Assembly: GCA_020859945.1 (NCBI GenBank)
Contig: JAJBVG010000019.1
Location: 1-64,000 of the forward strand
Direction of reading: 5' to 3'
From: Clostridiales bacterium
GTDB taxonomy: Bacteria > Bacillota > Clostridia > Oscillospirales > Oscillospiraceae
DNA length: 64,000 nt
Every line of letters starts with the position of its first letter. Position 1 is the first letter of the stretch. Positions 1-64,000 of the stretch are shown one piece after another. The notes under the pieces were generated by a model. It made no database searches. It was given only the letters and a program-made list of their open reading frames with translations, and had not been told where the DNA came from. Position numbers and translations under genes: made by a program.

Positions 1-2
1 AC

Positions 3-1151
3 TTAAAGGAACACAAGCTGACCCCCAAGACCTACACCGCCCCCAAGGAGCTGGTTTACGCCGGCATCGACGCGGTGGAGCCGGTGCCCTGCACCGCCGA
101 GGGGACGGCGGACGGCTGCACCCTGGTCATCCGGGTGGGGGAGGCGCTGCACTGCATCCACCCGGACTACCTGGTGGAGATGCAGACCAAGCGCCGCCAG
201 GCCCCCGCGCCCCGGCGGAAGGCCGCCCCCAAACCGGCGGCTGCCCCGGAGGTGGACTGCGTGGCCATCGACTTTGAGACCGCCACCCGGGAGATGGACA
301 GCGCCTGCTCCCTGGGCGTGGCGGTGGTCCGGGGGCTGGAGGTGGTGGACACCTGGTATCACCTCATCCAGCCGCCAGAGAACCGCTACGAGGAGGGCAA
401 CGTCCGGGTCCACGGCATCACCCCCGCCCAGACCGCCGACCAGCCCACATTGGACGAGCTTTGGCCGGAGCTGCGCCGGTTCTTCGACGGGACGCTGGTG
501 CTGGCCCACAACGCCCGGTTTGACGTGGGGGTACTGCGCAAGAGCCTCTCCCAGTCAGACGGCATCCCCAACTTCCGCTATGCGGACACCCTGCAAATGG
601 TGAAGAACGTGGTGCCGGGACGACACGGGCTGGACGCCTGCTGTGACTACTTCGGCATCTCCCTGGCGCACCACCACAACGCCCTGGACGACGCGGTGGC
701 CTGCGCGGAGATCGCCATTCGCTGCGCAAAGCTGGCTGGGTGCGCCAGCGTCCGGGACTGCCTGCGCCAGCGGCGGCTGAACACCACCGATTTCCACCGT
801 AAGCCCTCCACCTACCAGCGCTACGCGGCCAAGGCGGTGCGGCTCTCCGACGTGACCGCCACGGTGGAGCAGTTCGACCTGACCCACCCGCTGTATCAGA
901 AAACGGTGGTGTTCACCGGCGACCTGGCCATTGACCGGGCCGAGGCCGTCCAGCGGGCGGTCAACAAGGGCGCGGTGGTCAAGTCCGGCGTTTCCGCAAA
1001 GACGGACGTGCTGGTGGTGGGCCGCCAGGGGCAGTCCGCCGCCGCGCCGGAGAGCACCAAGGAGCGCAAGGCCAGAGAGCTGACCGAGACCGGAAAAGCC
1101 AACATCCGCGTCATGGACGAGGCGGAGTTTATGGCGCTGGTGGGGGAGTGA
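3..1151 (+). CDS. DnaQ/PolC-type 3'-5' exonuclease with C-terminal BRCT-like domain (5'-truncated by window edge)
   Basis: Frame open from window start; DFETATREMDSACSLGVAVV exonuclease motif, later HNALDDAVACAEI; C-terminus VVFTGDLAIDRAEAVQRAVNKGAVVKSGVSAKTDVLVVG is BRCT-like. Confidence 0.8.
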   Translation, partial: LKEHKLTPKTYTAPKELVYAGIDAVEPVPCTAEGTADGCTLVIRVGEALHCIHPDYLVEMQTKRRQAPAPRRKAAPKPAAAPEVDCVAIDFETATREMDSACSLGVAVVRGLEVVDTWYHLIQPPENRYEEGNVRVHGITPAQTADQPTLDELWPELRRFFDGTLVLAHNARFDVGVLRKSLSQSDGIPNFRYADTLQMVKNVVPGRHGLDACCDYFGISLAHHHNALDDAVACAEIAIRCAKLAGCASVRDCLRQRRLNTTDFHRKPSTYQRYAAKAVRLSDVTATVEQFDLTHPLYQKTVVFTGDLAIDRAEAVQRAVNKGAVVKSGVSAKTDVLVVGRQGQSAAAPESTKERKARELTETGKANIRVMDEAEFMALVGE

Positions 1152-1181
1152 CCCACACGCCAAAAATTGAATAGAAACGAC

Positions 1182-1228
1182 ACAGCGCCGTGCAAACCTG
1201 TGAGAAGGTTGCGCGGCGCTGTTTTGGG
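1182..1228. terminator. Intrinsic terminator between exonuclease and ribH (convergent)
   Basis: acagcgccg...cggcgctgt stem followed by gttttgggttgtgttttt. Confidence 0.7.
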
Positions 1229-1236
1229 TTGTGTTT

Positions 1237-1710
1237 TTACATCTGATTCATCAGATTGACCATCTCGATGGCGGAAAGGGCGCAGTCATAGCCCTTGTTG
1301 CCCGCCTTGCTGCCCGCGCGGGCAATGGCCTGCTCGATGTTCTCAGTGGTGATGACGCCGAACAGCACCGGAACCCCCGTGGCCAGCCCCACCTGGGCGA
1401 TGCCCTTGGAGACCTCGTTGCAGACGTAGTCGTAGTGAGAGGTATCTCCCCGGATGACCGCGCCCACGCAGATGACCGCGTCATACTCCCCGGACTGGGC
1501 CATTTTGGAGGCGACGATGGGGATTTCAAAGGCCCCCGGCACCCAGGCGGCGGTGATGTTGTCCTCGTCTACGCCGTGGCGCACCAGGCCGTCCACCGCG
1601 CCGCCCAGCAGCTTGTTCACGATGATCTCGTTGAACCGGGAGGCGATGATGCCCACCTTCATGCCCTTGGGGGCGACGACTTTTCCTTCCAAAACGCGAA
1701 TTTCTTTCAT
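1237..1710 (-). CDS. ribH: 6,7-dimethyl-8-ribityllumazine synthase
   Basis: [45 protein letters not shown] motif; operon context. Confidence 0.95.
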
Positions 1711-1761
1711 GGTGATTTCCTCCTGAGATTTATAATTGCACATTGCTAATTGCAAATTGGA

Positions 1762-2973
1762 TCAAACTTTGATTTGGGTGAAAATATGCCCCATCTTCTT
1801 TTGTTTTGTTTTCAGATAGAAGGAGTCATACCGCTGGGGCGGCACCTCGATGGGTACCCGCTCCCGAATTTCCAGCCCGAAACCGGACAGCCCATAAACC
1901 TTGTCCGGGTTGTTGGTCAGCAGCCGCAAGGACTTCACCCCCAGGTCGGCCAGAATCTGCGCGCCTACCCAATACTCCCGCAGGTCGGGGGCGAAGCCAA
2001 GACGGACGTTGGCCTCTACCGTGTCCAACCCCTGCTCTTGCAGCTCGTAGGCTTTCAGCTTGTTGATGAGGCCGATTCCCCGGCCCTCCTGCCGCATATA
2101 GAGGACGATGCCCCGCCCTTCCTGTTCCACCTGGGTCATGGCCTGTTGGAGCTGCAAGCCGCAGTCGCACCGGAGGGAACCGAAGGTATCCCCGGTGAGA
2201 CATTCCGAGTGGACCCGGCAGAGGACGTTTTCCCCGTCGCCCAGGTCCCCTTTCACCAGGGCCAGGTGGTGCTCCCCGGTCAGGTCGTTGACGTAGCCGT
2301 AGATTTGGAACTGCCCGTACTGAGTGGGCAGCTTGGCGCACGCCTCCCGGACCACGTGCTTTTCGTGGACCCGCAGGTAGTCCTGGAGGTCGCGGATGGT
2401 GATGACCTTCAGCCCCAGCTCCTTTGCCAGCGCCAGCAGCTCGGTGGTGCGCATCATGGTGCCATCCTCCCGCATGATCTCGCAGCATAGGCCGCACTCC
2501 TCCAGCCCCGCCAGGCGGCACAGGTCCACCGTGGCCTCGGTGTGGCCGCTGCGGGTCAGTACGCCGCCCCGCCGGGCCACCAGCGGGAACACATGACCGG
2601 GACGGCGCAGTTCCTCCGGTTTTGTGGCCGGGTCCACGCACTTGCGGCAGGTGTAGCCCCGTTCGGCGGCGGAGATGCCGGTGGTGGTGTCCACATGGTC
2701 GATGGACACGGTGAAGGCGGTGGAGTGGTTGTCGGTGTTCACCTTGACCATCTGCTCCAGGCCCAGCCGAGCCGCCACCGCCTCGCTCATGGGAGTGCAA
2801 ATCAGTCCTTTGGCGTGGACAGCCATAAAGTTGACATTCTCCGTGGTGGCGAATTGGGCCGCACAGATCATGTCCCCCTCGTTCTCCCGGTCCGGGTCGT
2901 CGATGACGACGATGATGCGCCCAGAGCGCAGGTCGTCCAGCGCCTGGTCGATGGTGTTGTATTCCTGTTCCAT
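1762..2973 (-). CDS. ribBA: Bifunctional 3,4-dihydroxy-2-butanone-4-phosphate synthase / GTP cyclohydrolase II
   Basis: [17 protein letters not shown] (RibB) and [18 protein letters not shown] (RibA) motifs. Confidence 0.96.
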
Positions 2974-2991
2974 AAAACTCCCTCGTTTCCG

Positions 2992-3642
2992 TCAAAATCC
3001 GTATTGCTTCAAAAAATCCATGGTCAGCGCGCTTTCCGCCGGGGGAGCGGCTGGCTGCCGGTTCAGCAGCTTTTCCACGTACTTTCCCACGATGTCCGTC
3101 TCCAGGTTGACCACGTCCCCCGGCTTTTTCATCAGGAGGGTGGTCTCCGCCCCGGTGTGGGGGATGATGGACACCTGAAAGTCCCGCTCCGTCACCTCCG
3201 CTACGGTCAGGCTGACGCCGTCAATGGCGATGGAGCCCTTCTCCACCACCAGCCGCAAAATCTCTGCCCCGGCGCGAATTTTGACCCAGACGGCGTTTTC
3301 CTCCCGCCGCAGGGCGGCGATGGTTCCGGTGCCGTCGATGTGTCCGGCCACCATATGTCCCCCAAAGCGCCCATCCGCGGGCATAGCCCGCTCTAAATTC
3401 ACCAGGTCGCCGGGGTGACAGCTTCCCAAGCTGCTGCGGCGGGCGGTCTCGGCCATGATGTCCGCCGTGAAGCCCTCCGGCCCCAGGGCGATGACTGTCA
3501 GGCACACGCCGTTCACGGCGATACTGTCGCCGATCTTCGTCCCCTCCAGCACCTTTTTGGCTCGAATGGATAGCTGCCCGGAGACGCCGCTCAGCGTCAG
3601 CCGCCGGACGCTGCCCAATTCCTCAATCAGTCCTGTAAACAT
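2992..3642 (-). CDS. ribE: Riboflavin synthase alpha subunit
   Basis: MFTGLIEELG start and duplicated lumazine-binding domains. Confidence 0.95.
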   Translation of the reverse strand: MFTGLIEELGSVRRLTLSGVSGQLSIRAKKVLEGTKIGDSIAVNGVCLTVIALGPEGFTADIMAETARRSSLGSCHPGDLVNLERAMPADGRFGGHMVAGHIDGTGTIAALRREENAVWVKIRAGAEILRLVVEKGSIAIDGVSLTVAEVTERDFQVSIIPHTGAETTLLMKKPGDVVNLETDIVGKYVEKLLNRQPAAPPAESALTMDFLKQYGF

Positions 3643-4736
3643 CCTCTGTTCTCCTTCACCCGGTAATCCAGCAGCAGGTCCTCCCCGATTTGGGAGACCT
3701 CCGCCAACTCCAGTCGCCACGCCTCATCCGGCAGGACCACGCCAGCCCCCTCCACTGGGGACTTGCCGCCCCCACCGAACAGCTTGGGGGCCACAAACGC
3801 CTTGACCTCCCGGACGATGCCCGCCCGGAGCGCGCTCTCGTTGAGAGTGCCGCCGCCCTCCAGCAAAACGCTGTCGATACCCATCGCCCCCAGCGCCCGC
3901 ATCAGCGTTGTTAGATTTACTTTCCCGTCGTCGGCAGGGCAGGGGAGTACCTGCACTCCCAATTTTTCCAGCGTTGCCTGTTTCGCCGGGTCAGGGCTGC
4001 CACCGCAGGCCACGATGGTCCTGTATTGACCGGCGGTGTTGCAGATTTGGCTGTCCAGCGGGATACGCAGGCAGCTGTCGCAGATAATGCGAACCGGGCT
4101 GCGTTTGCCCTCCAGACGCACGTTCAGCAGAGGGTCGTCTGCCAAGACGGTGCCAATCCCCGCCAAAATGCCGGAGTAAGCAGTCCGCAGTTCCTGCACC
4201 TTCTGCCGGGCTGGTTCCCCGGTGATCCACTTGGAGGCCCCGGTGCGGGTGGCGATTTTGCCGTCCGCTGTCATGGCGTATTTCATCACCACATAGGGGG
4301 TTTTGGTGGTGATATAGTGGAAAAACACCGGGTTCAGCCGGTCGCACTCCTCCCGCAGAAAGTCCTCTGTCACCTGGACACCGTGTTCCCGGAGGATCTG
4401 CACGCCCTTGCCCGCTACCAGCGGGTTGGGGTCCCGGGAGCCGATAAACACCCGTGCAATGCCGCTCTCCAGAATCGCCTGGGTGCAGGGGGGCTGCCGC
4501 CCGTAGTGGCAGCAAGGTTCCAGCGTCACGTACATCGTTGCTCCTTGGGCGCTCTCCCGGAGGGAGGCCAGGGCGCTGCGCTCCGCGTGGAATCCGCCGT
4601 ATTTGGCGTGATAACCCTCCCCGATGATGCGCCCATCTTTCACGATGACCGCCCCCACCAGGGGGTTGGGATTGGTCCAGCCGGCGCCCCGCCGGGCAAG
4701 GTCGATGGCCCGGCGCATAAAATCCTGGTCTGTCAT
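3627..4736 (-). CDS. ribD: Bifunctional diaminohydroxyphosphoribosylaminopyrimidine deaminase / 5-amino-6-(5-phosphoribosylamino)uracil reductase
   Basis: HAERSAL...TLEPCCHYGRQPPCT deaminase motif plus C-terminal reductase. Confidence 0.95.
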   Translation of the reverse strand: MTDQDFMRRAIDLARRGAGWTNPNPLVGAVIVKDGRIIGEGYHAKYGGFHAERSALASLRESAQGATMYVTLEPCCHYGRQPPCTQAILESGIARVFIGSRDPNPLVAGKGVQILREHGVQVTEDFLREECDRLNPVFFHYITTKTPYVVMKYAMTADGKIATRTGASKWITGEPARQKVQELRTAYSGILAGIGTVLADDPLLNVRLEGKRSPVRIICDSCLRIPLDSQICNTAGQYRTIVACGGSPDPAKQATLEKLGVQVLPCPADDGKVNLTTLMRALGAMGIDSVLLEGGGTLNESALRAGIVREVKAFVAPKLFGGGGKSPVEGAGVVLPDEAWRLELAEVSQIGEDLLLDYRVKENRGCLQD

Positions 4737-4808
4737 GGCTTCCCGCCTTTCATTTAAAAATGCACAGCACGATTAGGGCGATACTGCGCTAGTATCCCCA
4801 CCGGCGCA

Positions 4809-4848
4809 CAAAAAACGCGCCCCGTGGGAAACTGCTCCACAGGGCGCG
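4809..4848 (-). terminator. Rho-independent terminator in the ribD leader (likely riboswitch expression platform)
   Basis: Minus strand: cgcgccctgtgg-agcagttt-cccacggggcgcg-tttttt. Confidence 0.8.
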
Positions 4849-4974
4849 CCGGTTCGCATAAGCTAACTTTCGCTGCGTTACTGAAACAAAAAGGCTCTGA
4901 AATGGCATCCCATCCCAGAGCGCGGACTGTCTCCCACCCCACCCGATGACACAGGAAAAGGGGAGCGCGGTCAC

Positions 4975-5086
4975 TTTCTTCTTTCATCCAGACTATACTG
5001 TCGGCTCCGGAGTTTCACCGGATCATGCCTCTCGGCTCGCGGGCTGTACCGCCGGTAGGGACTTGCACCCTGCCCTGAAGAATTAT
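4975..5086 (-). promoter_or_regulatory. FMN riboswitch (RFN element)
   Basis: Minus strand: cttcagggcagggtgcaagtccctaccggcggtacagcccgcgagcc...ccggtgaaactccggagccgacagtatagtctggatg; lies upstream of rib operon. Confidence 0.95.
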
Positions 5087-5102
5087 TCCGTTCACATATA
5101 GC

Positions 5103-5131
5103 ATTATACGCCGTCAGGAGCCGCTTGTAAA
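5103..5131 (-). promoter_or_regulatory. Sigma-A-like promoter of the rib operon
   Basis: Minus strand TTTACA - 17 nt - TATAAT just upstream of the RFN element. Confidence 0.7.
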
Positions 5132-5164
5132 CCCCAAAACGGATAAAAATATAAAAAATAAAGA

Positions 5165-5193
5165 TTGACAACCGCCGCAGGGTGTGCTATAGT
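5165..5193 (+). promoter_or_regulatory. Sigma-A-like promoter upstream of rpmG-secE-nusG
   Basis: TTGACA - 17 nt - TATAGT. Confidence 0.75.
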
Positions 5194-5382
5194 AATTACA
5201 CCTGCGGGAAAGCGGTTTTGTCGTTATGGGTTTTTTAGCCCATATCCTCCCTTTCCAGGCCCCAAGCAGACCACGCAGGGAGGCAGAACCCATTGCCGAA
5301 CCCCTTTTAATCATTGTCGCAGGGAGTTCCTGCGGAAATTTGCGCCGGAGTTCGACAGTACCAGCCTGTTTCAGGTCAATCT

Positions 5383-5404
5383 GCCGGAGGTCCGGCGTTT
5401 TATT
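5383..5404 (+). terminator. Candidate attenuator in rpmG leader
   Basis: gccgg-aggt-ccggc-gttttattt; upstream alternative arm CGCCGGA at 5343-5349. Confidence 0.45.
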
Positions 5405-5449
5405 TGACCGGTAGGAAACAGAGCCCACAAACCTAAGGAGGTGCCGAAT

Positions 5450-5620
5450 ATGGCCAAAGCAAAAGGCGTTGCGCGTGTGAAGGTCACGCTCCGCTGCAGC
5501 GAATGCAAGCAGAGAAACTACAACACCATGAAAAACAAGAAGAATACCCCTGACCGCCTGAAGATGAAGAAGTATTGCCCCTTCTGCAAGAAGCACACGG
5601 AACACACGGAAACCAAGTAA
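5450..5620 (+). CDS. rpmG: 50S ribosomal protein L33
   Basis: Below ORF-track cutoff; translates [58 protein letters not shown] aaggaggtg. Confidence 0.93.
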
Positions 5621-5650
5621 GTGTGCGATTGACAAGGAAAGGTGCGTATC

Positions 5651-5926
5651 ATGGCAAAAAAAGCAAAAGAACCCAAGACTAAGGTTGACAAAAACAGGAA
5701 GGGAAAGAAGCCTAACTGGTTTGTCCGCCATTGGCGTTCTCTGAAAAACTGGGCCCATGAAACCAAGCTGGAGCTGAAAAAAGTCCACTGGCCCAAGCGC
5801 AACGAACTGTTCAAGGCGTGCGCGGCGGTGCTGGTGTGCATCCTGGTCGTGGGCGTGTTCGTCTGGGTGCTGGACGCGGTGGCCGCTGCGGTCATCAACG
5901 CTCTGCTCCACCTGTTCCAGGGCTGA
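5651..5926 (+). CDS. secE: Preprotein translocase subunit SecE
   Basis: Small single-TM protein with WPKRNEL motif between rpmG and nusG. Confidence 0.9.
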   Translation: MAKKAKEPKTKVDKNRKGKKPNWFVRHWRSLKNWAHETKLELKKVHWPKRNELFKACAAVLVCILVVGVFVWVLDAVAAAVINALLHLFQG

Positions 5927-5937
5927 GGTAGACCGAC

Positions 5938-6465
5938 ATGGCTGAAACAGCGAAGTGGTATGTGGTCCACACGTATTCCGGGTACGAGAACACGGTGGCC
6001 AGCACGATTACCAAGCATGTCGATAACCGCAATCTGCGCGACCTGATCCAGCAGGTCGAGATCCCCATGGAAACCGTCACCGAGATCACCGACAACGGCC
6101 CCAAAACCGTGGAGCGTAAGACGTTCCCCGGCTATGTGCTGGTGAAGATGATTTTGACCGACGAGACCTGGCACATCGTCCGCAACATCCGCGGCGTGAC
6201 GGGCTTTGTTGGCTCCGGTAACAAGGCCATCCCTCTGACCGATGAAGAGATCAAGGCGATGGGCATGGAAAAACACGAGATTTCCGTGGGCTACAACGTT
6301 GGCGACAGCGTGAAAATCACAGGCGGGGCGCTTTCGTCCTTCCTGGGTGTGGTGGAAGAGGTCGATGTGGACCGGGAGAAGGTCCGCGTTGTTGTGTCCA
6401 TGTTTGGCCGGGAGACCCCGGTGGAGCTGGACCTGGACCAGGTGGAGCTGATCCAAGAGGACTGA
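5938..6465 (+). CDS. nusG: Transcription termination/antitermination protein NusG
   Basis: [17 protein letters not shown]-terminus and C-terminal KOW domain. Confidence 0.96.
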
Positions 6466-6517
6466 CCCCAACCGCCGCAACACACAAGAGTTTGAAAATA
6501 TTAAGGAGGTATTCCTC

Positions 6518-6955
6518 GTGGCACCTGCGAAAAAGAAGAAAATCACCGGCTATGTGAAATTGCAGATTCCCGCCGGCAAAGCGACTCCTGCTCCCCCTGT
6601 CGGCCCCGCTCTGGGCCAGCACGGTGTGAACATCGCCGCATTCACCAAAGAGTTTAACGAGCGCACCAAGAAGGACGTGGGCATGATCATCCCGGTCATC
6701 ATCACCGTCTACGCTGACCGCTCCTTCACCTTTGTGACCAAGACCCCCCCTGCCGCCGTTCTCATCAAGAAGGCGTGCAACATCGAGACCGGCTCCGGCG
6801 TGCCCAACAAGACCAAGGTCGCTACCATCAGCAAGGCCGACGTGCAGAAGATCGCCGAGACCAAGATGCCCGACCTGAACGCTGCCTCTCTGGAGGCCGC
6901 CATGTCCATGATCGCCGGCACCGCCCGTTCCATGGGCGTCGTCGTGGGCGACTAA
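6518..6955 (+). CDS. rplK: 50S ribosomal protein L11
   Basis: [26 protein letters not shown]. Confidence 0.97.
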
Positions 6956-6970
6956 GGAGGTATGTGATCT

Positions 6971-7657
6971 ATGGGTAAGAAATACAACGACAGCCTGAAG
7001 CTGATTGAAAAAGGCAATCTTTACGATACCAACGAGGCCCTGGACTTGGTCTGCAAGACCGCCAAGGCGAAGTTTGACGAGACCGTCGAGCTGCACCTGA
7101 AGCTGGGCGTTGATGGTCGTCACGCCGACCAGCAGGTCCGCGGCGCCATCGTGCTGCCCAACGGCACCGGCAAGAGCGTCCGCGTTCTGGTCTTTGCCAA
7201 GGACGCCCAGGCCGACGCCGCCCGGGAAGCCGGCGCGGACTACGTGGGCGACATGGACCTGGTGGAGAAGATCCAGAAAGAGAACTGGTTCGACTTCGAC
7301 GTGGTCATCGCCACCCCCGACATGATGCGTTTCGTGGGCCGTCTGGGTCGTCTGCTCGGCCCCAAGGGTCTGATGCCCTCTCCCAAGTCCGGCACTGTCA
7401 CCCCCGACGCGGCCAAGGCCGTCCGGGATGCCAAGGCCGGTAAGGTCGAGTACCGTCTGGACAAGACCAACATCATCCACTGCCCCATCGGTAAGGTCTC
7501 CTTCGGCACCGAGAAGCTCCAGGAGAACTTCGACGCCCTGGTGGGCGCGGTCATCAAGGCCAAGCCCGCCGCCGCCCGCGGCCAGTATATCCGCACTTGC
7601 ACCGTGGCCTCCACCATGGGCCCCGGCGTCAAGGTGAACCCCGCCAAGTTGGGCTGA
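6971..7657 (+). CDS. rplA: 50S ribosomal protein L1
   Basis: Canonical L1 motifs including LPNGTGK and [16 protein letters not shown]. Confidence 0.97.
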
Positions 7658-7670
7658 TTTTGTCCAACTG

Positions 7671-7838
7671 TTTGGGAACCTCTGATTAAATAACTCCCGG
7701 CGTCTGGACGGCTTATTTTGTGCAACTCTTCGTTGCAAAATCTTGAAATCCACAAAGGATTCCTGCGATTTTGCGCCTCGATTTGCGCAAAATCTGCTCG
7801 CCCAGCCATCCAAGGCCATTTAATCAGAGCTTCCTTAG
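7671..7838. mobile_element. MITE-like 168-bp element, copy 1
   Basis: Imperfect TIRs tttgggaacctctgattaaat / atttaatcagagcttccttag; full-length inverted homologue at 30391-30558; no transposase ORF. Confidence 0.75.
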
Positions 7839-7845
7839 CAAAAAT

Positions 7846-7882
7846 CATGGCGGAATGGGTTGACAAAACCCGTTCCGCCATG
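7846..7882. repeat. 16-bp-arm inverted repeat spanning the -35 and spacer of the rplJ promoter
   Basis: catggcggaatgggtt-gacaa-aacccgttccgccatg, one G/T wobble. Confidence 0.8.
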
Positions 7883-7889
7883 CTACAAT
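7860..7889 (+). promoter_or_regulatory. Sigma-A-like promoter for rplJL
   Basis: TTGACA - 18 nt - TACAAT. Confidence 0.7.
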
Positions 7890-7902
7890 ACATTTTGCGT
7901 TC

Positions 7903-8020
7903 AAAGACAGCAGGTTCGTGAGATCAATGGCTTGTCCGCCTGCCGAGAGTGCATCAAGACATCCCTGTTTTGCTGCTTACTGTCCTCCTGTCTTTTGACG
8001 CGGAGGATTTTCTTTTTGTG
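7903..8020 (+). promoter_or_regulatory. Ribosomal protein L10 leader
   Basis: aaagacagcaggttcgtgagatcaatggcttgtccgcctgccgag architecture immediately upstream of rplJ. Confidence 0.8.
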
Positions 8021-8034
8021 AGGTGAAATCAATC

Positions 8035-8565
8035 ATGCCTAACGCAAAGGTTCTGGAGTCCAAGAAGGCCGTCGTCGCCGCCCTGGAGGAACAGCTCAAG
8101 AGCGCCCAGTCCGGCGTGCTGGTGGATTACTCCGGTATCACCGTGGAGCAGGACACCGAGTTGCGTAATATCGCTCGTCAGGCCGGTGTTTCCTACGCTG
8201 TGGTGAAGAACACCATGGTGCGCCGCGCCCTGGACGACGCTGGTCTGTCCGCCCTGGACGATGTGCTGCACGGCAACACGTCCTTGGCCACCGGCACGGA
8301 GGACCCCATCGCTCCCATCAAGGTCATTGCTGACTATGCCCAAAAGATGGGTGACGACAAGTTCCACATCAAGGCTGCTTTCATGGAAGGCAAGGTGCTG
8401 TCTGACGCCGAGATCGCGCAGATGTCCACGCTGTCCTCCAAGAAGGATCTGCAAGCCCAGGTTATGGGTACCCTGCTGGCTCCCATCTCCAGCCTGGCCG
8501 CTGTCATCGCCGCCATCGCCGAGAGCAAGGGCGGTTCCGCAGAGGAGGCCCCCGCTGCCGAATAA
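8035..8565 (+). CDS. rplJ: 50S ribosomal protein L10
   Basis: MPNAKVLESKKAVVAALEEQLKSAQSGVLVDYSGITVEQDTELR. Confidence 0.95.
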   Translation: MPNAKVLESKKAVVAALEEQLKSAQSGVLVDYSGITVEQDTELRNIARQAGVSYAVVKNTMVRRALDDAGLSALDDVLHGNTSLATGTEDPIAPIKVIADYAQKMGDDKFHIKAAFMEGKVLSDAEIAQMSTLSSKKDLQAQVMGTLLAPISSLAAVIAAIAESKGGSAEEAPAAE

Positions 8566-8641
8566 TTCGGCCCACTTTTGCCGGGGAGAGAACATCCCGG
8601 CCACCTACTTTACAATTTACTCTATTTAGGAGGTAATTACC

Positions 8642-9019
8642 ATGTCTGAGAAGATCAATGCTATCGTTGAAGAAGTAAAGGCTCTGTCCGTCCTGGAGCT
8701 GTCCGAGCTGGTCAAGGCTCTGGAGGAGACCTTCGGCGTTTCCGCCGCTGCTATGGCTGCTCCCGCTGCTGGCGCTGCCGCTGCTGAGCCTGTGGAAGAA
8801 AAGACCGAGTTCGACGTCGTCCTGGTTGGCCTGGCTGACCCCAAGGGCAAGATCAAGGTCATCAAGGCTGTCCGCGAGATCACCGGTCTGGGCTTGGCCG
8901 ACGCCAAGGCTGCTGTCGAGAACGCTCCCACCACTCTGAAAGAGGCTGCTTCCAAGGAAGACGCCGATGCGATGAAGGAGAAGGTCGAGGCCGTCGGCGG
9001 CAAGGTCGAGCTGAAGTAA
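8642..9019 (+). CDS. rplL: 50S ribosomal protein L7/L12
   Basis: Ala-rich hinge; [41 protein letters not shown]. Confidence 0.97.
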
Positions 9020-9036
9020 GATTTCTATTTCAAAAC

Positions 9037-9073
9037 AAAAGGGGTGGCTGTCGTTTGGCAGTTGCCCCTTTTT
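9037..9073 (+). terminator. Intrinsic terminator after rplL
   Basis: aaaagggg...ccccttttt hairpin. Confidence 0.8.
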
Positions 9074-9098
9074 CGATAATTGTAGAAAGTGTGAAGCT

Positions 9099-9872
9099 AT
9101 GACGAAGGATGAGAAGAGCGCCTGTGACGCTGATACTAATTCAGGAGAAAAATTACATCAAAACCAGTCGATAAAGTCAGAAGATACCAATGAATATAAG
9201 GAAACGGATAGAATAATCTCGTGCAGGGCTTATGCTACTGTTCGGTTCCAACACTGTGACACTAATACTAATTCAGGAGAAAAATTATATCCAAATCAGT
9301 CGATAAAGCCAGAAGATACCAATGAATATAAGGAAATGGACAAAATATTCACATGCAGGACTTATGCCGCCGTTCGGCTTCGACGGAATGAAATGTGGTT
9401 GCAATGGATTAGCATATATTATTCTTGTTTTACCGCTATTCTTGCACTGCTCTCTCTCCGAGAAGGATCTTCTTTTTTGAATGTTCCCGCTGCGATTTTT
9501 ACAGTTACAGTTGCCATGCTAGTGATTTTTGCAAATGCGCAAAAGTATGGTTCTAGGGCAAATGATTTAGCTGTGAATTGCAACGATATGAGAATGACGT
9601 TAAGAAGATTCAAGGAAGCGCTTCAAAATGGTGAAAAAGAAATCGTTAATGAAGAATATGCCAAGTTTATTGAGCAGTTAGCTGACAGCGAACAGCATTA
9701 TCCAGTCGATGAGTACAAATATGGCTGCAATCAGGACGGTAGAAAAGGAAGGTTCAACAAATTTTGCTGGTATTCCTATCTCACTTTATATACTTTATTT
9801 ATCTTATGTTTGTTTGGTATTCCAGTGCTTTTTATTTGTGTCTATTGGGTACAGTTACTCACCTTGTTGTAA
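9099..9872 (+). CDS. SLATT-like two-TM membrane protein (putative stand-alone defence effector) with duplicated N-terminal segment
   Basis: Two hydrophobic segments (ISIYYSCFTAILALL...VTVAMLVIFANA), Y-rich linker, C-terminal TM pair; 44-aa N-terminal tandem repeat; AT-rich codon usage. Confidence 0.5.
   Translation: MTKDEKSACDADTNSGEKLHQNQSIKSEDTNEYKETDRIISCRAYATVRFQHCDTNTNSGEKLYPNQSIKPEDTNEYKEMDKIFTCRTYAAVRLRRNEMWLQWISIYYSCFTAILALLSLREGSSFLNVPAAIFTVTVAMLVIFANAQKYGSRANDLAVNCNDMRMTLRRFKEALQNGEKEIVNEEYAKFIEQLADSEQHYPVDEYKYGCNQDGRKGRFNKFCWYSYLTLYTLFILCLFGIPVLFICVYWVQLLTLL
9123..9375 (+). repeat. Tandem duplication, 132-bp period, inside the SLATT-like ORF
   Basis: tgtgacgctgatactaattcagg (9123) and tgtgacactaatactaattcagg (9255) start two homologous units; period 132 = 44 codons. 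Confidence 0.9.
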
Positions 9873-9957
9873 TTATAGTTTTAACGCCTTATTTTACCTA
9901 TGCTTATCCAAAGGGCAACAGCCAAAGGTCAGCCGCCCTTTCCTTACCAGATGTAAA

Positions 9958-9995
9958 GAGACCGCACCGGAACACTATGGCCCGGCACGGTCTTT
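9958..9995. terminator. Bidirectional terminator
   Basis: agaccgcaccgg...cccggcacggtct followed by tttt. Confidence 0.6.
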
Positions 9996-10013
9996 TTACG
10001 CGATTTGGGAGGT

Positions 10014-10493
10014 TCAGCGGCGTTCCAGCTCCGCCGCCATATTTTTTACCATTTTTTCCTGGGTGGGGAGCATCCGCCGGTAGGTCGCCCGGTAGTCCTT
10101 CAAAGCCTGCTCCAGCCGGGACCGGGAGAGGTAGGGCAGCAGCGGCTCCAGCATCAGCTCCGCCGCCATCCTGGTCCACTCCGCTGCATCACCGCTTTTG
10201 CCGGAGCGCAGCACCAGCAGAATGTCTGCGGCCTGGTCCGCCCATTGGTCGGGGGCCTCCAGCTCCGCCAGCGTTTCAGCCAACTCCTGGGTCAGCTGGC
10301 CCACGTGTTCGATAAATTTCTGGTGCATCGGGTCGTTGGCCACGCTGTCCCCCGAAAAGTAGCTCCGCAGCGCACCGAACAGCCCGCTTTCCTGCTTGAG
10401 AGCCAAATAGTCCGCTTCGTATTTGCTGTACGCCTGCCGCAGACTGACCAGAAGCTGGTCGGCCTGATAACCCGCCTGATTGTTTTCGTCCAT
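10014..10493 (-). CDS. Hypothetical protein
   Basis: Intact ORF with plausible start; no family recognised. Confidence 0.65.
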   Translation of the reverse strand: MDENNQAGYQADQLLVSLRQAYSKYEADYLALKQESGLFGALRSYFSGDSVANDPMHQKFIEHVGQLTQELAETLAELEAPDQWADQAADILLVLRSGKSGDAAEWTRMAAELMLEPLLPYLSRSRLEQALKDYRATYRRMLPTQEKMVKNMAAELERR

Positions 10494-10591
10494 TGTCGCC
10501 GCCGCCTTTTGTCGATATTACTGTTATTTTACCATCCTGTCTGCAAAATCGCAACCATAAATCACGTAAAACGCGGTTTTCACGGATTTTT

Positions 10592-11119
10592 TTACCGTTT
10601 CACGGCCACCTGGCAGCTTTCCAGCACGTTCAGCGCCGCCTCATGCTTTTCCGGGGTGACGCCTGCGCAGCAGGCGGCGTCCACCGACACCGGGACTTCC
10701 GGCATGGCGGCTTTGAGCAACAGCGCGTTGGACACCACGCAGATGTCCGTGCAAAGCCCCACCAGCTCCACGGAATCCACGCCGCCCTTCGCGTTCAGCG
10801 CCGCCAGGTCCGCGGCCAGCGCGGTGCTGCCGAAGCAGGGCTTTTCGTAGACCTTCGCCTCGCGGACGGCGGGGAGAGCCAGCAGGGAAGGGGCCAGTTG
10901 CCAGCCCTCTGTGCCCTTGATGCAGTGGGGGACGGGCAGATTTCTGCCCTCCTGGGTGTCCATGTAATCCGCGCCGTGGGTGTCCTTGGTTACCAAGAGC
11001 GTTCCGTCAAACTGCCGCACCTTTTCGACCAGGCGGGGCAGCATCTCCTGGGCTTCGGCGGTGCCCAGCGCGCCGTCCACGAAATCGTTCTGTACGTCCA
11101 CAAGGATGAGATAGTTCAT
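10592..11119 (-). CDS. pncA: Nicotinamidase / isochorismatase family hydrolase
   Basis: MNYLILVDVQNDFVDGALGT; GLCTDICVVSNAL motif. Confidence 0.85.
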   Translation of the reverse strand: MNYLILVDVQNDFVDGALGTAEAQEMLPRLVEKVRQFDGTLLVTKDTHGADYMDTQEGRNLPVPHCIKGTEGWQLAPSLLALPAVREAKVYEKPCFGSTALAADLAALNAKGGVDSVELVGLCTDICVVSNALLLKAAMPEVPVSVDAACCAGVTPEKHEAALNVLESCQVAVKR

Positions 11120-11295
11120 GTTCTGTACCAACCTTTCTAATAGGGTGGGATGGTCTGTCAGGTTGACATCTATTTTACGCTGCCTTGCGGCAAAATGCAA
11201 CCCGCAGCCGCCAGGTTTCCCCTTGACAGGCCAGAGGATAGATGGTATCATGTTAACACTGTAGGAGTGCAATCAAAACAGTGAAGGTGGATACT

Positions 11296-12402
11296 ATGAA
11301 AAAAATCACTCTTTTCCTAGCGGCAGCGCTGCTGTTCCTGCTGTGCGGCTGCGGGGGCAGCGGCGAGACTGACGCGGATTACATCGCGCTTTCGGGAACG
11401 GTGAGCAGCGTCTCGGAACACGAGCTGACCATCGACATCACAGAGGGGGAGGTCCTCGCCTCCGGTTCGGTGATCGCTATTTTCCCGGACGCCATAGAGC
11501 TGGAGGTGTCCGAAGGGGACGTGGTCCAGATTTGGTATGACGGGGAAATGATGACCAGCGAGCCACCCCAGGTCAACGCGGTCAGTTATGAGATCTTGCA
11601 GGAGGGAGCAGAGGGGGACGAATCCTCTGCGGAACTGGAGACGGCGGAGGAGTCCACCACCGTCCAGGTGCTGGAGGAACCGGCGACAGTAGCCACGGCC
11701 ACGGAGTTGACGCCGGACGAGGCGATGGAGTTGGAACTGTCCACCGGGACGGCCCAGGTGCTGGTCAACACAGCGGAGGTGAACGGGAACGTCTCCATTT
11801 CCCTGTGCCTGGACGATATGGTGGTGGAAATTGGTGAGTTTGGCCGCCTGGGGAGCGCCTGGCTGCTGGGTCTCGCGGATGGCCGCAGCTTTGTGCTGCT
11901 GGATGCGGATTACGCCTCGGACGACTACGTCACCTTCCTGTTTGAACTGACGGACGGAGAGCTGGTGGAGCAGAGCCGGTTGGAGGACGTGAGCCTGCAA
12001 TCCGCCACCGTGAGCGCGGAGCAGTTCCACCTCCGGGTCCATGTGGACGTGCTGGGCAGCTACGATTCCTTTATGGACTACGTCATCGACGACGCTGGGA
12101 CGCTGCAAGCCACGGGTAATTTCTACGAAATTCCCACGGACGACAGCGACTGGCACCTGATCACGGTGACAAAAGAGGTCCCCGTGACGATGGACGGGCA
12201 GGAAACTACGCTTTCTGCGGGAACTCAAATTCGTATCATAGGCACAGACAACCAGTCAACGGCTTATTTCCGCGTGGAGGACACCGGGGAGGAAGGCAGC
12301 ATCACCTATGTGCGGGGAGACGGCGCGGAGGACACCTACACGCTGTACATCGACGGAATTTCCGAGTACGATTATTTTGATATGCTGCCCTACGCGGGAT
12401 AA
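11296..12402 (+). CDS. Predicted lipoprotein of unknown function
   Basis: MKKITLFLAAALLFLLCGCGG lipobox signal. Confidence 0.75.
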   Translation: MKKITLFLAAALLFLLCGCGGSGETDADYIALSGTVSSVSEHELTIDITEGEVLASGSVIAIFPDAIELEVSEGDVVQIWYDGEMMTSEPPQVNAVSYEILQEGAEGDESSAELETAEESTTVQVLEEPATVATATELTPDEAMELELSTGTAQVLVNTAEVNGNVSISLCLDDMVVEIGEFGRLGSAWLLGLADGRSFVLLDADYASDDYVTFLFELTDGELVEQSRLEDVSLQSATVSAEQFHLRVHVDVLGSYDSFMDYVIDDAGTLQATGNFYEIPTDDSDWHLITVTKEVPVTMDGQETTLSAGTQIRIIGTDNQSTAYFRVEDTGEEGSITYVRGDGAEDTYTLYIDGISEYDYFDMLPYAG

Positions 12403-12435
12403 AGTTCGATTTCCACATCCTGTTGACACAGAACA

Positions 12436-12484
12436 AACCCCCTCTCGGACCTGGCAACGCCGGATTCGGGAGGGGGTTATTAGT
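12436..12484. terminator. Terminator between lipoprotein and Fe-ADH genes
   Basis: aacccccT...agggggtt hairpin. Confidence 0.65.
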
Positions 12485-12495
12485 TTTGGGGAATT

Positions 12496-13614
12496 TTACC
12501 GCATGGACTGGTACATCTCGTCCAGCATGGCATCGGTGATCTCTACCGGGTTGTTGTACAGGTTGGGATGGCGGCTGATGCGGACCAAGTCGGCAACCTG
12601 CTCGTCAGTCAGATTGTACTCCTTCAAGTCGGTGCGCAGGCCCACGTCCACTTTCAGCTGGTGAATGGCGTCGGCCATGTCGTACATATCCTTGAAGCCC
12701 AAGTCGCGGGCGAAGGCGTGGATGCGCCCGTCCTGAGCGTCGGCGTTGATGCGGGCAAAGTAGTCCAGGGTCAGGCCGCAGGCTTCGCCGTGGGGGATGT
12801 GCAGCAGGTTGGTCAGCGGGAAGGAGCAGGCGTGGGAGCTGGTGGTCTTGGGCAGGGTGAAGGCCAGACCAGCGATGACGGACGCCTCGGCCATCTTGGA
12901 CCGGGCCTCCTGATTCTCCGGCTCCTTGACGGCGGTGCGCAGGGTCTCAAAGACGATTTTCGCCGCGTGCAGTGCCAGCGCATCGCAGATGGGCTGATGT
13001 CCCTTGCTCCAGAAGCCCTCCACCGCATGGCACAGCACGTCGATGCCGGTGCTGGCGGTCATGTAAGGGGGCAGGGTGTAGGTCAACTCCGGGTCGATGA
13101 GGGCGATGGCGGGGTAAAAGGCGTTGGAGTTGATGGGGCCTTTCTTGCCCAGCGCCTTGTCGCTGAGGACGGAGACGCAGGTGACCTCGCTGCCGGTACC
13201 GGCAGTGGTGGGGATGGCCACCAGGGGCAGATGCTCCTGGGGCATGGGGATGCCGGTGCCGTGGTACTTGCGGATGGAGTCCTCAGTGAAGCAGACAGAG
13301 CCGGAGGCTTTGGCGCAATCCAGCGCGCTGCCGCCGCCCAGGGCCACCAGGAAGTCGATGTTGTTGTCCCGAATCTGCTGGGCGCAGGCGTCCACCTCGG
13401 TGACCTCCGGGTTGGGGGAGACCTGGCTGTAAATGCCCACCAGTGCTCCGTCGCTGGCGGCGACGATCTGCTCCGCCAGGCCGCTCTTCATAAAGAAGGG
13501 GTCGCTGACCAGCAGGCCGCGGTTACAGTGCAAGCTCTCGGCAACGCTTTTCAGGTCCTTCACGATGCCCGCGCCAAAGCGGATGGTGACAGGCTGTAAA
13601 TATTCCCATTCCAT
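12496..13614 (-). CDS. Iron-containing (type III) alcohol dehydrogenase
   Basis: ALGGGSALDCAK; TTAGTGSEVT; HAVEGFWSKGHQP; HACSFPLTNLLHIPHGEACG. Confidence 0.88.
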   Translation of the reverse strand: MEWEYLQPVTIRFGAGIVKDLKSVAESLHCNRGLLVSDPFFMKSGLAEQIVAASDGALVGIYSQVSPNPEVTEVDACAQQIRDNNIDFLVALGGGSALDCAKASGSVCFTEDSIRKYHGTGIPMPQEHLPLVAIPTTAGTGSEVTCVSVLSDKALGKKGPINSNAFYPAIALIDPELTYTLPPYMTASTGIDVLCHAVEGFWSKGHQPICDALALHAAKIVFETLRTAVKEPENQEARSKMAEASVIAGLAFTLPKTTSSHACSFPLTNLLHIPHGEACGLTLDYFARINADAQDGRIHAFARDLGFKDMYDMADAIHQLKVDVGLRTDLKEYNLTDEQVADLVRISRHPNLYNNPVEITDAMLDEMYQSMR

Positions 13615-13688
13615 GAGTGCTATCCTCCTAATGAATCAGATTTATAGAATCCGGCCCGCAGGGGAACTGCGGACCGGATTTGCAATGC

Positions 13689-14654
13689 TTATTTCCGGGC
13701 GAGGACCTTCTTGGTCTTGGCAACGATCTCGTCGGCGGTCAGGTTGAAGCGCTTGGCCAGGTAATCCACCTGTCCCACTTCACCGAACTCGTCCTGAACG
13801 CCCACCATCTCCAGGGGAGCGGGGCAGTTCAGCGCCAGGGCGGAGGCCACGGCGGAGCCGAGGCCGTTGCGGATGTTGTGGTTCTCGGCGGTGACGATAG
13901 CGCCGGTTTCCTTGGCGGCGGCCACCACAGCGGCCTCATCCAGGGGCTTCAGGCACCACATATCCACCACCCGGGCGGAAATGCCCTCGGCGGCCAGCAG
14001 GTCGGCAGCTTTCAGCGCCTCGGCCACCAGGTAGCCGATGGCGAAGATGGTCACGTCGGTGCCCTCCCGCAGCAGGCAGGACTTACCCACGGCGAACTCG
14101 CTCTCCGCCTCGTAGATGACGGGGGCGGGCTTCCGGTGCAGACGGATGTACCAGGTGCCGTAGGTCTCCTTGGCCAGACGAACGATTTTGCCCAGGGAGA
14201 CGGCGTCGCAGGCTTCCACCACGGTCATTTCGGGGATGGTGGACATGATGCCCAGGTCCTCAAAGGGCATATGGGTGCCGCCGTTCAGGGCGGCGGTGAT
14301 GCCGGGGTCGGAACCCACCACTTTCACATTCTGCTTGGCATAGGCGCAGGACATAAAAATCTGGTCACAGGCACGACGGGAGGCGAAGGGGCCGAAGGTA
14401 TGGGTGAAGGGGATGAAGCCGCGGGAGGACAGACCGGCGGCCACGCCGATCATATTGGCCTCCTGCACGCCGCAGTCAAAGGTCCGCTCAGGATACGCCG
14501 CGCGGAAGGGCTTGGTGCCCGCCGCGTTCATCAGGTCGGCGTCCAGCACTACGACGCGGTTATCTTCTCCGGCCATCTCCAGCAGGGTGTCGCAGAACAC
14601 CTTGCGCAGCTCGACCTTGCCCATCTCATGGGTGGCAGCAACTTTTACGCTCAT
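13689..14654 (-). CDS. Transketolase C-terminal subunit
   Basis: Pyr/C-terminal domain: DADLMNAAGT, FDCGVQEANMIGVAAGLSSRGFIPF, THMPFEDLGIM. Confidence 0.88.
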   Translation of the reverse strand: MSVKVAATHEMGKVELRKVFCDTLLEMAGEDNRVVVLDADLMNAAGTKPFRAAYPERTFDCGVQEANMIGVAAGLSSRGFIPFTHTFGPFASRRACDQIFMSCAYAKQNVKVVGSDPGITAALNGGTHMPFEDLGIMSTIPEMTVVEACDAVSLGKIVRLAKETYGTWYIRLHRKPAPVIYEAESEFAVGKSCLLREGTDVTIFAIGYLVAEALKAADLLAAEGISARVVDMWCLKPLDEAAVVAAAKETGAIVTAENHNIRNGLGSAVASALALNCPAPLEMVGVQDEFGEVGQVDYLAKRFNLTADEIVAKTKKVLARK

Positions 14655-14673
14655 GACAGTCGTCCTCCTTCGC

Positions 14674-15504
14674 TCAAAGGGCCTGGAGCTGGGCGTCCAG
14701 CTCGGCCAGGGCCTCGTCCACCATCTCGGCGGTAACAGGCATATTGTGGGAACCCAACGCGCCCTCGATTTTGCTGTAGCCCTTGCCCTTGACGGTGCTC
14801 AGCACGATGACGGAGGGCTTGCCGCTCTGGGCCTTGGCGTTGGCAATGGCCGCGGCGATCTGCTCCACGTCGTTGCCGTCCTCCACGGTCTGGGCGTACC
14901 AGCCGAAGCTGTCGAACTTCTGGGCGATGTCGCCCAGGGCGCACAGATTCTGCACGTAGTCGTCAATCTGGCACTTGTTGTAGTCCACGAAGGCGATGAC
15001 CTTGGTGAGCTTTTTCGCGGCAGCAAAGAGCGCGGCCTCCCAGACCTGGCCCTCTTCGATCTCGCCGTCGCCCATAATCAGGTAAGTATAGTTGTCATAC
15101 CCCTTGAGGCGGTTGGCGCAGGCGATGCCCATGGCGGAGCTGGCGCCCTGGCCCAGGGAACCGGTGGTCATGTCGATGCCGGGGGTGCGGTTCATGTCGC
15201 AGTGGCTGGGCAGGTTGGTGCCGGGCTTGTTCAGGGTGCTGAGCATTTCCATGGGGAAATAGCCCTTCAACGCCAGGGTGGAGTAGACAGCGGGTCCGGC
15301 GTGGCCCTTGGAGACCACCAACATGTCCCGGTCGTCCTTCTTGGGGTCGCTGGGGTCGATGTTCATCTCGCCGCTGTACAGCACGGCCAGCACATCCACG
15401 ATGGACAGCGCGCCACCGATGTGGCCCACGCCCAGGTTGCCGATGCACTTGATGGTTTCCTTGCGAATGTCAATCGCAAATTTTTTGACTTCGTTCACAT
15501 TCAT
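14674..15504 (-). CDS. Transketolase N-terminal (TPP-binding) subunit
   Basis: VSKGHAGPAVYSTLALKGY; TGSLGQGASSAMGIA; MGDGEIEEGQVWEA. Confidence 0.88.
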   Translation of the reverse strand: MNVNEVKKFAIDIRKETIKCIGNLGVGHIGGALSIVDVLAVLYSGEMNIDPSDPKKDDRDMLVVSKGHAGPAVYSTLALKGYFPMEMLSTLNKPGTNLPSHCDMNRTPGIDMTTGSLGQGASSAMGIACANRLKGYDNYTYLIMGDGEIEEGQVWEAALFAAAKKLTKVIAFVDYNKCQIDDYVQNLCALGDIAQKFDSFGWYAQTVEDGNDVEQIAAAIANAKAQSGKPSVIVLSTVKGKGYSKIEGALGSHNMPVTAEMVDEALAELDAQLQAL

Positions 15505-15533
15505 AGCAATGCGTCCTTTCCGATGTTGCGGCC

Positions 15534-16022
15534 TCAGCCGTAAATCTCCTGCTCCACAGCCTGAACCTTCTCCTTCGCGCCTTTCAGGAACTCCTGACGC
15601 CAAGGCTCCAGGTCCTGTCCAAACTCGGTGGTCAGGAAGGTGTCCACCATCTGGAGCGGCATGGACAGGGCGCTGTCGTCACAGGTGAGCTTGCAGCCGC
15701 CCATGGTCATGATGTTGGCGTCGTTGATGGCGCGGCACATCTTGGCGTCGTAGGTGTCGCTGCAGAGGACAGCGTAGACGCCCTTATACTTGTTGGCCAG
15801 GATCTCCATGCCTGCGCCTGTGCCGCAGATCAGGATGCCCCGCTCAAATTCACCGCTGGAGACGCGGGAAGCCACGGCAGGCGCCGTCACGAAGAAGGGC
15901 TTCACATGATCCAGGTCCTGGGTGCCGCCATCCTCCACTTCGTACCCTTGGGCGATCAGGTGGGCCTTGACCGTCTCTTTCAGGGTAAAGCCGGACTTGT
16001 CCGAGCCGATGATCACTTTCAT
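15534..16022 (-). CDS. RpiB/LacA/LacB-family sugar isomerase, divergent
   Basis: MKVIIGSDKSGFTLKETVKAHL...GILICGTGAGMEILANKYKGVYAVLC; canonical SDHAG position reads SDKSG. Confidence 0.82.
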   Translation of the reverse strand: MKVIIGSDKSGFTLKETVKAHLIAQGYEVEDGGTQDLDHVKPFFVTAPAVASRVSSGEFERGILICGTGAGMEILANKYKGVYAVLCSDTYDAKMCRAINDANIMTMGGCKLTCDDSALSMPLQMVDTFLTTEFGQDLEPWRQEFLKGAKEKVQAVEQEIYG

Positions 16023-16052
16023 AACACATTCTCCTTTTCTGCTTAAAAATTC

Positions 16053-16982
16053 TTATTCTTCCACTGGAGCGGCTTGGCGCCGGTTTTCCAGTAAAATACC
16101 AACTGCTCCGGCCAGGACCACCGCCATGCCCAGGTACTGGGAGGGCACCATCACCTCGCCAAACAGGACGAAGGTAATAAGCGTTGCCACCACCGGCATC
16201 AGCAGCAGGAAGGTCTTGACCAGCCAAACGGGATAGTTCCGCAGGTTATAATAGTACACCACGTAAATGAGCGTCTGCCCCAGGCCCGCCAGAGCCAGGG
16301 CCAGGGCTGCGTAGGGGTTGGTCAGCACCACGCTGAACTGCCCCAGTGTTCCCATCACCAGCGAGGTGATGAGGAAGAGGATCAGCGTGACAAAGTTGTT
16401 GTAGTAGGCCACCACGTCGTCACAGACGGGGTTGACCTTGTCCAGCTCCACGCTTTTGATGACAAAGGCGTTGCAGGAGACAAAGAAGGCGCTGAGCAGG
16501 AAGAAGATGTTGCCCGGGTCGGCGATGCGGAAGGAGGCGAAGTCAAATCCCATCACCACGAACACGCCCACCAGCATGACGAAGGTATACAGCCACGCCC
16601 GCAGGGTGAACCGCTGCTTGTAGATAAAGACGGACATCACATTGACCATCAGCACGTCGCATTTCAGCAGGGCTGTGCCGCTGGCCGCCGAGGACAGGGA
16701 CAGGCCGATGAACGCCGTGAAGTCCAGCAGAAAGCCCAGCGTGCCGATGAGCAGCAGACGGGGGAGAACGCCGTGGACCTGCGTCAGAAGCGGAAATTCT
16801 TTCTTTTTCAGCATGATGATGGTCAGCAGCACCAGCGTCACCAGTCGGATGCCCACCCCGGAGGTGAAAACCGAGGTGTAACCCACCCACTGCTGGCTGG
16901 CCACATAGTAGCTGCCCCAAATCACCGGCAAAATCAGCAGGGAAGTCAGGGAGTTCTTGGATGTCTCCATCTTGCGCACCAT
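16053..16982 (-). CDS. DMT/EamA-family transporter
   Basis: About ten TM segments; internal duplication typical of EamA family. Confidence 0.8.
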   Translation of the reverse strand: MVRKMETSKNSLTSLLILPVIWGSYYVASQQWVGYTSVFTSGVGIRLVTLVLLTIIMLKKKEFPLLTQVHGVLPRLLLIGTLGFLLDFTAFIGLSLSSAASGTALLKCDVLMVNVMSVFIYKQRFTLRAWLYTFVMLVGVFVVMGFDFASFRIADPGNIFFLLSAFFVSCNAFVIKSVELDKVNPVCDDVVAYYNNFVTLILFLITSLVMGTLGQFSVVLTNPYAALALALAGLGQTLIYVVYYYNLRNYPVWLVKTFLLLMPVVATLITFVLFGEVMVPSQYLGMAVVLAGAVGILLENRRQAAPVEE

Positions 16983-17049
16983 CCTTATTTGACGCTTGGG
17001 AGAAGAAACCTTCCATAATTGATTAAAACGTCAAATTAATTATAGTCTG

Positions 17050-17078
17050 ATAATAGCGCATTGGAGAAAAATTGTCAA
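17050..17078 (-). promoter_or_regulatory. Promoter for the DMT-RpiB-transketolase-ADH operon
   Basis: Minus strand TTGACA - 17 nt - TATTAT. Confidence 0.6.
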
Positions 17079-17144
17079 CTACCTTAACTAAAGAATTTCT
17101 AGAATTTATCCGTGGCGAAGGAGACCAGCGTACGATTTACCAAC

Positions 17145-17172
17145 AAACCCCCGGTTGACCGACCAGGGGTTT
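17145..17172. terminator. Terminator downstream of Nif3-like gene
   Basis: aaacccc...ggggttt hairpin. Confidence 0.6.
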
Positions 17173-17185
17173 GCTTATATTTCTA

Positions 17186-17983
17186 TTATATGGTATACGA
17201 CAGCGCCTCCCGGTGGCGGCGGGAGGGCAACACCTCCACGTCGGGGAAAGCCTCTCGCAGCCATTCCGTCACCTGCTCCATCACCGGGTTCTCGGTGGGG
17301 TAGTGTCCGGCGTCGATGAGGTTGACGCCGTAGTCCTTGGCAGCCAGGAAGTGGTCGTATTTCAGGTCGGCGGTGACGAAGGTATCGCACCCGGCCTGTA
17401 CCGCCAGGTCCAGCATGCTGCCGCAGGAGCCGCCGCCCACGGCCACCCGTTCCACGGGCCGCCCGGCGTCATAATACCGCAGCCCGTTGGGACGGAGCGC
17501 CTCTTTCAGGCGCTGCAAGTAGTCCTCCAGCGGCACCGGGGTGGGGAGCCGCCCCACCCGGCCAATGCCGTAGGGCCGACCCTGGCCGTCTGTGCCCATC
17601 TGCTCCAGCTGGCCCACGTTGGTCAGGCCGCAAAGCGCCGCCAATACGTCGTTGACCCCGCCGGGGCAGGCGTCCAGGCAGGTGTGGCAGCAGATGGCCG
17701 CGATGTGGTGTTCCGCCAGCAGCAGCAGGCGCTTGCCCGTGTAATTGCCGTCCTCGGCCTGCTTCACCGGGTCGAAAATCACCGGATGGTGGGAGACGAT
17801 GAGCTGGCAGCCCAACTCCGCCGCCTCCCCGATGGTCTCCGGGGTGATGTCCAGACAGGTCAAAATGCGCTCCACCGGAGCCTCCCGGTGGCCCACCAGC
17901 AGGCCGGAGTTGTCCCACGGCTCCTGCATCTGGAACGGTGCGCGCCGGTCCATCAGCTCATACACCGCCTGTACGGTCGTCAT
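17186..17983 (-). CDS. Nif3-like dinuclear metal centre hexameric protein
   Basis: EPWDNSGLLVG; ISHHPVIFDPVK; VAVGGGSCGSM; DAGHYPTENPV. Confidence 0.92.
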   Translation of the reverse strand: MTTVQAVYELMDRRAPFQMQEPWDNSGLLVGHREAPVERILTCLDITPETIGEAAELGCQLIVSHHPVIFDPVKQAEDGNYTGKRLLLLAEHHIAAICCHTCLDACPGGVNDVLAALCGLTNVGQLEQMGTDGQGRPYGIGRVGRLPTPVPLEDYLQRLKEALRPNGLRYYDAGRPVERVAVGGGSCGSMLDLAVQAGCDTFVTADLKYDHFLAAKDYGVNLIDAGHYPTENPVMEQVTEWLREAFPDVEVLPSRRHREALSYTI

Positions 17984-17996
17984 ATGCTCACGCTCC

Positions 17997-18692
17997 TTAT
18001 CCCACGTTCCACTTGTACCCAAATCCCCAGACGGTGGTGATGTAACTGGGGTTGGTGGGGTCGTCCTCCACCTTCAAACGCAGGCGGCGAACGTTCACAT
18101 CGACGATTTTTACCTCGCCGTAGTACTCCCGGCCCCAGATGCGGTCCAAAATCTCCTCCCGGCTAATGGCCTGGCGGGGATTGGTCATGAACAGGTGCAT
18201 GACGGAGTATTCCACCTGGGTCAGCTTGATGCGCTTGCCGTTTTTAAAGAGGACCCGGTTGTGGCAGTTCAGCAGGAAGGGGGGCTGGGAGATCTCGTCG
18301 CTGTTGGAGATGGGGGCGCTTTCCCCACCCAGGCGGCGGTAAAGGGCGTCCACCCGGGCGGTCAGCTCGGCGGGGGAGAAGGGTTTGGTCACATAGTCGT
18401 CCGCGCCGGTCATCAGGCCGGTGACCTTGTCCATCTCCTGGGTGCGGGCAGTGAGCATGATAATGCCCACCTTGCTGTCCCCGGCGCGGATTTGACGGCA
18501 GACCTCGAAGCCGTCGATGCCGGGCAGCATCACGTCCAGCAGCGCCAGCCGGATGTCCGGGTTCTGTTTCAGCTTCTCCAGAGCCTCTTCGCCGCTGGAG
18601 GCTTCCACCGTTTCGTATCCGGCGCGGTTCAAGTTCAGCACCACAAAGGAGCGGATGCTGTCCTCGTCTTCCAGTACAAGCACTTTTCTCAT
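17997..18692 (-). CDS. OmpR-family response regulator (no adjacent histidine kinase)
   Basis: VLVLEDEDSIRSFV; LLDVMLPGIDGFEVCR; winged-helix C-terminus. Confidence 0.92.
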   Translation of the reverse strand: MRKVLVLEDEDSIRSFVVLNLNRAGYETVEASSGEEALEKLKQNPDIRLALLDVMLPGIDGFEVCRQIRAGDSKVGIIMLTARTQEMDKVTGLMTGADDYVTKPFSPAELTARVDALYRRLGGESAPISNSDEISQPPFLLNCHNRVLFKNGKRIKLTQVEYSVMHLFMTNPRQAISREEILDRIWGREYYGEVKIVDVNVRRLRLKVEDDPTNPSYITTVWGFGYKWNVG

Positions 18693-18846
18693 GAAATTAC
18701 CTCATGTAAGCGATTAGCTGTTAGCCATTAGCTGTTAGTCACGCACTGTAAACCGAAAACAAGCCGTTCATACGGCGATGTCAGCAAAAAGTTCGCAGCT
18801 GCTGCGCTAAGAGCTAAAATAATGGATGGTCGTACCGCCGAATGGC

Positions 18847-20220
18847 TCAGTCAGTGGACCAGTCGGCGGTGATCAGGTGAAAACGGTCCAGCAGGTCTCC
18901 GGCGGACTCCACCTGGTCGTAGGCGGAGCCAAACAGCTCCAGGGAATAGATGGCGTCGCTGCTGCGGAGCAAAATCATCCGGTCCCCGGAGGTGGCGTTC
19001 CGCTCCCGGTAGGTGCCGGTGTTCTTGTAGATGCCCAGGAAGGGGGTGTCCGCGTCGTCGCTGCCGTCGTTGTAGTAAAACAGGATGCCCCGTTCGTTGC
19101 TGCCGCTTTGGGAGGTGTCCTGGCGGGCCAGCTCCAGGCAGTCCAGCCACTCCTCCGGCAGCTCCAGATACCAGCCGTCGGTGCTGTTGTAATAGGTGAT
19201 GGAGACCACCGTATAGGAGCCATCGGCGGCGTATTGTCGCCAGTCCACCGCATAAAATAAATCGGAGGAGCTGCTGTCGTAGTTGGTGAGGAGGTAGGGG
19301 ATGGGAATCTCCGCCACACCGTCCCCGTTGATGTCCTGATTGGAGGTCAGGCTGTAGCGGATGGTGTCGGTGCTGTTCTGGCCGTCCTCGTCCAGAGTGA
19401 TGTTGCACAGCGCCCCGTCCCGGAGCAGAAGAATGTCCGTCAGCTGATAGGAGGCGCTGGAATTGACATCCTGCACCGCCCCGGTGACATAGAGGGCGGG
19501 GGTGCCGTCCGCCAGCAGCCCGTCGCTGGTCTTGTCGATGGAGGACAGGCGGGTGGACAGGTTGGCGGTGCTGACCGGCTCCAGCACGCCGTCCACGTTG
19601 TCATAGTAGGTGGCAGTGCTCAGGTCGCTGTCGGAGTTGCGAACCGTCATCAGCACCAGCTCCTGCTCATCATCGTCATCCAGATCCACCGCGCTGTAGC
19701 GGGTGTAGGAGGTCTGGGTCATCAGGGTGATGGGGGTGTAATCCTCGATGGAATAGGCCGAGAGGGTGTAAAGGGCGCTGGAAACCTGCCAGGCCACCAC
19801 CAGCTCGTAAACGGTGCTCTCGTCCCCCACCAGCTGGCAGATGAGGACGGAGTTGATGTCGGTGCCGTCCCCGGCGATGACACAGGCCACCTCATATAGC
19901 CCTTCATCGTCTTTGGTGAAGATGTAAATTTTGAGCGGAGTCTCCGTGGCGGAGCTTTCCCGGAAAAAGGCCAGGGCCTCCTGCTCCCCGTCGCCGTCCA
20001 GGTCCTGTAGTTGGACCGGCTGGGTGTTGGAGCCGGACAGGGGCGGGGCGTATTCCAGCCCGGAGTCCAGCAGACTTTGCAGATTCTCCTCAAGAGAGGT
20101 ATATTCCTCGGAAGCCTTGGGCAAAGCGTACAGTTCGTCGGTGGATTCCAGCACATTGAAGCTGCAACCGGACAGAACCAGCATGGACAGCGCGCACAGC
20201 GCGGCGAGCAGCCGTTTCAT
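18847..20220 (-). CDS. Lipoprotein with FG-GAP/VCBS-like DxDxDG repeats
   Basis: MKRLLAALCALSMLVLSGCSFN lipobox; DLDGDGEQEAL, DLDDDDEQELVL, DINGDGVAEIP. Confidence 0.75.
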   Translation of the reverse strand: MKRLLAALCALSMLVLSGCSFNVLESTDELYALPKASEEYTSLEENLQSLLDSGLEYAPPLSGSNTQPVQLQDLDGDGEQEALAFFRESSATETPLKIYIFTKDDEGLYEVACVIAGDGTDINSVLICQLVGDESTVYELVVAWQVSSALYTLSAYSIEDYTPITLMTQTSYTRYSAVDLDDDDEQELVLMTVRNSDSDLSTATYYDNVDGVLEPVSTANLSTRLSSIDKTSDGLLADGTPALYVTGAVQDVNSSASYQLTDILLLRDGALCNITLDEDGQNSTDTIRYSLTSNQDINGDGVAEIPIPYLLTNYDSSSSDLFYAVDWRQYAADGSYTVVSITYYNSTDGWYLELPEEWLDCLELARQDTSQSGSNERGILFYYNDGSDDADTPFLGIYKNTGTYRERNATSGDRMILLRSSDAIYSLELFGSAYDQVESAGDLLDRFHLITADWSTD

Positions 20221-20342
20221 AGGGATGGTCGGCCTCCTTTCAGGATTCAATCTCCCCACAGTATACCATAGAATCGGGGAAAAGCCCACCAAAATTTTTG
20301 CGCCGCGGAGACTTTTTGCACCGGTTCCGGCGAAAGGACAGC

Positions 20343-21401
20343 TCACTTCACCAGTTTTTCCATCACGGCGCAGAAGGTGTCCATATCCTCCCCGGTGCCG
20401 ATGGTCACCCGGAGGAAATTGTCAATGCGGGGCTTGTCAAAGTAGCGCACCAAAATTCCCTCCTGCCGCAGCTGAGCGAAAAGCGTTTTGGCGGGCACTT
20501 TTTCGTGGCTGATGAAGATGAAATTGGCCTTGCTGGGCAGAACGGTGAAGCCAAGCGCTTGCAGTCTGCGCACCGTGACCTCCCGCGTGGCGGCCACCTT
20601 CGCGCAGTTCTCCCGGAACCAGGCCCGGTCCTGCACCGCCGCCGTGCCGCCCGCGATGGCCAGCCGGTCCAGGGTGTAGGAGTTGATGGAGTTCTTGACG
20701 CAGTTGACTGCCTGAATCAGATTCTCACTGCCAAAGGCGAAGCCCACCCGCAGACCCGCCAGAGAGCGGGACTTGGACATAGTCTGCACCACCAGCAGGT
20801 TGGGGTACTCCTCCAGCAGCGGCAGGGCGGAGGCGCCGCCGAAATCCACATAGGCTTCGTCCACGATGACCACCACGTCCGGGCTGCCCTCCAGCACCCG
20901 GCGCAGCTCGCTCTGGGGCAGCTCGATGCCGGTGGGGGCGTTGGGGTTGGTGATGACAACGCCGTTGTTGCCGCCGATGAGCCCCTCCACCGGCATGGTG
21001 AAGTCGTCGTTCAGGGGGACGATTTTGCAGTTGATACCAAACATCTCCGCGTAGACCGGGTAAAAGCTATAGGTGATGTCCGGGAAGGCGACGGTGTCGC
21101 CCACGCCGAAAAACGCCTGAAACGCAAACGCCAGCACTTCGTCAGAGCCGTTGCCCACAAAAATTTGGCTCTCTTTCAGGCCGTAGGCCTCCGCCAGCGC
21201 AGCGCGCAGGGCGGTCCCCTCCGGGTCGGAGTAAAGCCGCAGGCTCTCGTTGGTGTTCTCCCGAATGGCCTCCAGCGCCCTGGGCGAGGGGGGATAGGGG
21301 TTTTCGTTGGTGTTCAGCTTGATAAACTTCCGGTCCCTGGGCTGCTCCCCCGGGGTGTAGGGGACCAGATTCTGGATACGACTGCTCCAAAATTCTTTCA
21401 T
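20343..21401 (-). CDS. hisC: Histidinol-phosphate aminotransferase
   Basis: LNTNENPYPPSP; VDEAYVDFGG; TMSKSRSLAGLRVGFAFG. Confidence 0.9.
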   Translation of the reverse strand: MKEFWSSRIQNLVPYTPGEQPRDRKFIKLNTNENPYPPSPRALEAIRENTNESLRLYSDPEGTALRAALAEAYGLKESQIFVGNGSDEVLAFAFQAFFGVGDTVAFPDITYSFYPVYAEMFGINCKIVPLNDDFTMPVEGLIGGNNGVVITNPNAPTGIELPQSELRRVLEGSPDVVVIVDEAYVDFGGASALPLLEEYPNLLVVQTMSKSRSLAGLRVGFAFGSENLIQAVNCVKNSINSYTLDRLAIAGGTAAVQDRAWFRENCAKVAATREVTVRRLQALGFTVLPSKANFIFISHEKVPAKTLFAQLRQEGILVRYFDKPRIDNFLRVTIGTGEDMDTFCAVMEKLVK

Positions 21402-21418
21402 AGGATTTTGCCTCTCTC

Positions 21419-21619
21419 TCACGGTTTTTCCGCCGGTTGACCGGCGGGCAGGATCTTTTTCACGCTTTTTTCCGCCTTGCTGCGGGGAATCATCATCTCC
21501 CGGCCGCAGCCCTGGCAGCGCAGGCGGAAGTCCATGCCGATGCGCAGCACCAGCCACTCCCGGCTGCCGCAGGGGTGCGGTTTTTTCATCAACAGTACAT
21601 CGTTGACATGGATATCCAT
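21419..21619 (-). CDS. DUF951-family small zinc-binding protein
   Basis: DVLLMKKPHPCGSREWLVLRIGMDFRLRCQGCGREMMIPR. Confidence 0.85.
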   Translation of the reverse strand: MDIHVNDVLLMKKPHPCGSREWLVLRIGMDFRLRCQGCGREMMIPRSKAEKSVKKILPAGQPAEKP

Positions 21620-21823
21620 AAAAGACGCTCCTTTGCTTTAACTCGCTAATACGCTAACACAACGCAACCCGCCTGTCAAGCACGAGTTTGGGATACCCCT
21701 ATTGTTGCAGTTTTTCGGGCAAATGTCAATTCCTCGTTGCAATTCCATTCGGAATCGGCTATACTATTTCTGTTGCGTTCTCGCAAATGAACTGTGCTTA
21801 CCACGTTTGGGGAGGAACCTGAA

Positions 21824-23212
21824 ATGACCTTTGCGGAGTATTTGACTTCCTTACAGAATAAAACCGTCGCCATCATCGGCATCGGCGTCAGCAATACCCC
21901 CTGGATCAAGCTGCTGCTGCGCCGGGGCATTTCTGTGACCGCCTGCGACCGGGCCACGAGAGAGAAATTTGGCAACGACGCCCTGCTGGACGAGCTGGAG
22001 GCCATGGGCGCGACGTTGAAGCTGGGGCCGGACTATCTGGACGGGCTGGACCAGGACATCATCTTTCGGTCCCCCGGCATCCGCCCGGACATCCCCGCCT
22101 TTGAAGCGGCGAAGGCTCGCGGCAGCTTGGTGACCTCCGAGATGGAGGTATTTTTCCACGTCTGCCCCTGCAAGAAGATCGCCGTCACCGGCTCCGACGG
22201 CAAAACCACCACCACCACCATCATCGCCAAGGTGCTGGAGGCGGCTGGGTATACCGTCCACCTGGGAGGCAACATTGGCCGCCCGCTGCTGCCGGATACA
22301 GAGCAGATGCAGCCGGATGACATCGCCGTGTTGGAGCTGTCCTCCTTCCAGCTGTTGACCATGGACGCCAGCCCGGACATCGCCGTGGTCACCAACCTGG
22401 CCCCCAACCACCTGGACATCCACAAGGGCATGGAGGAGTATGTGGCGGCCAAGAAAAACATCTTCCGTTACCAGACCGCCCAACAAAAGGTGGTGCTGAA
22501 CCGTGACAACGCCATCACCAACGGCTTTGCGGCCGAGGCCCCCGGCCAGGTGACGCTGTTTTCCCGTCAGAACCCTCTGGATGAGGGCGTGGTGCTGGAG
22601 GACGGCGTGATTTGCGTCAAAAAGGCAGGGGAGACCCGGCAGGTGCTTCCCGTGAAAGACATCCTCATCCCCGGCGTCCACAATGTAGAGAACTACATGG
22701 CGGCTGTGGCCGCGCTGGACGGTCTGGTGGAGGACGAGGTGTTCCGCCGGTTCGCCGCCAGCTTCGGCGGGGTGGAGCACCGCATCGAGCTGGTGCGGGT
22801 GCGGAACGGCGTGAAGTATTACAACGACTCCATCGCCTCCAGCCCCAGCCGCACCATCGCCGGGCTGCGCTCCTTCCACCAGAAGGTGATTCTGATTGCC
22901 GGAGGCTACGACAAACACATCCCCTACGACGTGCTCGGCCCCGACTTGGTGGCCCACGTCAAGCAGTTGGTGCTCACCGGCGCCACCGCCGGGAAAATCC
23001 GAGCGGCGGCGGAAAACGCCCCCGGCTACGACCCGGCGCAGTTGCCCATCTGCGAGACAGAGAATCTGGCCGCCGCTGTCCAAAAGGCGGCAGAACTGGC
23101 CCAGCCGGGGGACATCGTGATTTTGTCCCCGGCCAGCGCCTCCTTTGACCAGTTTAAGAACTTTATGGAGCGGGGCAACGTGTTTAAGCAGCTGGTGAAT
23201 GAGCTGCCGTAA
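21824..23212 (+). CDS. murD: UDP-N-acetylmuramoyl-L-alanine--D-glutamate ligase
   Basis: ITGSDGKTTTT-like (VTGSDGKTTTTTI) and NLAPNHLDIHKGMEEY motifs. Confidence 0.95.
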   Translation: MTFAEYLTSLQNKTVAIIGIGVSNTPWIKLLLRRGISVTACDRATREKFGNDALLDELEAMGATLKLGPDYLDGLDQDIIFRSPGIRPDIPAFEAAKARGSLVTSEMEVFFHVCPCKKIAVTGSDGKTTTTTIIAKVLEAAGYTVHLGGNIGRPLLPDTEQMQPDDIAVLELSSFQLLTMDASPDIAVVTNLAPNHLDIHKGMEEYVAAKKNIFRYQTAQQKVVLNRDNAITNGFAAEAPGQVTLFSRQNPLDEGVVLEDGVICVKKAGETRQVLPVKDILIPGVHNVENYMAAVAALDGLVEDEVFRRFAASFGGVEHRIELVRVRNGVKYYNDSIASSPSRTIAGLRSFHQKVILIAGGYDKHIPYDVLGPDLVAHVKQLVLTGATAGKIRAAAENAPGYDPAQLPICETENLAAAVQKAAELAQPGDIVILSPASASFDQFKNFMERGNVFKQLVNELP

Positions 23213-23224
23213 GGAGGGACCTTT

Positions 23225-24253
23225 TTGACCGCGTTTGAACAACTGGCCCGCCTGACCCAATCCCCCGGCCCCACCGGGTTCGAGGGGACGGCGGCAAAGA
23301 CCGCCGCAGAGCTGCTTCGCCCGCTGGCGGATGAGGTCTGGACAGACACCATGGGCAGCGTCCTGGGCGTGAAGCGCTGCGGCAAAGCCGGAGCGAAAAA
23401 AATCCTGCTGGACGCCCATCTGGACGAGGTGGGGCTGATCATCACCGGCTACGAGCGGGGCTATCTGCGCTTTTCCACCTTGGGGGGCATCGACCCCCGC
23501 ATTTTGCCCAACCGGGAGGTCACGGTGCTGACCGTGCCGCCCCTGACCGGCATCGTCGCGGGAGCGCTGCCGGAGGACGGCGACAAGGCGGCGGTTCTGT
23601 CCGACCTGCGCATCGACGTGGGACTGACCCAGCAGGAGGCCCAGGCCCGCATCCCGGTGGGGACGCCGGTGGCCTATCGGGAGGACACCTTTCGTATGGG
23701 CGAAACCCGCGTGGCCGGAAAATCTCTGGACGACCGCTCCTGTTTTTATCTCTTGCTGCGGACGTTGGAGCTGCTTCAAGAGCGGGAGATGGACGTGGAT
23801 GTCTACGTCCTCGGCTCCGTCGGCGAAGAAGTGGACAGCCGGGGCGCTGTGACCGCGACCTATGGCGTCGCGCCGGACTGCGCCGTGGCGGTAGACGTGA
23901 CCTTTGGCAGCAGCGCCGACTGCTCCGGGGATGAGTGCTTCTCGCTGGGGAGCGGCCCGGTCATCGGCGTGGGGCCGAACATCGCTCAGTGGATGTTCCG
24001 GCGGATGAAAGCAAAAGCCGAAGCGGAGAAGATTCCCTACTCCGTGGAGGTCATGGCCGGTTCCACCGGCACCAACGGGTGGGACATCCAAATCCTGCGG
24101 GAGGGCATCCCCACCGCCATCCTCAGCCTCCCTCTGCGGTATATGCACACGCCGCTGGAGGTCATCGACCTGGGTGACGTGGAACAGTGCGCCCGGCTGC
24201 TGGCGGCCTTCGTAGAGCGCATCGGAGAGGAGGCGCTGTCATGCGGGAACTGA
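23225..24253 (+). CDS. M42-family metallopeptidase, copy 1
   Basis: DAHLDEVGLII; LDDRSCFYLLL; GSVGEEVDSRGA; STGTNGWDIQ. Confidence 0.88.
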   Translation: MTAFEQLARLTQSPGPTGFEGTAAKTAAELLRPLADEVWTDTMGSVLGVKRCGKAGAKKILLDAHLDEVGLIITGYERGYLRFSTLGGIDPRILPNREVTVLTVPPLTGIVAGALPEDGDKAAVLSDLRIDVGLTQQEAQARIPVGTPVAYREDTFRMGETRVAGKSLDDRSCFYLLLRTLELLQEREMDVDVYVLGSVGEEVDSRGAVTATYGVAPDCAVAVDVTFGSSADCSGDECFSLGSGPVIGVGPNIAQWMFRRMKAKAEAEKIPYSVEVMAGSTGTNGWDIQILREGIPTAILSLPLRYMHTPLEVIDLGDVEQCARLLAAFVERIGEEALSCGN

Positions 24254-25272
24254 GCAAGGCGCTGTGCGCCTGTTCCGGCGTGTCCAGCCGAGAGGACGAG
24301 GTGCGTGCGCTTATCCAAGCCCAGGCGGAACCTTATGCAGACAGCCTACGGGTGGATAATCTGGGCAACCTAATCGTGTTCAAGCATGGTCGGAAGTCCA
24401 CGGGAAAACGGGTGTTGCTGGACGCGCACATGGACGAAACAGGTGTAATGGCTTCTGGCTTTACAGATGATGGAGCCATCCGGTTCCAGACCGTGGGGCC
24501 GGTGGACCGCCGAACGCTCATCGGCAAGCGGGTCTACCTGGGCGAAAGCCGCATCCCCGGCGTTATCGGCATGAAACCCATTCATTTGACCACAAAATCG
24601 GAACGAAACGTCGTTCCAAGGCTGAAAGAACTCTATATCGACATCGGCGCGAAGGACAAGGCGGCGGCGAAGGCGCAGCTCTCATTGGGAGAGGTAGGCG
24701 TATTTGCCTCCGAGTTCACCTCATTTGGAACGAAAAAGTTATGTAAAGGAAAAGCACTTAACAGCAGGATTTCCTGCGCCGTATTGCTGAAATTGCTCCG
24801 GGAGGAACTGCCGGCGGACTGCACCTTCGTCTTTGCCGCCCAGGAGCTGGTGGGGACGCGGGGGGCCTTTGGCGCGGCCTTTGCGGAGAAGCCGGACATC
24901 GTCCTCTGTTTGGACGGCGTGGCGGCGGAGGATGGCCCGGAGCGGACTGAGGACAAGGTGGGTGTCATTCTTGGTCAGGGCGTGGTGTTGCCGGTGGCGG
25001 ACCGGTTCACGATTTACGACCGGGTGCTGTTCCTGCGGTTGCGGGAACTGGCGGAGCGCGAAAACATCCCCTGGCAGTTGAAGGCGGCGGACGGCGGACA
25101 GTCGGACGCCCGCAGCTACCAGCGCAGCCGGTGTGGAGCGCAGGTGGCGGGACTGGCCCTCCCGGTGCGGTATCTACACTGCCCCACTGAGGTGGCCAGC
25201 CTGGAGGACGCGGAGGGAATGCTGCGGCTGACCCGTTCCTTTTTACAGTCACTGGAGGAGGAAGAGCAATGA
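24241..25272 (+). CDS. M42-family metallopeptidase, copy 2
   Basis: LDAHMDETGVMASGFTDDGAI; GTRGAFGAAF; GGQSDARSYQ. Confidence 0.88.
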   Translation: MRELSKALCACSGVSSREDEVRALIQAQAEPYADSLRVDNLGNLIVFKHGRKSTGKRVLLDAHMDETGVMASGFTDDGAIRFQTVGPVDRRTLIGKRVYLGESRIPGVIGMKPIHLTTKSERNVVPRLKELYIDIGAKDKAAAKAQLSLGEVGVFASEFTSFGTKKLCKGKALNSRISCAVLLKLLREELPADCTFVFAAQELVGTRGAFGAAFAEKPDIVLCLDGVAAEDGPERTEDKVGVILGQGVVLPVADRFTIYDRVLFLRLRELAERENIPWQLKAADGGQSDARSYQRSRCGAQVAGLALPVRYLHCPTEVASLEDAEGMLRLTRSFLQSLEEEEQ

Positions 25273-26261
25273 CAGATTTGAACCTGCTGGAGCGGCTGAC
25301 CCGCGCCTTTGGCGTCTCCGGGGACGAAGGGGAAATCCGTGACCTCATCCGCCGGGAGGCGGAGGGGTATGCCGACGATATCACCGTTGACCCCATGGGC
25401 AACCTGCTCGTCCACCGGGCGGGGCCGGGGCCGAAGGTGCTGCTGGTTGCCCACATGGACAGCGTGGGGGTCATGGTCACCCACTGCGAAAAGGAGGGGG
25501 TACTGCGCTTTGCCCCGGTGGGCGGGCTGGACCCGGCCACGCTGCTGCAAGCGCCGGTGCGCTTCAAAAACGGTCTGCGGGGCCTTATTTCCTGTGACGA
25601 CAACAAGCTGGGCAAGGAGTTGAAATGCGCCGACCTGTTCCTGGATATCGGCGCGAAGGACAAGGCCGAGGCGGAAACGCTGGTGTCCCCGGGGGACACC
25701 GCCGCATACGACGCGCCCTTCTTCCAGGCGGGGAACCGCATTGTCTCCCCCTACCTGGACGACCGGGCGGGGTGCGGCACGCTGCTGGCCGTTCTCCGCG
25801 CTCTGGGCGAGCGGAAAAACGACCTGTACTTTGCCTTCACCACCCAGGAGGAGGTTGGCACCCGGGGCGCAGGGCCTGCCGGGTTCGCCGTCCGGCCCGA
25901 TTACGTCATCGTGGTGGACGTGACCTGCCCCGACGACATCCCCGGCGCACTCCACGAGGGGACAACCGCCCTGGGTAAGGGCGCGGCAGTGAAGGTGATG
26001 GACCACAGCGTCATCTGCCACCCGGAGATGGTGGAGCGGCTGTGCCGTTTGGCCAAAGAAAAGAATATCCCCGCCCAGCGGGACGTGCTGACCTGCGGCG
26101 GGACCGACGGCGGCCCCATCAGCCGCAGTCGCACCGGAGTCAAAACGGGCGGCGTGTCCATCCCCTGCCGCTATACCCACGCCCCCACGGAACTGATGGA
26201 TTTGGATGATTTTTCCGCCTGCGTGGACCTGATTACCGCTTTTTGTGAAAGTGAGCTGTAA
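25269..26261 (+). CDS. M42-family metallopeptidase, copy 3
   Basis: VAHMDSVGVMVTHCEKEGVL; LDDRAGCGTLLAVL; TTQEEVGTRGA; GGTDGGPISRS. Confidence 0.9.
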   Translation: MTDLNLLERLTRAFGVSGDEGEIRDLIRREAEGYADDITVDPMGNLLVHRAGPGPKVLLVAHMDSVGVMVTHCEKEGVLRFAPVGGLDPATLLQAPVRFKNGLRGLISCDDNKLGKELKCADLFLDIGAKDKAEAETLVSPGDTAAYDAPFFQAGNRIVSPYLDDRAGCGTLLAVLRALGERKNDLYFAFTTQEEVGTRGAGPAGFAVRPDYVIVVDVTCPDDIPGALHEGTTALGKGAAVKVMDHSVICHPEMVERLCRLAKEKNIPAQRDVLTCGGTDGGPISRSRTGVKTGGVSIPCRYTHAPTELMDLDDFSACVDLITAFCESEL

Positions 26262-26264
26262 ACC

Positions 26265-27533
26265 ATGAACAACGAAAACCCACTGGGCATCTCGGACCGG
26301 GTGCGTGACCTGGCCCGGCAAGCCCAGCAGGACATCATCGCTCAATTTGCGCGCATTGACGAAATCGCAGAGTATAACACCCAAAAGGTACTCTCCGCGT
26401 TCCAGACCCACCGGGTGGCGGAGAGCTACTTTGCCGGGACCACCGGCTACGGCTACGACGACCAGGGCCGGGATGAGTTGGATAAAATTTACGCGGATAT
26501 TTTCGGCACCGAGGACGCACTGGTGCGCATCCAGTTCGTCAACGGCACCCACGCCATCGCCTCCGCCCTCTATGGGGCCTTGAAACCCGGCGATATTCTC
26601 GTCAGTGCGGTGGGCGCGCCCTACGACACCCTTTTGGGGGTCATCGGCGTCACCGGTGAGGAGCCGGGCAGCCTGAAAAGCTACGGCATCGGCTACCGAC
26701 AGGTGGACATCACCCCCGACGACCAGCCGGACCGGGCGGGTCTGGCTCAGGCCGTGCGGGAGCCGGGTGTGAAGGCGGTGCTCATTCAGCGCAGCAAAGG
26801 CTATTCCACCCGCGCCACCTTGTCCGTGGCGGAAATTGGGGAATTGATTGACATTGTACGCCAGAACAACCCGGACGCCGCGGTCATCGTGGACAACTGC
26901 TATGGCGAGTTTGTAGAGACCACGGAACCCAGCCAGGTAGGGGCGGACCTCATCGTGGGCAGCCTCATCAAAAACCCCGGCGGCGGTCTGGCTCCCACCG
27001 GCGGCTATATCGCCGGGCGGCACGACCTGGTGGAGGCGGCGGCCATGCGGCTGACCGTCCCCGGCATTGGCCGGGAATGCGGCAGCACGTTGGGCAACAA
27101 CCGCGCCCTGTATCAGGGGCTGTTCCTGGCCCCCCACACGGTTGCTCAGGCGGTGAAAACCGCCGTCTTTGGGGCCAGGATGATGGAGTTGATGGGCTAC
27201 GACACGGAACCCACCTCCCAGCAGACCCGCCACGACATCATTCAGATGGTGTCCCTGCATACGCCGGAGGCGGTGGAACGGTTCTGCCGGGGCATCCAGT
27301 CCGGCTCTCCGGTGGACAGCTTCGTGACTCCCATCCCCTGGGATATGCCTGGCTACGACTGCCCTGTCATCATGGCGGCAGGGGCGTTCATCCAGGGGGC
27401 CTCCATCGAGCTTTCCGCAGACGCGCCCATGCGTCCGCCCTACACGGTCTATCTGCAAGGGGGGCTGACCTACCCCTCCGGCAAGACCGGCATCATGCTG
27501 GCGGCGGAGGAATTGTTGAAAGCGGAGCAGTAA
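26265..27533 (+). CDS. Methionine gamma-lyase family protein (aluminium-resistance-like PLP enzyme)
   Basis: FAGTTGYGYDDQGRDELDKIYADIFGTEDALVR; VDNCYGEFVE; LIKNPGGGLAPTGGY. Confidence 0.88.
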   Translation: MNNENPLGISDRVRDLARQAQQDIIAQFARIDEIAEYNTQKVLSAFQTHRVAESYFAGTTGYGYDDQGRDELDKIYADIFGTEDALVRIQFVNGTHAIASALYGALKPGDILVSAVGAPYDTLLGVIGVTGEEPGSLKSYGIGYRQVDITPDDQPDRAGLAQAVREPGVKAVLIQRSKGYSTRATLSVAEIGELIDIVRQNNPDAAVIVDNCYGEFVETTEPSQVGADLIVGSLIKNPGGGLAPTGGYIAGRHDLVEAAAMRLTVPGIGRECGSTLGNNRALYQGLFLAPHTVAQAVKTAVFGARMMELMGYDTEPTSQQTRHDIIQMVSLHTPEAVERFCRGIQSGSPVDSFVTPIPWDMPGYDCPVIMAAGAFIQGASIELSADAPMRPPYTVYLQGGLTYPSGKTGIMLAAEELLKAEQ

Positions 27534-27591
27534 GTTTTTTCGGCTATCTGCAAGCAAATACGCACATAGTTCTATTTCTTACCATCATATG

Positions 27592-27660
27592 TGTAGGGGC
27601 GGCCCTTGGCCGCCCGTAGAACCGCACTCTGAACGCGGGCGGCCACGGGCCGCCCCTACA
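27592..27660. repeat. GC-rich palindromic repeat, copy A
   Basis: tgtaggggcggcccttggccgcccg...cgggcggccacgggccgcccctaca; homologue at 43848-43917. Confidence 0.9.
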
Positions 27661-27724
27661 GGTGTGTGGCAACAATGCACACGAACACGCCCTCCCGCAT
27701 AAACTAAGCGAGGGGGTGGTGAGC

Positions 27725-30558
<2,834 letters not shown>

Positions 30559-30762
30559 TTTGACGGATTGAGAATTGCCTCTTGCATAATCCGCCGCCGT
30601 TCGATATAATAAAGAGTACGCACGCTGTTTTTTTGACGGTGTGCCCGGCGGTGGCTCTGCGGAGCGCCGTTTGAAAAAATTGTTATTCAGTCTGCAACGG
30701 AGGCTCCCAAAATTGCAGAGGGGATATATCGTACCATCGTACCAATGAGGAGGAACTTGGAC

Positions 30763-31617
30763 ATGTATAAAATCGTGCGAAAAGAAGTGCTGAATCCTAC
30801 CATCGCGCTTCTGGAGGTGGAGGCGCCTTTCGTGGCCCGGAAAGCGCAGCCCGGTCAGTTTATCATCCTGCGCATCGACGAAAAGGGCGAGCGGCTGCCC
30901 CTGACCATCGGCGGGTTTGACCGGGAGAAGGGAACTGTTACTATTATCTTCCAGCTGGTGGGCCTGACTACCCGCGCCCTGGCCCAGCTGAATGAAGGCG
31001 ACTACCTGCTGGACTTCGTCGGTCCTCTGGGCAAGCCCACGGAGATGGAGGGCGTCAAGTCCGCCTGCGTCATCGGCGGCGGCCTGGGTACCGCCATCGC
31101 CTACCCGGTGGCCAAGGGCTTCCACGACGCCGGGGTGGAGACCGATGTCATTGTCGGTTTCCGCAACAAGGATTTGGTCATCCTGGAGGACGACTTCAAC
31201 AACGCCTGCGATAACTTCTACATTATGACCGACGACGGCTCCTATGGCGAGCACGGCTTCACCACCACCAAGGAGCAGCAGCTGCTGGAGAGTGGCAAGA
31301 AGTATGATGTTATCATCGCCATCGGCCCCGTCCCCATGATGAAGTTCGTGGTCAAGACGGCGGAACCCTTCGGCGTCCCCTGCCGGGTCTCCCTGAACCC
31401 CATCATGATCGACGGCACCGGTATGTGCGGCGGCTGCCGGGTCAGCGTGGGCGGCAAGATGAAGTTCGCCTGCGTGGACGGCCCGGAGTTCGACGGCTAC
31501 GCCGTGGACTTCGACGAACTGATGAACCGCAACGGCACCTACCGGGAGCAGGAGGCTGAAATGGCCCGTGACCATATGTGCCGCTTTGAAAAGCTGGGCA
31601 AGGACCTGATTCAGTAA
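30763..31617 (+). CDS. Sulfide/dihydroorotate dehydrogenase-like FAD/NAD-binding protein (NfnA-like)
   Basis: PGQFIILRIDEKGERLPLTI; GGGLGTAIAYPVAK; MCGGCRVSVGGKMKFACVDGPEFD. Confidence 0.88.
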   Translation: MYKIVRKEVLNPTIALLEVEAPFVARKAQPGQFIILRIDEKGERLPLTIGGFDREKGTVTIIFQLVGLTTRALAQLNEGDYLLDFVGPLGKPTEMEGVKSACVIGGGLGTAIAYPVAKGFHDAGVETDVIVGFRNKDLVILEDDFNNACDNFYIMTDDGSYGEHGFTTTKEQQLLESGKKYDVIIAIGPVPMMKFVVKTAEPFGVPCRVSLNPIMIDGTGMCGGCRVSVGGKMKFACVDGPEFDGYAVDFDELMNRNGTYREQEAEMARDHMCRFEKLGKDLIQ

Positions 31618-31631
31618 GGAGGAAGAGAACA

Positions 31632-33041
31632 ATGGCTAATATGTGTCCCACCAAGACTCCCATGCCCACCCAGGAGCCTGATGTCCGCAATAAGAACTTT
31701 GAAGAGGTAGCCACCGGCTACACGCTGGAGATGGCCCAGGGCGAGGCCGCCCGGTGCCTACACTGCAAGAATATGCCCTGCGTCTCCGGCTGCCCGGTGA
31801 ACGTGCAAATTCCTGATTTTATTAAGAAAATTGTAGACGGCGACCTGGAGGGGGCCTACCAGGTCATTTCCTCCACCAACGCCCTGCCCGCCATCTCCGG
31901 GCGCGTCTGCCCCCAGGAGAGCCAGTGCGAGAGCAAGTGCGTCCGGGGCATTAAGACCGAGCCGGTGGGCATTGGCCGCCTGGAGCGGTTCGTGGCCGAC
32001 TGGCATCGGGAGAATGTGGAAGAACACGTGGAAAAACCCGACTCCAACGGCCACAAGGTGGCTGTGGTGGGCTCCGGCCCCTCCGGTCTGACCTGTGCGG
32101 CGGACCTGGCCAAGCAGGGCTATCAGGTGACGGTGTTTGAGGCGTTCCACACCGCAGGCGGCGTGTTGGTCTACGGTATCCCGGAGTTCCGTCTGCCCAA
32201 GGCCATCGTCGCCGGTGAGGTGGACAAGCTCAAGGCGCTGGGCGTGGAAATCATGACCGACATGGTCATGGGCAAGGTGCTCTCCATTGATGAGCTGATG
32301 GACGACATGGGCTACGAGGCCGTGTTCATCGGCACCGGCGCGGGCCTGCCCCGGTTTATGAACATCCCCGGCGAGGGGCTGGCTGGCGTCTGCTCCGCCA
32401 ACGAGTACCTGACCCGCATCAACCTGATGAAGGGCTACCTGCCCGAATACGACACCCCGGTCATTAAATCCAAGGCTGTGGCCGTGGTGGGCGGCGGCAA
32501 CGTGGCGATGGACGCCTGCCGCTGCGCCAAGCGCATGGGCGCGGAGCACGTCTACATCGTCTACCGACGCAGCGAGGTGGAAATGCCCGCCCGGAACGAG
32601 GAGATCGAGCACGCCAAGGAAGAGGGCATTGAGTTCCTGACCCTGTGCAACCCGGTGGAGATCATCGGCGGCGTGCGGGAGGACGGCAAGCCCTCCGGCC
32701 GCGTGGCGGGCTGCAAGTGCATCCGCATGGAGCTGGGTGAGCCGGACGCCTCCGGCCGACGCCGCCCCATCGAGGTTCCCGGCAGCGAGTTCGTGCTGGA
32801 CGTGGACACCGTTATTATGGCGCTGGGTACCTCTCCCAACCCCCTCATCCGCTCCACCACCCCCGGCCTGGAGGCCAACCGGCGGGGCTGCCTGGTAGTT
32901 GGTGAGGACGACGTCTCCACCACCCGCACCGGCGTGTTCGCCGGCGGCGACGCCGTTACCGGCGCGGCCACGGTCATTCTGGCCATGGGCGCGGGCAAGA
33001 AGGCTGCCGCGGCGATGGATAAGTATATTCAGAACAAATAA
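31632..33041 (+). CDS. gltA: NADPH-dependent glutamate synthase small subunit-like protein (NfnB-like)
   Basis: RCLHCKNMPCVSGCPVNVQIP; VGSGPSGLTCAADLAKQGYQVTVFEA; VVGGGNVAMDACRCAKRMGA. Confidence 0.9.
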   Translation: MANMCPTKTPMPTQEPDVRNKNFEEVATGYTLEMAQGEAARCLHCKNMPCVSGCPVNVQIPDFIKKIVDGDLEGAYQVISSTNALPAISGRVCPQESQCESKCVRGIKTEPVGIGRLERFVADWHRENVEEHVEKPDSNGHKVAVVGSGPSGLTCAADLAKQGYQVTVFEAFHTAGGVLVYGIPEFRLPKAIVAGEVDKLKALGVEIMTDMVMGKVLSIDELMDDMGYEAVFIGTGAGLPRFMNIPGEGLAGVCSANEYLTRINLMKGYLPEYDTPVIKSKAVAVVGGGNVAMDACRCAKRMGAEHVYIVYRRSEVEMPARNEEIEHAKEEGIEFLTLCNPVEIIGGVREDGKPSGRVAGCKCIRMELGEPDASGRRRPIEVPGSEFVLDVDTVIMALGTSPNPLIRSTTPGLEANRRGCLVVGEDDVSTTRTGVFAGGDAVTGAATVILAMGAGKKAAAAMDKYIQNK

Positions 33042-33229
33042 AACAGACCTTTCAAGAGGGGCAGGGCGCAGGTCCTGCCCCCTTTTTGCTCATCTGCGGC
33101 GTGTAAAGTTCCCTTCCCGTCAGAAACAACCCGCCTTTTTTGTGCGTTATCTGTGGACTTTGTGAATTGACCGAAAAGAAAAAAAGTGATAAAATACAAA
33201 TAAAAAAGGCGGAAAAAGAGGGAAGAGAA

Positions 33230-35746
33230 ATGTTGAACGAACACAATTCCAACCGATTCTGCGCCCTGCGGCGAAGCGTCATCGCGCTGGACTACCAAAA
33301 GCTGAACCCGGAACAGCGGGAGGGCGTTCTGACCACCCAGGGCCCGCTGCTGCTGCTGGCGGGGGCCGGCAGCGGCAAGACCACGGTCCTCATTAACCGC
33401 ATCGCTAACCTCATCAAATACGGCCAGGGCAGCGACTCCTCCGAGGTCCCCGACTGGGTGACGGAGGAGGACGTAGCCTTTCTGGAGGACTATCTGCAAT
33501 CTCCCAACGAGGCCGACCGTTCCCGTGCGGAAATGCTCTGCAAGCTGCACCCGGCGGCTCCCTGGTCCATCATCGCCATCACCTTCACCAACAAGGCGGC
33601 GGGGGAGCTGAAATCCCGGCTGGAGGCCATGCTGGGGCCGGAGGGCCAGGACGTGTGGGCGTTCACCTTCCACTCTGCCTGCGTTCGCATCCTGCGGCGG
33701 GACATCGACAAGCTTGGCTACCGCACCGCCTTCACCATTTACGACACCGACGACTCCCTTCGCGTTATCAAGGAGATTTTGAAGGCCCAGAACGTGGACG
33801 ACAAGATGTTCCCGCCCCGAATGGTGCTCAGCAATATCTCCAGAGCCAAGGACAATATGCAGTTGGCGGCGGATTACCTGGCGGAGAGCCAGAAATCCGG
33901 CGACATCCGGCAGATTCAAATCGGCAAGATTTATGTGGACTACGAAAAGCGGCTCCGGGAGGCCGATGCGCTGGACTTCGACGACCTGATCCTCCAGACC
34001 GTCCGGCTGCTCCAGTCCAGCCAGGAGGCGCGGGACTACTGGCAGCGGAAGTTCCGCTATGTGCTGGTGGATGAGTACCAGGACACCAACCACCTGCAAT
34101 ATCTGCTGGCGGCACTGCTGGCAGGAGAGCGCAAAAACATCTGCGTGGTGGGCGACGACGACCAATCCATCTACCGGTTCCGGGGAGCTACCATTGAGAA
34201 CATTCTGGACTTTGAGAGCCAGTACAAGGGGGCGCGGGTCATCCGGCTGGAGCAGAACTACCGCTCCACCCAGAACATCCTGGAGGCTGCTAACGCCGTC
34301 ATCCGCAACAACACCGGGCGGAAGGGCAAGAACCTGTGGACCCAGCACGAGGGCGGCGACAAGGTCAAGGTCTACACCGCCATGAACGAAAACGATGAGG
34401 CCCAGTACGTGGCCGCCCAGGTGCTGGCGGGCATCAGCAAGGGCCGGGACTGGAAGGACTTCGCCGTCCTCTACCGGATGAACGTCCAGTCCAACCAGCT
34501 GGAGTACGCCTTCAAGCGCAACGCCATCCCTTACAAGGTGGTGGGCGGCACCAAGTTCTTTGACCGGGCGGAAATCAAAGATATGCTGGCCTATCTCTGC
34601 GTTATCAACAACCCGGCGGACGACCTGCGACTGCGCCGCATCATTAACACCCCCGCCCGGGGAATCGGCAACCGCACCATCGAGATCGCCACAGGCATCG
34701 CTCAGCAGTTGGGCCTCCCCCTGTACGAGGTGGTCAGCCACGCCGCAGACTACCCCATGCTGCAAAAGAGCCTGCCCAAGCTCCAGGCGTTTGTGGACAT
34801 CATGGAGGGCCTGCGGGAAAAGGCGGAGACGATGGAGCTGACCGACTTCTATGACGAAGTCATCGCCGCCACCGGCTATGTGACTGCGCTGGAGGCCAAA
34901 AAGACCGTGGAAAACCGCACGCGGGTGGAGAACGTCCACGAGCTTAAATCCTCTATCCAGGGCTATCTGGAAAACGCCGTTGACGGCACGCTGGAGGGCT
35001 TCTTGGACGAGGTCGCCCTCTATACCGACCTGGACAGCGTGGACGAAAAGGAAAACGCCGTGGTCATCATGACCATGCACGCCGCCAAGGGGCTGGAGTT
35101 CCCGGTGGTGTTCGTGGTGGGCATGGAGGACGGGCTGTTTCCCGGTATGCGCTCCATCGGCGACACCGAGGAGATGGAGGAGGAGCGCCGCCTGTGCTAT
35201 GTGGCGCTGACAAGGGCCAGAGAGACCCTGTGCCTGTCCTGCGCCCGGCAGCGGATGCTCTTCGGCCACACCACCAGCAACAAGCCCTCCCGTTTCCTGG
35301 AGGAAATTCCGGAGGAGTACATCGAGAAATCGGGCCGCAGTCTCACCGAAGAGAACCGGGAGTACGGCGGACGCTGGAAGGACAGCAGCCAGAGTGAAAA
35401 CGGCGAACGTCCCCGCTACGCCGGACGCGCTGGAGGACGGGGGAGCTACGGCGCTCGTCCCCGCCGTCCCCGCCGGGATGACGGCAAGCCCCTGGGCGGC
35501 GGCATCAGCGTCAGCCATGCGGTGACACCCACCGGCCAGCGGGCGGTGCAGGCCACGTTTAATCTGCTGAGTCAGTTCAAGAAGGGCGACATGGTGGACC
35601 ACTCCGCCTTCGGCAAGGGGATGATCGTCAGCATTCTGCCCATGGGCGGCGACGCCCTGGTGGAGGTCGCTTTCGACGGCGTGGGCAATAAGAAGCTGAT
35701 GCTCAAGGCTGCCTCTCAGCACATGAAGAAAGTGGAAAGTTTGTAA
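33230..35746 (+). CDS. pcrA: UvrD/PcrA-family ATP-dependent DNA helicase
   Basis: LNPEQREGV; AGAGSGKTTVL; VDEYQDTN; MTMHAAKGLEFPVVFVVGMEDGLFP; C-terminal KKGDMVDHSAFGKGMI. Confidence 0.94.
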   Translation: MLNEHNSNRFCALRRSVIALDYQKLNPEQREGVLTTQGPLLLLAGAGSGKTTVLINRIANLIKYGQGSDSSEVPDWVTEEDVAFLEDYLQSPNEADRSRAEMLCKLHPAAPWSIIAITFTNKAAGELKSRLEAMLGPEGQDVWAFTFHSACVRILRRDIDKLGYRTAFTIYDTDDSLRVIKEILKAQNVDDKMFPPRMVLSNISRAKDNMQLAADYLAESQKSGDIRQIQIGKIYVDYEKRLREADALDFDDLILQTVRLLQSSQEARDYWQRKFRYVLVDEYQDTNHLQYLLAALLAGERKNICVVGDDDQSIYRFRGATIENILDFESQYKGARVIRLEQNYRSTQNILEAANAVIRNNTGRKGKNLWTQHEGGDKVKVYTAMNENDEAQYVAAQVLAGISKGRDWKDFAVLYRMNVQSNQLEYAFKRNAIPYKVVGGTKFFDRAEIKDMLAYLCVINNPADDLRLRRIINTPARGIGNRTIEIATGIAQQLGLPLYEVVSHAADYPMLQKSLPKLQAFVDIMEGLREKAETMELTDFYDEVIAATGYVTALEAKKTVENRTRVENVHELKSSIQGYLENAVDGTLEGFLDEVALYTDLDSVDEKENAVVIMTMHAAKGLEFPVVFVVGMEDGLFPGMRSIGDTEEMEEERRLCYVALTRARETLCLSCARQRMLFGHTTSNKPSRFLEEIPEEYIEKSGRSLTEENREYGGRWKDSSQSENGERPRYAGRAGGRGSYGARPRRPRRDDGKPLGGGISVSHAVTPTGQRAVQATFNLLSQFKKGDMVDHSAFGKGMIVSILPMGGDALVEVAFDGVGNKKLMLKAASQHMKKVESL

Positions 35747-35778
35747 CTGCTGATTTTTTGACATTTTTCGTTAAATGA

Positions 35779-35807
35779 TTGTTTTCTTTACCCTCTTGTG
35801 CTATACT
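35779..35807 (+). promoter_or_regulatory. Predicted promoter of the MTase/DUF262-HNH cassette
   Basis: TTGTTT - 17 nt - TATACT. Confidence 0.55.
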
Positions 35808-35829
35808 GATTACAGTTAGTGCAAGAGGG
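35791..35829. repeat. Inverted repeat enclosing the cassette -10 box (operator candidate, or pcrA terminator)
   Basis: CCCTCTTG (35791-35798) and CAAGAGGG (35822-35829), followed by ctttt. Confidence 0.65.
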
Positions 35830-35880
35830 CTTTTCATAACTGAAACGGCGCTTTGAAGATAGAAAAAGGTGGGAACGCTT

Positions 35881-36939
35881 GTGGCAGGGAACAGCAATTT
35901 GCATGATTCAGCACGAAAGAAGCAGGATGAATTTTATACACAGCTCTCTCTGATAGAAAGTGAATTAAAGCATTATAAAGAGCATTTTAAGGGAAAGACG
36001 GTGCTTTGCAACTGTGATGACCCCTATGAAAGCAACTTTTTCAAGTATTTCGCCATGAATTTCAATTCTTTGGGCCTGAAAAAACTGATTGCCACTTGTT
36101 ATGCGACTTCACCTTTTGTATATACCCAGTTCACACTGTCTGGCGATGAGGAGTTTTTTGCGCAGGAAAATGGCTTCCGAACCGCAAAGCCCTATAAAGT
36201 GGAAATTACAGAGGTGCGGGACGAGACCGGCGATGGGCGCACTGGATTGGCAGACGTGGAATACCTCATGCGAAATCGGAAAAATGTGTTGACTCTTCTG
36301 GGGGGGGGAGACGGCGATTTTCGCAGCCCAGAATGTGTGGAGTTGCTAAAAGAGGCGGATATTGTTGTAACAAATCCTCCGTTTTCTCTTTTCCGTGAGT
36401 ATATGGCACAGTTGATGGAGTATGAAAAATCATTTTTAATTATCGGTAACATGAATGCCATTACGTATAAAGAGATTTTGCCACTTATCATGAATAACAT
36501 GGTTTGGTTAGGCTATAACAGCGGACATTTTTGGTTCAGAGTGCCTGATAATTATGAGGAAAAGAAAACAGACTTTAAGATTGATAAAACTGGGCAGAAA
36601 TGGCGTCGTATGGGAAATATCTGCTGGTTTACAAATCTTGATATCCAGAAGCGTCATGAAAATATGACGTTGTTTAGGAATTATACACCAGAAGCATATC
36701 CGAAATATGATAACTATGACGCTATCGACGTCAATAGAACAGCAGATATTCCATGCGATTATTACGGTATTATGGGTGTTCCCATAACGTTTATGGCGCA
36801 GTTCAATCCCGACCAATTTGAAATATTAGGGGATTCACGTTTCCATGACGGACAGGACTTTTCAAATGATATTAACATCATAGATGGAAAGACAAAATTT
36901 CGTAGATTGTTAATCCGCAGAAAACGGAGGGATAACTAA
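35881..36939 (+). CDS. EcoRI-family adenine-specific DNA methyltransferase
   Basis: DIVVTNPPFSLFREYM catalytic NPPF context as in M.EcoRI; NCDDPYESNFFKYFAMNFNSLGLKKLIATCY; GTG start with SD aaggtggg. Confidence 0.88.
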   Translation: MAGNSNLHDSARKKQDEFYTQLSLIESELKHYKEHFKGKTVLCNCDDPYESNFFKYFAMNFNSLGLKKLIATCYATSPFVYTQFTLSGDEEFFAQENGFRTAKPYKVEITEVRDETGDGRTGLADVEYLMRNRKNVLTLLGGGDGDFRSPECVELLKEADIVVTNPPFSLFREYMAQLMEYEKSFLIIGNMNAITYKEILPLIMNNMVWLGYNSGHFWFRVPDNYEEKKTDFKIDKTGQKWRRMGNICWFTNLDIQKRHENMTLFRNYTPEAYPKYDNYDAIDVNRTADIPCDYYGIMGVPITFMAQFNPDQFEILGDSRFHDGQDFSNDINIIDGKTKFRRLLIRRKRRDN

Positions 36940-38027
36940 TGAAAATTGAATTACATGAAATTTCCGTCCGGGATGTCGTAAACGGGTATGTGGACAGCGA
37001 GGAGAACGGCGTTGTCGGGTACGGTGGCAGGCTGAATATCCGCCCCGCCTTTCAGCGCGAATTTATCTACAAGGACAAACAGCGGGATGAAGTAATCAAC
37101 ACGATTCGGAAGAATTTTCCGTTGAACGTAATGTACTGGGTGCTGAGCGACGATGGCGGTTATGAACTGCTGGATGGACAGCAGCGTACCATCAGCATTT
37201 GCCAATATGTCAACGGTGATTTTTCAATTAACCATATGGTGTACGATAATTTAACCCCAGAGGAGAAAGAGCAGATTCTTGACTATAAACTGATGGTTTA
37301 TATTTGTGAGGGAACTGACAGAGAAAAGCTGGATTGGTTTAAAATTATCAACATCGGCAGCGAGGAGTTGGAGGACCAGGAACTGCGGAACGCTATCTAT
37401 ACGGGTGAATGGCTGACCGAGGCGAAAAAATACTTCAGCAAACCAGGTTGTCCGGCCTATAAAGTCGCAAGTGAATACCTCTCTGGTTCTGCCATTCGGC
37501 AAAAGCACCTGGAAACGGCCATCAAATGGATTGCTGACCGTGACGGGGTTGAAATAGAAGACTATATGGCGCGGCATCAACATGACACGAATTGCAGTGA
37601 GTTGTGGCTTTATTTTCAGAATGTGATAAACTGGGTAAAGGTCCTATTCCCAAACTATCGCAGGGAAATGAAGGGACTTGCCTGGGGTATTTTCTATAAT
37701 AAATACAGCGGCCAAACGTATGACCCTAAACAACTTGAAGCGCGTGTTGTGGACCTGATGGAAGATGATGATGTAAAAAATAGCGGTATTTATGAATATC
37801 TGTTGAGCGGTGACGAGCGACCTTTGAACATTCGGGCATTTACGCCGAAAATGAGACGGGCTGCGTACGAACGACAAAAGGGAATCTGCCCAAAGTGTGG
37901 AAAGCACTACGAAATTGATGATATGCACGCTGACCATATTACGCCGTGGAGTAAAGGCGGCAAAACGATTGCAGAGAATTGTCAGATGCTGTGTGCGGAC
38001 TGCAACCGACGCAAGAGTGATATATGA
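36939..38027 (+). CDS. DUF262 (DGQQR-type) N-terminal domain fused to C-terminal HNH endonuclease
   Basis: AFQREFIYKDKQRDEVINTI...YELLDGQQRTISI; ICPKCGKHYEIDDMHADHITPWSKGGKTIAENCQMLCADCNRRKSD; start overlaps MTase stop by 1 nt (TAATG). Confidence 0.88.
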   Translation: MKIELHEISVRDVVNGYVDSEENGVVGYGGRLNIRPAFQREFIYKDKQRDEVINTIRKNFPLNVMYWVLSDDGGYELLDGQQRTISICQYVNGDFSINHMVYDNLTPEEKEQILDYKLMVYICEGTDREKLDWFKIINIGSEELEDQELRNAIYTGEWLTEAKKYFSKPGCPAYKVASEYLSGSAIRQKHLETAIKWIADRDGVEIEDYMARHQHDTNCSELWLYFQNVINWVKVLFPNYRREMKGLAWGIFYNKYSGQTYDPKQLEARVVDLMEDDDVKNSGIYEYLLSGDERPLNIRAFTPKMRRAAYERQKGICPKCGKHYEIDDMHADHITPWSKGGKTIAENCQMLCADCNRRKSDI

Positions 38028-38114
38028 AGAGCATTTTCCTGTAATTTGAATGACAAAAAGCAAGGCGACGGCAACACCTGCCGCCGCCTTTTTCTGTCAT
38101 GCGCTGCCGCCCAT

Positions 38115-38702
38115 TCACACGCTGCCCAGCAGCACCGGCTGGAGCTGCCGTCCCTCCAGCGCGGCCCCCACGGTCTGGGGAATGAGGTCCATCTCCGCCA
38201 CCAGCGAGGCGGGCTTCCCCTCTGGGTCGTCCTGGCGGAAGGGCACCAGATAGACGTTCTTCCGGCAGCTCAGCTCCCCCAGATTCCGCAGGGAGACGGT
38301 CAGCCCGTCGTTGGTGGACACGGCCAAAATCAGGGGTCGCCCGTTGCGGAGATGGGCCTTGGCCGCCATGGTGATGGTGGTGTCGGTGATGCCCCAGGCC
38401 AATTTAGCCAGGGTGTTCCCCGTGCAGGGGGCAATGACCAGCGCGTCCAGCAGCTTTTTGGGGCCGATGGGTTCTGCCTGGGCGATGGTCAGAAGGGGCG
38501 GGCAGCCGCAGATGCGCTCCACCTCCCGGCGGAGGTCCGCCGCGCTGCCGAAGCGGGTGTCGGTGGCGGCGCAGTTCTCCGACAGCAACGGCGTCACCGC
38601 GCCGAAGCGCGCCTTCACTGCCTCCAGTGCCGGGAGGACCTTGTGGAGGGTGCAGTAGGACCCGGTCAGTCCAAAGCCCACCCGAATTTGTTCTCCACTC
38701 AC
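38115..38702 (-). CDS. spoVFB: Dipicolinate synthase subunit B
   Basis: Flavoprotein-like; VGFGLTGSYCTLHKVLPALEAVK; IAPCTGNTLAKLAWGITDT; adjacent to subunit A. Confidence 0.9.
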   Translation of the reverse strand: MSGEQIRVGFGLTGSYCTLHKVLPALEAVKARFGAVTPLLSENCAATDTRFGSAADLRREVERICGCPPLLTIAQAEPIGPKKLLDALVIAPCTGNTLAKLAWGITDTTITMAAKAHLRNGRPLILAVSTNDGLTVSLRNLGELSCRKNVYLVPFRQDDPEGKPASLVAEMDLIPQTVGAALEGRQLQPVLLGSV

Positions 38703-39571
38703 AGAGCCACCTCCTGCAAAATGTGGTAGACGGTGTCCCGGATGATTTTTCCGGAGGTCACCGGGGCCACCTTCCCCGGCAGGGACAGCGCCCAGATGAC
38801 CTTGACCCCCAGGTTTGCTGCGGCCTCCAGGTCCACGCCGCCGGGCTTGGAGGCCAGGTCGATGACCAGCGTCCCCGCGTCCAGGTCGTGGAGCCTGGCC
38901 CCGTCCAGAACCCGTGCGGGGACGGTGTTAATGACCAGCTGATAGCCCCCCAGCCAACCGTCCAGCTGGTCTGTATGTTCCGACCAGTAGCCGTAGGATT
39001 CAATCCAGGCTAAATCCGCGTAGTTCCGGGCGGAGACCGTCACCCTGGCCCCCAAGCCCTTCAGCCGGTGGGCCAGCAGCTTGCCCAGCCGCCCGAACCC
39101 AATGACCAGCACCCGCGCCCCAAACAGGGTGGTGGGCAGCTCCTCCATGGCAATTTGAATGGCGCCCTCCACCGTGGGGACGGCGTTCTTGATCTCCAGC
39201 TCTTCTCTGGCAAAGTAATCCTGGAGGTTCAGCCCCCGGCTCCGGGCGTAAGCGGTCAGTTCCGGGGAGACCCGACCCGCGCAGACGATCTGCTCCGGGC
39301 GCAGGGCGTCCAGCACCGTTTTGACGGGTATCTTCTGGTCGGAGAGGGGAGCGTTCAGAACGCCGTCGTCCACCGTCACCGGCAGGGGCAGAATGACGCA
39401 CTGGGCGCGCTCAATGCCCCGCAGGGTGTCCGAGCCGGGCAGCGTGTTGGGGTCGGGCCGCCGCTCCATGGCATAGGTCTGGACCCAGTGGCCGTCGTCG
39501 GTCAGCAACTGGGCCAGCTTTACCTGGCGCAGGTCGCCGCCCACCACCCAGATATTCAGTTCCTGTCGCAA
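38699..39571 (-). CDS. spoVFA: Dipicolinate synthase subunit A
   Basis: NIWVVGGDLRQVKLAQLLTDDGHWVQTY; VLVIGFGRLGKLLAHRLKGLGA; likely TTG start. Confidence 0.88.
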   Translation of the reverse strand: MRQELNIWVVGGDLRQVKLAQLLTDDGHWVQTYAMERRPDPNTLPGSDTLRGIERAQCVILPLPVTVDDGVLNAPLSDQKIPVKTVLDALRPEQIVCAGRVSPELTAYARSRGLNLQDYFAREELEIKNAVPTVEGAIQIAMEELPTTLFGARVLVIGFGRLGKLLAHRLKGLGARVTVSARNYADLAWIESYGYWSEHTDQLDGWLGGYQLVINTVPARVLDGARLHDLDAGTLVIDLASKPGGVDLEAAANLGVKVIWALSLPGKVAPVTSGKIIRDTVYHILQEVAL

Positions 39572-39805
39572 AATCGCAGCACCTTCCTTATTTGTGGTAC
39601 TCCATCCTATGCGGCAGCGGCGGGAGGGTGCAGCCCGGCCTTTCAAACTGTGAAGTTTTTGTAAAAGAACTGGCTTAAATTCGCAGCTTCTCAACAAAAG
39701 CCTGAACAAACTGTGAACACAGCGGCTTTTTCCGGGAGTTTTAAGGTAGCTTTAAGGTGCCTTTTGTATCTTTAGAAATGAAAGTAACTCCAGGAGGATG
39801 GTACT

Positions 39806-41791
39806 ATGGCGAAAATCAAACCTTCCAAGCCCAAGCTGGGCAAGAAGAAAGCAGACGAAACGGTTTATCAGGGGGCTGTGGCGGTCAAGGCCAAGCCGAA
39901 GCGGAAAAAGTGGAAAATCGTGCTGGTGGTCGCCATTGTCCTGGTGGTGCTGGTGGCGGCGGCGATGATTTTCCTGCGGGGGCCGATGATGATGTTGCTG
40001 GGCCGAAACGCCTTCTCGTCCGCTGATATAACGGTGTCCACGGTCCAGTCCGCTACGGCGGAGACCGGCACCCTCAGCAGCACCATTTCCGCCACCGGCA
40101 ATCTGGCCATGACCGACACCGAGGACGTGACCATCCCCTCCGACCTGACGGTGGACGAGGTCTATGTGGAATCCGGCGACAGCGTCACCGAGGGAGAGAC
40201 CCTGGCCACGCTGAACACCACCTCTATTGTCAGCGCCCTGCTGGATGCGGAGGAGAGCCTGGAGGACATCGAGGACCAGCTGGACGATGACGACGACCTC
40301 TCTGACCTGGAGATCGAGGAGCTGGAGGGCCAGCAGGCGGAGTTGGAGGAGACCATTTCCGCGCTGGAGGCCCTGTACGACAATCCGGTCATCACCGCCA
40401 CCTGCGACGGTACCATCAGCGCCGTCTATGTCTCCGATGGGTCGGCAGCCAGCAGTTCCTCTTCCAGCTCTAGCGGCGGGTCTGTCTATTCCACCAGCGC
40501 CGCCAGCGCTGCGCCGGTGCTGTCCCTGCTGACCGCTACCACCGGCAGTTCAGAAGAGGCCAACGCTGTGGTTTCCGCCGCTTCCGAAGATTCTTCGGCG
40601 TCCGATTCCAGCGGGGATTCCAGCGGCACAGAGGACAGCAGTTCGACCAGCGTGGAAACCATCACCGACTTCTCCGAGCTGGAGATCACCATTCCCGTCA
40701 CAGGTGACGTTCCCCAGAGCGAAATCGCCGAGACCGAAACCTACACAGGTACCATCTCCTGGAACTGCACCTCCGGCGTCTTTAAGGCGGAGACCAGCTA
40801 CACCGCCACCATCGTCCTGACGGCCAACGACGGCTACACCTTCTCCTCCGCCGAGCTGCCCACTATCTCCGGCGCAGCCTACACTTGGCAAATCATCAAC
40901 GAGGGGGACAGCGGGGCCAAGCTGCGCATTGCCGCCACCTTCGGGGCCACAGATGCGGACGAGACAGAGGATACAGGCAGCTACTCCGACAGCGCGGACA
41001 GCGCGGGCGCCACTTCCGGTACTGCCGGAATGTCCTCCGGCAGCATCTCCAGTGGCAGCAGCGGCTCTGTCTCCGGCAGCGTTTCCTCCGGCACCGCCTC
41101 CAGCGGCAGCAGCGACAGCGGTAGCTCCGGTTCCAGTTCCAGTTCCAGCCTGTACAGTTCCTCCGACACGACAGCCTTTACCATCCTCAAGCAGGACGAG
41201 GTCACCATCTCCGTCAGCATTGACGAGCTGGACATCCTCAGCGTGTCTGAAGGCCAGACTGCCACCGTCACCCTGGACGCGCTGGAGGACGAGGAGTTCA
41301 CCGGCACCATCACCTCTGTGGGGACTGAGGCCACCTCCACCAGCGGAAACGCCAAATACACTGTGGAGATCACCATCGACAAGACGGACAACATGCTCAG
41401 CGGCATGAGCGCGTCGGTGGTCATCCAGACGGGCAGCACGGAGAACGCGGTACTTATCCCCGTGGCTGCCCTCCAGGAGGAGGACGGCAGCACCTTCGTC
41501 TACACCGAAGCGGACGAGGACGGAAACCTCTCCGGTGAGGTGGAGGTGGAGACCGGCCTCTCCACCAGCAGCCAGGTGGAGATCACCAGCGGTCTCAGCG
41601 AAGGCGACACGGTCTATTACAACGTGACCGAGAGCGACGCAACCTCTGACGAAGCCTCCATGTCGGATATGTTCGGCGGCATGGGTGGCGGCGGCAACTT
41701 TGACGCTGGCGACTTCGATGCGGGCGACTTCGACGCCGGCAACTTCGACGTCGGCAATATGCCCAGCGGCGGTCGCGGCGGCGGCCAGTGA
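39806..41791 (+). CDS. MacA/HlyD-like periplasmic adaptor with Ser-rich linkers and inserted repeat-like domain
   Basis: N-terminal TM, ATCDGTISAVYVSDGS lipoyl-half motif, beta-barrel-like C-terminus; upstream of ABC ATPase/permease. Confidence 0.82.
   Translation: MAKIKPSKPKLGKKKADETVYQGAVAVKAKPKRKKWKIVLVVAIVLVVLVAAAMIFLRGPMMMLLGRNAFSSADITVSTVQSATAETGTLSSTISATGNLAMTDTEDVTIPSDLTVDEVYVESGDSVTEGETLATLNTTSIVSALLDAEESLEDIEDQLDDDDDLSDLEIEELEGQQAELEETISALEALYDNPVITATCDGTISAVYVSDGSAASSSSSSSSGGSVYSTSAASAAPVLSLLTATTGSSEEANAVVSAASEDSSASDSSGDSSGTEDSSSTSVETITDFSELEITIPVTGDVPQSEIAETETYTGTISWNCTSGVFKAETSYTATIVLTANDGYTFSSAELPTISGAAYTWQIINEGDSGAKLRIAATFGATDADETEDTGSYSDSADSAGATSGTAGMSSGSISSGSSGSVSGSVSSGTASSGSSDSGSSGSSSSSSLYSSSDTTAFTILKQDEVTISVSIDELDILSVSEGQTATVTLDALEDEEFTGTITSVGTEATSTSGNAKYTVEITIDKTDNMLSGMSASVVIQTGSTENAVLIPVAALQEEDGSTFVYTEADEDGNLSGEVEVETGLSTSSQVEITSGLSEGDTVYYNVTESDATSDEASMSDMFGGMGGGGNFDAGDFDAGDFDAGNFDVGNMPSGGRGGGQ
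41695..41760 (+). repeat. In-frame pentapeptide tandem repeat at adaptor C-terminus
   Basis: NFDAG-DFDAG-DFDAG-NFDVG. Confidence 0.85.
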
Positions 41792-41805
41792 GGGGTGAGT
41801 GCGCC

Positions 41806-42477
41806 ATGATCGTGTTAGAAGACGTGACCAAGCGGTATATCATGGGTGACACCGAGGTCCTCGCGCTGGACCACGCCAACCTCCACATCCGCCAGGGGGA
41901 GTTCGTCAGCATCGTTGGCCCCTCCGGCAGCGGCAAGTCCACCATGATGAACATCATCGGCTGTCTGGACGTGGCGGATGAGGGCCGCTACCTGCTGGAC
42001 GGCCAGCCCATCGAGCAGTATTCGGAAAACCAGCTGGCAAAAATTCGTAACCAGAAAATCGGCTTTGTGTTCCAGAACTTCAACCTCATCGGCAACCTGA
42101 CGGCACGGGAAAACGTGGAGTTGCCGCTCATCTACCAGCGGATGCCCAAAAAGCAGCGGGCGGAGCTGGTGGAGCGAGCACTGGACATGGTGCAGCTGGG
42201 CCAGCGGGCCAACCACAAGCCCAACGAACTGTCCGGCGGTCAGCAGCAGCGGGTGGCCATCGCCCGGGCCATCGCCGCCCGGCCCTCTCTGTTCCTGGCG
42301 GATGAACCCACCGGCAACCTGGACTCCAAAACCGGCCAGGAAATTATGGAGCTGTTTCACGAGCTGCACCGGCAAGGCAGCACCATCGTCCTCATCACCC
42401 ACAGCGAATCCGTCGCCCGGCAAGCCTCCCGCAGTGTCCACATCCTGGACGGCCATGTGACGGAGGTGATGCTATGA
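41806..42477 (+). CDS. ABC transporter ATP-binding protein (MacB/LolD-like)
   Basis: [48 protein letters not shown]. Confidence 0.94.
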
Positions 42478-43658
42478 TTTTTCAGTCGTTCAAAATGGCG
42501 TGGAAGGCCATTTCGTCCAACAAAATGCGCTCCTTTTTAACCATGCTGGGTATTATCATCGGCGTGTTTTCGCTGGTGGTGCTGGTGTCGCTGGTCAGCG
42601 GGACCACCACCTCCGTCACCGACACCATCTCCAGTTTGGGTACCAATATGCTCTCTGTGACCATCTCCGACGACAAGGGCAAGCCCTACAAGCTGGACGA
42701 CCTGAACGAAATCGCGGAGGACCCGGAAATTGACCAGGTGGCCGCCATTGGGCAGTCCAGCATGACCGCCTCCAGCAGTTCCACCGAGGAGACCGCCGCG
42801 GTTTATGGCACCACCTCCGCCTATCAGTCCATCCAGGGGCTGGAGCTGGAGCATGGCCGCTGGCTGAAAAGTGTGGATGTCAACAACCACACCTATGTGG
42901 CGGTTATTAGTGCCTCCACCGCGGAGGACATTTTGGGCAGCACCGACGTGGTAGGGGAGAGCATCAAGCTGGACGGGATGTCCTTTGAGGTCATCGGCGT
43001 GCTGGCGGACGACGACGAGGACGACAGTTCCGCGCTGCTGGGGTCCAGCTACGACATTTACATCCCATACACCACTCTGGTGCGGCTGTCCAACAGCGTC
43101 TCCACCAGCATCACCACCTTCTATGTCTCCGCCACCAGTGACGAGACGCTGGACGACGCGGAGGCCGCGCTGGAGACCCTGCTGCTGGAGCGGTTCGACG
43201 ACGATGAGGACGCCTACACCATCTACAACCAGTCCACCATTATGGACGTGATGAGTTCCGTCACGAGTATGCTTTCGCTGCTGCTGGGCGGTATCGCCGC
43301 TATCTCCCTGCTGGTGGGCGGCATCGGCATTATGAACATCATGTTGGTCTCCGTCACCGAGCGCACCCGTGAGATCGGTATCCGCAAGGCCATCGGAGCC
43401 AGCCGGGGCAGCATTATGACGCAGTTCCTCATCGAGGCCCTTGTGGTCAGTTTGATGGGCTGCTGCATCGGCATTGCGCTTTCCTGGGTGGCTATCCAAA
43501 TCGTTAACCAGGTGGGCGGCACCAGCTACGGGCTGGCGGGCAACGTGGTGGCCGTCGCGGTGGTGTTCTCGCTGTTGGTGGGGCTGGTGTTCGGCCTGTA
43601 CCCCGCCAACAAAGCCGCGAAAAAGAAGCCCATCGACGCTCTGCGCTACACCGGGTAA
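42474..43658 (+). CDS. ABC transporter permease (MacB/FtsX-like)
   Basis: KMRSFLTMLGIIIGVFSLVVLVS; GGIGIMNIMLVSVTERTREIGIRKAIGA. Confidence 0.93.
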   Translation: MIFQSFKMAWKAISSNKMRSFLTMLGIIIGVFSLVVLVSLVSGTTTSVTDTISSLGTNMLSVTISDDKGKPYKLDDLNEIAEDPEIDQVAAIGQSSMTASSSSTEETAAVYGTTSAYQSIQGLELEHGRWLKSVDVNNHTYVAVISASTAEDILGSTDVVGESIKLDGMSFEVIGVLADDDEDDSSALLGSSYDIYIPYTTLVRLSNSVSTSITTFYVSATSDETLDDAEAALETLLLERFDDDEDAYTIYNQSTIMDVMSSVTSMLSLLLGGIAAISLLVGGIGIMNIMLVSVTERTREIGIRKAIGASRGSIMTQFLIEALVVSLMGCCIGIALSWVAIQIVNQVGGTSYGLAGNVVAVAVVFSLLVGLVFGLYPANKAAKKKPIDALRYTG

Positions 43659-43847
43659 ATTGGTTATCAGCTCCGAAAGGGATGCAGATAAATGTCCAAA
43701 ACGAATGAGCCTGAACGGAGGTCATCTCTGTTCAGGCTCATTTGTAACACGGAAATCAAGTTTGCGAATCAGACACCGTGTTTCCAGATATTCAAAGCCG
43801 TTTGAACTGCGCACAAGCGAAAAAACTATCTTTTTTATTCGTTTGCC

Positions 43848-43917
43848 TGTAGGGGCGGCCCGTGGCCGCCCGGGGTTGGCAGGTTGTCCCTGCGGGCGGC
43901 CACGGGCCGCCCCTACA
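43848..43917. repeat. GC-rich palindromic repeat, copy B
   Basis: tgtaggggcggcccgtggccgcccg...cgggcggccacgggccgcccctaca. Confidence 0.9.
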
Positions 43918-43975
43918 CAAAAAGTGCAATTTTTCCCGTGGGCTTTTCAAAATTGATTTCTGTGCATTTGTAAGG

Positions 43976-44848
43976 TTATTTCTGCTGTTTCACGTTGTCG
44001 CCCAGCATTTTTTGCAGGGACGCTTTCAACGAGGCGGTGAAGTCGCACATTTCCTGGGAAACCCGTTGGTCGGAGGAATGGAGGACGTAGCTGTGGTAGC
44101 TGCGCACCAGGTTCAGTTCCTCCCAGATAGCGTCCTCCATCAGGTCCATGCCCTTGAGCAGGGCGGTGGGGTTGACCGCGTCTTTCAGCCGGATGCTGCC
44201 GCCGATTTTCCCGGCCAGCTTCCGCAGAATCTCATCGATTTCCCCGTAATCCTGCAAAAACTGCTCCAGGTCGCCGTCTGCTCCGCCGGAGCCGTCGATG
44301 CGTTTCTTGTACCGTTCGCTGATGCGCTGAATCTTGTCCGGCGCTACCACCAGCAGGATGAAACACATAATGCAGAAAATAGTCGCCGATGTCAGCCAAA
44401 GGGTCTCATCCATGAGGAACCGGTGGACCCCCTCCGGGAGCAGGGTGTTTTCCGCGCCGTAAAGCAGCTGAAAGCCGTTGGCCATCAGGGAGAGAAAGGC
44501 CAGCACCGTGATGAAAATGGCCAGCCGGTTGTAATCCCGTTTCAACAGCTCGATGGGGTCGGAAAGGGTCTCGTCTTCCCGGTTGTCGCGCTGAATGTGT
44601 TCCAGGAAAAAGATGTAGCCGGTCAGCGTAATGCCATACAGACCGGCCACGACAGAGGCGCTGGTAGAAAAGAGGGAATAAAGGGAGTCGGCGCTGATGG
44701 TTGTCAGCCTGGCCTGGCAGTCCCAGACGATGAGCAGGTGGGGAAGCGTTGCGAGCAACACCGCTAAAACCAATATGATTTGCTCGATATGCCGTTGAAA
44801 AAACTTTTTGGAGGGCTTGTACCGCTCCATGAGAGGCTTGTTGCTCAT
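43976..44848 (-). CDS. Four-TM membrane protein of unknown function
   Basis: Several hydrophobic segments and a cytoplasmic C-terminal helical domain; no family recognised. Confidence 0.65.
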   Translation of the reverse strand: MSNKPLMERYKPSKKFFQRHIEQIILVLAVLLATLPHLLIVWDCQARLTTISADSLYSLFSTSASVVAGLYGITLTGYIFFLEHIQRDNREDETLSDPIELLKRDYNRLAIFITVLAFLSLMANGFQLLYGAENTLLPEGVHRFLMDETLWLTSATIFCIMCFILLVVAPDKIQRISERYKKRIDGSGGADGDLEQFLQDYGEIDEILRKLAGKIGGSIRLKDAVNPTALLKGMDLMEDAIWEELNLVRSYHSYVLHSSDQRVSQEMCDFTASLKASLQKMLGDNVKQQK

Positions 44849-44925
44849 GTACCGCTCCTTTCGCAGGGAAAACAGGCAGGGAGCGCCGCAAACACAGCGC
44901 TCCCTACCGGATACAAATGATTCAA

Positions 44926-45219
44926 TTAGCGGCCCGCACGGATCTCGGCGAAGCAGCTGCTGCAATAGACGGGACGGTCGCTCTGGGGCTCAAACGGCAC
45001 ACGGGCCTCGCCGCCGCAGCGAGCGCAAACAGCGGTGAAGAACTGGCGCTGGGCGCGGGGAGCGCCGCCGTTCAGGTTGGCTTTACGGGCGTCGCGGCAA
45101 CTCTTGCAGCGCTGCGGCTCGTTCTGGAAGCCGTGCTCGGCGTAGAACTCCTGCTCACCGGCGGTGAACACGAACTCGTTGCCACACTCTTTGCAAACCA
45201 AGGTCTTATCTTCGAACAT
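44926..45219 (-). CDS. Zinc-ribbon protein (zf-trcl / CxxC type)
   Basis: DKTLVCKECGNEFVFTAGEQEFYAEHGFQNEPQRCKSCR; second CxxC pair. Confidence 0.85.
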   Translation of the reverse strand: MFEDKTLVCKECGNEFVFTAGEQEFYAEHGFQNEPQRCKSCRDARKANLNGGAPRAQRQFFTAVCARCGGEARVPFEPQSDRPVYCSSCFAEIRAGR

Positions 45220-45326
45220 TTTTTTACCCTCTCTTTTGATTAGTTGCCACTGTGGGCGTATATTTTGCGTTCAGCTTGTGCTGGGAGCGCCGCTGGGAAA
45301 GGAAACACCTCCGCCTGACCGCCGTT

Positions 45327-45917
45327 TTAAGCGTCCAGCTTGCGCCGGATGCGCTGTATGGCGTTGTCTACGGACTTGACAGGACGATTGGCCTGGTCTG
45401 CGATCTCCGAATAAGAAAGGCCGGAAAGGTACAGCTTGAGTATCTCCGCCTCAAAATCCGACAGTTTGCTGAACAAAGACCCCAGCCGCTCCTGAACGCT
45501 TTCCTTGGTAATGAGGATCTCCTCCGGGTCGGTTTCGGAGAGCGCGGCTGTGCAGTGGCAATTTTCGTCAAAAAGGGGAGTCTCGATCGGAATAGAATCG
45601 TTCAACGGGGTATGATGTTTTCCTGAAGCGGACCGAACGGCAGAAATCATTCTGTTTTTGACACAGGTTTCCGCATAGGTGCGAAAGCTGACGCCCCGCT
45701 CCGGGGCATAGCTCCGAATGGCAGAGAGCAGACCCACCATCCCCTCCTGGGTCAAGTCTTCGCCGTCGCCCCCCATCAGGAACAGGGGACGGGCGCAGGC
45801 GCGCACCAGACGGGTATAGCGCAGGGCCAGTGTCTCTTCCGCTGACTGGTCGCCCTGAGCGGCACGGCGGCAGAGAGCTTCATCTGTCAAAGTAGAATCA
45901 TTCATGTTTCGATCCAT
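45327..45917 (-). CDS. RNA polymerase sigma-70 factor, SigH-like
   Basis: DLTQEGMVGLLSAIRSYAPERGVSFRTYAETCVKNRMISAVRSA; C-terminal sigma4 HTH. Confidence 0.82.
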   Translation of the reverse strand: MDRNMNDSTLTDEALCRRAAQGDQSAEETLALRYTRLVRACARPLFLMGGDGEDLTQEGMVGLLSAIRSYAPERGVSFRTYAETCVKNRMISAVRSASGKHHTPLNDSIPIETPLFDENCHCTAALSETDPEEILITKESVQERLGSLFSKLSDFEAEILKLYLSGLSYSEIADQANRPVKSVDNAIQRIRRKLDA

Positions 45918-46036
45918 TCGTTAGTAAGTATAACATTTTTTCTGCGCCTGTCAAGCGTTTTCTCGAAATAATACGGAAAAATTACAAGTGATGTACAGAA
46001 TTTCGCCGAAAACGGACAAAACATGGCAGGAAACGA

Positions 46037-47101
46037 TTAAAACAACGTCTGCTGGGGTTGCCCCTCAAAGGGGATGTGCAGGTGGTCATAAGCCCGCTGG
46101 GTCACGCAGCGGCCCCTTGGGGTGCGGGTCAGGAACCCCTGCTGCAACAGATACGGCTCGTACATATCCTCCAGAGTGACGGTGTCCTCGTTGATGGTGG
46201 CGGCGAGGGTGTCCAGCCCCACGGGGCCGCCGTTGTAGAACTCGATGATGGCCCGCAGCATCCGCCGGTCGATGTTGTCCAGGCCCAGGTCGTCCACCTC
46301 CAAGGCGGTCAGCGCTTCGCTGGCCACCTTCTGGGTGATGACGCCGCCTGCCCGCACCTGGGCGAAGTCCCGCACCCGCCGGAGCATCCGGTTGGCGATG
46401 CGGGGAGTGCCCCGGCTGCGCCGGGCGATCTCCATAGCGCCGCTCTCCTCGATGGGAACGTCCAGGATACCGGCGGAGCGCTTGACGATGAAACACAGCT
46501 CCTCCGGGGAGTACAGCTCCAGCCGCAGGTTGACGCCAAAGCGGTCCCGCAGGGGGGCGGACAGGGAACCGGCCCGGGTGGTGGCCCCGATGAGGGTGAA
46601 CCGGGGCAGGGTCAGCCGGATGGAGTTGGCGCTGGGGCCTTTGCCGATGATGATGTCTACGGCGTAGTCCTCCATGGCGGGGTAGAGAATTTCCTCGATG
46701 GTACGGTTCATCCGGTGAATTTCGTCCACAAAGAGGATGTCGTTCTCCGCCAAATTGGTCAGCAGCGCCACCAGGTCCCCCGGCTTTTCCATAGCGGGGC
46801 CGGAGGTAATGCGGATGTTGACCCCCATTTCGTTGGCGATGATGCCAGCCAGAGTGGTTTTGCCCAGACCCGGCGGGCCGTAGAGCAGCACATGATCCAG
46901 CGGCTCCCCCCGCAGCTTCGCCGCCTGAATAAACACGTCCAGGTTTTCCTTGGCCTTCTGCTGCCCGATGTACTCCGAAAGGGTCTTGGGCCGCAGGGAG
47001 TACTCGCTCTCGTCCCCGCTGGTAAAGGAAGAAGTCACCAGCGGCTGGCCGTACCCCTCGGTTTCGTCGAAATTGCGTTCCATCTCGTTGTTGATGGCCA
47101 T
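46037..47101 (-). CDS. ruvB: Holliday junction branch migration DNA helicase RuvB
   Basis: [39 protein letters not shown]. Confidence 0.96.
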
Positions 47102-47114
47102 GCTGTCACCGCCT

Positions 47115-47723
47115 TTACTGCATCATGCGCGCCAGCGCCTGTTTGATGACCTCCTCCAGGGTCAGGGAGGCCATGTCGATGCCCTTCAGCGCCTTGCTGA
47201 TCTCGCTCTGGCTGTAGCCCAGCACGGCCAGAGCCGCGCCAGCCTCGCCCGCCTTGTCCTCCGGGATGACCGTCCCGGCGGCGCTGGGCAGGGGAGAGGT
47301 GCTCTCAAAGGAAACGCCCTGCTCCTTTGCCAGCTTGTCTTTCAGCTCCAGCACGATGCGCTGGGCGATTTTCTTGCCCACCCCTTGGGCGGCGGTCAGG
47401 GTTTTCACGTCGCCGGTGATGATGCTCAGCGCCAGATTGGAGGGGGTGGAGGAGGAGAGGATGGAGAGCGCCGCCTTCGGTCCCACGCCGGAGACGGAAA
47501 TCAGCAGCTGGAACAGGTTCAGTTCCTCCTGGGTGGAGAACCCGTACAGGTCCACCGCGTCCTCCTTCACCGATAAATAGGTGAACAGCTTGGCCTTCTC
47601 CCCCTTTTGGATGGTTCCCAGGGTGTAGTTGGTGGTTTTGCAGGCGTAGCCCACCCCGCCGCAGTCGATGACCGCCAAAAAGGGGGCGATGTGGGCCACA
47701 GTGCCGGAAAGATAGTAAAACAT
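47115..47723 (-). CDS. ruvA: Holliday junction branch migration protein RuvA
   Basis: [26 protein letters not shown]; operon context. Confidence 0.94.
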
Positions 47724-47754
47724 AACGCTGCCTCCCTCAGTGTGGGTGCGAAGG

Positions 47755-48276
47755 TTATCGGGTGTCGTACTTTTTCGCGTCAAAGGCGCGGTCTGCGTTG
47801 ATGAGGCTGGTGGCCGCCCGGCTGTGGCAGATGGCCAGGGCCAAGGCGTCCGCCGCGTCGTCGGGGCGGGGGATCTTGTCCATGTGGAGCAGCCGCTGGG
47901 TCATCAGCATGACTTGCTTTTTCTCCGCCTTGCCGTAGCCCACCACGGACTGCTTCACCTGCATGGGGGTGTACTCGTAGATGGGGATGCCCGCCTGTTC
48001 CCCCGCCAGCAGGATGACCCCCCGCCCGTGGGCCACGGAGATGCCGGTGGTCAGGTTGGTGTTGAAGAACAGCTCCTCCACCGCCATCTCCGCCGGGCGG
48101 AAGGTGGAAATCAGCTCGTTCATATCCGCATAAATTTGGGTCAGCCGTACCGAAAGGGGCTGACCCGCCGGGGTGGTGATGGTGCCGTATTGAATGAGCC
48201 GGTTGCGGCCCCGTTCCGCGTCGATGACGCCGAAGCCCACGGTGGCCACGCCGGGGTCGATGCCAAGAATGACCAT
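47755..48276 (-). CDS. ruvC: Crossover junction endodeoxyribonuclease RuvC
   Basis: MVILGIDPGVATVGFGVID; DAADALALAICH. Confidence 0.95.
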   Translation of the reverse strand: MVILGIDPGVATVGFGVIDAERGRNRLIQYGTITTPAGQPLSVRLTQIYADMNELISTFRPAEMAVEELFFNTNLTTGISVAHGRGVILLAGEQAGIPIYEYTPMQVKQSVVGYGKAEKKQVMLMTQRLLHMDKIPRPDDAADALALAICHSRAATSLINADRAFDAKKYDTR

Positions 48277-48432
48277 ACCGCGCCTCCCTTATCAAATCTA
48301 TGTTCTAGTATAGCTAGTATAACACACATCCCCGGAGATAGCAAAGAAAAGTTTACGGAATGAAAAAAGTGTGGTATAGTAGAGACATCATCGGGGGACC
48401 GGCCCGGTCCCCCACGTAAAGGAGTCTGCAAT

Positions 48433-48810
48433 ATGTCCAAAGTGATTTCCGCGCCCAACGCCCCCGCCGCTCTGGGGCCTTATTCCCACGCCATTCTGGT
48501 GGGAGACACTCTGTTCACCTCCGGCCAGGTGCCGCTGGTCCCGGAGACCGGCAAGCTGGCAGGGGATACCATCGAGGCCCAGGCCACCCAGGTCCTCGCC
48601 AACCTGGAGGCAGTGCTGGCCGCCGCCGATATGACCTTCGCCAATGTGGTCAAGACCACCGTTTTCCTCACCGACCTGGCCGATTTCGCCGCCATGAACG
48701 CCATTTACGCCACCAAGTTCCCGGAGAACCCGCCCGCCCGCTCCTGTGTGCAGGTGGCAAAGCTCCCCGCCGGGGCAAAGATGGAGATGGAACTGATCGC
48801 CAGCAAATAA
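48433..48810 (+). CDS. RidA-family reactive intermediate deaminase
   Basis: NAPAALGPYSHAI; GDTLFTSGQVPL; ENPPARSCVQVAKLPAGAKMEMELIA. Confidence 0.93.
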   Translation: MSKVISAPNAPAALGPYSHAILVGDTLFTSGQVPLVPETGKLAGDTIEAQATQVLANLEAVLAAADMTFANVVKTTVFLTDLADFAAMNAIYATKFPENPPARSCVQVAKLPAGAKMEMELIASK

Positions 48811-48830
48811 AGGATTCAAACCGAAAACGT

Positions 48831-48865
48831 CCCCCTGCTTCCCCGGAAGCAGGGGGCAGTCTTTT
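48831..48865 (+). terminator. Terminator after ridA-like gene
   Basis: ccccctgcttccccggaagcaggggg...tttt. Confidence 0.75.
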
Positions 48866-48895
48866 GCGCTGCGTCAAAACATCTGATGGCAAAAA

Positions 48896-48957
48896 AGGAC
48901 CTCCTATGCGTTTGAGCGGAAGCAGTATGGAAACTACACCCAGCATAGGAGGTTCCT
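48896..48957. repeat. Long-loop inverted repeat
   Basis: aggacctcctatg ... cataggaggttcct. Confidence 0.6.
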
Positions 48958-49019
48958 GCAACAGATTATGGTAAAAAAGGCGAATGATAAGTAAACCTGC
49001 GAGTGCCAGATTGCTTTTT

Positions 49020-49262
49020 TTACCGGCGGGCCAGCCAGTTCACCAGCATCAGCAGCACGCACGACCCGATAATGGAGACAATGAGGCTGGCGATCCAGCC
49101 GGTGGCGTAAAAGCCGATGAGGGAAAAGAGAAAATTTCCCAGGGCGGAGCCGAGAACGCCAACCACGATGTTGCGCAGCATGGAACCGGGCTGGTTCATG
49201 ATTATTCCGGCGATCCAGCCAATGGCCGCGCCGCAAATCAGCATCCAAATGAGAGATAACAT
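49020..49262 (-). CDS. GlsB/YeaQ/YmgE-family stress-response membrane protein
   Basis: ICGAAIGWIAGIIMNQPGSMLRNIVVGVLGSALGNFLF. Confidence 0.82.
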   Translation of the reverse strand: MLSLIWMLICGAAIGWIAGIIMNQPGSMLRNIVVGVLGSALGNFLFSLIGFYATGWIASLIVSIIGSCVLLMLVNWLARR

Positions 49263-49304
49263 GGGGATAAACCTCCTTCAACGCAAAAACGGGAGAACGC
49301 CGCC

Positions 49305-49559
49305 TCAGTAGGATTTCCCCAGGTAGTTGAGGACGGCAAAGACGATGCCCACGATGCAGTACAGCCGAACCACCAGCAGCAGCAGGCGGTACAGCGTCCA
49401 AATCAGGGGCAAAAAGCTCAGCAGCGAGGCGGCGGCCCCCAGCAGGAACCGGGCGACCACCCAGACGATCAGATAAAGAACGATGCTGATGACCAAACTG
49501 ACCGTGTCCTTATAGTGGACGGTGTTGGAAAGGGGAAACCAGACGCGAAGCGAATTCAT
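49305..49559 (-). CDS. Small hydrophobic membrane protein
   Basis: Intact ORF with hydrophobic segments. Confidence 0.55.
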   Translation of the reverse strand: MNSLRVWFPLSNTVHYKDTVSLVISIVLYLIVWVVARFLLGAAASLLSFLPLIWTLYRLLLLVVRLYCIVGIVFAVLNYLGKSY

Positions 49560-49670
49560 TACAAACCCTCCTTGCGGGTAAATTTGTTATTACAGTGATT
49601 ATTATATCGGAACAGGGGGGAATTGCAAGGAATTTCATCATTTTTTCATCTTTCGCGGCTGCAAACCGCA

Positions 49671-50438
49671 TCAGCCGCCGGTTTCGGCGGCGTCCGCCCC
49701 CAGGGGGACCACGTCGTCATAGAGGACGCGAACGCGATAACCCGGGTGGTTGACGTCCATGTGCAGGTGTCCGCAGTACCAATAGCGGAACGCTGTGGCG
49801 GCGTAAACCTTATCCAGATAGGCGCAGGTCGGGTCCGGCGAGTAGATTTTGTTGCAGACTGGGACCAGCAGGGACTGGGGCAGAGTGTGGGTCAAAACGT
49901 AATCTACCCGGTTGCCGTGATGGGCGAGGGTGGCCAGCCCGTGGGCCATCTCCGCCTCGCTGGGGAGCTCCTCCGGCCACCAGTCCAACCCCTCCGTCCG
50001 GTACTCCCTGTCGTGAGAGGCCGCGCCGCCCATGACCCAGAAGGTGTGGCCGTCGATGGTGTAATACTCCCCCCGTTTCAGGTGGAGGACGTTTTCCGCC
50101 AGCGGGTGGACGTTGACCAGTCCGCCGTTCCATTCCTCCACCGGCTGGTCCTGCCAGAAGGGGTGGTTGTCGTGGTTGCCGTCCAGCCAGAGGACGGTGT
50201 AGGAACGCTCGGACAGCCATTTGATCCAGTGAAGGTAATTCTTGCGGTCCGCCCGTTTGCATTTATCGGTGAGAAACTCTGATTCCGGGGCGGTATCGGT
50301 GAGGGCGAAGGGCAGGCCAAAGTCCCCGCAGATAATGACGCAGTCGGAGCGGGTCAGGGTTTTTCCCTTCGGGAACTGCCGGTTGGACAGCTTTGCGATG
50401 TCCATTCCGCCGTGGATGTCGCCAGTCAGATAGATCAC
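49671..50438 (-). CDS. Metallophosphoesterase
   Basis: YLTGDIHGGMD; CGDFGLPF; LWLDGNHDNHPF; YCGHLHMD. Confidence 0.9.
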   Translation of the reverse strand: MIYLTGDIHGGMDIAKLSNRQFPKGKTLTRSDCVIICGDFGLPFALTDTAPESEFLTDKCKRADRKNYLHWIKWLSERSYTVLWLDGNHDNHPFWQDQPVEEWNGGLVNVHPLAENVLHLKRGEYYTIDGHTFWVMGGAASHDREYRTEGLDWWPEELPSEAEMAHGLATLAHHGNRVDYVLTHTLPQSLLVPVCNKIYSPDPTCAYLDKVYAATAFRYWYCGHLHMDVNHPGYRVRVLYDDVVPLGADAAETGG

Positions 50439-50500
50439 AGGAAACGCCTCCTTTTCGCGGAGTGAAGTGGTTTCGTTTTATTGAACCGCCGCGGGACTGC

Positions 50501-51511
50501 TCACCCCACGCCCACGTTTTTGTTGGCGTAGCCGTTCAGCTCCATCCCGGCGGTGTGGCCCGCCAGGTACTCGTAGTACCCCTGGCAGCCGATCATGGCC
50601 CCGTTGTCCCCGCAGAGGGACAGCCTGGGCAGGTACAGGGTGTCGCCGCTCTTCCGGCAGGCCCACTCCAGCTGGGCGCGGATGGTGGAGTTGGCGGCCA
50701 CGCCGCCTGCGGCGGCGATTTTTCCGTAGCCAAGCGTTTGGGCAGCGGACATGGTACGGGGCACCAGCTCGTCTGCCACCGCTTGGGCGAAGCTGGCGGC
50801 GAAGGAGGGGAGGTCCAGCTCTTCGCCCTTTTGCTGGGCGTTGTGAATCAGGTTCAGGGCGGCGGTTTTCAGGCCGGAAAAGGACATATCCAGCGGCGCG
50901 CCGTCCACCTTGGAGCGGGGCAGGTGATACTTTTTCGGATCACCGCCCTGGCTCAGCCGGTCCATGGGGCCGCCGCCGGGGTAGCCGATGCCCAGCACCC
51001 GGGCCACCTTGTCGAAGCACTCGCCCGCAGCATCGTCCCGGGTGGCGCCCAGCAGTTCCATGTGGGTGTAATCCTGCACGTCCACGATGAGGGTGTTGCC
51101 GCCGGAGACGCACAGGCAGAGAAAAGGCGGCTCCAAATCGGGGTGGGTCAGGTAGTTAGCGGCAATGTGGCCCCGGATGTGGTGGACGGGAATCAGCGGC
51201 ACGTTCAGCCCGTAGGCCACGCTCTTGGCGAAGTTGACCCCCACCAGCACCGCGCCAATCAGCCCCGGCGCGTAGGTGCAGGCCACCGCGTCGATGTCCT
51301 GCCGGGTGACACCCGCCTGTACCAGCGCCTGGTCTGCCAGGCCATAAATGGCCTCCAGGTGCTTCCGGGAGGCGATCTCCGGCACCACGCCGCCGTAAAT
51401 GGTGTGCATATCCACCTGGGAGGCGATGGCGTCCGAGAGGACGGTGCGCCCGTCCCGCACCACCGCCACGGCGGTCTCGTCGCAGGAGGATTCCACGGCC
51501 AGAATGTTCAA
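50501..51511 (-). CDS. tsaD: tRNA N6-adenosine threonylcarbamoyltransferase
   Basis: MNILAVESSCDETAVAVV; HHIRGHIAANYL; GGVAANSTIR. Confidence 0.95.
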   Translation of the reverse strand: MNILAVESSCDETAVAVVRDGRTVLSDAIASQVDMHTIYGGVVPEIASRKHLEAIYGLADQALVQAGVTRQDIDAVACTYAPGLIGAVLVGVNFAKSVAYGLNVPLIPVHHIRGHIAANYLTHPDLEPPFLCLCVSGGNTLIVDVQDYTHMELLGATRDDAAGECFDKVARVLGIGYPGGGPMDRLSQGGDPKKYHLPRSKVDGAPLDMSFSGLKTAALNLIHNAQQKGEELDLPSFAASFAQAVADELVPRTMSAAQTLGYGKIAAAGGVAANSTIRAQLEWACRKSGDTLYLPRLSLCGDNGAMIGCQGYYEYLAGHTAGMELNGYANKNVGVG

Positions 51512-52020
51512 TGCTGCTCCCTCCCCTCGTCCCCGAAGGTGCGGGTCATCAGAATGGCGTCCTCCTTGGGGTCGTCATAGTACCCCTTCCGGCGACCCAC
51601 CTGGGCGAAGCCGTGTTTCAGGTAGAGCCGCTTGGCGGCCTCGTTGGAGACCCGCAGCTCCAGGGTGAGAAATTCCAGCCCCTGGGCCTCGGCGAAGCGG
51701 GTGAACACCTCCAGCAGCGCGGAGGCCACCCCCTGCTTGCGGTACTCCTGCCGGACGGCGATGTTGTTGATGTATCCCTCTCCGGCGACGACGGTCAGCC
51801 CAGCGTAGCCCAGCACCACGCCGTTTTCCCCCAGGGCGCAGATGTAGGAGGAGAGCATGTTGTCCAACTCCTCCAGCAGCATGTCACGGGTCCAGGGGCG
51901 GGAGAAGTTCATCTTCTCGATTTCCGCCACCTGGTCCACCAGTTCCGCCGTCATGGGGACCAGCCGATAGCGCACCGGCTCCCGCTTGGCGATTTCCGCG
52001 TTATAGGGTACAAAGTTCAT
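51508..52020 (-). CDS. rimI: Ribosomal protein S18-alanine N-acetyltransferase
   Basis: GNAT fold; GYINNIAVRQEYRKQGVASALL; overlaps tsaD start. Confidence 0.87.
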   Translation of the reverse strand: MNFVPYNAEIAKREPVRYRLVPMTAELVDQVAEIEKMNFSRPWTRDMLLEELDNMLSSYICALGENGVVLGYAGLTVVAGEGYINNIAVRQEYRKQGVASALLEVFTRFAEAQGLEFLTLELRVSNEAAKRLYLKHGFAQVGRRKGYYDDPKEDAILMTRTFGDEGREQH

Positions 52021-52039
52021 AAAAACTGCTCCAATCTCA

Positions 52040-54700
52040 TCAATGTGCGTCCATCCAACTGCGGCCCACATGGGCCTCGGCCACCAGCGGCACCCGGAGG
52101 GAGACCACCTGCTCCATCTCCTCCTCCACCAGCCGGGCCACCTGCTCGGCTTCGGCTTCGGGACATTCCACGATCAGCTCGTCGTGGACTTGGAGTACCA
52201 GGCGGCCCGTCAGTCCCTCAGCCTTCAGCCGGTCCTGCACCCGGATCATAGCCAGCTTAATGATGTCGGCGGCGGTGCCCTGAATGGGCATATTCATGGC
52301 CACCCGCTCCCCAAAGCTGCGCAGGTTGAAGTTGGTGGATTTCAGCTCCGGCAGCCAGCGGCGGCGGCCCAGCAGGGTAGAGGCGTAGCCGTCCGCCTTG
52401 GCCTGCTCCACCACCTGCTTCTGGTAGGCGTGGACGCCGGAATAGGTGGCGAAATACTTGTCCATATACGCTTTGGCCTCGGCGCGGGTAACGTGCAGAT
52501 CCTCTGCCAGGGAGAAGGCGGACATGCCGTAAACGATGCCGAAGTTCACCGCCTTGGCGGAGGAACGCATCTGCTTTGTCACCATCTCTACCGGCACGCC
52601 GAACACCTGGGCGGCGGTGGCGGTGTGGATGTCCACGCCGGAGCGGAACCCCTCGATCATGGTCTCGTCTCCGGCGATGTGGGCCAGCAGCCGCAGCTCG
52701 ATTTGGGAGTAGTCCGCGTCCACCAGCACGTTTCCCGGCCCGGCGATGAACATCTTACGCATTTCCGCTCCCAGCTCGGTGCGGACGGGGATGTTCTGCA
52801 AATTTGGCTCCGCGGAGGACAGCCGCCCGGTGGCGGTGACGGTGTTTTGAAAACTGGTGTGGATGCGCCCATCGTCGGCGATCACCTTGGTCAGCCCGTC
52901 CACATAGGTGGATTTCAGCTTCGCCAGCTGACGATACTCCAAAATCTGGTCGATGATGGGGTGGGACCCCCGCAGCTTTTCCAGCACCTCGGCGCTGGTG
53001 GAATAGCCCCGTTTGGTCTTTTTGGAGGCGGGCAGCTCCAGCTTCTCGAAGAGGACCTCCCCCAGCTGCTTGGTGGAGTTGATGTTGAACTCCACCCCGG
53101 CGTAGCGGTAGACCTGCCGCTGACTTTCCTCAATGCCCTTTGCCAGCATGACGCCGAACTCCTCCAGGGCCTCCCGGTCCACCAGGAACCCGGCCTGTTC
53201 CATCTCCGCCAGCACCGGACACAGGGGCAGCTCGATGTCCGTCAGAACGACCATCAGGCCATAGTCCTCCAGCTGCGTCCGCTCCGCTTCATAGAGCGCG
53301 CCAATGAGGGCGTTGTCCTCGTACCAGGCGGTCTGGGCTTTCAGCTCATCGGACAGCGCCTGAAATTCCTCGGATTCCTTGCCAGCGGCCCCCGCCTCCA
53401 TGTCCCGCTTGAAGTAGGTCATAGCCAGCCGGGGCAGGTCGTAGCTGTTGGCGGTGGGTTCCAGCAGGTAGGCCCCCAGCGCCGTGTCGAACACAAAGCC
53501 CTCGGTGGGGAGGCCGTGGGCCAGCAGTTGGCCGCACAGCTCCTTGACACGGTGGGCGACCTTTTTCACCTCGCCGGAGAACAGCGCCCGGAGCAGGGCG
53601 GAGTAATCCCCCTGATAGCGGCTCTTTCGGATGTCGCAGAGCCAGGAGCGGGTCGCGCTCTCATCCCAGCTGACGGTCATTTCGTCCAAATCCGCTCTGG
53701 GCAGCACCACCACATAGTCCGCCGCCTGCCATTTGGGGAGCATCTCGGCAAACTGCGCCTCGGTCAGCACACTGACCGTCTCCACCTGGGCCTCCGGTTT
53801 TTCTTCCTCCGCCTCGGTGGGGGCCTCTGGCGGCGTCAGCCCAAAGCGGCGGGTCAGCTTGGAAAATTCCAGCTCCATAAACAGGTTATAGAGCTTGTCG
53901 TTGTTGCAGGGGCGGCGTTTGGCGTCCTCCGGCGCGAAGTCGATGGGCGCGTCACAGCGGATGGTAGCCAAATCGTAAGACAGCTTCGCGTCCTCCCGGC
54001 CCTCGTCCAGGTGCTTCCGCTGGGCGGGTTTCAGGGGAATCTCGTCAAATTTCGCGTAAATGTCCTCGATACCGCCGTAATTCTGAATCAGGCTCTTGGC
54101 GGTCTTTTCCCCAATGCCTTTAACGCCGGGATAGTTGTCCGAAGAATCCCCCATCAGGGCTTTCAGGTCGATGAGCTGCTTGGGGGGAAACCCGTATTCC
54201 GCAGAAAAAACCTCCGGGGTGATGTCCCGCGTCTCCGTCCGCCCCATGCGGGTGGTGACCAGCTTGACGGTGGTGTGGTCTGTTACCAGCTGGAGGGCGT
54301 CCTTGTCGCCGGTGACGATGGCGCAGTCCCAGCCCTGGCTCTCGCAGGCGCGGGAGATGGTGCCGATCAGGTCGTCGGCCTCCCAGCCGTCCAGCTCGTA
54401 ACAGGGGATGTTCATGGCCGCCAGCACCTCTTTCAGCACCGGCATTTGGGCCGCCAGTTCATCGGGCATCCCGTGGCGGTTGGCCTTGTACTGGGCGTAA
54501 GCCTTGTGGCGGAAGGTGGGGGCCTTCCGGTCAAAGGTGACGCAGAGGGCGTCGGGGGCGTCCTCGTCGGTCAGCTTGCCCAGGATGGTCAAAAAGCCGT
54601 AAATGGCGTTGGTGTACTGCCCATCACGGGTGGAGAGCAGCTTGATGCCGTAAAAGGCGCGGTTGGCCAGAGAGTTGCCGTCTAAAACCATGAGCTTCAT
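52040..54700 (-). CDS. polA: DNA polymerase I
   Basis: N-terminal 5'-3' exonuclease domain (GDSSDNYPGVKGIGEKTA); DADYSQIELRLLAHIAGDE. Confidence 0.96.
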   Translation of the reverse strand: MKLMVLDGNSLANRAFYGIKLLSTRDGQYTNAIYGFLTILGKLTDEDAPDALCVTFDRKAPTFRHKAYAQYKANRHGMPDELAAQMPVLKEVLAAMNIPCYELDGWEADDLIGTISRACESQGWDCAIVTGDKDALQLVTDHTTVKLVTTRMGRTETRDITPEVFSAEYGFPPKQLIDLKALMGDSSDNYPGVKGIGEKTAKSLIQNYGGIEDIYAKFDEIPLKPAQRKHLDEGREDAKLSYDLATIRCDAPIDFAPEDAKRRPCNNDKLYNLFMELEFSKLTRRFGLTPPEAPTEAEEEKPEAQVETVSVLTEAQFAEMLPKWQAADYVVVLPRADLDEMTVSWDESATRSWLCDIRKSRYQGDYSALLRALFSGEVKKVAHRVKELCGQLLAHGLPTEGFVFDTALGAYLLEPTANSYDLPRLAMTYFKRDMEAGAAGKESEEFQALSDELKAQTAWYEDNALIGALYEAERTQLEDYGLMVVLTDIELPLCPVLAEMEQAGFLVDREALEEFGVMLAKGIEESQRQVYRYAGVEFNINSTKQLGEVLFEKLELPASKKTKRGYSTSAEVLEKLRGSHPIIDQILEYRQLAKLKSTYVDGLTKVIADDGRIHTSFQNTVTATGRLSSAEPNLQNIPVRTELGAEMRKMFIAGPGNVLVDADYSQIELRLLAHIAGDETMIEGFRSGVDIHTATAAQVFGVPVEMVTKQMRSSAKAVNFGIVYGMSAFSLAEDLHVTRAEAKAYMDKYFATYSGVHAYQKQVVEQAKADGYASTLLGRRRWLPELKSTNFNLRSFGERVAMNMPIQGTAADIIKLAMIRVQDRLKAEGLTGRLVLQVHDELIVECPEAEAEQVARLVEEEMEQVVSLRVPLVAEAHVGRSWMDAH

Positions 54701-54786
54701 GAAAGTTTACCTCGTTGTGTTGTTAGGGAACAGTATAACACAGATTTCCTCTGCCGCTGCACGAAAAATGTGATTTTGGGGGGGAA

Positions 54787-56400
54787 TCACATCAGCGGCG
54801 CGATGATTCGCAGCACGGACAGCCCGAACCGCTTGAGCCAGCTCATGCGGGTGACTTCCTCCAGCTGCACCTGTTGGCTCAGTGCCTGGGTGGACAGAAA
54901 GTCGTCGCGGATTGCGGCCACGGCGCTGGATTTGTACATCCACACGCCGTCCTCGTAGTGGAGGTAGAAGCTGCGGTAGTCCAGGTTCACCGTCCCCACT
55001 ACGCCGAACTCGTCGTCCACGGCGAAGGTTTTGGAATGGACGAAGCCGGGGGTGTACTCGTAAATTTTGACCCCCGCTTCCAGCAGCGGGATATAGTGGG
55101 CCTGGGTCAGCATGAACACATAGCGCTTGTCGGGGATGTGGGGGGTGATGATGCGCACGTCCACCCCGGAGAGGGCGGCGGCACAGAGGGAGTTGGTCAT
55201 GGCGTCGTCGATGACCAGATAAGGCGTGGTGATATAGAGATACCGCTTGGCCCGGTTGATGAGGTTCATATACACCGCCGCGCCTACAGATTCGTTGCCG
55301 GGGTTGGAGTTGTAGGGCTGGACAATGCCGTCCGTTTGGAAGGACCCAAATACCGAGGGGGCGGGCCGGTAGTTGTCCAGCTTTTCCTCGATGTTTTTGG
55401 TGTAGTCCCAGCAGGAGAGGAAGATGGCCGTCAGGCTCCACACTGCCTGCCCACGAAGCAGGATGCCGGTGTCCTTCCAGTGGCCGAAGCGCTCCCACTG
55501 ATTGATATACTCGTCAGAGAGGTTGATGCCGCCGGTGAAGCCCACCACGCCGTCCACGATGCACAGCTTCCGGTGGTCCCGGTTGTTCAGCCGCAGGGAC
55601 GCCACCGGGCGGAAGGGGTTGAACACGGCGCAGGCGATGCCCCGCTTCTCCAGCTCCTGGCTGTAGCGCTTGGGCAGGGTGAATAGACAGCCAATGTCGT
55701 CGTAAATCACCCGCACGTCCACCCCCTGAGCGGCCTTTTCCTCCAGGATGGAGAGGACGGTGTTCCACATCTCCCCCTCTTTGATGATGAAATACTGCAA
55801 AAAGATATAGTGTTTGGCCTGTTTCAGCTCCTCCACCATATGCGCATAGTAAACTTCGCCGATGGGCAGGTACTCCGTCTCGGTGTTCACATAGGGCGGG
55901 CAGCTGCTGGTGGCGTAGATATAGCGCATTTGATTGGCCGCGTCCGGGTGTTGGGAGACAAAGTCCTGGATGGTGTCGTCGTCCCCGCTGAGGATGCTGT
56001 GGCGCAGAATTTCCAGACGCTCCATGCGTTTCAGGCTCCGGTTGGAGGTCCAGCTGCCGCCCAGCAGCAGATAGAGCAGTCCGCCGAAGATGGGGAAGGG
56101 GAGGATGATGAGCATCCAGGCGATCTTATAGTCAGGGTGCCCTCGCTTGTTGAGGATATACAGCACCACCAGCATACTGATGAGGACGCAGATCACATAG
56201 AAATGCACGAAGTACCGTCCGCAGACGAGGATCATCACCAGCATTACTGCGATTTGCAGCAAAATTAAAACGATGGTCAGCAGCAGACGATGGGTCAGCA
56301 GCCGTGCAATGCGCTTGAAAATGCTCTCTTTGGGGGAACGCAGATGCTCTCGCGCCGCGTCCAACTGTTGTCTTGCCCGTTTCTTTGTCTCTGATTTCAT
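54787..56400 (-). CDS. cls: Cardiolipin synthase (PLD family)
   Basis: NRDHRKLCIVDGVVGFTGGINLSDEYI and FVHSKTFAVDDEFGVVGTVNLDYRSF HKD motifs. Confidence 0.9.
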   Translation of the reverse strand: MKSETKKRARQQLDAAREHLRSPKESIFKRIARLLTHRLLLTIVLILLQIAVMLVMILVCGRYFVHFYVICVLISMLVVLYILNKRGHPDYKIAWMLIILPFPIFGGLLYLLLGGSWTSNRSLKRMERLEILRHSILSGDDDTIQDFVSQHPDAANQMRYIYATSSCPPYVNTETEYLPIGEVYYAHMVEELKQAKHYIFLQYFIIKEGEMWNTVLSILEEKAAQGVDVRVIYDDIGCLFTLPKRYSQELEKRGIACAVFNPFRPVASLRLNNRDHRKLCIVDGVVGFTGGINLSDEYINQWERFGHWKDTGILLRGQAVWSLTAIFLSCWDYTKNIEEKLDNYRPAPSVFGSFQTDGIVQPYNSNPGNESVGAAVYMNLINRAKRYLYITTPYLVIDDAMTNSLCAAALSGVDVRIITPHIPDKRYVFMLTQAHYIPLLEAGVKIYEYTPGFVHSKTFAVDDEFGVVGTVNLDYRSFYLHYEDGVWMYKSSAVAAIRDDFLSTQALSQQVQLEEVTRMSWLKRFGLSVLRIIAPLM

Positions 56401-56524
56401 ATGGAACTCCTTACCGGAATCTCCGCGGGCCGCCTGGGTCGTAGGGATTTGCTTGTTTTTGAATTGTTACGCTCTGGCGTTTGATGTCGGCCTATGGTAT
56501 CCGCCCGTTCTCATTGCACATTGC

Positions 56525-59500
56525 TCATTGTCTCAGCACGACATTTTCCTGTCCCACCAGCTTTTCCAGCGCCCGCACCAGGGAGGCGTGGGTCTGGCAG
56601 GCGATGCCGAAACGCTTTTTGGTGTCGGCGCAGCAGAGGACCAGCTGGTCTGTGCCGGGGAACATGATGAGGTACTGCTTGATTTTTTCCACGCTGGGGT
56701 GGTCGATGGAGGGCACCTGGACGAACAGCCGCCCCCGCCGGGACTGCTGCCGTGGAGAATTTGCCCGGCGCTCTTGGCCCTGAGAGGGTGGAACCGCCCC
56801 GTCCCGCAGGGACCAGACCCGGTCCACCAGCATCTGGGGGGCTTTTTCGTCCCGGACGGAAATTCTTCCCTCTGTCACCACTGCCACGCCCTCCCGGATG
56901 AGGGGGCCGGATTCCTCCAGCACCCGGGCGAAGCACAGCAGCTCGATGGAGCTGGTGTCGTCCTCCAGGGTGACATAGGCCATCAGGGTGTCGTTGCGGG
57001 TGGTCTTGCGGCGAACGGTGGTGATGACCCCCGCCAGCCGTAGGCGCTGGTCGTCGTGGTAGGTCTGAGGGCCGTCCTCCTGGGCGAAGTCGTTCATCAC
57101 CGCTCCGATGCGCACCGCGCCGCTCTGCTTGGCGGCGTCCCGGTACTCGTCCATGGGGTGGCCGGAGAGGTAGAGGCCGGTGGTCTCCTTCTCCATCGCC
57201 ATCAGCTCGGAGGGGCTGAACTCCGGCACGTTGGGCAGCGGCACCTCCTGGGGAGCGTCGTCCTCCCCCAGGCCGCTGAACAGGTCAAACTGCCCTTCCA
57301 GGTTGCGCTTCCTGGCGCTGGCAACCGCATCCATCACCGGGTTCATCACCTGGATGAGTTGGCTGCGGCGGACACCCAGCCGGTCAAAGGCCCCGCAGCG
57401 GATGAGGTTCTCCAGCGCCCGGCGGTTCAGGTCGTAGTCGTACAGCCGCTGGCAGAAGTCCTGAATCCCCCGGAAAGGGCCCCTCTCCTGCCGGTTTTCC
57501 ACCAGCTTTTCGATGAAGCCCCGGCCCACGCCCTTCACCGCCGCCAGGCCGAAGCGAATGTTGTCGCCGGAGACGGTGAAGTCCGCACCGGACTCGTTGA
57601 TGTCCGGGGGCAGCAGCTGGATGCCCATGTCCTTACAGGCGCTGATATACTCGGCAATTTTGGTGCTGGAGTCCAGTACGCTGGTCAGCAGGGCGGCCAT
57701 GTACTCGTGGGGGTAATGGCACTTGAAGTAGGCCGTCTGATAGGCGACAATGGCGTAGCAGACCGCGTGGGCCTTGTTGAAGGCGTAGTTGGCGAAGTCG
57801 TAAATTTCCCCGTAGATGGCCTTGGCGGTGTCCTCCGGGATTCCATTGGCCACACAGCCCTTGATGTGCCGGGCCGGGTCGCCATAGATGAAGGCGTGTT
57901 CCTCTTGCTGAATTTGTTTGGCCTTCTTTTTGGAGATGGCCCGGCGCACCATGTCCGCGCCGCCCAGGGAGTACCCGGCCAGCTGCTGGAAAATCATCAT
58001 CACCTGCTCCTGGTAGACAATGCAGCCGTAGGTGACGGACAAAATCGGCTCCAGCATGGGGTGCCGGTAGGTGATTTTGGAGGGGTCCAGCTTGCTGGCG
58101 ATGAACCGGGGGATGGACTCCATGGGGCCGGGGCGGTACAGGGCCACGATAGCGGTCAGGTCCTCGATACTGGAGGCTTTCATCTGGACGCAGACGTTGG
58201 TCATGCCCGCCGACTCCATCTGGAACACGCCGGCCGTGTGGCCCTCTTGGAGCATTTGGAAGGTCTCCAGGTCGTCCTCCGGGATGGTTTTCAGGGAGAA
58301 GTCCGGCACTTTTTTTCGGATGAGCTTCTCTGCGTCGTCCAGGATGGTCAGGTTCCGCAGGCCCAGGAAGTCCATCTTCAGCAGGCCCAGCTCCTCCAGC
58401 GTGGTCATGATATACTGGGTGACGATGCTCTCGTCGTTCCGCGCCAGGGGGACGTAGTCGTACACCGGGCGGCGGGTGATGACCACTCCAGCGGCGTGTT
58501 TGGAGGCGTGGCGGGGCATTCCCTCGATTTTCCGGCTGGTGTCAATTAGCTCCCGCACCCGCTCATCGTTTTCGTATTTGTCCCGCAGTTCCTTGGACAG
58601 CTTCATGGCGTCGTCCAGGGTGATGTGGAGAGTGGAGGGCACCAGCTTGGCCAGCTGGTCCACCTCGTTGTAGGGGAAGTTCAGCACCCGGCCCACGTCC
58701 CGCAGGACGCCGCGGGCGGCCATGGTGCCGAAGGTGACGATCTGGGCCACGTGGTCGCTGCCATAAGTCCGGTTGACGTAGTCGATGACCTCTCCCCGGC
58801 GGCGGTAGCAGAAGTCCATGTCGATGTCCGGCATGGTGACCCGCTCCGGGTTCAGAAACCGCTCGAAGTACAGGCCGTACTTCATGGGGTCCACGTCGGT
58901 GATGTCCATGCAGTAGGAGACGATGGAACCGGCGGCGCTGCCCCGTCCCGGCCCCACGGGGATGCCCTGGCTTTTGGCGTAGCCCACAAAGTCCGCCACG
59001 ATGAGGAAGTAGTCCACGAACCCCAGCTGGGAGATCATCTGCATCTCGTAGTCCAGCCGCTCCCGGTAGCCGGGCGGGTCATTGGGGTAGCGGCGGGCAT
59101 AGCCCTCGTTGCACAGCTTGGCGAACAGGCTCCCCCCATCGTAGCCCTCCGGGTAGTGGAAGGCGGGCAGGTGGTAGTGGCCGAATTCGAACTCCATGTT
59201 GCACCGCTCGGCGATTTTGGCGGTGTTCTCCAGGGCTTCCGGGTAGTCCGGGAAGAGGGAGGCCATCTCCGCCTCGCTTTTGATATAGAACTGGTCTGTC
59301 TCGAACCGGAGACGGTTGGGGTCCTCCACAGTCTTGCCCATCTGGATGCACATCAGCACATCCTGGGCCTGGCTGTCCTCCTGGGTCAGATAGTGGGCGT
59401 CGTTGGAGGCCACCAGGGGGATGCCGGTCTCTCGGTGGAGGCGCAGAATCCCCTCGTTGACCGCCGCCTGCTTGGGGATACCGTGGTCCTGGATCTCCAG

Positions 59501-60013
59501 GTAATAATTATCTTCGCCCATGATGTCCCGCATGAGCAGAGCGTGCTCTTTGGCCGCGTCATAGAGGCCCTGGTCCAGCAGCCGGGGAATTTCCCCCGCC
59601 AGACAAGCGGACAGGGCGATGAGGCCCTCGTGGTGCTGCCGCAGTAGGTCCAGGTCGATGCGGGGGCGGTTGTAAAAGCCCTCGATGTTGGCCTGGCTGA
59701 CCATGTAGGACAGGTTTCGGTAGCCCTCCTCGTTTTTGCACAGGAGGACCAGGTGGCGGGCTTCGCCGTCCAGCTCCTTCACCCGGTCGAAGCGGGTGCG
59801 GGGAGCCACATACACCTCACAGCCGATGATGGGCTTGACGCCCTCGGCCTTGCACGCCTTGTAGAAGTCCACGCAGCCGTACATATTGCCGTGGTCGGTG
59901 ATGGCAACGGCGGTCTGGCCCAGTTCCTTGACCCGCTTCACCAGCTCGGTGATGCGGCAGGCCCCGTCCAGCAGGGAAAATTCGGTATGCACATGGAGGT
60001 GAACAAAGGCCAT
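56525..60013 (-). CDS. dnaE: DNA polymerase III alpha subunit
   Basis: MAFVHLHVHTEFSLLDGACRI PHP domain; DIDMDFCYRRRGEVIDYV; GRGSAAGSIVSY. Confidence 0.96.
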   Translation of the reverse strand: MAFVHLHVHTEFSLLDGACRITELVKRVKELGQTAVAITDHGNMYGCVDFYKACKAEGVKPIIGCEVYVAPRTRFDRVKELDGEARHLVLLCKNEEGYRNLSYMVSQANIEGFYNRPRIDLDLLRQHHEGLIALSACLAGEIPRLLDQGLYDAAKEHALLMRDIMGEDNYYLEIQDHGIPKQAAVNEGILRLHRETGIPLVASNDAHYLTQEDSQAQDVLMCIQMGKTVEDPNRLRFETDQFYIKSEAEMASLFPDYPEALENTAKIAERCNMEFEFGHYHLPAFHYPEGYDGGSLFAKLCNEGYARRYPNDPPGYRERLDYEMQMISQLGFVDYFLIVADFVGYAKSQGIPVGPGRGSAAGSIVSYCMDITDVDPMKYGLYFERFLNPERVTMPDIDMDFCYRRRGEVIDYVNRTYGSDHVAQIVTFGTMAARGVLRDVGRVLNFPYNEVDQLAKLVPSTLHITLDDAMKLSKELRDKYENDERVRELIDTSRKIEGMPRHASKHAAGVVITRRPVYDYVPLARNDESIVTQYIMTTLEELGLLKMDFLGLRNLTILDDAEKLIRKKVPDFSLKTIPEDDLETFQMLQEGHTAGVFQMESAGMTNVCVQMKASSIEDLTAIVALYRPGPMESIPRFIASKLDPSKITYRHPMLEPILSVTYGCIVYQEQVMMIFQQLAGYSLGGADMVRRAISKKKAKQIQQEEHAFIYGDPARHIKGCVANGIPEDTAKAIYGEIYDFANYAFNKAHAVCYAIVAYQTAYFKCHYPHEYMAALLTSVLDSSTKIAEYISACKDMGIQLLPPDINESGADFTVSGDNIRFGLAAVKGVGRGFIEKLVENRQERGPFRGIQDFCQRLYDYDLNRRALENLIRCGAFDRLGVRRSQLIQVMNPVMDAVASARKRNLEGQFDLFSGLGEDDAPQEVPLPNVPEFSPSELMAMEKETTGLYLSGHPMDEYRDAAKQSGAVRIGAVMNDFAQEDGPQTYHDDQRLRLAGVITTVRRKTTRNDTLMAYVTLEDDTSSIELLCFARVLEESGPLIREGVAVVTEGRISVRDEKAPQMLVDRVWSLRDGAVPPSQGQERRANSPRQQSRRGRLFVQVPSIDHPSVEKIKQYLIMFPGTDQLVLCCADTKKRFGIACQTHASLVRALEKLVGQENVVLRQ

Positions 60014-60318
60014 GACGACGCCCTCCCGGAAATAAGAGATGATTAAAGTATAGTATACAACAGGAGGCCGCTTTTTACAAGAAAAGAACCACAAAACGGG
60101 ATGGTCAAAGGCGACAGAATGGGAGAATGTTCGGAATGCCTTCCTTTCGATTTCTAAGGAGTATACACCCCTGCCTGCCCGGGCGCAAGGACAACAGACG
60201 AAAGACTTTTTGAACTTTCTGTGACCGAAGGGGACAGGATGAAACATTTTTCGGGAGGGGGGAGAGGATGTGTCCAAAAAAAGGGCTGCACCCAAACCGG
60301 ACGCAGCCCCATTGTTGC

Positions 60319-60774
60319 CTATTTCGTTGTTGGTTTACCAGAAGCCGCTTCTTCCAGCAGTGCCAGCGCTTTTTGGTACTTTTCCAGCCGCTTTCGGTCT
60401 TTTTCGGTGACGGTCTCCAGACGGGACAGATCGCTGTTGTGCCGCAGGTCGGCCATTTTGACCGCCCGGGCGATAGGATTTTCGGAGAGGGCGCGGACAT
60501 AATCCAGATAAGGGACCGCCGGGTCATGGGTCAGCAGGGCCAGCGCCTCCAGCACCGGGGCGGGAAAGCCCTCCATCGCCAGCGTCTCCAACGTCCAGCC
60601 GGTGTCCTCCACCACGTCATGGAGCAGAGCGGCGGTGCAGTTCTGCTCGTCCTCCATCTGCTCCGCCAGGTGATAGGGGTGGAAGATGTAGGGCAGACCG
60701 CTCTTGTCCCACTGGCCCAGGTGGGCGTCCCAGGCCAGGAGCAGCGCCTTTTTCGTCAGCGGCGTGTAGATCAT
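60319..60774 (-). CDS. HD-domain protein, (p)ppGpp synthetase/hydrolase-like N-terminal domain
   Basis: YIFHPYHLAEQM; AALLHDVVEDTGW; VKMADLRHNSDLSRL. Confidence 0.85.
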   Translation of the reverse strand: MIYTPLTKKALLLAWDAHLGQWDKSGLPYIFHPYHLAEQMEDEQNCTAALLHDVVEDTGWTLETLAMEGFPAPVLEALALLTHDPAVPYLDYVRALSENPIARAVKMADLRHNSDLSRLETVTEKDRKRLEKYQKALALLEEAASGKPTTK

Positions 60775-61397
60775 GACCGTGGGATGGCGACATAGGCCAC
60801 CCGCACGCTGCCGCCGACGGTCTGGCTGTGCTTTTTGTCCTGCTGGGCCAGCTCGCTGTCCTTGCGGATGGCCCACAGGCAGCGCTTTTTGGCCCGGTCG
60901 ATGAGTTGCCCAAGGGTGTCTTTTTCAAATTCGGAGGCGGAGGGTTTGCGCTGGCGCAGACTGGGGTCCCACCCGGCCTGAACGAATGCCGGCCCAGCGA
61001 GGACTTTACGGCGGACCTCGCCGCTGACCACGTCCAGCACGTGGACCGTCACCTCGCCGTCCTTCACCTGCCCTAGCAGCAGGGTGAACACCGAGGGCTT
61101 GCGGCTGAGAAGGTGCTGGGCGGCGGTGGCCTTGCTCAGCACACCGGCGATTTGATTCAGGCGGCTGGACAGGCTGCGGTTTTTTTGCCGCAAAATGTGG
61201 GACGCCAGCCGGTAATAGTTGACGCCGCCGAAAATGGTCAGGCCGCAGCAGGCCCAGACCAGGCCCTGGTCCTGGTCCGAGAAAACCTTCCGCCCCCGGT
61301 CCAGGTGCAGATGGAGCGCTTCGGGCTGAATGGTCAGGCGGCTGTCGCCTGCGGCGGCGACGCCGTTTTGGTTGGCGATCAGGCAGATGTAGGACAT
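60771..61397 (-). CDS. Uncharacterised protein with possible Ntn-hydrolase/HslV-like N-terminus
   Basis: MSYICLIANQNGVAAAGDSRLTIQ resembles proteasome-like beta N-termini; start overlaps next gene by 4 nt. Confidence 0.5.
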   Translation of the reverse strand: MSYICLIANQNGVAAAGDSRLTIQPEALHLHLDRGRKVFSDQDQGLVWACCGLTIFGGVNYYRLASHILRQKNRSLSSRLNQIAGVLSKATAAQHLLSRKPSVFTLLLGQVKDGEVTVHVLDVVSGEVRRKVLAGPAFVQAGWDPSLRQRKPSASEFEKDTLGQLIDRAKKRCLWAIRKDSELAQQDKKHSQTVGGSVRVAYVAIPRS

Positions 61398-61708
61398 GAG
61401 AACCACCTTTCTTTTTTTTGAACGGAGAAACGACAGGCGAATTGAACAGCTTCCACAGGGTTTTGCACAGAACGTCCGGGAGGGCGGGAGACTTTTCGAC
61501 TTCTTTTTCCGGGGAATCAGGAAAAAGGGAAGAGGAACAGACATTTTTAGAAACCGTAAAGGAATTTTCCCTCCCGCAGTTGGCCCGAGGCGGCGTTTTG
61601 CAACGAAAACCACAAAAAGAGTATAGCCCGAAATATCAAAAAAAGCAACTCATTTTCTCGCGGCCGGGGGCGGGACAGAAAACTCTTTCGGAAAATTTTA
61701 AATTTTCA

Positions 61709-61737
61709 TTGACAAACCCGAACTTGTCCGCTATAAT
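61709..61737 (+). promoter_or_regulatory. Consensus sigma-A promoter of the tRNA-Ser pair
   Basis: TTGACA - 17 nt - TATAAT, both perfect. Confidence 0.88.
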
Positions 61738-61762
61738 AATGCCTGCGTTGAAAAGACCATTT

Positions 61763-61851
61763 GGAGAGATGTCCGAGCGGTTTAAGGAGCCAGTCTTGAA
61801 AACTGGTGACCCCGGAAGGGGCCGTGGGTTCGAATCCCACTCTCTCCGCCA
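61763..61851 (+). tRNA. tRNA-Ser (anticodon TGA)
   Basis: ggagaga...tctctcc acceptor stem, long variable arm, anticodon in cagtctTGAaaactgg, encoded CCA. Confidence 0.93.
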
Positions 61852-61901
61852 GATTTTTCTCCACCGTAAAACTTCATCTGGTTTTATCATTCTACCACTT
61901 T

Positions 61902-61992
61902 GCAGAAGTACTCAAGTGGCCGAAGAGGCGCCCCTGCTAAGGGTGTAGGGCGGGAGACCGTCGCGAGGGTTCAAATCCCTCCTTCTGCGCCA
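61902..61992 (+). tRNA. tRNA-Ser (anticodon GCT)
   Basis: gcagaag...cttctgc acceptor stem, long variable arm, anticodon in cccctGCTaaggg, encoded CCA. Confidence 0.92.
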
Positions 61993-62032
61993 AAAATCCG
62001 TTGAACTTGTTAAGAGTTCAGCGGATTTTTTT
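61993..62032 (+). terminator. Terminator after tRNA pair
   Basis: aaaaatccgttgaac...gttcagcggattttttt. Confidence 0.85.
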
Positions 62033-62147
62033 ATCGTTTATCGGGCTTTTGGGGGTAAAAAAGCAAGGGCCAGATTTTTCTGACCCCTGAATTTACCCCT
62101 TAGCGGGTTGAGTTTGATGAACCCAGGCGGAAATCATGTTACGTCTT

Positions 62148-62485
62148 GAGCCTGTCGAAAAACGACAGGCTCTCGACCAAAATCGCGGATTTTGGTCGAA
62201 AATGCGGCCCCGGCAGCGCACATCGTCGGAGCAGACTTCATATTCTTCGCTTCCGGCTAAAGCCGAAAGCTCATCCATTCCGTTGCTCCTCCTCTCCCGT
62301 CCAAACCCGCTTCGCTGGGCTTTGGCCGGGTTCCCTATGCGCACGTTTGGGGCCTCCGCCGTCAAGCGGCACTTCCGGGGCTTTGCCCCTCCCTGCCTGT
62401 GTGCTTTTGCCGGTACACGCCCGGCTAAAAGCACGGATTTCATTTTATTTTGTTGCTTACGCAACAAAACTCCTGCGGAGGGCTT
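62148..62485. repeat. Hairpin-dense noncoding tract
   Basis: Successive inverted repeats, e.g. gagcctgtcg/cgacaggctc, tcgaccaaaatc/gattttggtcga, ttttgttgc/gcaacaaaa; no convincing ORF. Confidence 0.6.
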
Positions 62486-62505
62486 CTATAACTTTTTGGT
62501 ACACT

Positions 62506-63597
62506 TTATTCTGTTGGAAATGGCTTTTTTGACAACCTGGTCTTGTCGGCTTCTCCCTCTGGTTCCGGCATCATGGTTGTTATCAGCATCGCATCCCCGA
62601 AGCTGAAAAAACGATACCGTTCCCGCACCGCCTCCTCATAGGCGTGCAAAATATGCTCCCGCCCCGCCAGAGCGGAGACCAGCATCAGCAGGGTGGACTC
62701 CGGCAGGTGGAAGTTGGTCACCAGAGCGTCCAGACATTTAAACCGGTAGCCGGGGTAGATGAAAATTTTTGTCCAGCCCGCGTGGGGGTCCATGGTGCCG
62801 TCCTCATTGGCGAAGGACTCCACCGTCCGGCAGGAGGTGGTGCCCACGCAGACCACCCGGCCTCCGCTGCGCTTGGTCTCGGTGATGAGTTCCGCCGCTT
62901 CGGGGGAGATCACGCAGTATTCGGAGTGCATATCGTGATCCTCGATCTCCTCCGCCTTCACCGGGCGGAAGGTCCCCAGCCCCACGTGGAGGGTCACATA
63001 GCACAGCCGCACCCCCATGGCCTGGATCTGCTCCAGCAGCTCCGGGGTGAAGTGCAGACCCGCCGTGGGCGCGGCGGCGCTGCCCACCACCTTGGAGTAG
63101 ACGGTCTGGTAGCGTTCCTGGTCTTGCAGCTCCTCCTTAATATAAGGAGGCAGCGGCATCCGGCCCAGTTCCTCCAGCACCTCCAGGAAAATGCCCTGGT
63201 AGTGGAATTTGACCAGGCGGTTGCCGTCAGGCAGCACCTCCTGAATCTCCGCGGTGAGCTGGCCGTCGCCGAAGGTCACGGTGGCCCCGGTGCGGAGCTT
63301 TTTCCCCGGACGGACCAGGCATTCCCACACATTGTCCCCCTTGTCCACCAGCAGCAAAATTTCTGCCGCGCCGCCGGTGGGCCGGTGGCCGATGAGACGG
63401 GCGGGCAGCACGCGGGAATCGTTCAGCACCAGGCAGTCGCCGGGGCGCAGGTACTCCGGCAGGTCGTAAAAGTGCCGGTGCCGGATGGCCCCGGTGGTTT
63501 TGTCCAGCACCATTAGCCGGGAGGCGTCCCGTCGCTGGAGGGGGGTCTGGGCGATGAGCTCCTGGGGGAGGTCATAGTAAAAGTCGCTTGTTTTCAT
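62506..63597 (-). CDS. queA: tRNA preQ1(34) S-adenosylmethionine ribosyltransferase-isomerase
   Basis: [42 protein letters not shown]. Confidence 0.95.
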
Positions 63598-63757
63598 AGA
63601 GTGGTTCTTCCTCTTTTGCAATGGATTTTCCCGGTTGGCGGGGCGTTCTGACGGCGTGAACAATTTTTCGGCGGCGAAAGGCCGTTATTTTATGCTTCTT
63701 TTGCCACTGCCGTCTTGACGAAAAAACGGAAATATGCTACGATAAGGCCAAGCTATG

Positions 63758-63955
63758 CAGAATAGAGGCGCGGCATTCATCAGTATCTGTGGAGAGGGCT
63801 TCGGCAGCCCGTCGGTTCCGCAGAGAAAGGGAACGCCGCCGAAGGGTCGCTTCACGCCGGGGCGCGGTCCTGGGCGTCAGGCCAACAGCCTGCCGACTGT
63901 CATCCTGTGGGGACCGCTGGTTCCCGGTACGTTCGGATGGAGAGCTGTCTGCTTT
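63758..63955 (+). promoter_or_regulatory. Lysine riboswitch (L box)
   Basis: tagaggcgcggcattcatcagtatctgtggagag...aaagggaacgccgccgaag...actgtcat...ggatggagagctgtctgc. Confidence 0.88.
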
Positions 63956-64000
63956 TGTTTATAACTGCCCCGCCAGGACATTATATACAGGATCAGCCGG

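Follow-up and report, generated by a model that had tools for sequence, protein, structure and literature searches.

Known sulfo-transketolase systems and a probable variant

Few organosulfur compounds are as abundant as sulfoquinovose (SQ), a sulfur-containing sugar found in plant membranes, and the isethionate formed from it feeds gut producers of hydrogen sulfide. The RAFDR motif has been reported for the sulfofructose transketolase. A sulfo-transketolase pathway consisting of SqvD, SqwGH, SqwI, SqwF and SqwE has been described in Clostridium sp. MSTE9 (PMC9594981, PMC11659671), and sulfo-transketolase clusters are also found in rumen Oscillospiraceae, e.g. Ca. Limivicinus (PMC13219744). 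The characterised sulfoacetaldehyde reductase of Bifidobacterium kashiwanohense, BkTauF, serves taurine nitrogen assimilation, and TauF enzymes are recognised by at least 50% identity to BkTauF together with Phe252, Thr257 and Phe265 (or Tyr) (PMC6616044).

The window, a stretch of 64,000 nucleotides from an Oscillospiraceae genome whose other contigs were covered by genome searches, includes an operon of five genes whose products very probably form the lower half of a reductive sulfo-transketolase pathway fermenting SQ, the upper half being encoded at a second locus; this reading draws on gene content, protein families, key residues, orthology and co-occurrence. The host family and the set of steps are those of the Ca. 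Limivicinus-type rumen clusters. Judged by its predicted enzymes, the pathway is a variant of that of MSTE9 and not a copy. The RAFDR motif is common to both transketolases, but MSTE9-type systems have an SqwF reductase, a TauE/SafE exporter and an ABC importer, whereas the window genome has a TauF-type reductase, a DMT gene and tripartite tricarboxylate (TTT) transporter genes, with the pathway divided between two separate loci. In Faecalispora jeddahensis, whose cluster has the MSTE9 gene order, the sulfoquinovosidase is 64% identical to that of the window genome, the SQ isomerase (SqvD) 65%, SqwI 60%, and SqwG and SqwH each 56%; its DUF4867 protein is 45% identical to the orthologue in one relative of the window genome (G020). 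The window lineage, with its two loci, its other type of reductase and its other candidate transporters, would be overlooked or misnamed by searches that require SqwF, SqwE, a contiguous cluster or an importer of the ABC or MFS type.

Operon structure and the second locus

The original prediction of five same-strand genes behind a promoter site was borne out in its reading frames, gene order, Pfam matches (all above cut-off) and consensus site (Table 1). The operon runs on the minus strand from 16982 to 12496, with 67 nt between the promoter-like site and the first ATG. Each gene has an ATG start and a purine-rich Shine-Dalgarno-like stretch, the intergenic gaps are 19-74 nt, and close relatives keep the gene order.

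Table 1. Predicted features of the operon (window positions) and upstream SQ genes (positions on contigs C6 and C39)
Feature	Position	Strand	Support
Promoter-like site, TTGACA-17 nt-TATTAT	17078-17050	minus	11/12 consensus positions; consensus match only
EamA-family DMT transporter, probable isethionate exporter	16053-16982	minus	Pfam EamA, E=5e-23
SqwI-type 4-deoxy-4-sulfoerythrose isomerase (RpiB/LacAB family), predicted	15534-16022	minus	Pfam LacAB_rpiB, 1e-38
Transketolase N half, thiamine diphosphate-binding domain, SqwG-like	14674-15504	minus	Pfam Transketolase_N, 6e-54
Transketolase C half, Pyr + C domains, SqwH-like	13689-14654	minus	Pfam Transket_pyr, 6e-31
Fe-ADH, TauF-type NADH-dependent sulfoacetaldehyde reductase, predicted	12496-13614	minus	Pfam Fe-ADH, 8e-44
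YihQ-type GH31 sulfoquinovosidase	C6:39534-41552		YihQ sulfonate-binding residues kept
SQ isomerase, SftI/SqvD-type, predicted	C39:2420-3763		Sole NCBIfam match is SftI (sulfoquinovose isomerase)

As had been stated, a sugar kinase, a sulfoquinovosidase and an SQ isomerase are all missing from the five-gene operon; the latter two were located elsewhere when the genome was searched for them as originally proposed. The two halves of the pathway occupy separate operons whose co-regulation is presumed, a point against the reading. The second locus has the order DUF4867 - GH31 sulfoquinovosidase - TctC - TctB - TctA - SQ isomerase; in the window genome the sulfoquinovosidase is on C6, and the TctA, TctB and SQ isomerase genes are on C39. 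The two contigs are taken to be adjacent because in two relatives the places to which their ends map are 85-87 bp from each other. That the upper-pathway genes stem from contamination or mis-binning was considered and rejected, since G020 carries the two loci about 69 kb apart on a single contig of 178 kb, and in another relative (G009) they are side by side. Across 80 loci the sulfoquinovosidase, SQ isomerase, SqwI, transketolase and alcohol dehydrogenase cluster together, and the SQ isomerase and the SqwI-type isomerase have an identical distribution (seven of 118 related genomes).

The originally suggested alternative of another unusual C4-C6 sugar is now unlikely. A reading in which the same chemistry acts mainly on another sulfonated sugar (e.g. 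sulfofucose or sulforhamnose) with SQ as a minor substrate is highly improbable. In its favour, the substrate is deduced from sequence, the SQ isomerase scores 410 bits, under the curated NCBIfam cut-off of 700, and in the GH31 enzyme of one relative (G067) the positions that the YihQ alignment assigns to the sulfonate-binding Arg and Tyr are occupied by Gln and Phe. Nevertheless, the GH31 enzyme of the window genome retains the sulfonate-binding residues of YihQ, its orthologue scores 934 bits with the YihQ model against a cut-off of 553, and the isomerase matches no NCBIfam family other than sulfoquinovose isomerase.

Proposed pathway

The reactions in the window organism, the substrates and direction of transport and the induction of the genes are those that we infer for a route in which the sulfoquinovosidase would free SQ from glycosides, SQ or its glycoside having probably been brought in by the TctABC-type transporter, and the SftI/SqvD-type isomerase would convert SQ to 6-deoxy-6-sulfofructose. 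With glyceraldehyde 3-phosphate as acceptor, the transketolase would then take C1-C2 from sulfofructose, and the products would be xylulose 5-phosphate and 4-deoxy-4-sulfoerythrose, the latter to be isomerised by the RpiB-like enzyme to 4-deoxy-4-sulfoerythrulose. Removal of a second C2 unit from this compound by the transketolase would leave sulfoacetaldehyde, to be reduced with NADH by the TauF-type dehydrogenase to isethionate, which the DMT transporter probably exports. The initial guess at a sulfo-transketolase-type pathway thus gains support from the upstream genes, their co-occurrence and the residues described below. The isomerase, reductase, sulfoquinovosidase and SQ isomerase group with sulfosugar or sulfonate enzymes and not with ordinary pentose-phosphate ones.

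Isomerase and transketolase

The isomerase groups with SqwI, apart from RpiB, a member of the same family with which it shares the catalytic Asp8 and Cys66. The ring-opening His99 of RpiB is Ile in the window isomerase, and the RpiB phosphate contacts His9, Arg113 and Arg137 are replaced by Lys, Cys and Leu; its residues are Lys9, Ile99, Cys110 and Leu138, and of the phosphate-binding Arg residues only Arg142 is kept. The occurrence of Lys9 in all 80 SqwI rows is partly circular, as the scan pattern held that motif, but the other SqwI changes are not. The plasmid collection contains no relative of the isomerase, which leaves a plasmid origin unsupported.

The C-half subunit of the transketolase carries the RAFDR head-group motif (R17, A44, F90, D116, R174) and not the RSFHR-type phosphate motif of ordinary pentose-phosphate enzymes, and it has A44 and L123 in common with other SQ-linked enzymes. 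In free trees it falls outside the characterised-type SqwGH clade and adjoins transketolases that other Oscillospirales keep beside glycyl-tRNA synthetase. A single clade of SQ transketolase rows was rejected at p=3e-10, but the value was only p=0.047 when two non-SQ rows were allowed inside; because of the second value, a strong claim of independent origin has been toned down. Strict orthology with SqwGH is weakened, and the window-type transketolase, like the TauF-type reductase, was not found in the rumen Oscillospiraceae loci. In Agathobaculum massiliense Marseille-P4005 the window-type transketolase is combined with a reductase of the SqwF type. The predicted two-subunit sulfo-transketolase thus has the sulfo-type residues and probably belongs to another sublineage than the MSTE9-type SqwGH. 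The enzyme offers a clear case for studying how a transketolase gains sulfosugar specificity (Ser/Cys44 to Ala and Tyr/Met/Phe123 to Leu).

The position beside the glycyl-tRNA synthetase-linked enzymes is what could be said for ordinary pentose-phosphate paralogues accompanied by a general alcohol dehydrogenase with no role in sulfonate metabolism. That reading was rejected on residues, co-occurrence and reductase and deserves next to no weight: further split transketolases and an ordinary RpiB are present in the genome, the isomerase has lost the ring-opening His and most phosphate contacts of RpiB, its co-occurrence with SQ isomerase is exact, and the closest relative of the dehydrogenase is a sulfoacetaldehyde reductase.

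An inositol- or erythritol-type sugar pathway is equally remote. A split transketolase of the same wider subfamily lies within an inositol operon in G045, L195 has the transketolase next to IolD and IolE homologues, and DerI-type erythrulose-4-phosphate isomerases belong to the family of the window isomerase. The inositol-linked transketolases, however, are without RAFDR and L123, no inositol or tetritol genes are present in the five-gene operon, and the isomerase scores 88 bits with the DerI model against a cut-off of 240.

Predicted sulfoacetaldehyde reductase

In the reductive SQ pathway favoured here, the last enzymatic step would fall to the Fe-ADH, which matches BkTauF (6JKO) with 580 bits and 67% identity, gapless over 369 residues. 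It keeps F252, T257 and F265 and the metal ligands, ligand 196 being His where BkTauF has Gln; on identity and active-site residues it belongs with TauF. Strict orthology with the MSTE9-type SqwF was rejected, as the Faecalispora reductase is 39% identical and in a separate clade. The assignment as a sulfoacetaldehyde reductase accordingly stands as a prediction of the TauF type, and not as an SqwF orthologue. BkTauF is an enzyme of the taurine pathway (PMC6616044), yet the notion that the window enzyme likewise serves taurine nitrogen assimilation, its place in the SQ operon being incidental, is barely credible, given that it sits 74 nt behind the transketolase, a position kept in nearly all close relatives, in an operon without an aminotransferase. 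The TauF reductase family would now be linked to plant-sulfolipid breakdown.

Transporters

The TctABC-type transporter probably imports SQ or an SQ glycoside; TctABC also lies beside the sulfoquinovosidase in some rumen loci (L103 and L128), and no published account of SQ uptake by a TTT transporter was found. The sequence profile of the TctC-like protein matches TTT binding proteins of known structure, and its AlphaFold model, of low confidence (mean pLDDT 61), was left out of the argument. A further-reaching reading, held tentatively and at less than even chances, is that of a second, modular sulfo-transketolase pathway, in which the transketolase came from a different lineage and gained A44 and L123 in parallel with SqwGH, the reductase was swapped for the TauF type and SQ or its glycoside enters via the TTT transporter; if so, a transporter class new to SQ would be involved.

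The TauE/SafE exporter SqwE is absent from the cluster, a DMT gene being there instead. The latter is a probable isethionate exporter, predicted in both substrate and direction, and an EamA gene lies in 50 of the 80 SqwI loci. Elsewhere in the genome, TauE-family genes occur on contigs C9, C29 and C92.

Gene content and a predicted, divided pathway

The five genes that the original prediction had placed in the window are all present, on the minus strand, behind a promoter-like sequence (see table). They have ATG starts and Shine-Dalgarno-like sequences and are separated by gaps of 19-74 nt. The genome, 2.67 Mb in 97 contigs and 99.5% complete, has a single standard RpiB and three split transketolases besides that of the operon, so the operon set is additional to housekeeping. 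The sulfoquinovosidase (SQase) and sulfoquinovose (SQ) isomerase, for which a genome search had been proposed, were both found outside the operon, on contigs C6 and C39. The ends of these contigs map ~85 bp apart on the relative G020 and ~87 bp apart on the relative G023, so that they are separated by an assembly gap, and in G020 the upper genes form one continuous run, ~69 kb from the lower operon on a single contig. Searching relatives with the window isomerase placed its close subfamily in six further genomes, and one of these, G009 (same genus, 81-86% identity), also has this operon and, behind it, a ROK regulator, an SftI/SqvD-like isomerase, TctA, TctB, a TctC-like protein and, interrupted by the contig end, a YihQ-like GH31. 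Division of the pathway over separate loci is recurrent, since eight rumen relatives with a lone SqwI-ADH pair (L081, L086-L089, L092-L094) all carry the SQ isomerase on other contigs and six of them also an SqwG-like transketolase (~50% identity), which was not found in the assemblies of the other two; the majority of the compared genomes are metagenome assemblies.

Locations of the genes and loci discussed
Feature	Location	Strand	Basis
EamA transporter (DMT)	window 16053-16982	-	unambiguous Pfam assignment
RpiB/LacAB-like isomerase	window 15534-16022	-	unambiguous Pfam assignment
Transketolase N half	window 14674-15504	-	unambiguous Pfam assignment
Transketolase C half	window 13689-14654	-	unambiguous Pfam assignment
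Fe-ADH	window 12496-13614	-	unambiguous Pfam assignment
Promoter-like TTGACA-17-TATTAT	window 17078-17050	-	sequence match
DUF4867, GH31, TctC	window genome, end of C6 (GH31: 39534-41552)		
TctB, TctA, SQ isomerase	window genome, start of C39		
Upper genes, G020	C60, 72.7-80.5 kb		
Lower operon, G020	C60, 148-152.5 kb		
SLATT_5 protein	window 9099-9872	+	E=1e-14
1039-residue protein, G020	L059:3697-6816	-	
GH31, G067	L038:2640-4658		
SQase piece, G001	C75:5441-5965 (L159)		
Transketolase operon, G045	L195:951-10045		

Two further genes may be mentioned. The SLATT_5 protein, which has two transmembrane segments and an N-terminal tandem duplication of ~40 residues, adjoins rplJ/rplL; domains of the SLATT type are associated with defence systems. 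In G020 the gene directly behind the Fe-ADH, absent at that place in the window, encodes a secreted-looking protein with esterase, FIVAR and fibronectin domains.

Characteristics of the enzymes

The window isomerase groups with SqwI, apart from RpiB. It retains Asp8 and Cys66, while the ring-opening His99 is replaced by Ile, and in an alignment to solved structures the RpiB phosphate contacts His11, Arg113, Arg137 and Arg141 (PMC4783025, PMC3755991) correspond to Lys9, Cys110, Leu138 and Arg142, only the last being kept. Such losses would fit a substrate unable to close to a furanose, as expected of 4-deoxy-4-sulfoerythrose, which has no 4-hydroxyl group. The SQ isomerase occurs in exactly the seven genomes with an SqwI-type isomerase among 118 related genomes (E<=1e-60), a match with odds under random placement of ~1 in 5x10^10, although the true figure is weaker because the genomes are related. 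The G020 orthologue (99% identical) has SftI sulfoquinovose isomerase as its sole NCBIfam match, at 410 bits and so below the 700 bits set as the equivalog threshold. The copy in the window genome shares 65% identity with the Faecalispora jeddahensis enzyme. At 80 named loci found with an SqwI alignment, neighbours within the DNA stretch at each locus included the transketolase N half (63), ADH (65), EamA (50), SQase (36) and SQ isomerase (32). SqwI-type genes were also seen on contigs whose titles name Planctomycetota, Fervidobacterium and Bathyarchaeota (L095, L121, L127, L134), the last-named contig being 3.8 kb and perhaps mis-binned.

The GH31 scored 774-1034 bits to YihQ-type structures against 153 to the alpha-xylosidase YicI. 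Aligned to E. coli YihQ it retains the residues that surround the sulfonate (two Gln, an Arg, a Trp and a Tyr) and both catalytic Asp; its G020 orthologue (97% identical) exceeds the curated YihQ cut-off (934 vs 553 bits). The GH31 of a sulfo-transketolase cluster in G067, 36-38% identical to this SQase, has Gln and Phe where YihQ binds the sulfonate with Arg and Tyr, and perhaps a different glycosidase specificity. A 175-residue piece with an in-frame TGA, 91% identical to the SQase, occurs in G001, a genome of the same genus (76% complete) without SqwI or SQ isomerase, and is possibly a decaying remnant.

TctA and TctB were recognised by Pfam, and the binding protein of the upper locus matches tripartite tricarboxylate transporter (TTT) binding proteins of known structure by profile. 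No description of a TTT system for SQ was found in the literature searched; for sulfolactate, such a system has been proposed (PMC10507020). For Faecalicatena, export of organosulfonates by a drug/metabolite permease was already suggested (PMC11659671).

Relationship to known pathways

Sulfo-transketolase capacity in Oscillospiraceae has been published (4.7% of 3230 genomes; PMC13219744), so the pathway itself is known, and the window's combination of parts, not found described in the open-access papers searched, is a variant of it. All of this, including activity, induction and transport, is inferred from sequence. The Faecalispora cluster (SqvD, SQase, TauE, SqwF, SqwG, SqwH, SqwI, ROK, DUF4867 and an ABC binding protein) agrees with the gene order that consecutive numbering suggests for Clostridium sp. 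MSTE9 (PMC11659671). Where MSTE9-type clusters have TauE/SafE, the window operon has a DMT transporter. The window reductase is TauF-type and lies outside the clade present in MSTE9-type clusters (35-40% identity). Its top structural match was BkTauF (6JKO; 580 bits, the next being 169), a characterised sulfoacetaldehyde reductase (PMC6616044), to which it is 67% identical with F252, T257, F265 and the metal site retained.

Ordinary transketolases orient phosphate with RSFHR, for which the sulfofructose transketolase has RAFDR (PMC11659671), as does the window enzyme. A44 and L123 are each present in 9/9 of the window clade and 1/17 of the nearest non-SQ rows, and in 45/51 and 51/51, respectively, of other SQ-linked transketolases. 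The window clade forms one group (100/99 support) with other, non-SQ Oscillospirales transketolases, which lie in an inositol operon or beside a gene resembling glycyl-tRNA synthetase, identified by visual inspection rather than with a profile. A single clade of all SQ-linked transketolases was rejected (p=3e-10), but with two non-SQ rows admitted only at p=0.047, so that separate recruitment of the window-type transketolase is no more than suggested. In Agathobaculum (L073) the transketolase is window-type and the reductase SqwF-type, a pairing expected under stepwise replacement. In G045 a split transketolase from the window enzyme's wider subfamily shares an operon with IolD, IolE, a LarA-like racemase and a type II glyceraldehyde-3-phosphate dehydrogenase, possibly an unusual inositol route; this transketolase has relatives in L174 (same genus), L175 and L177.
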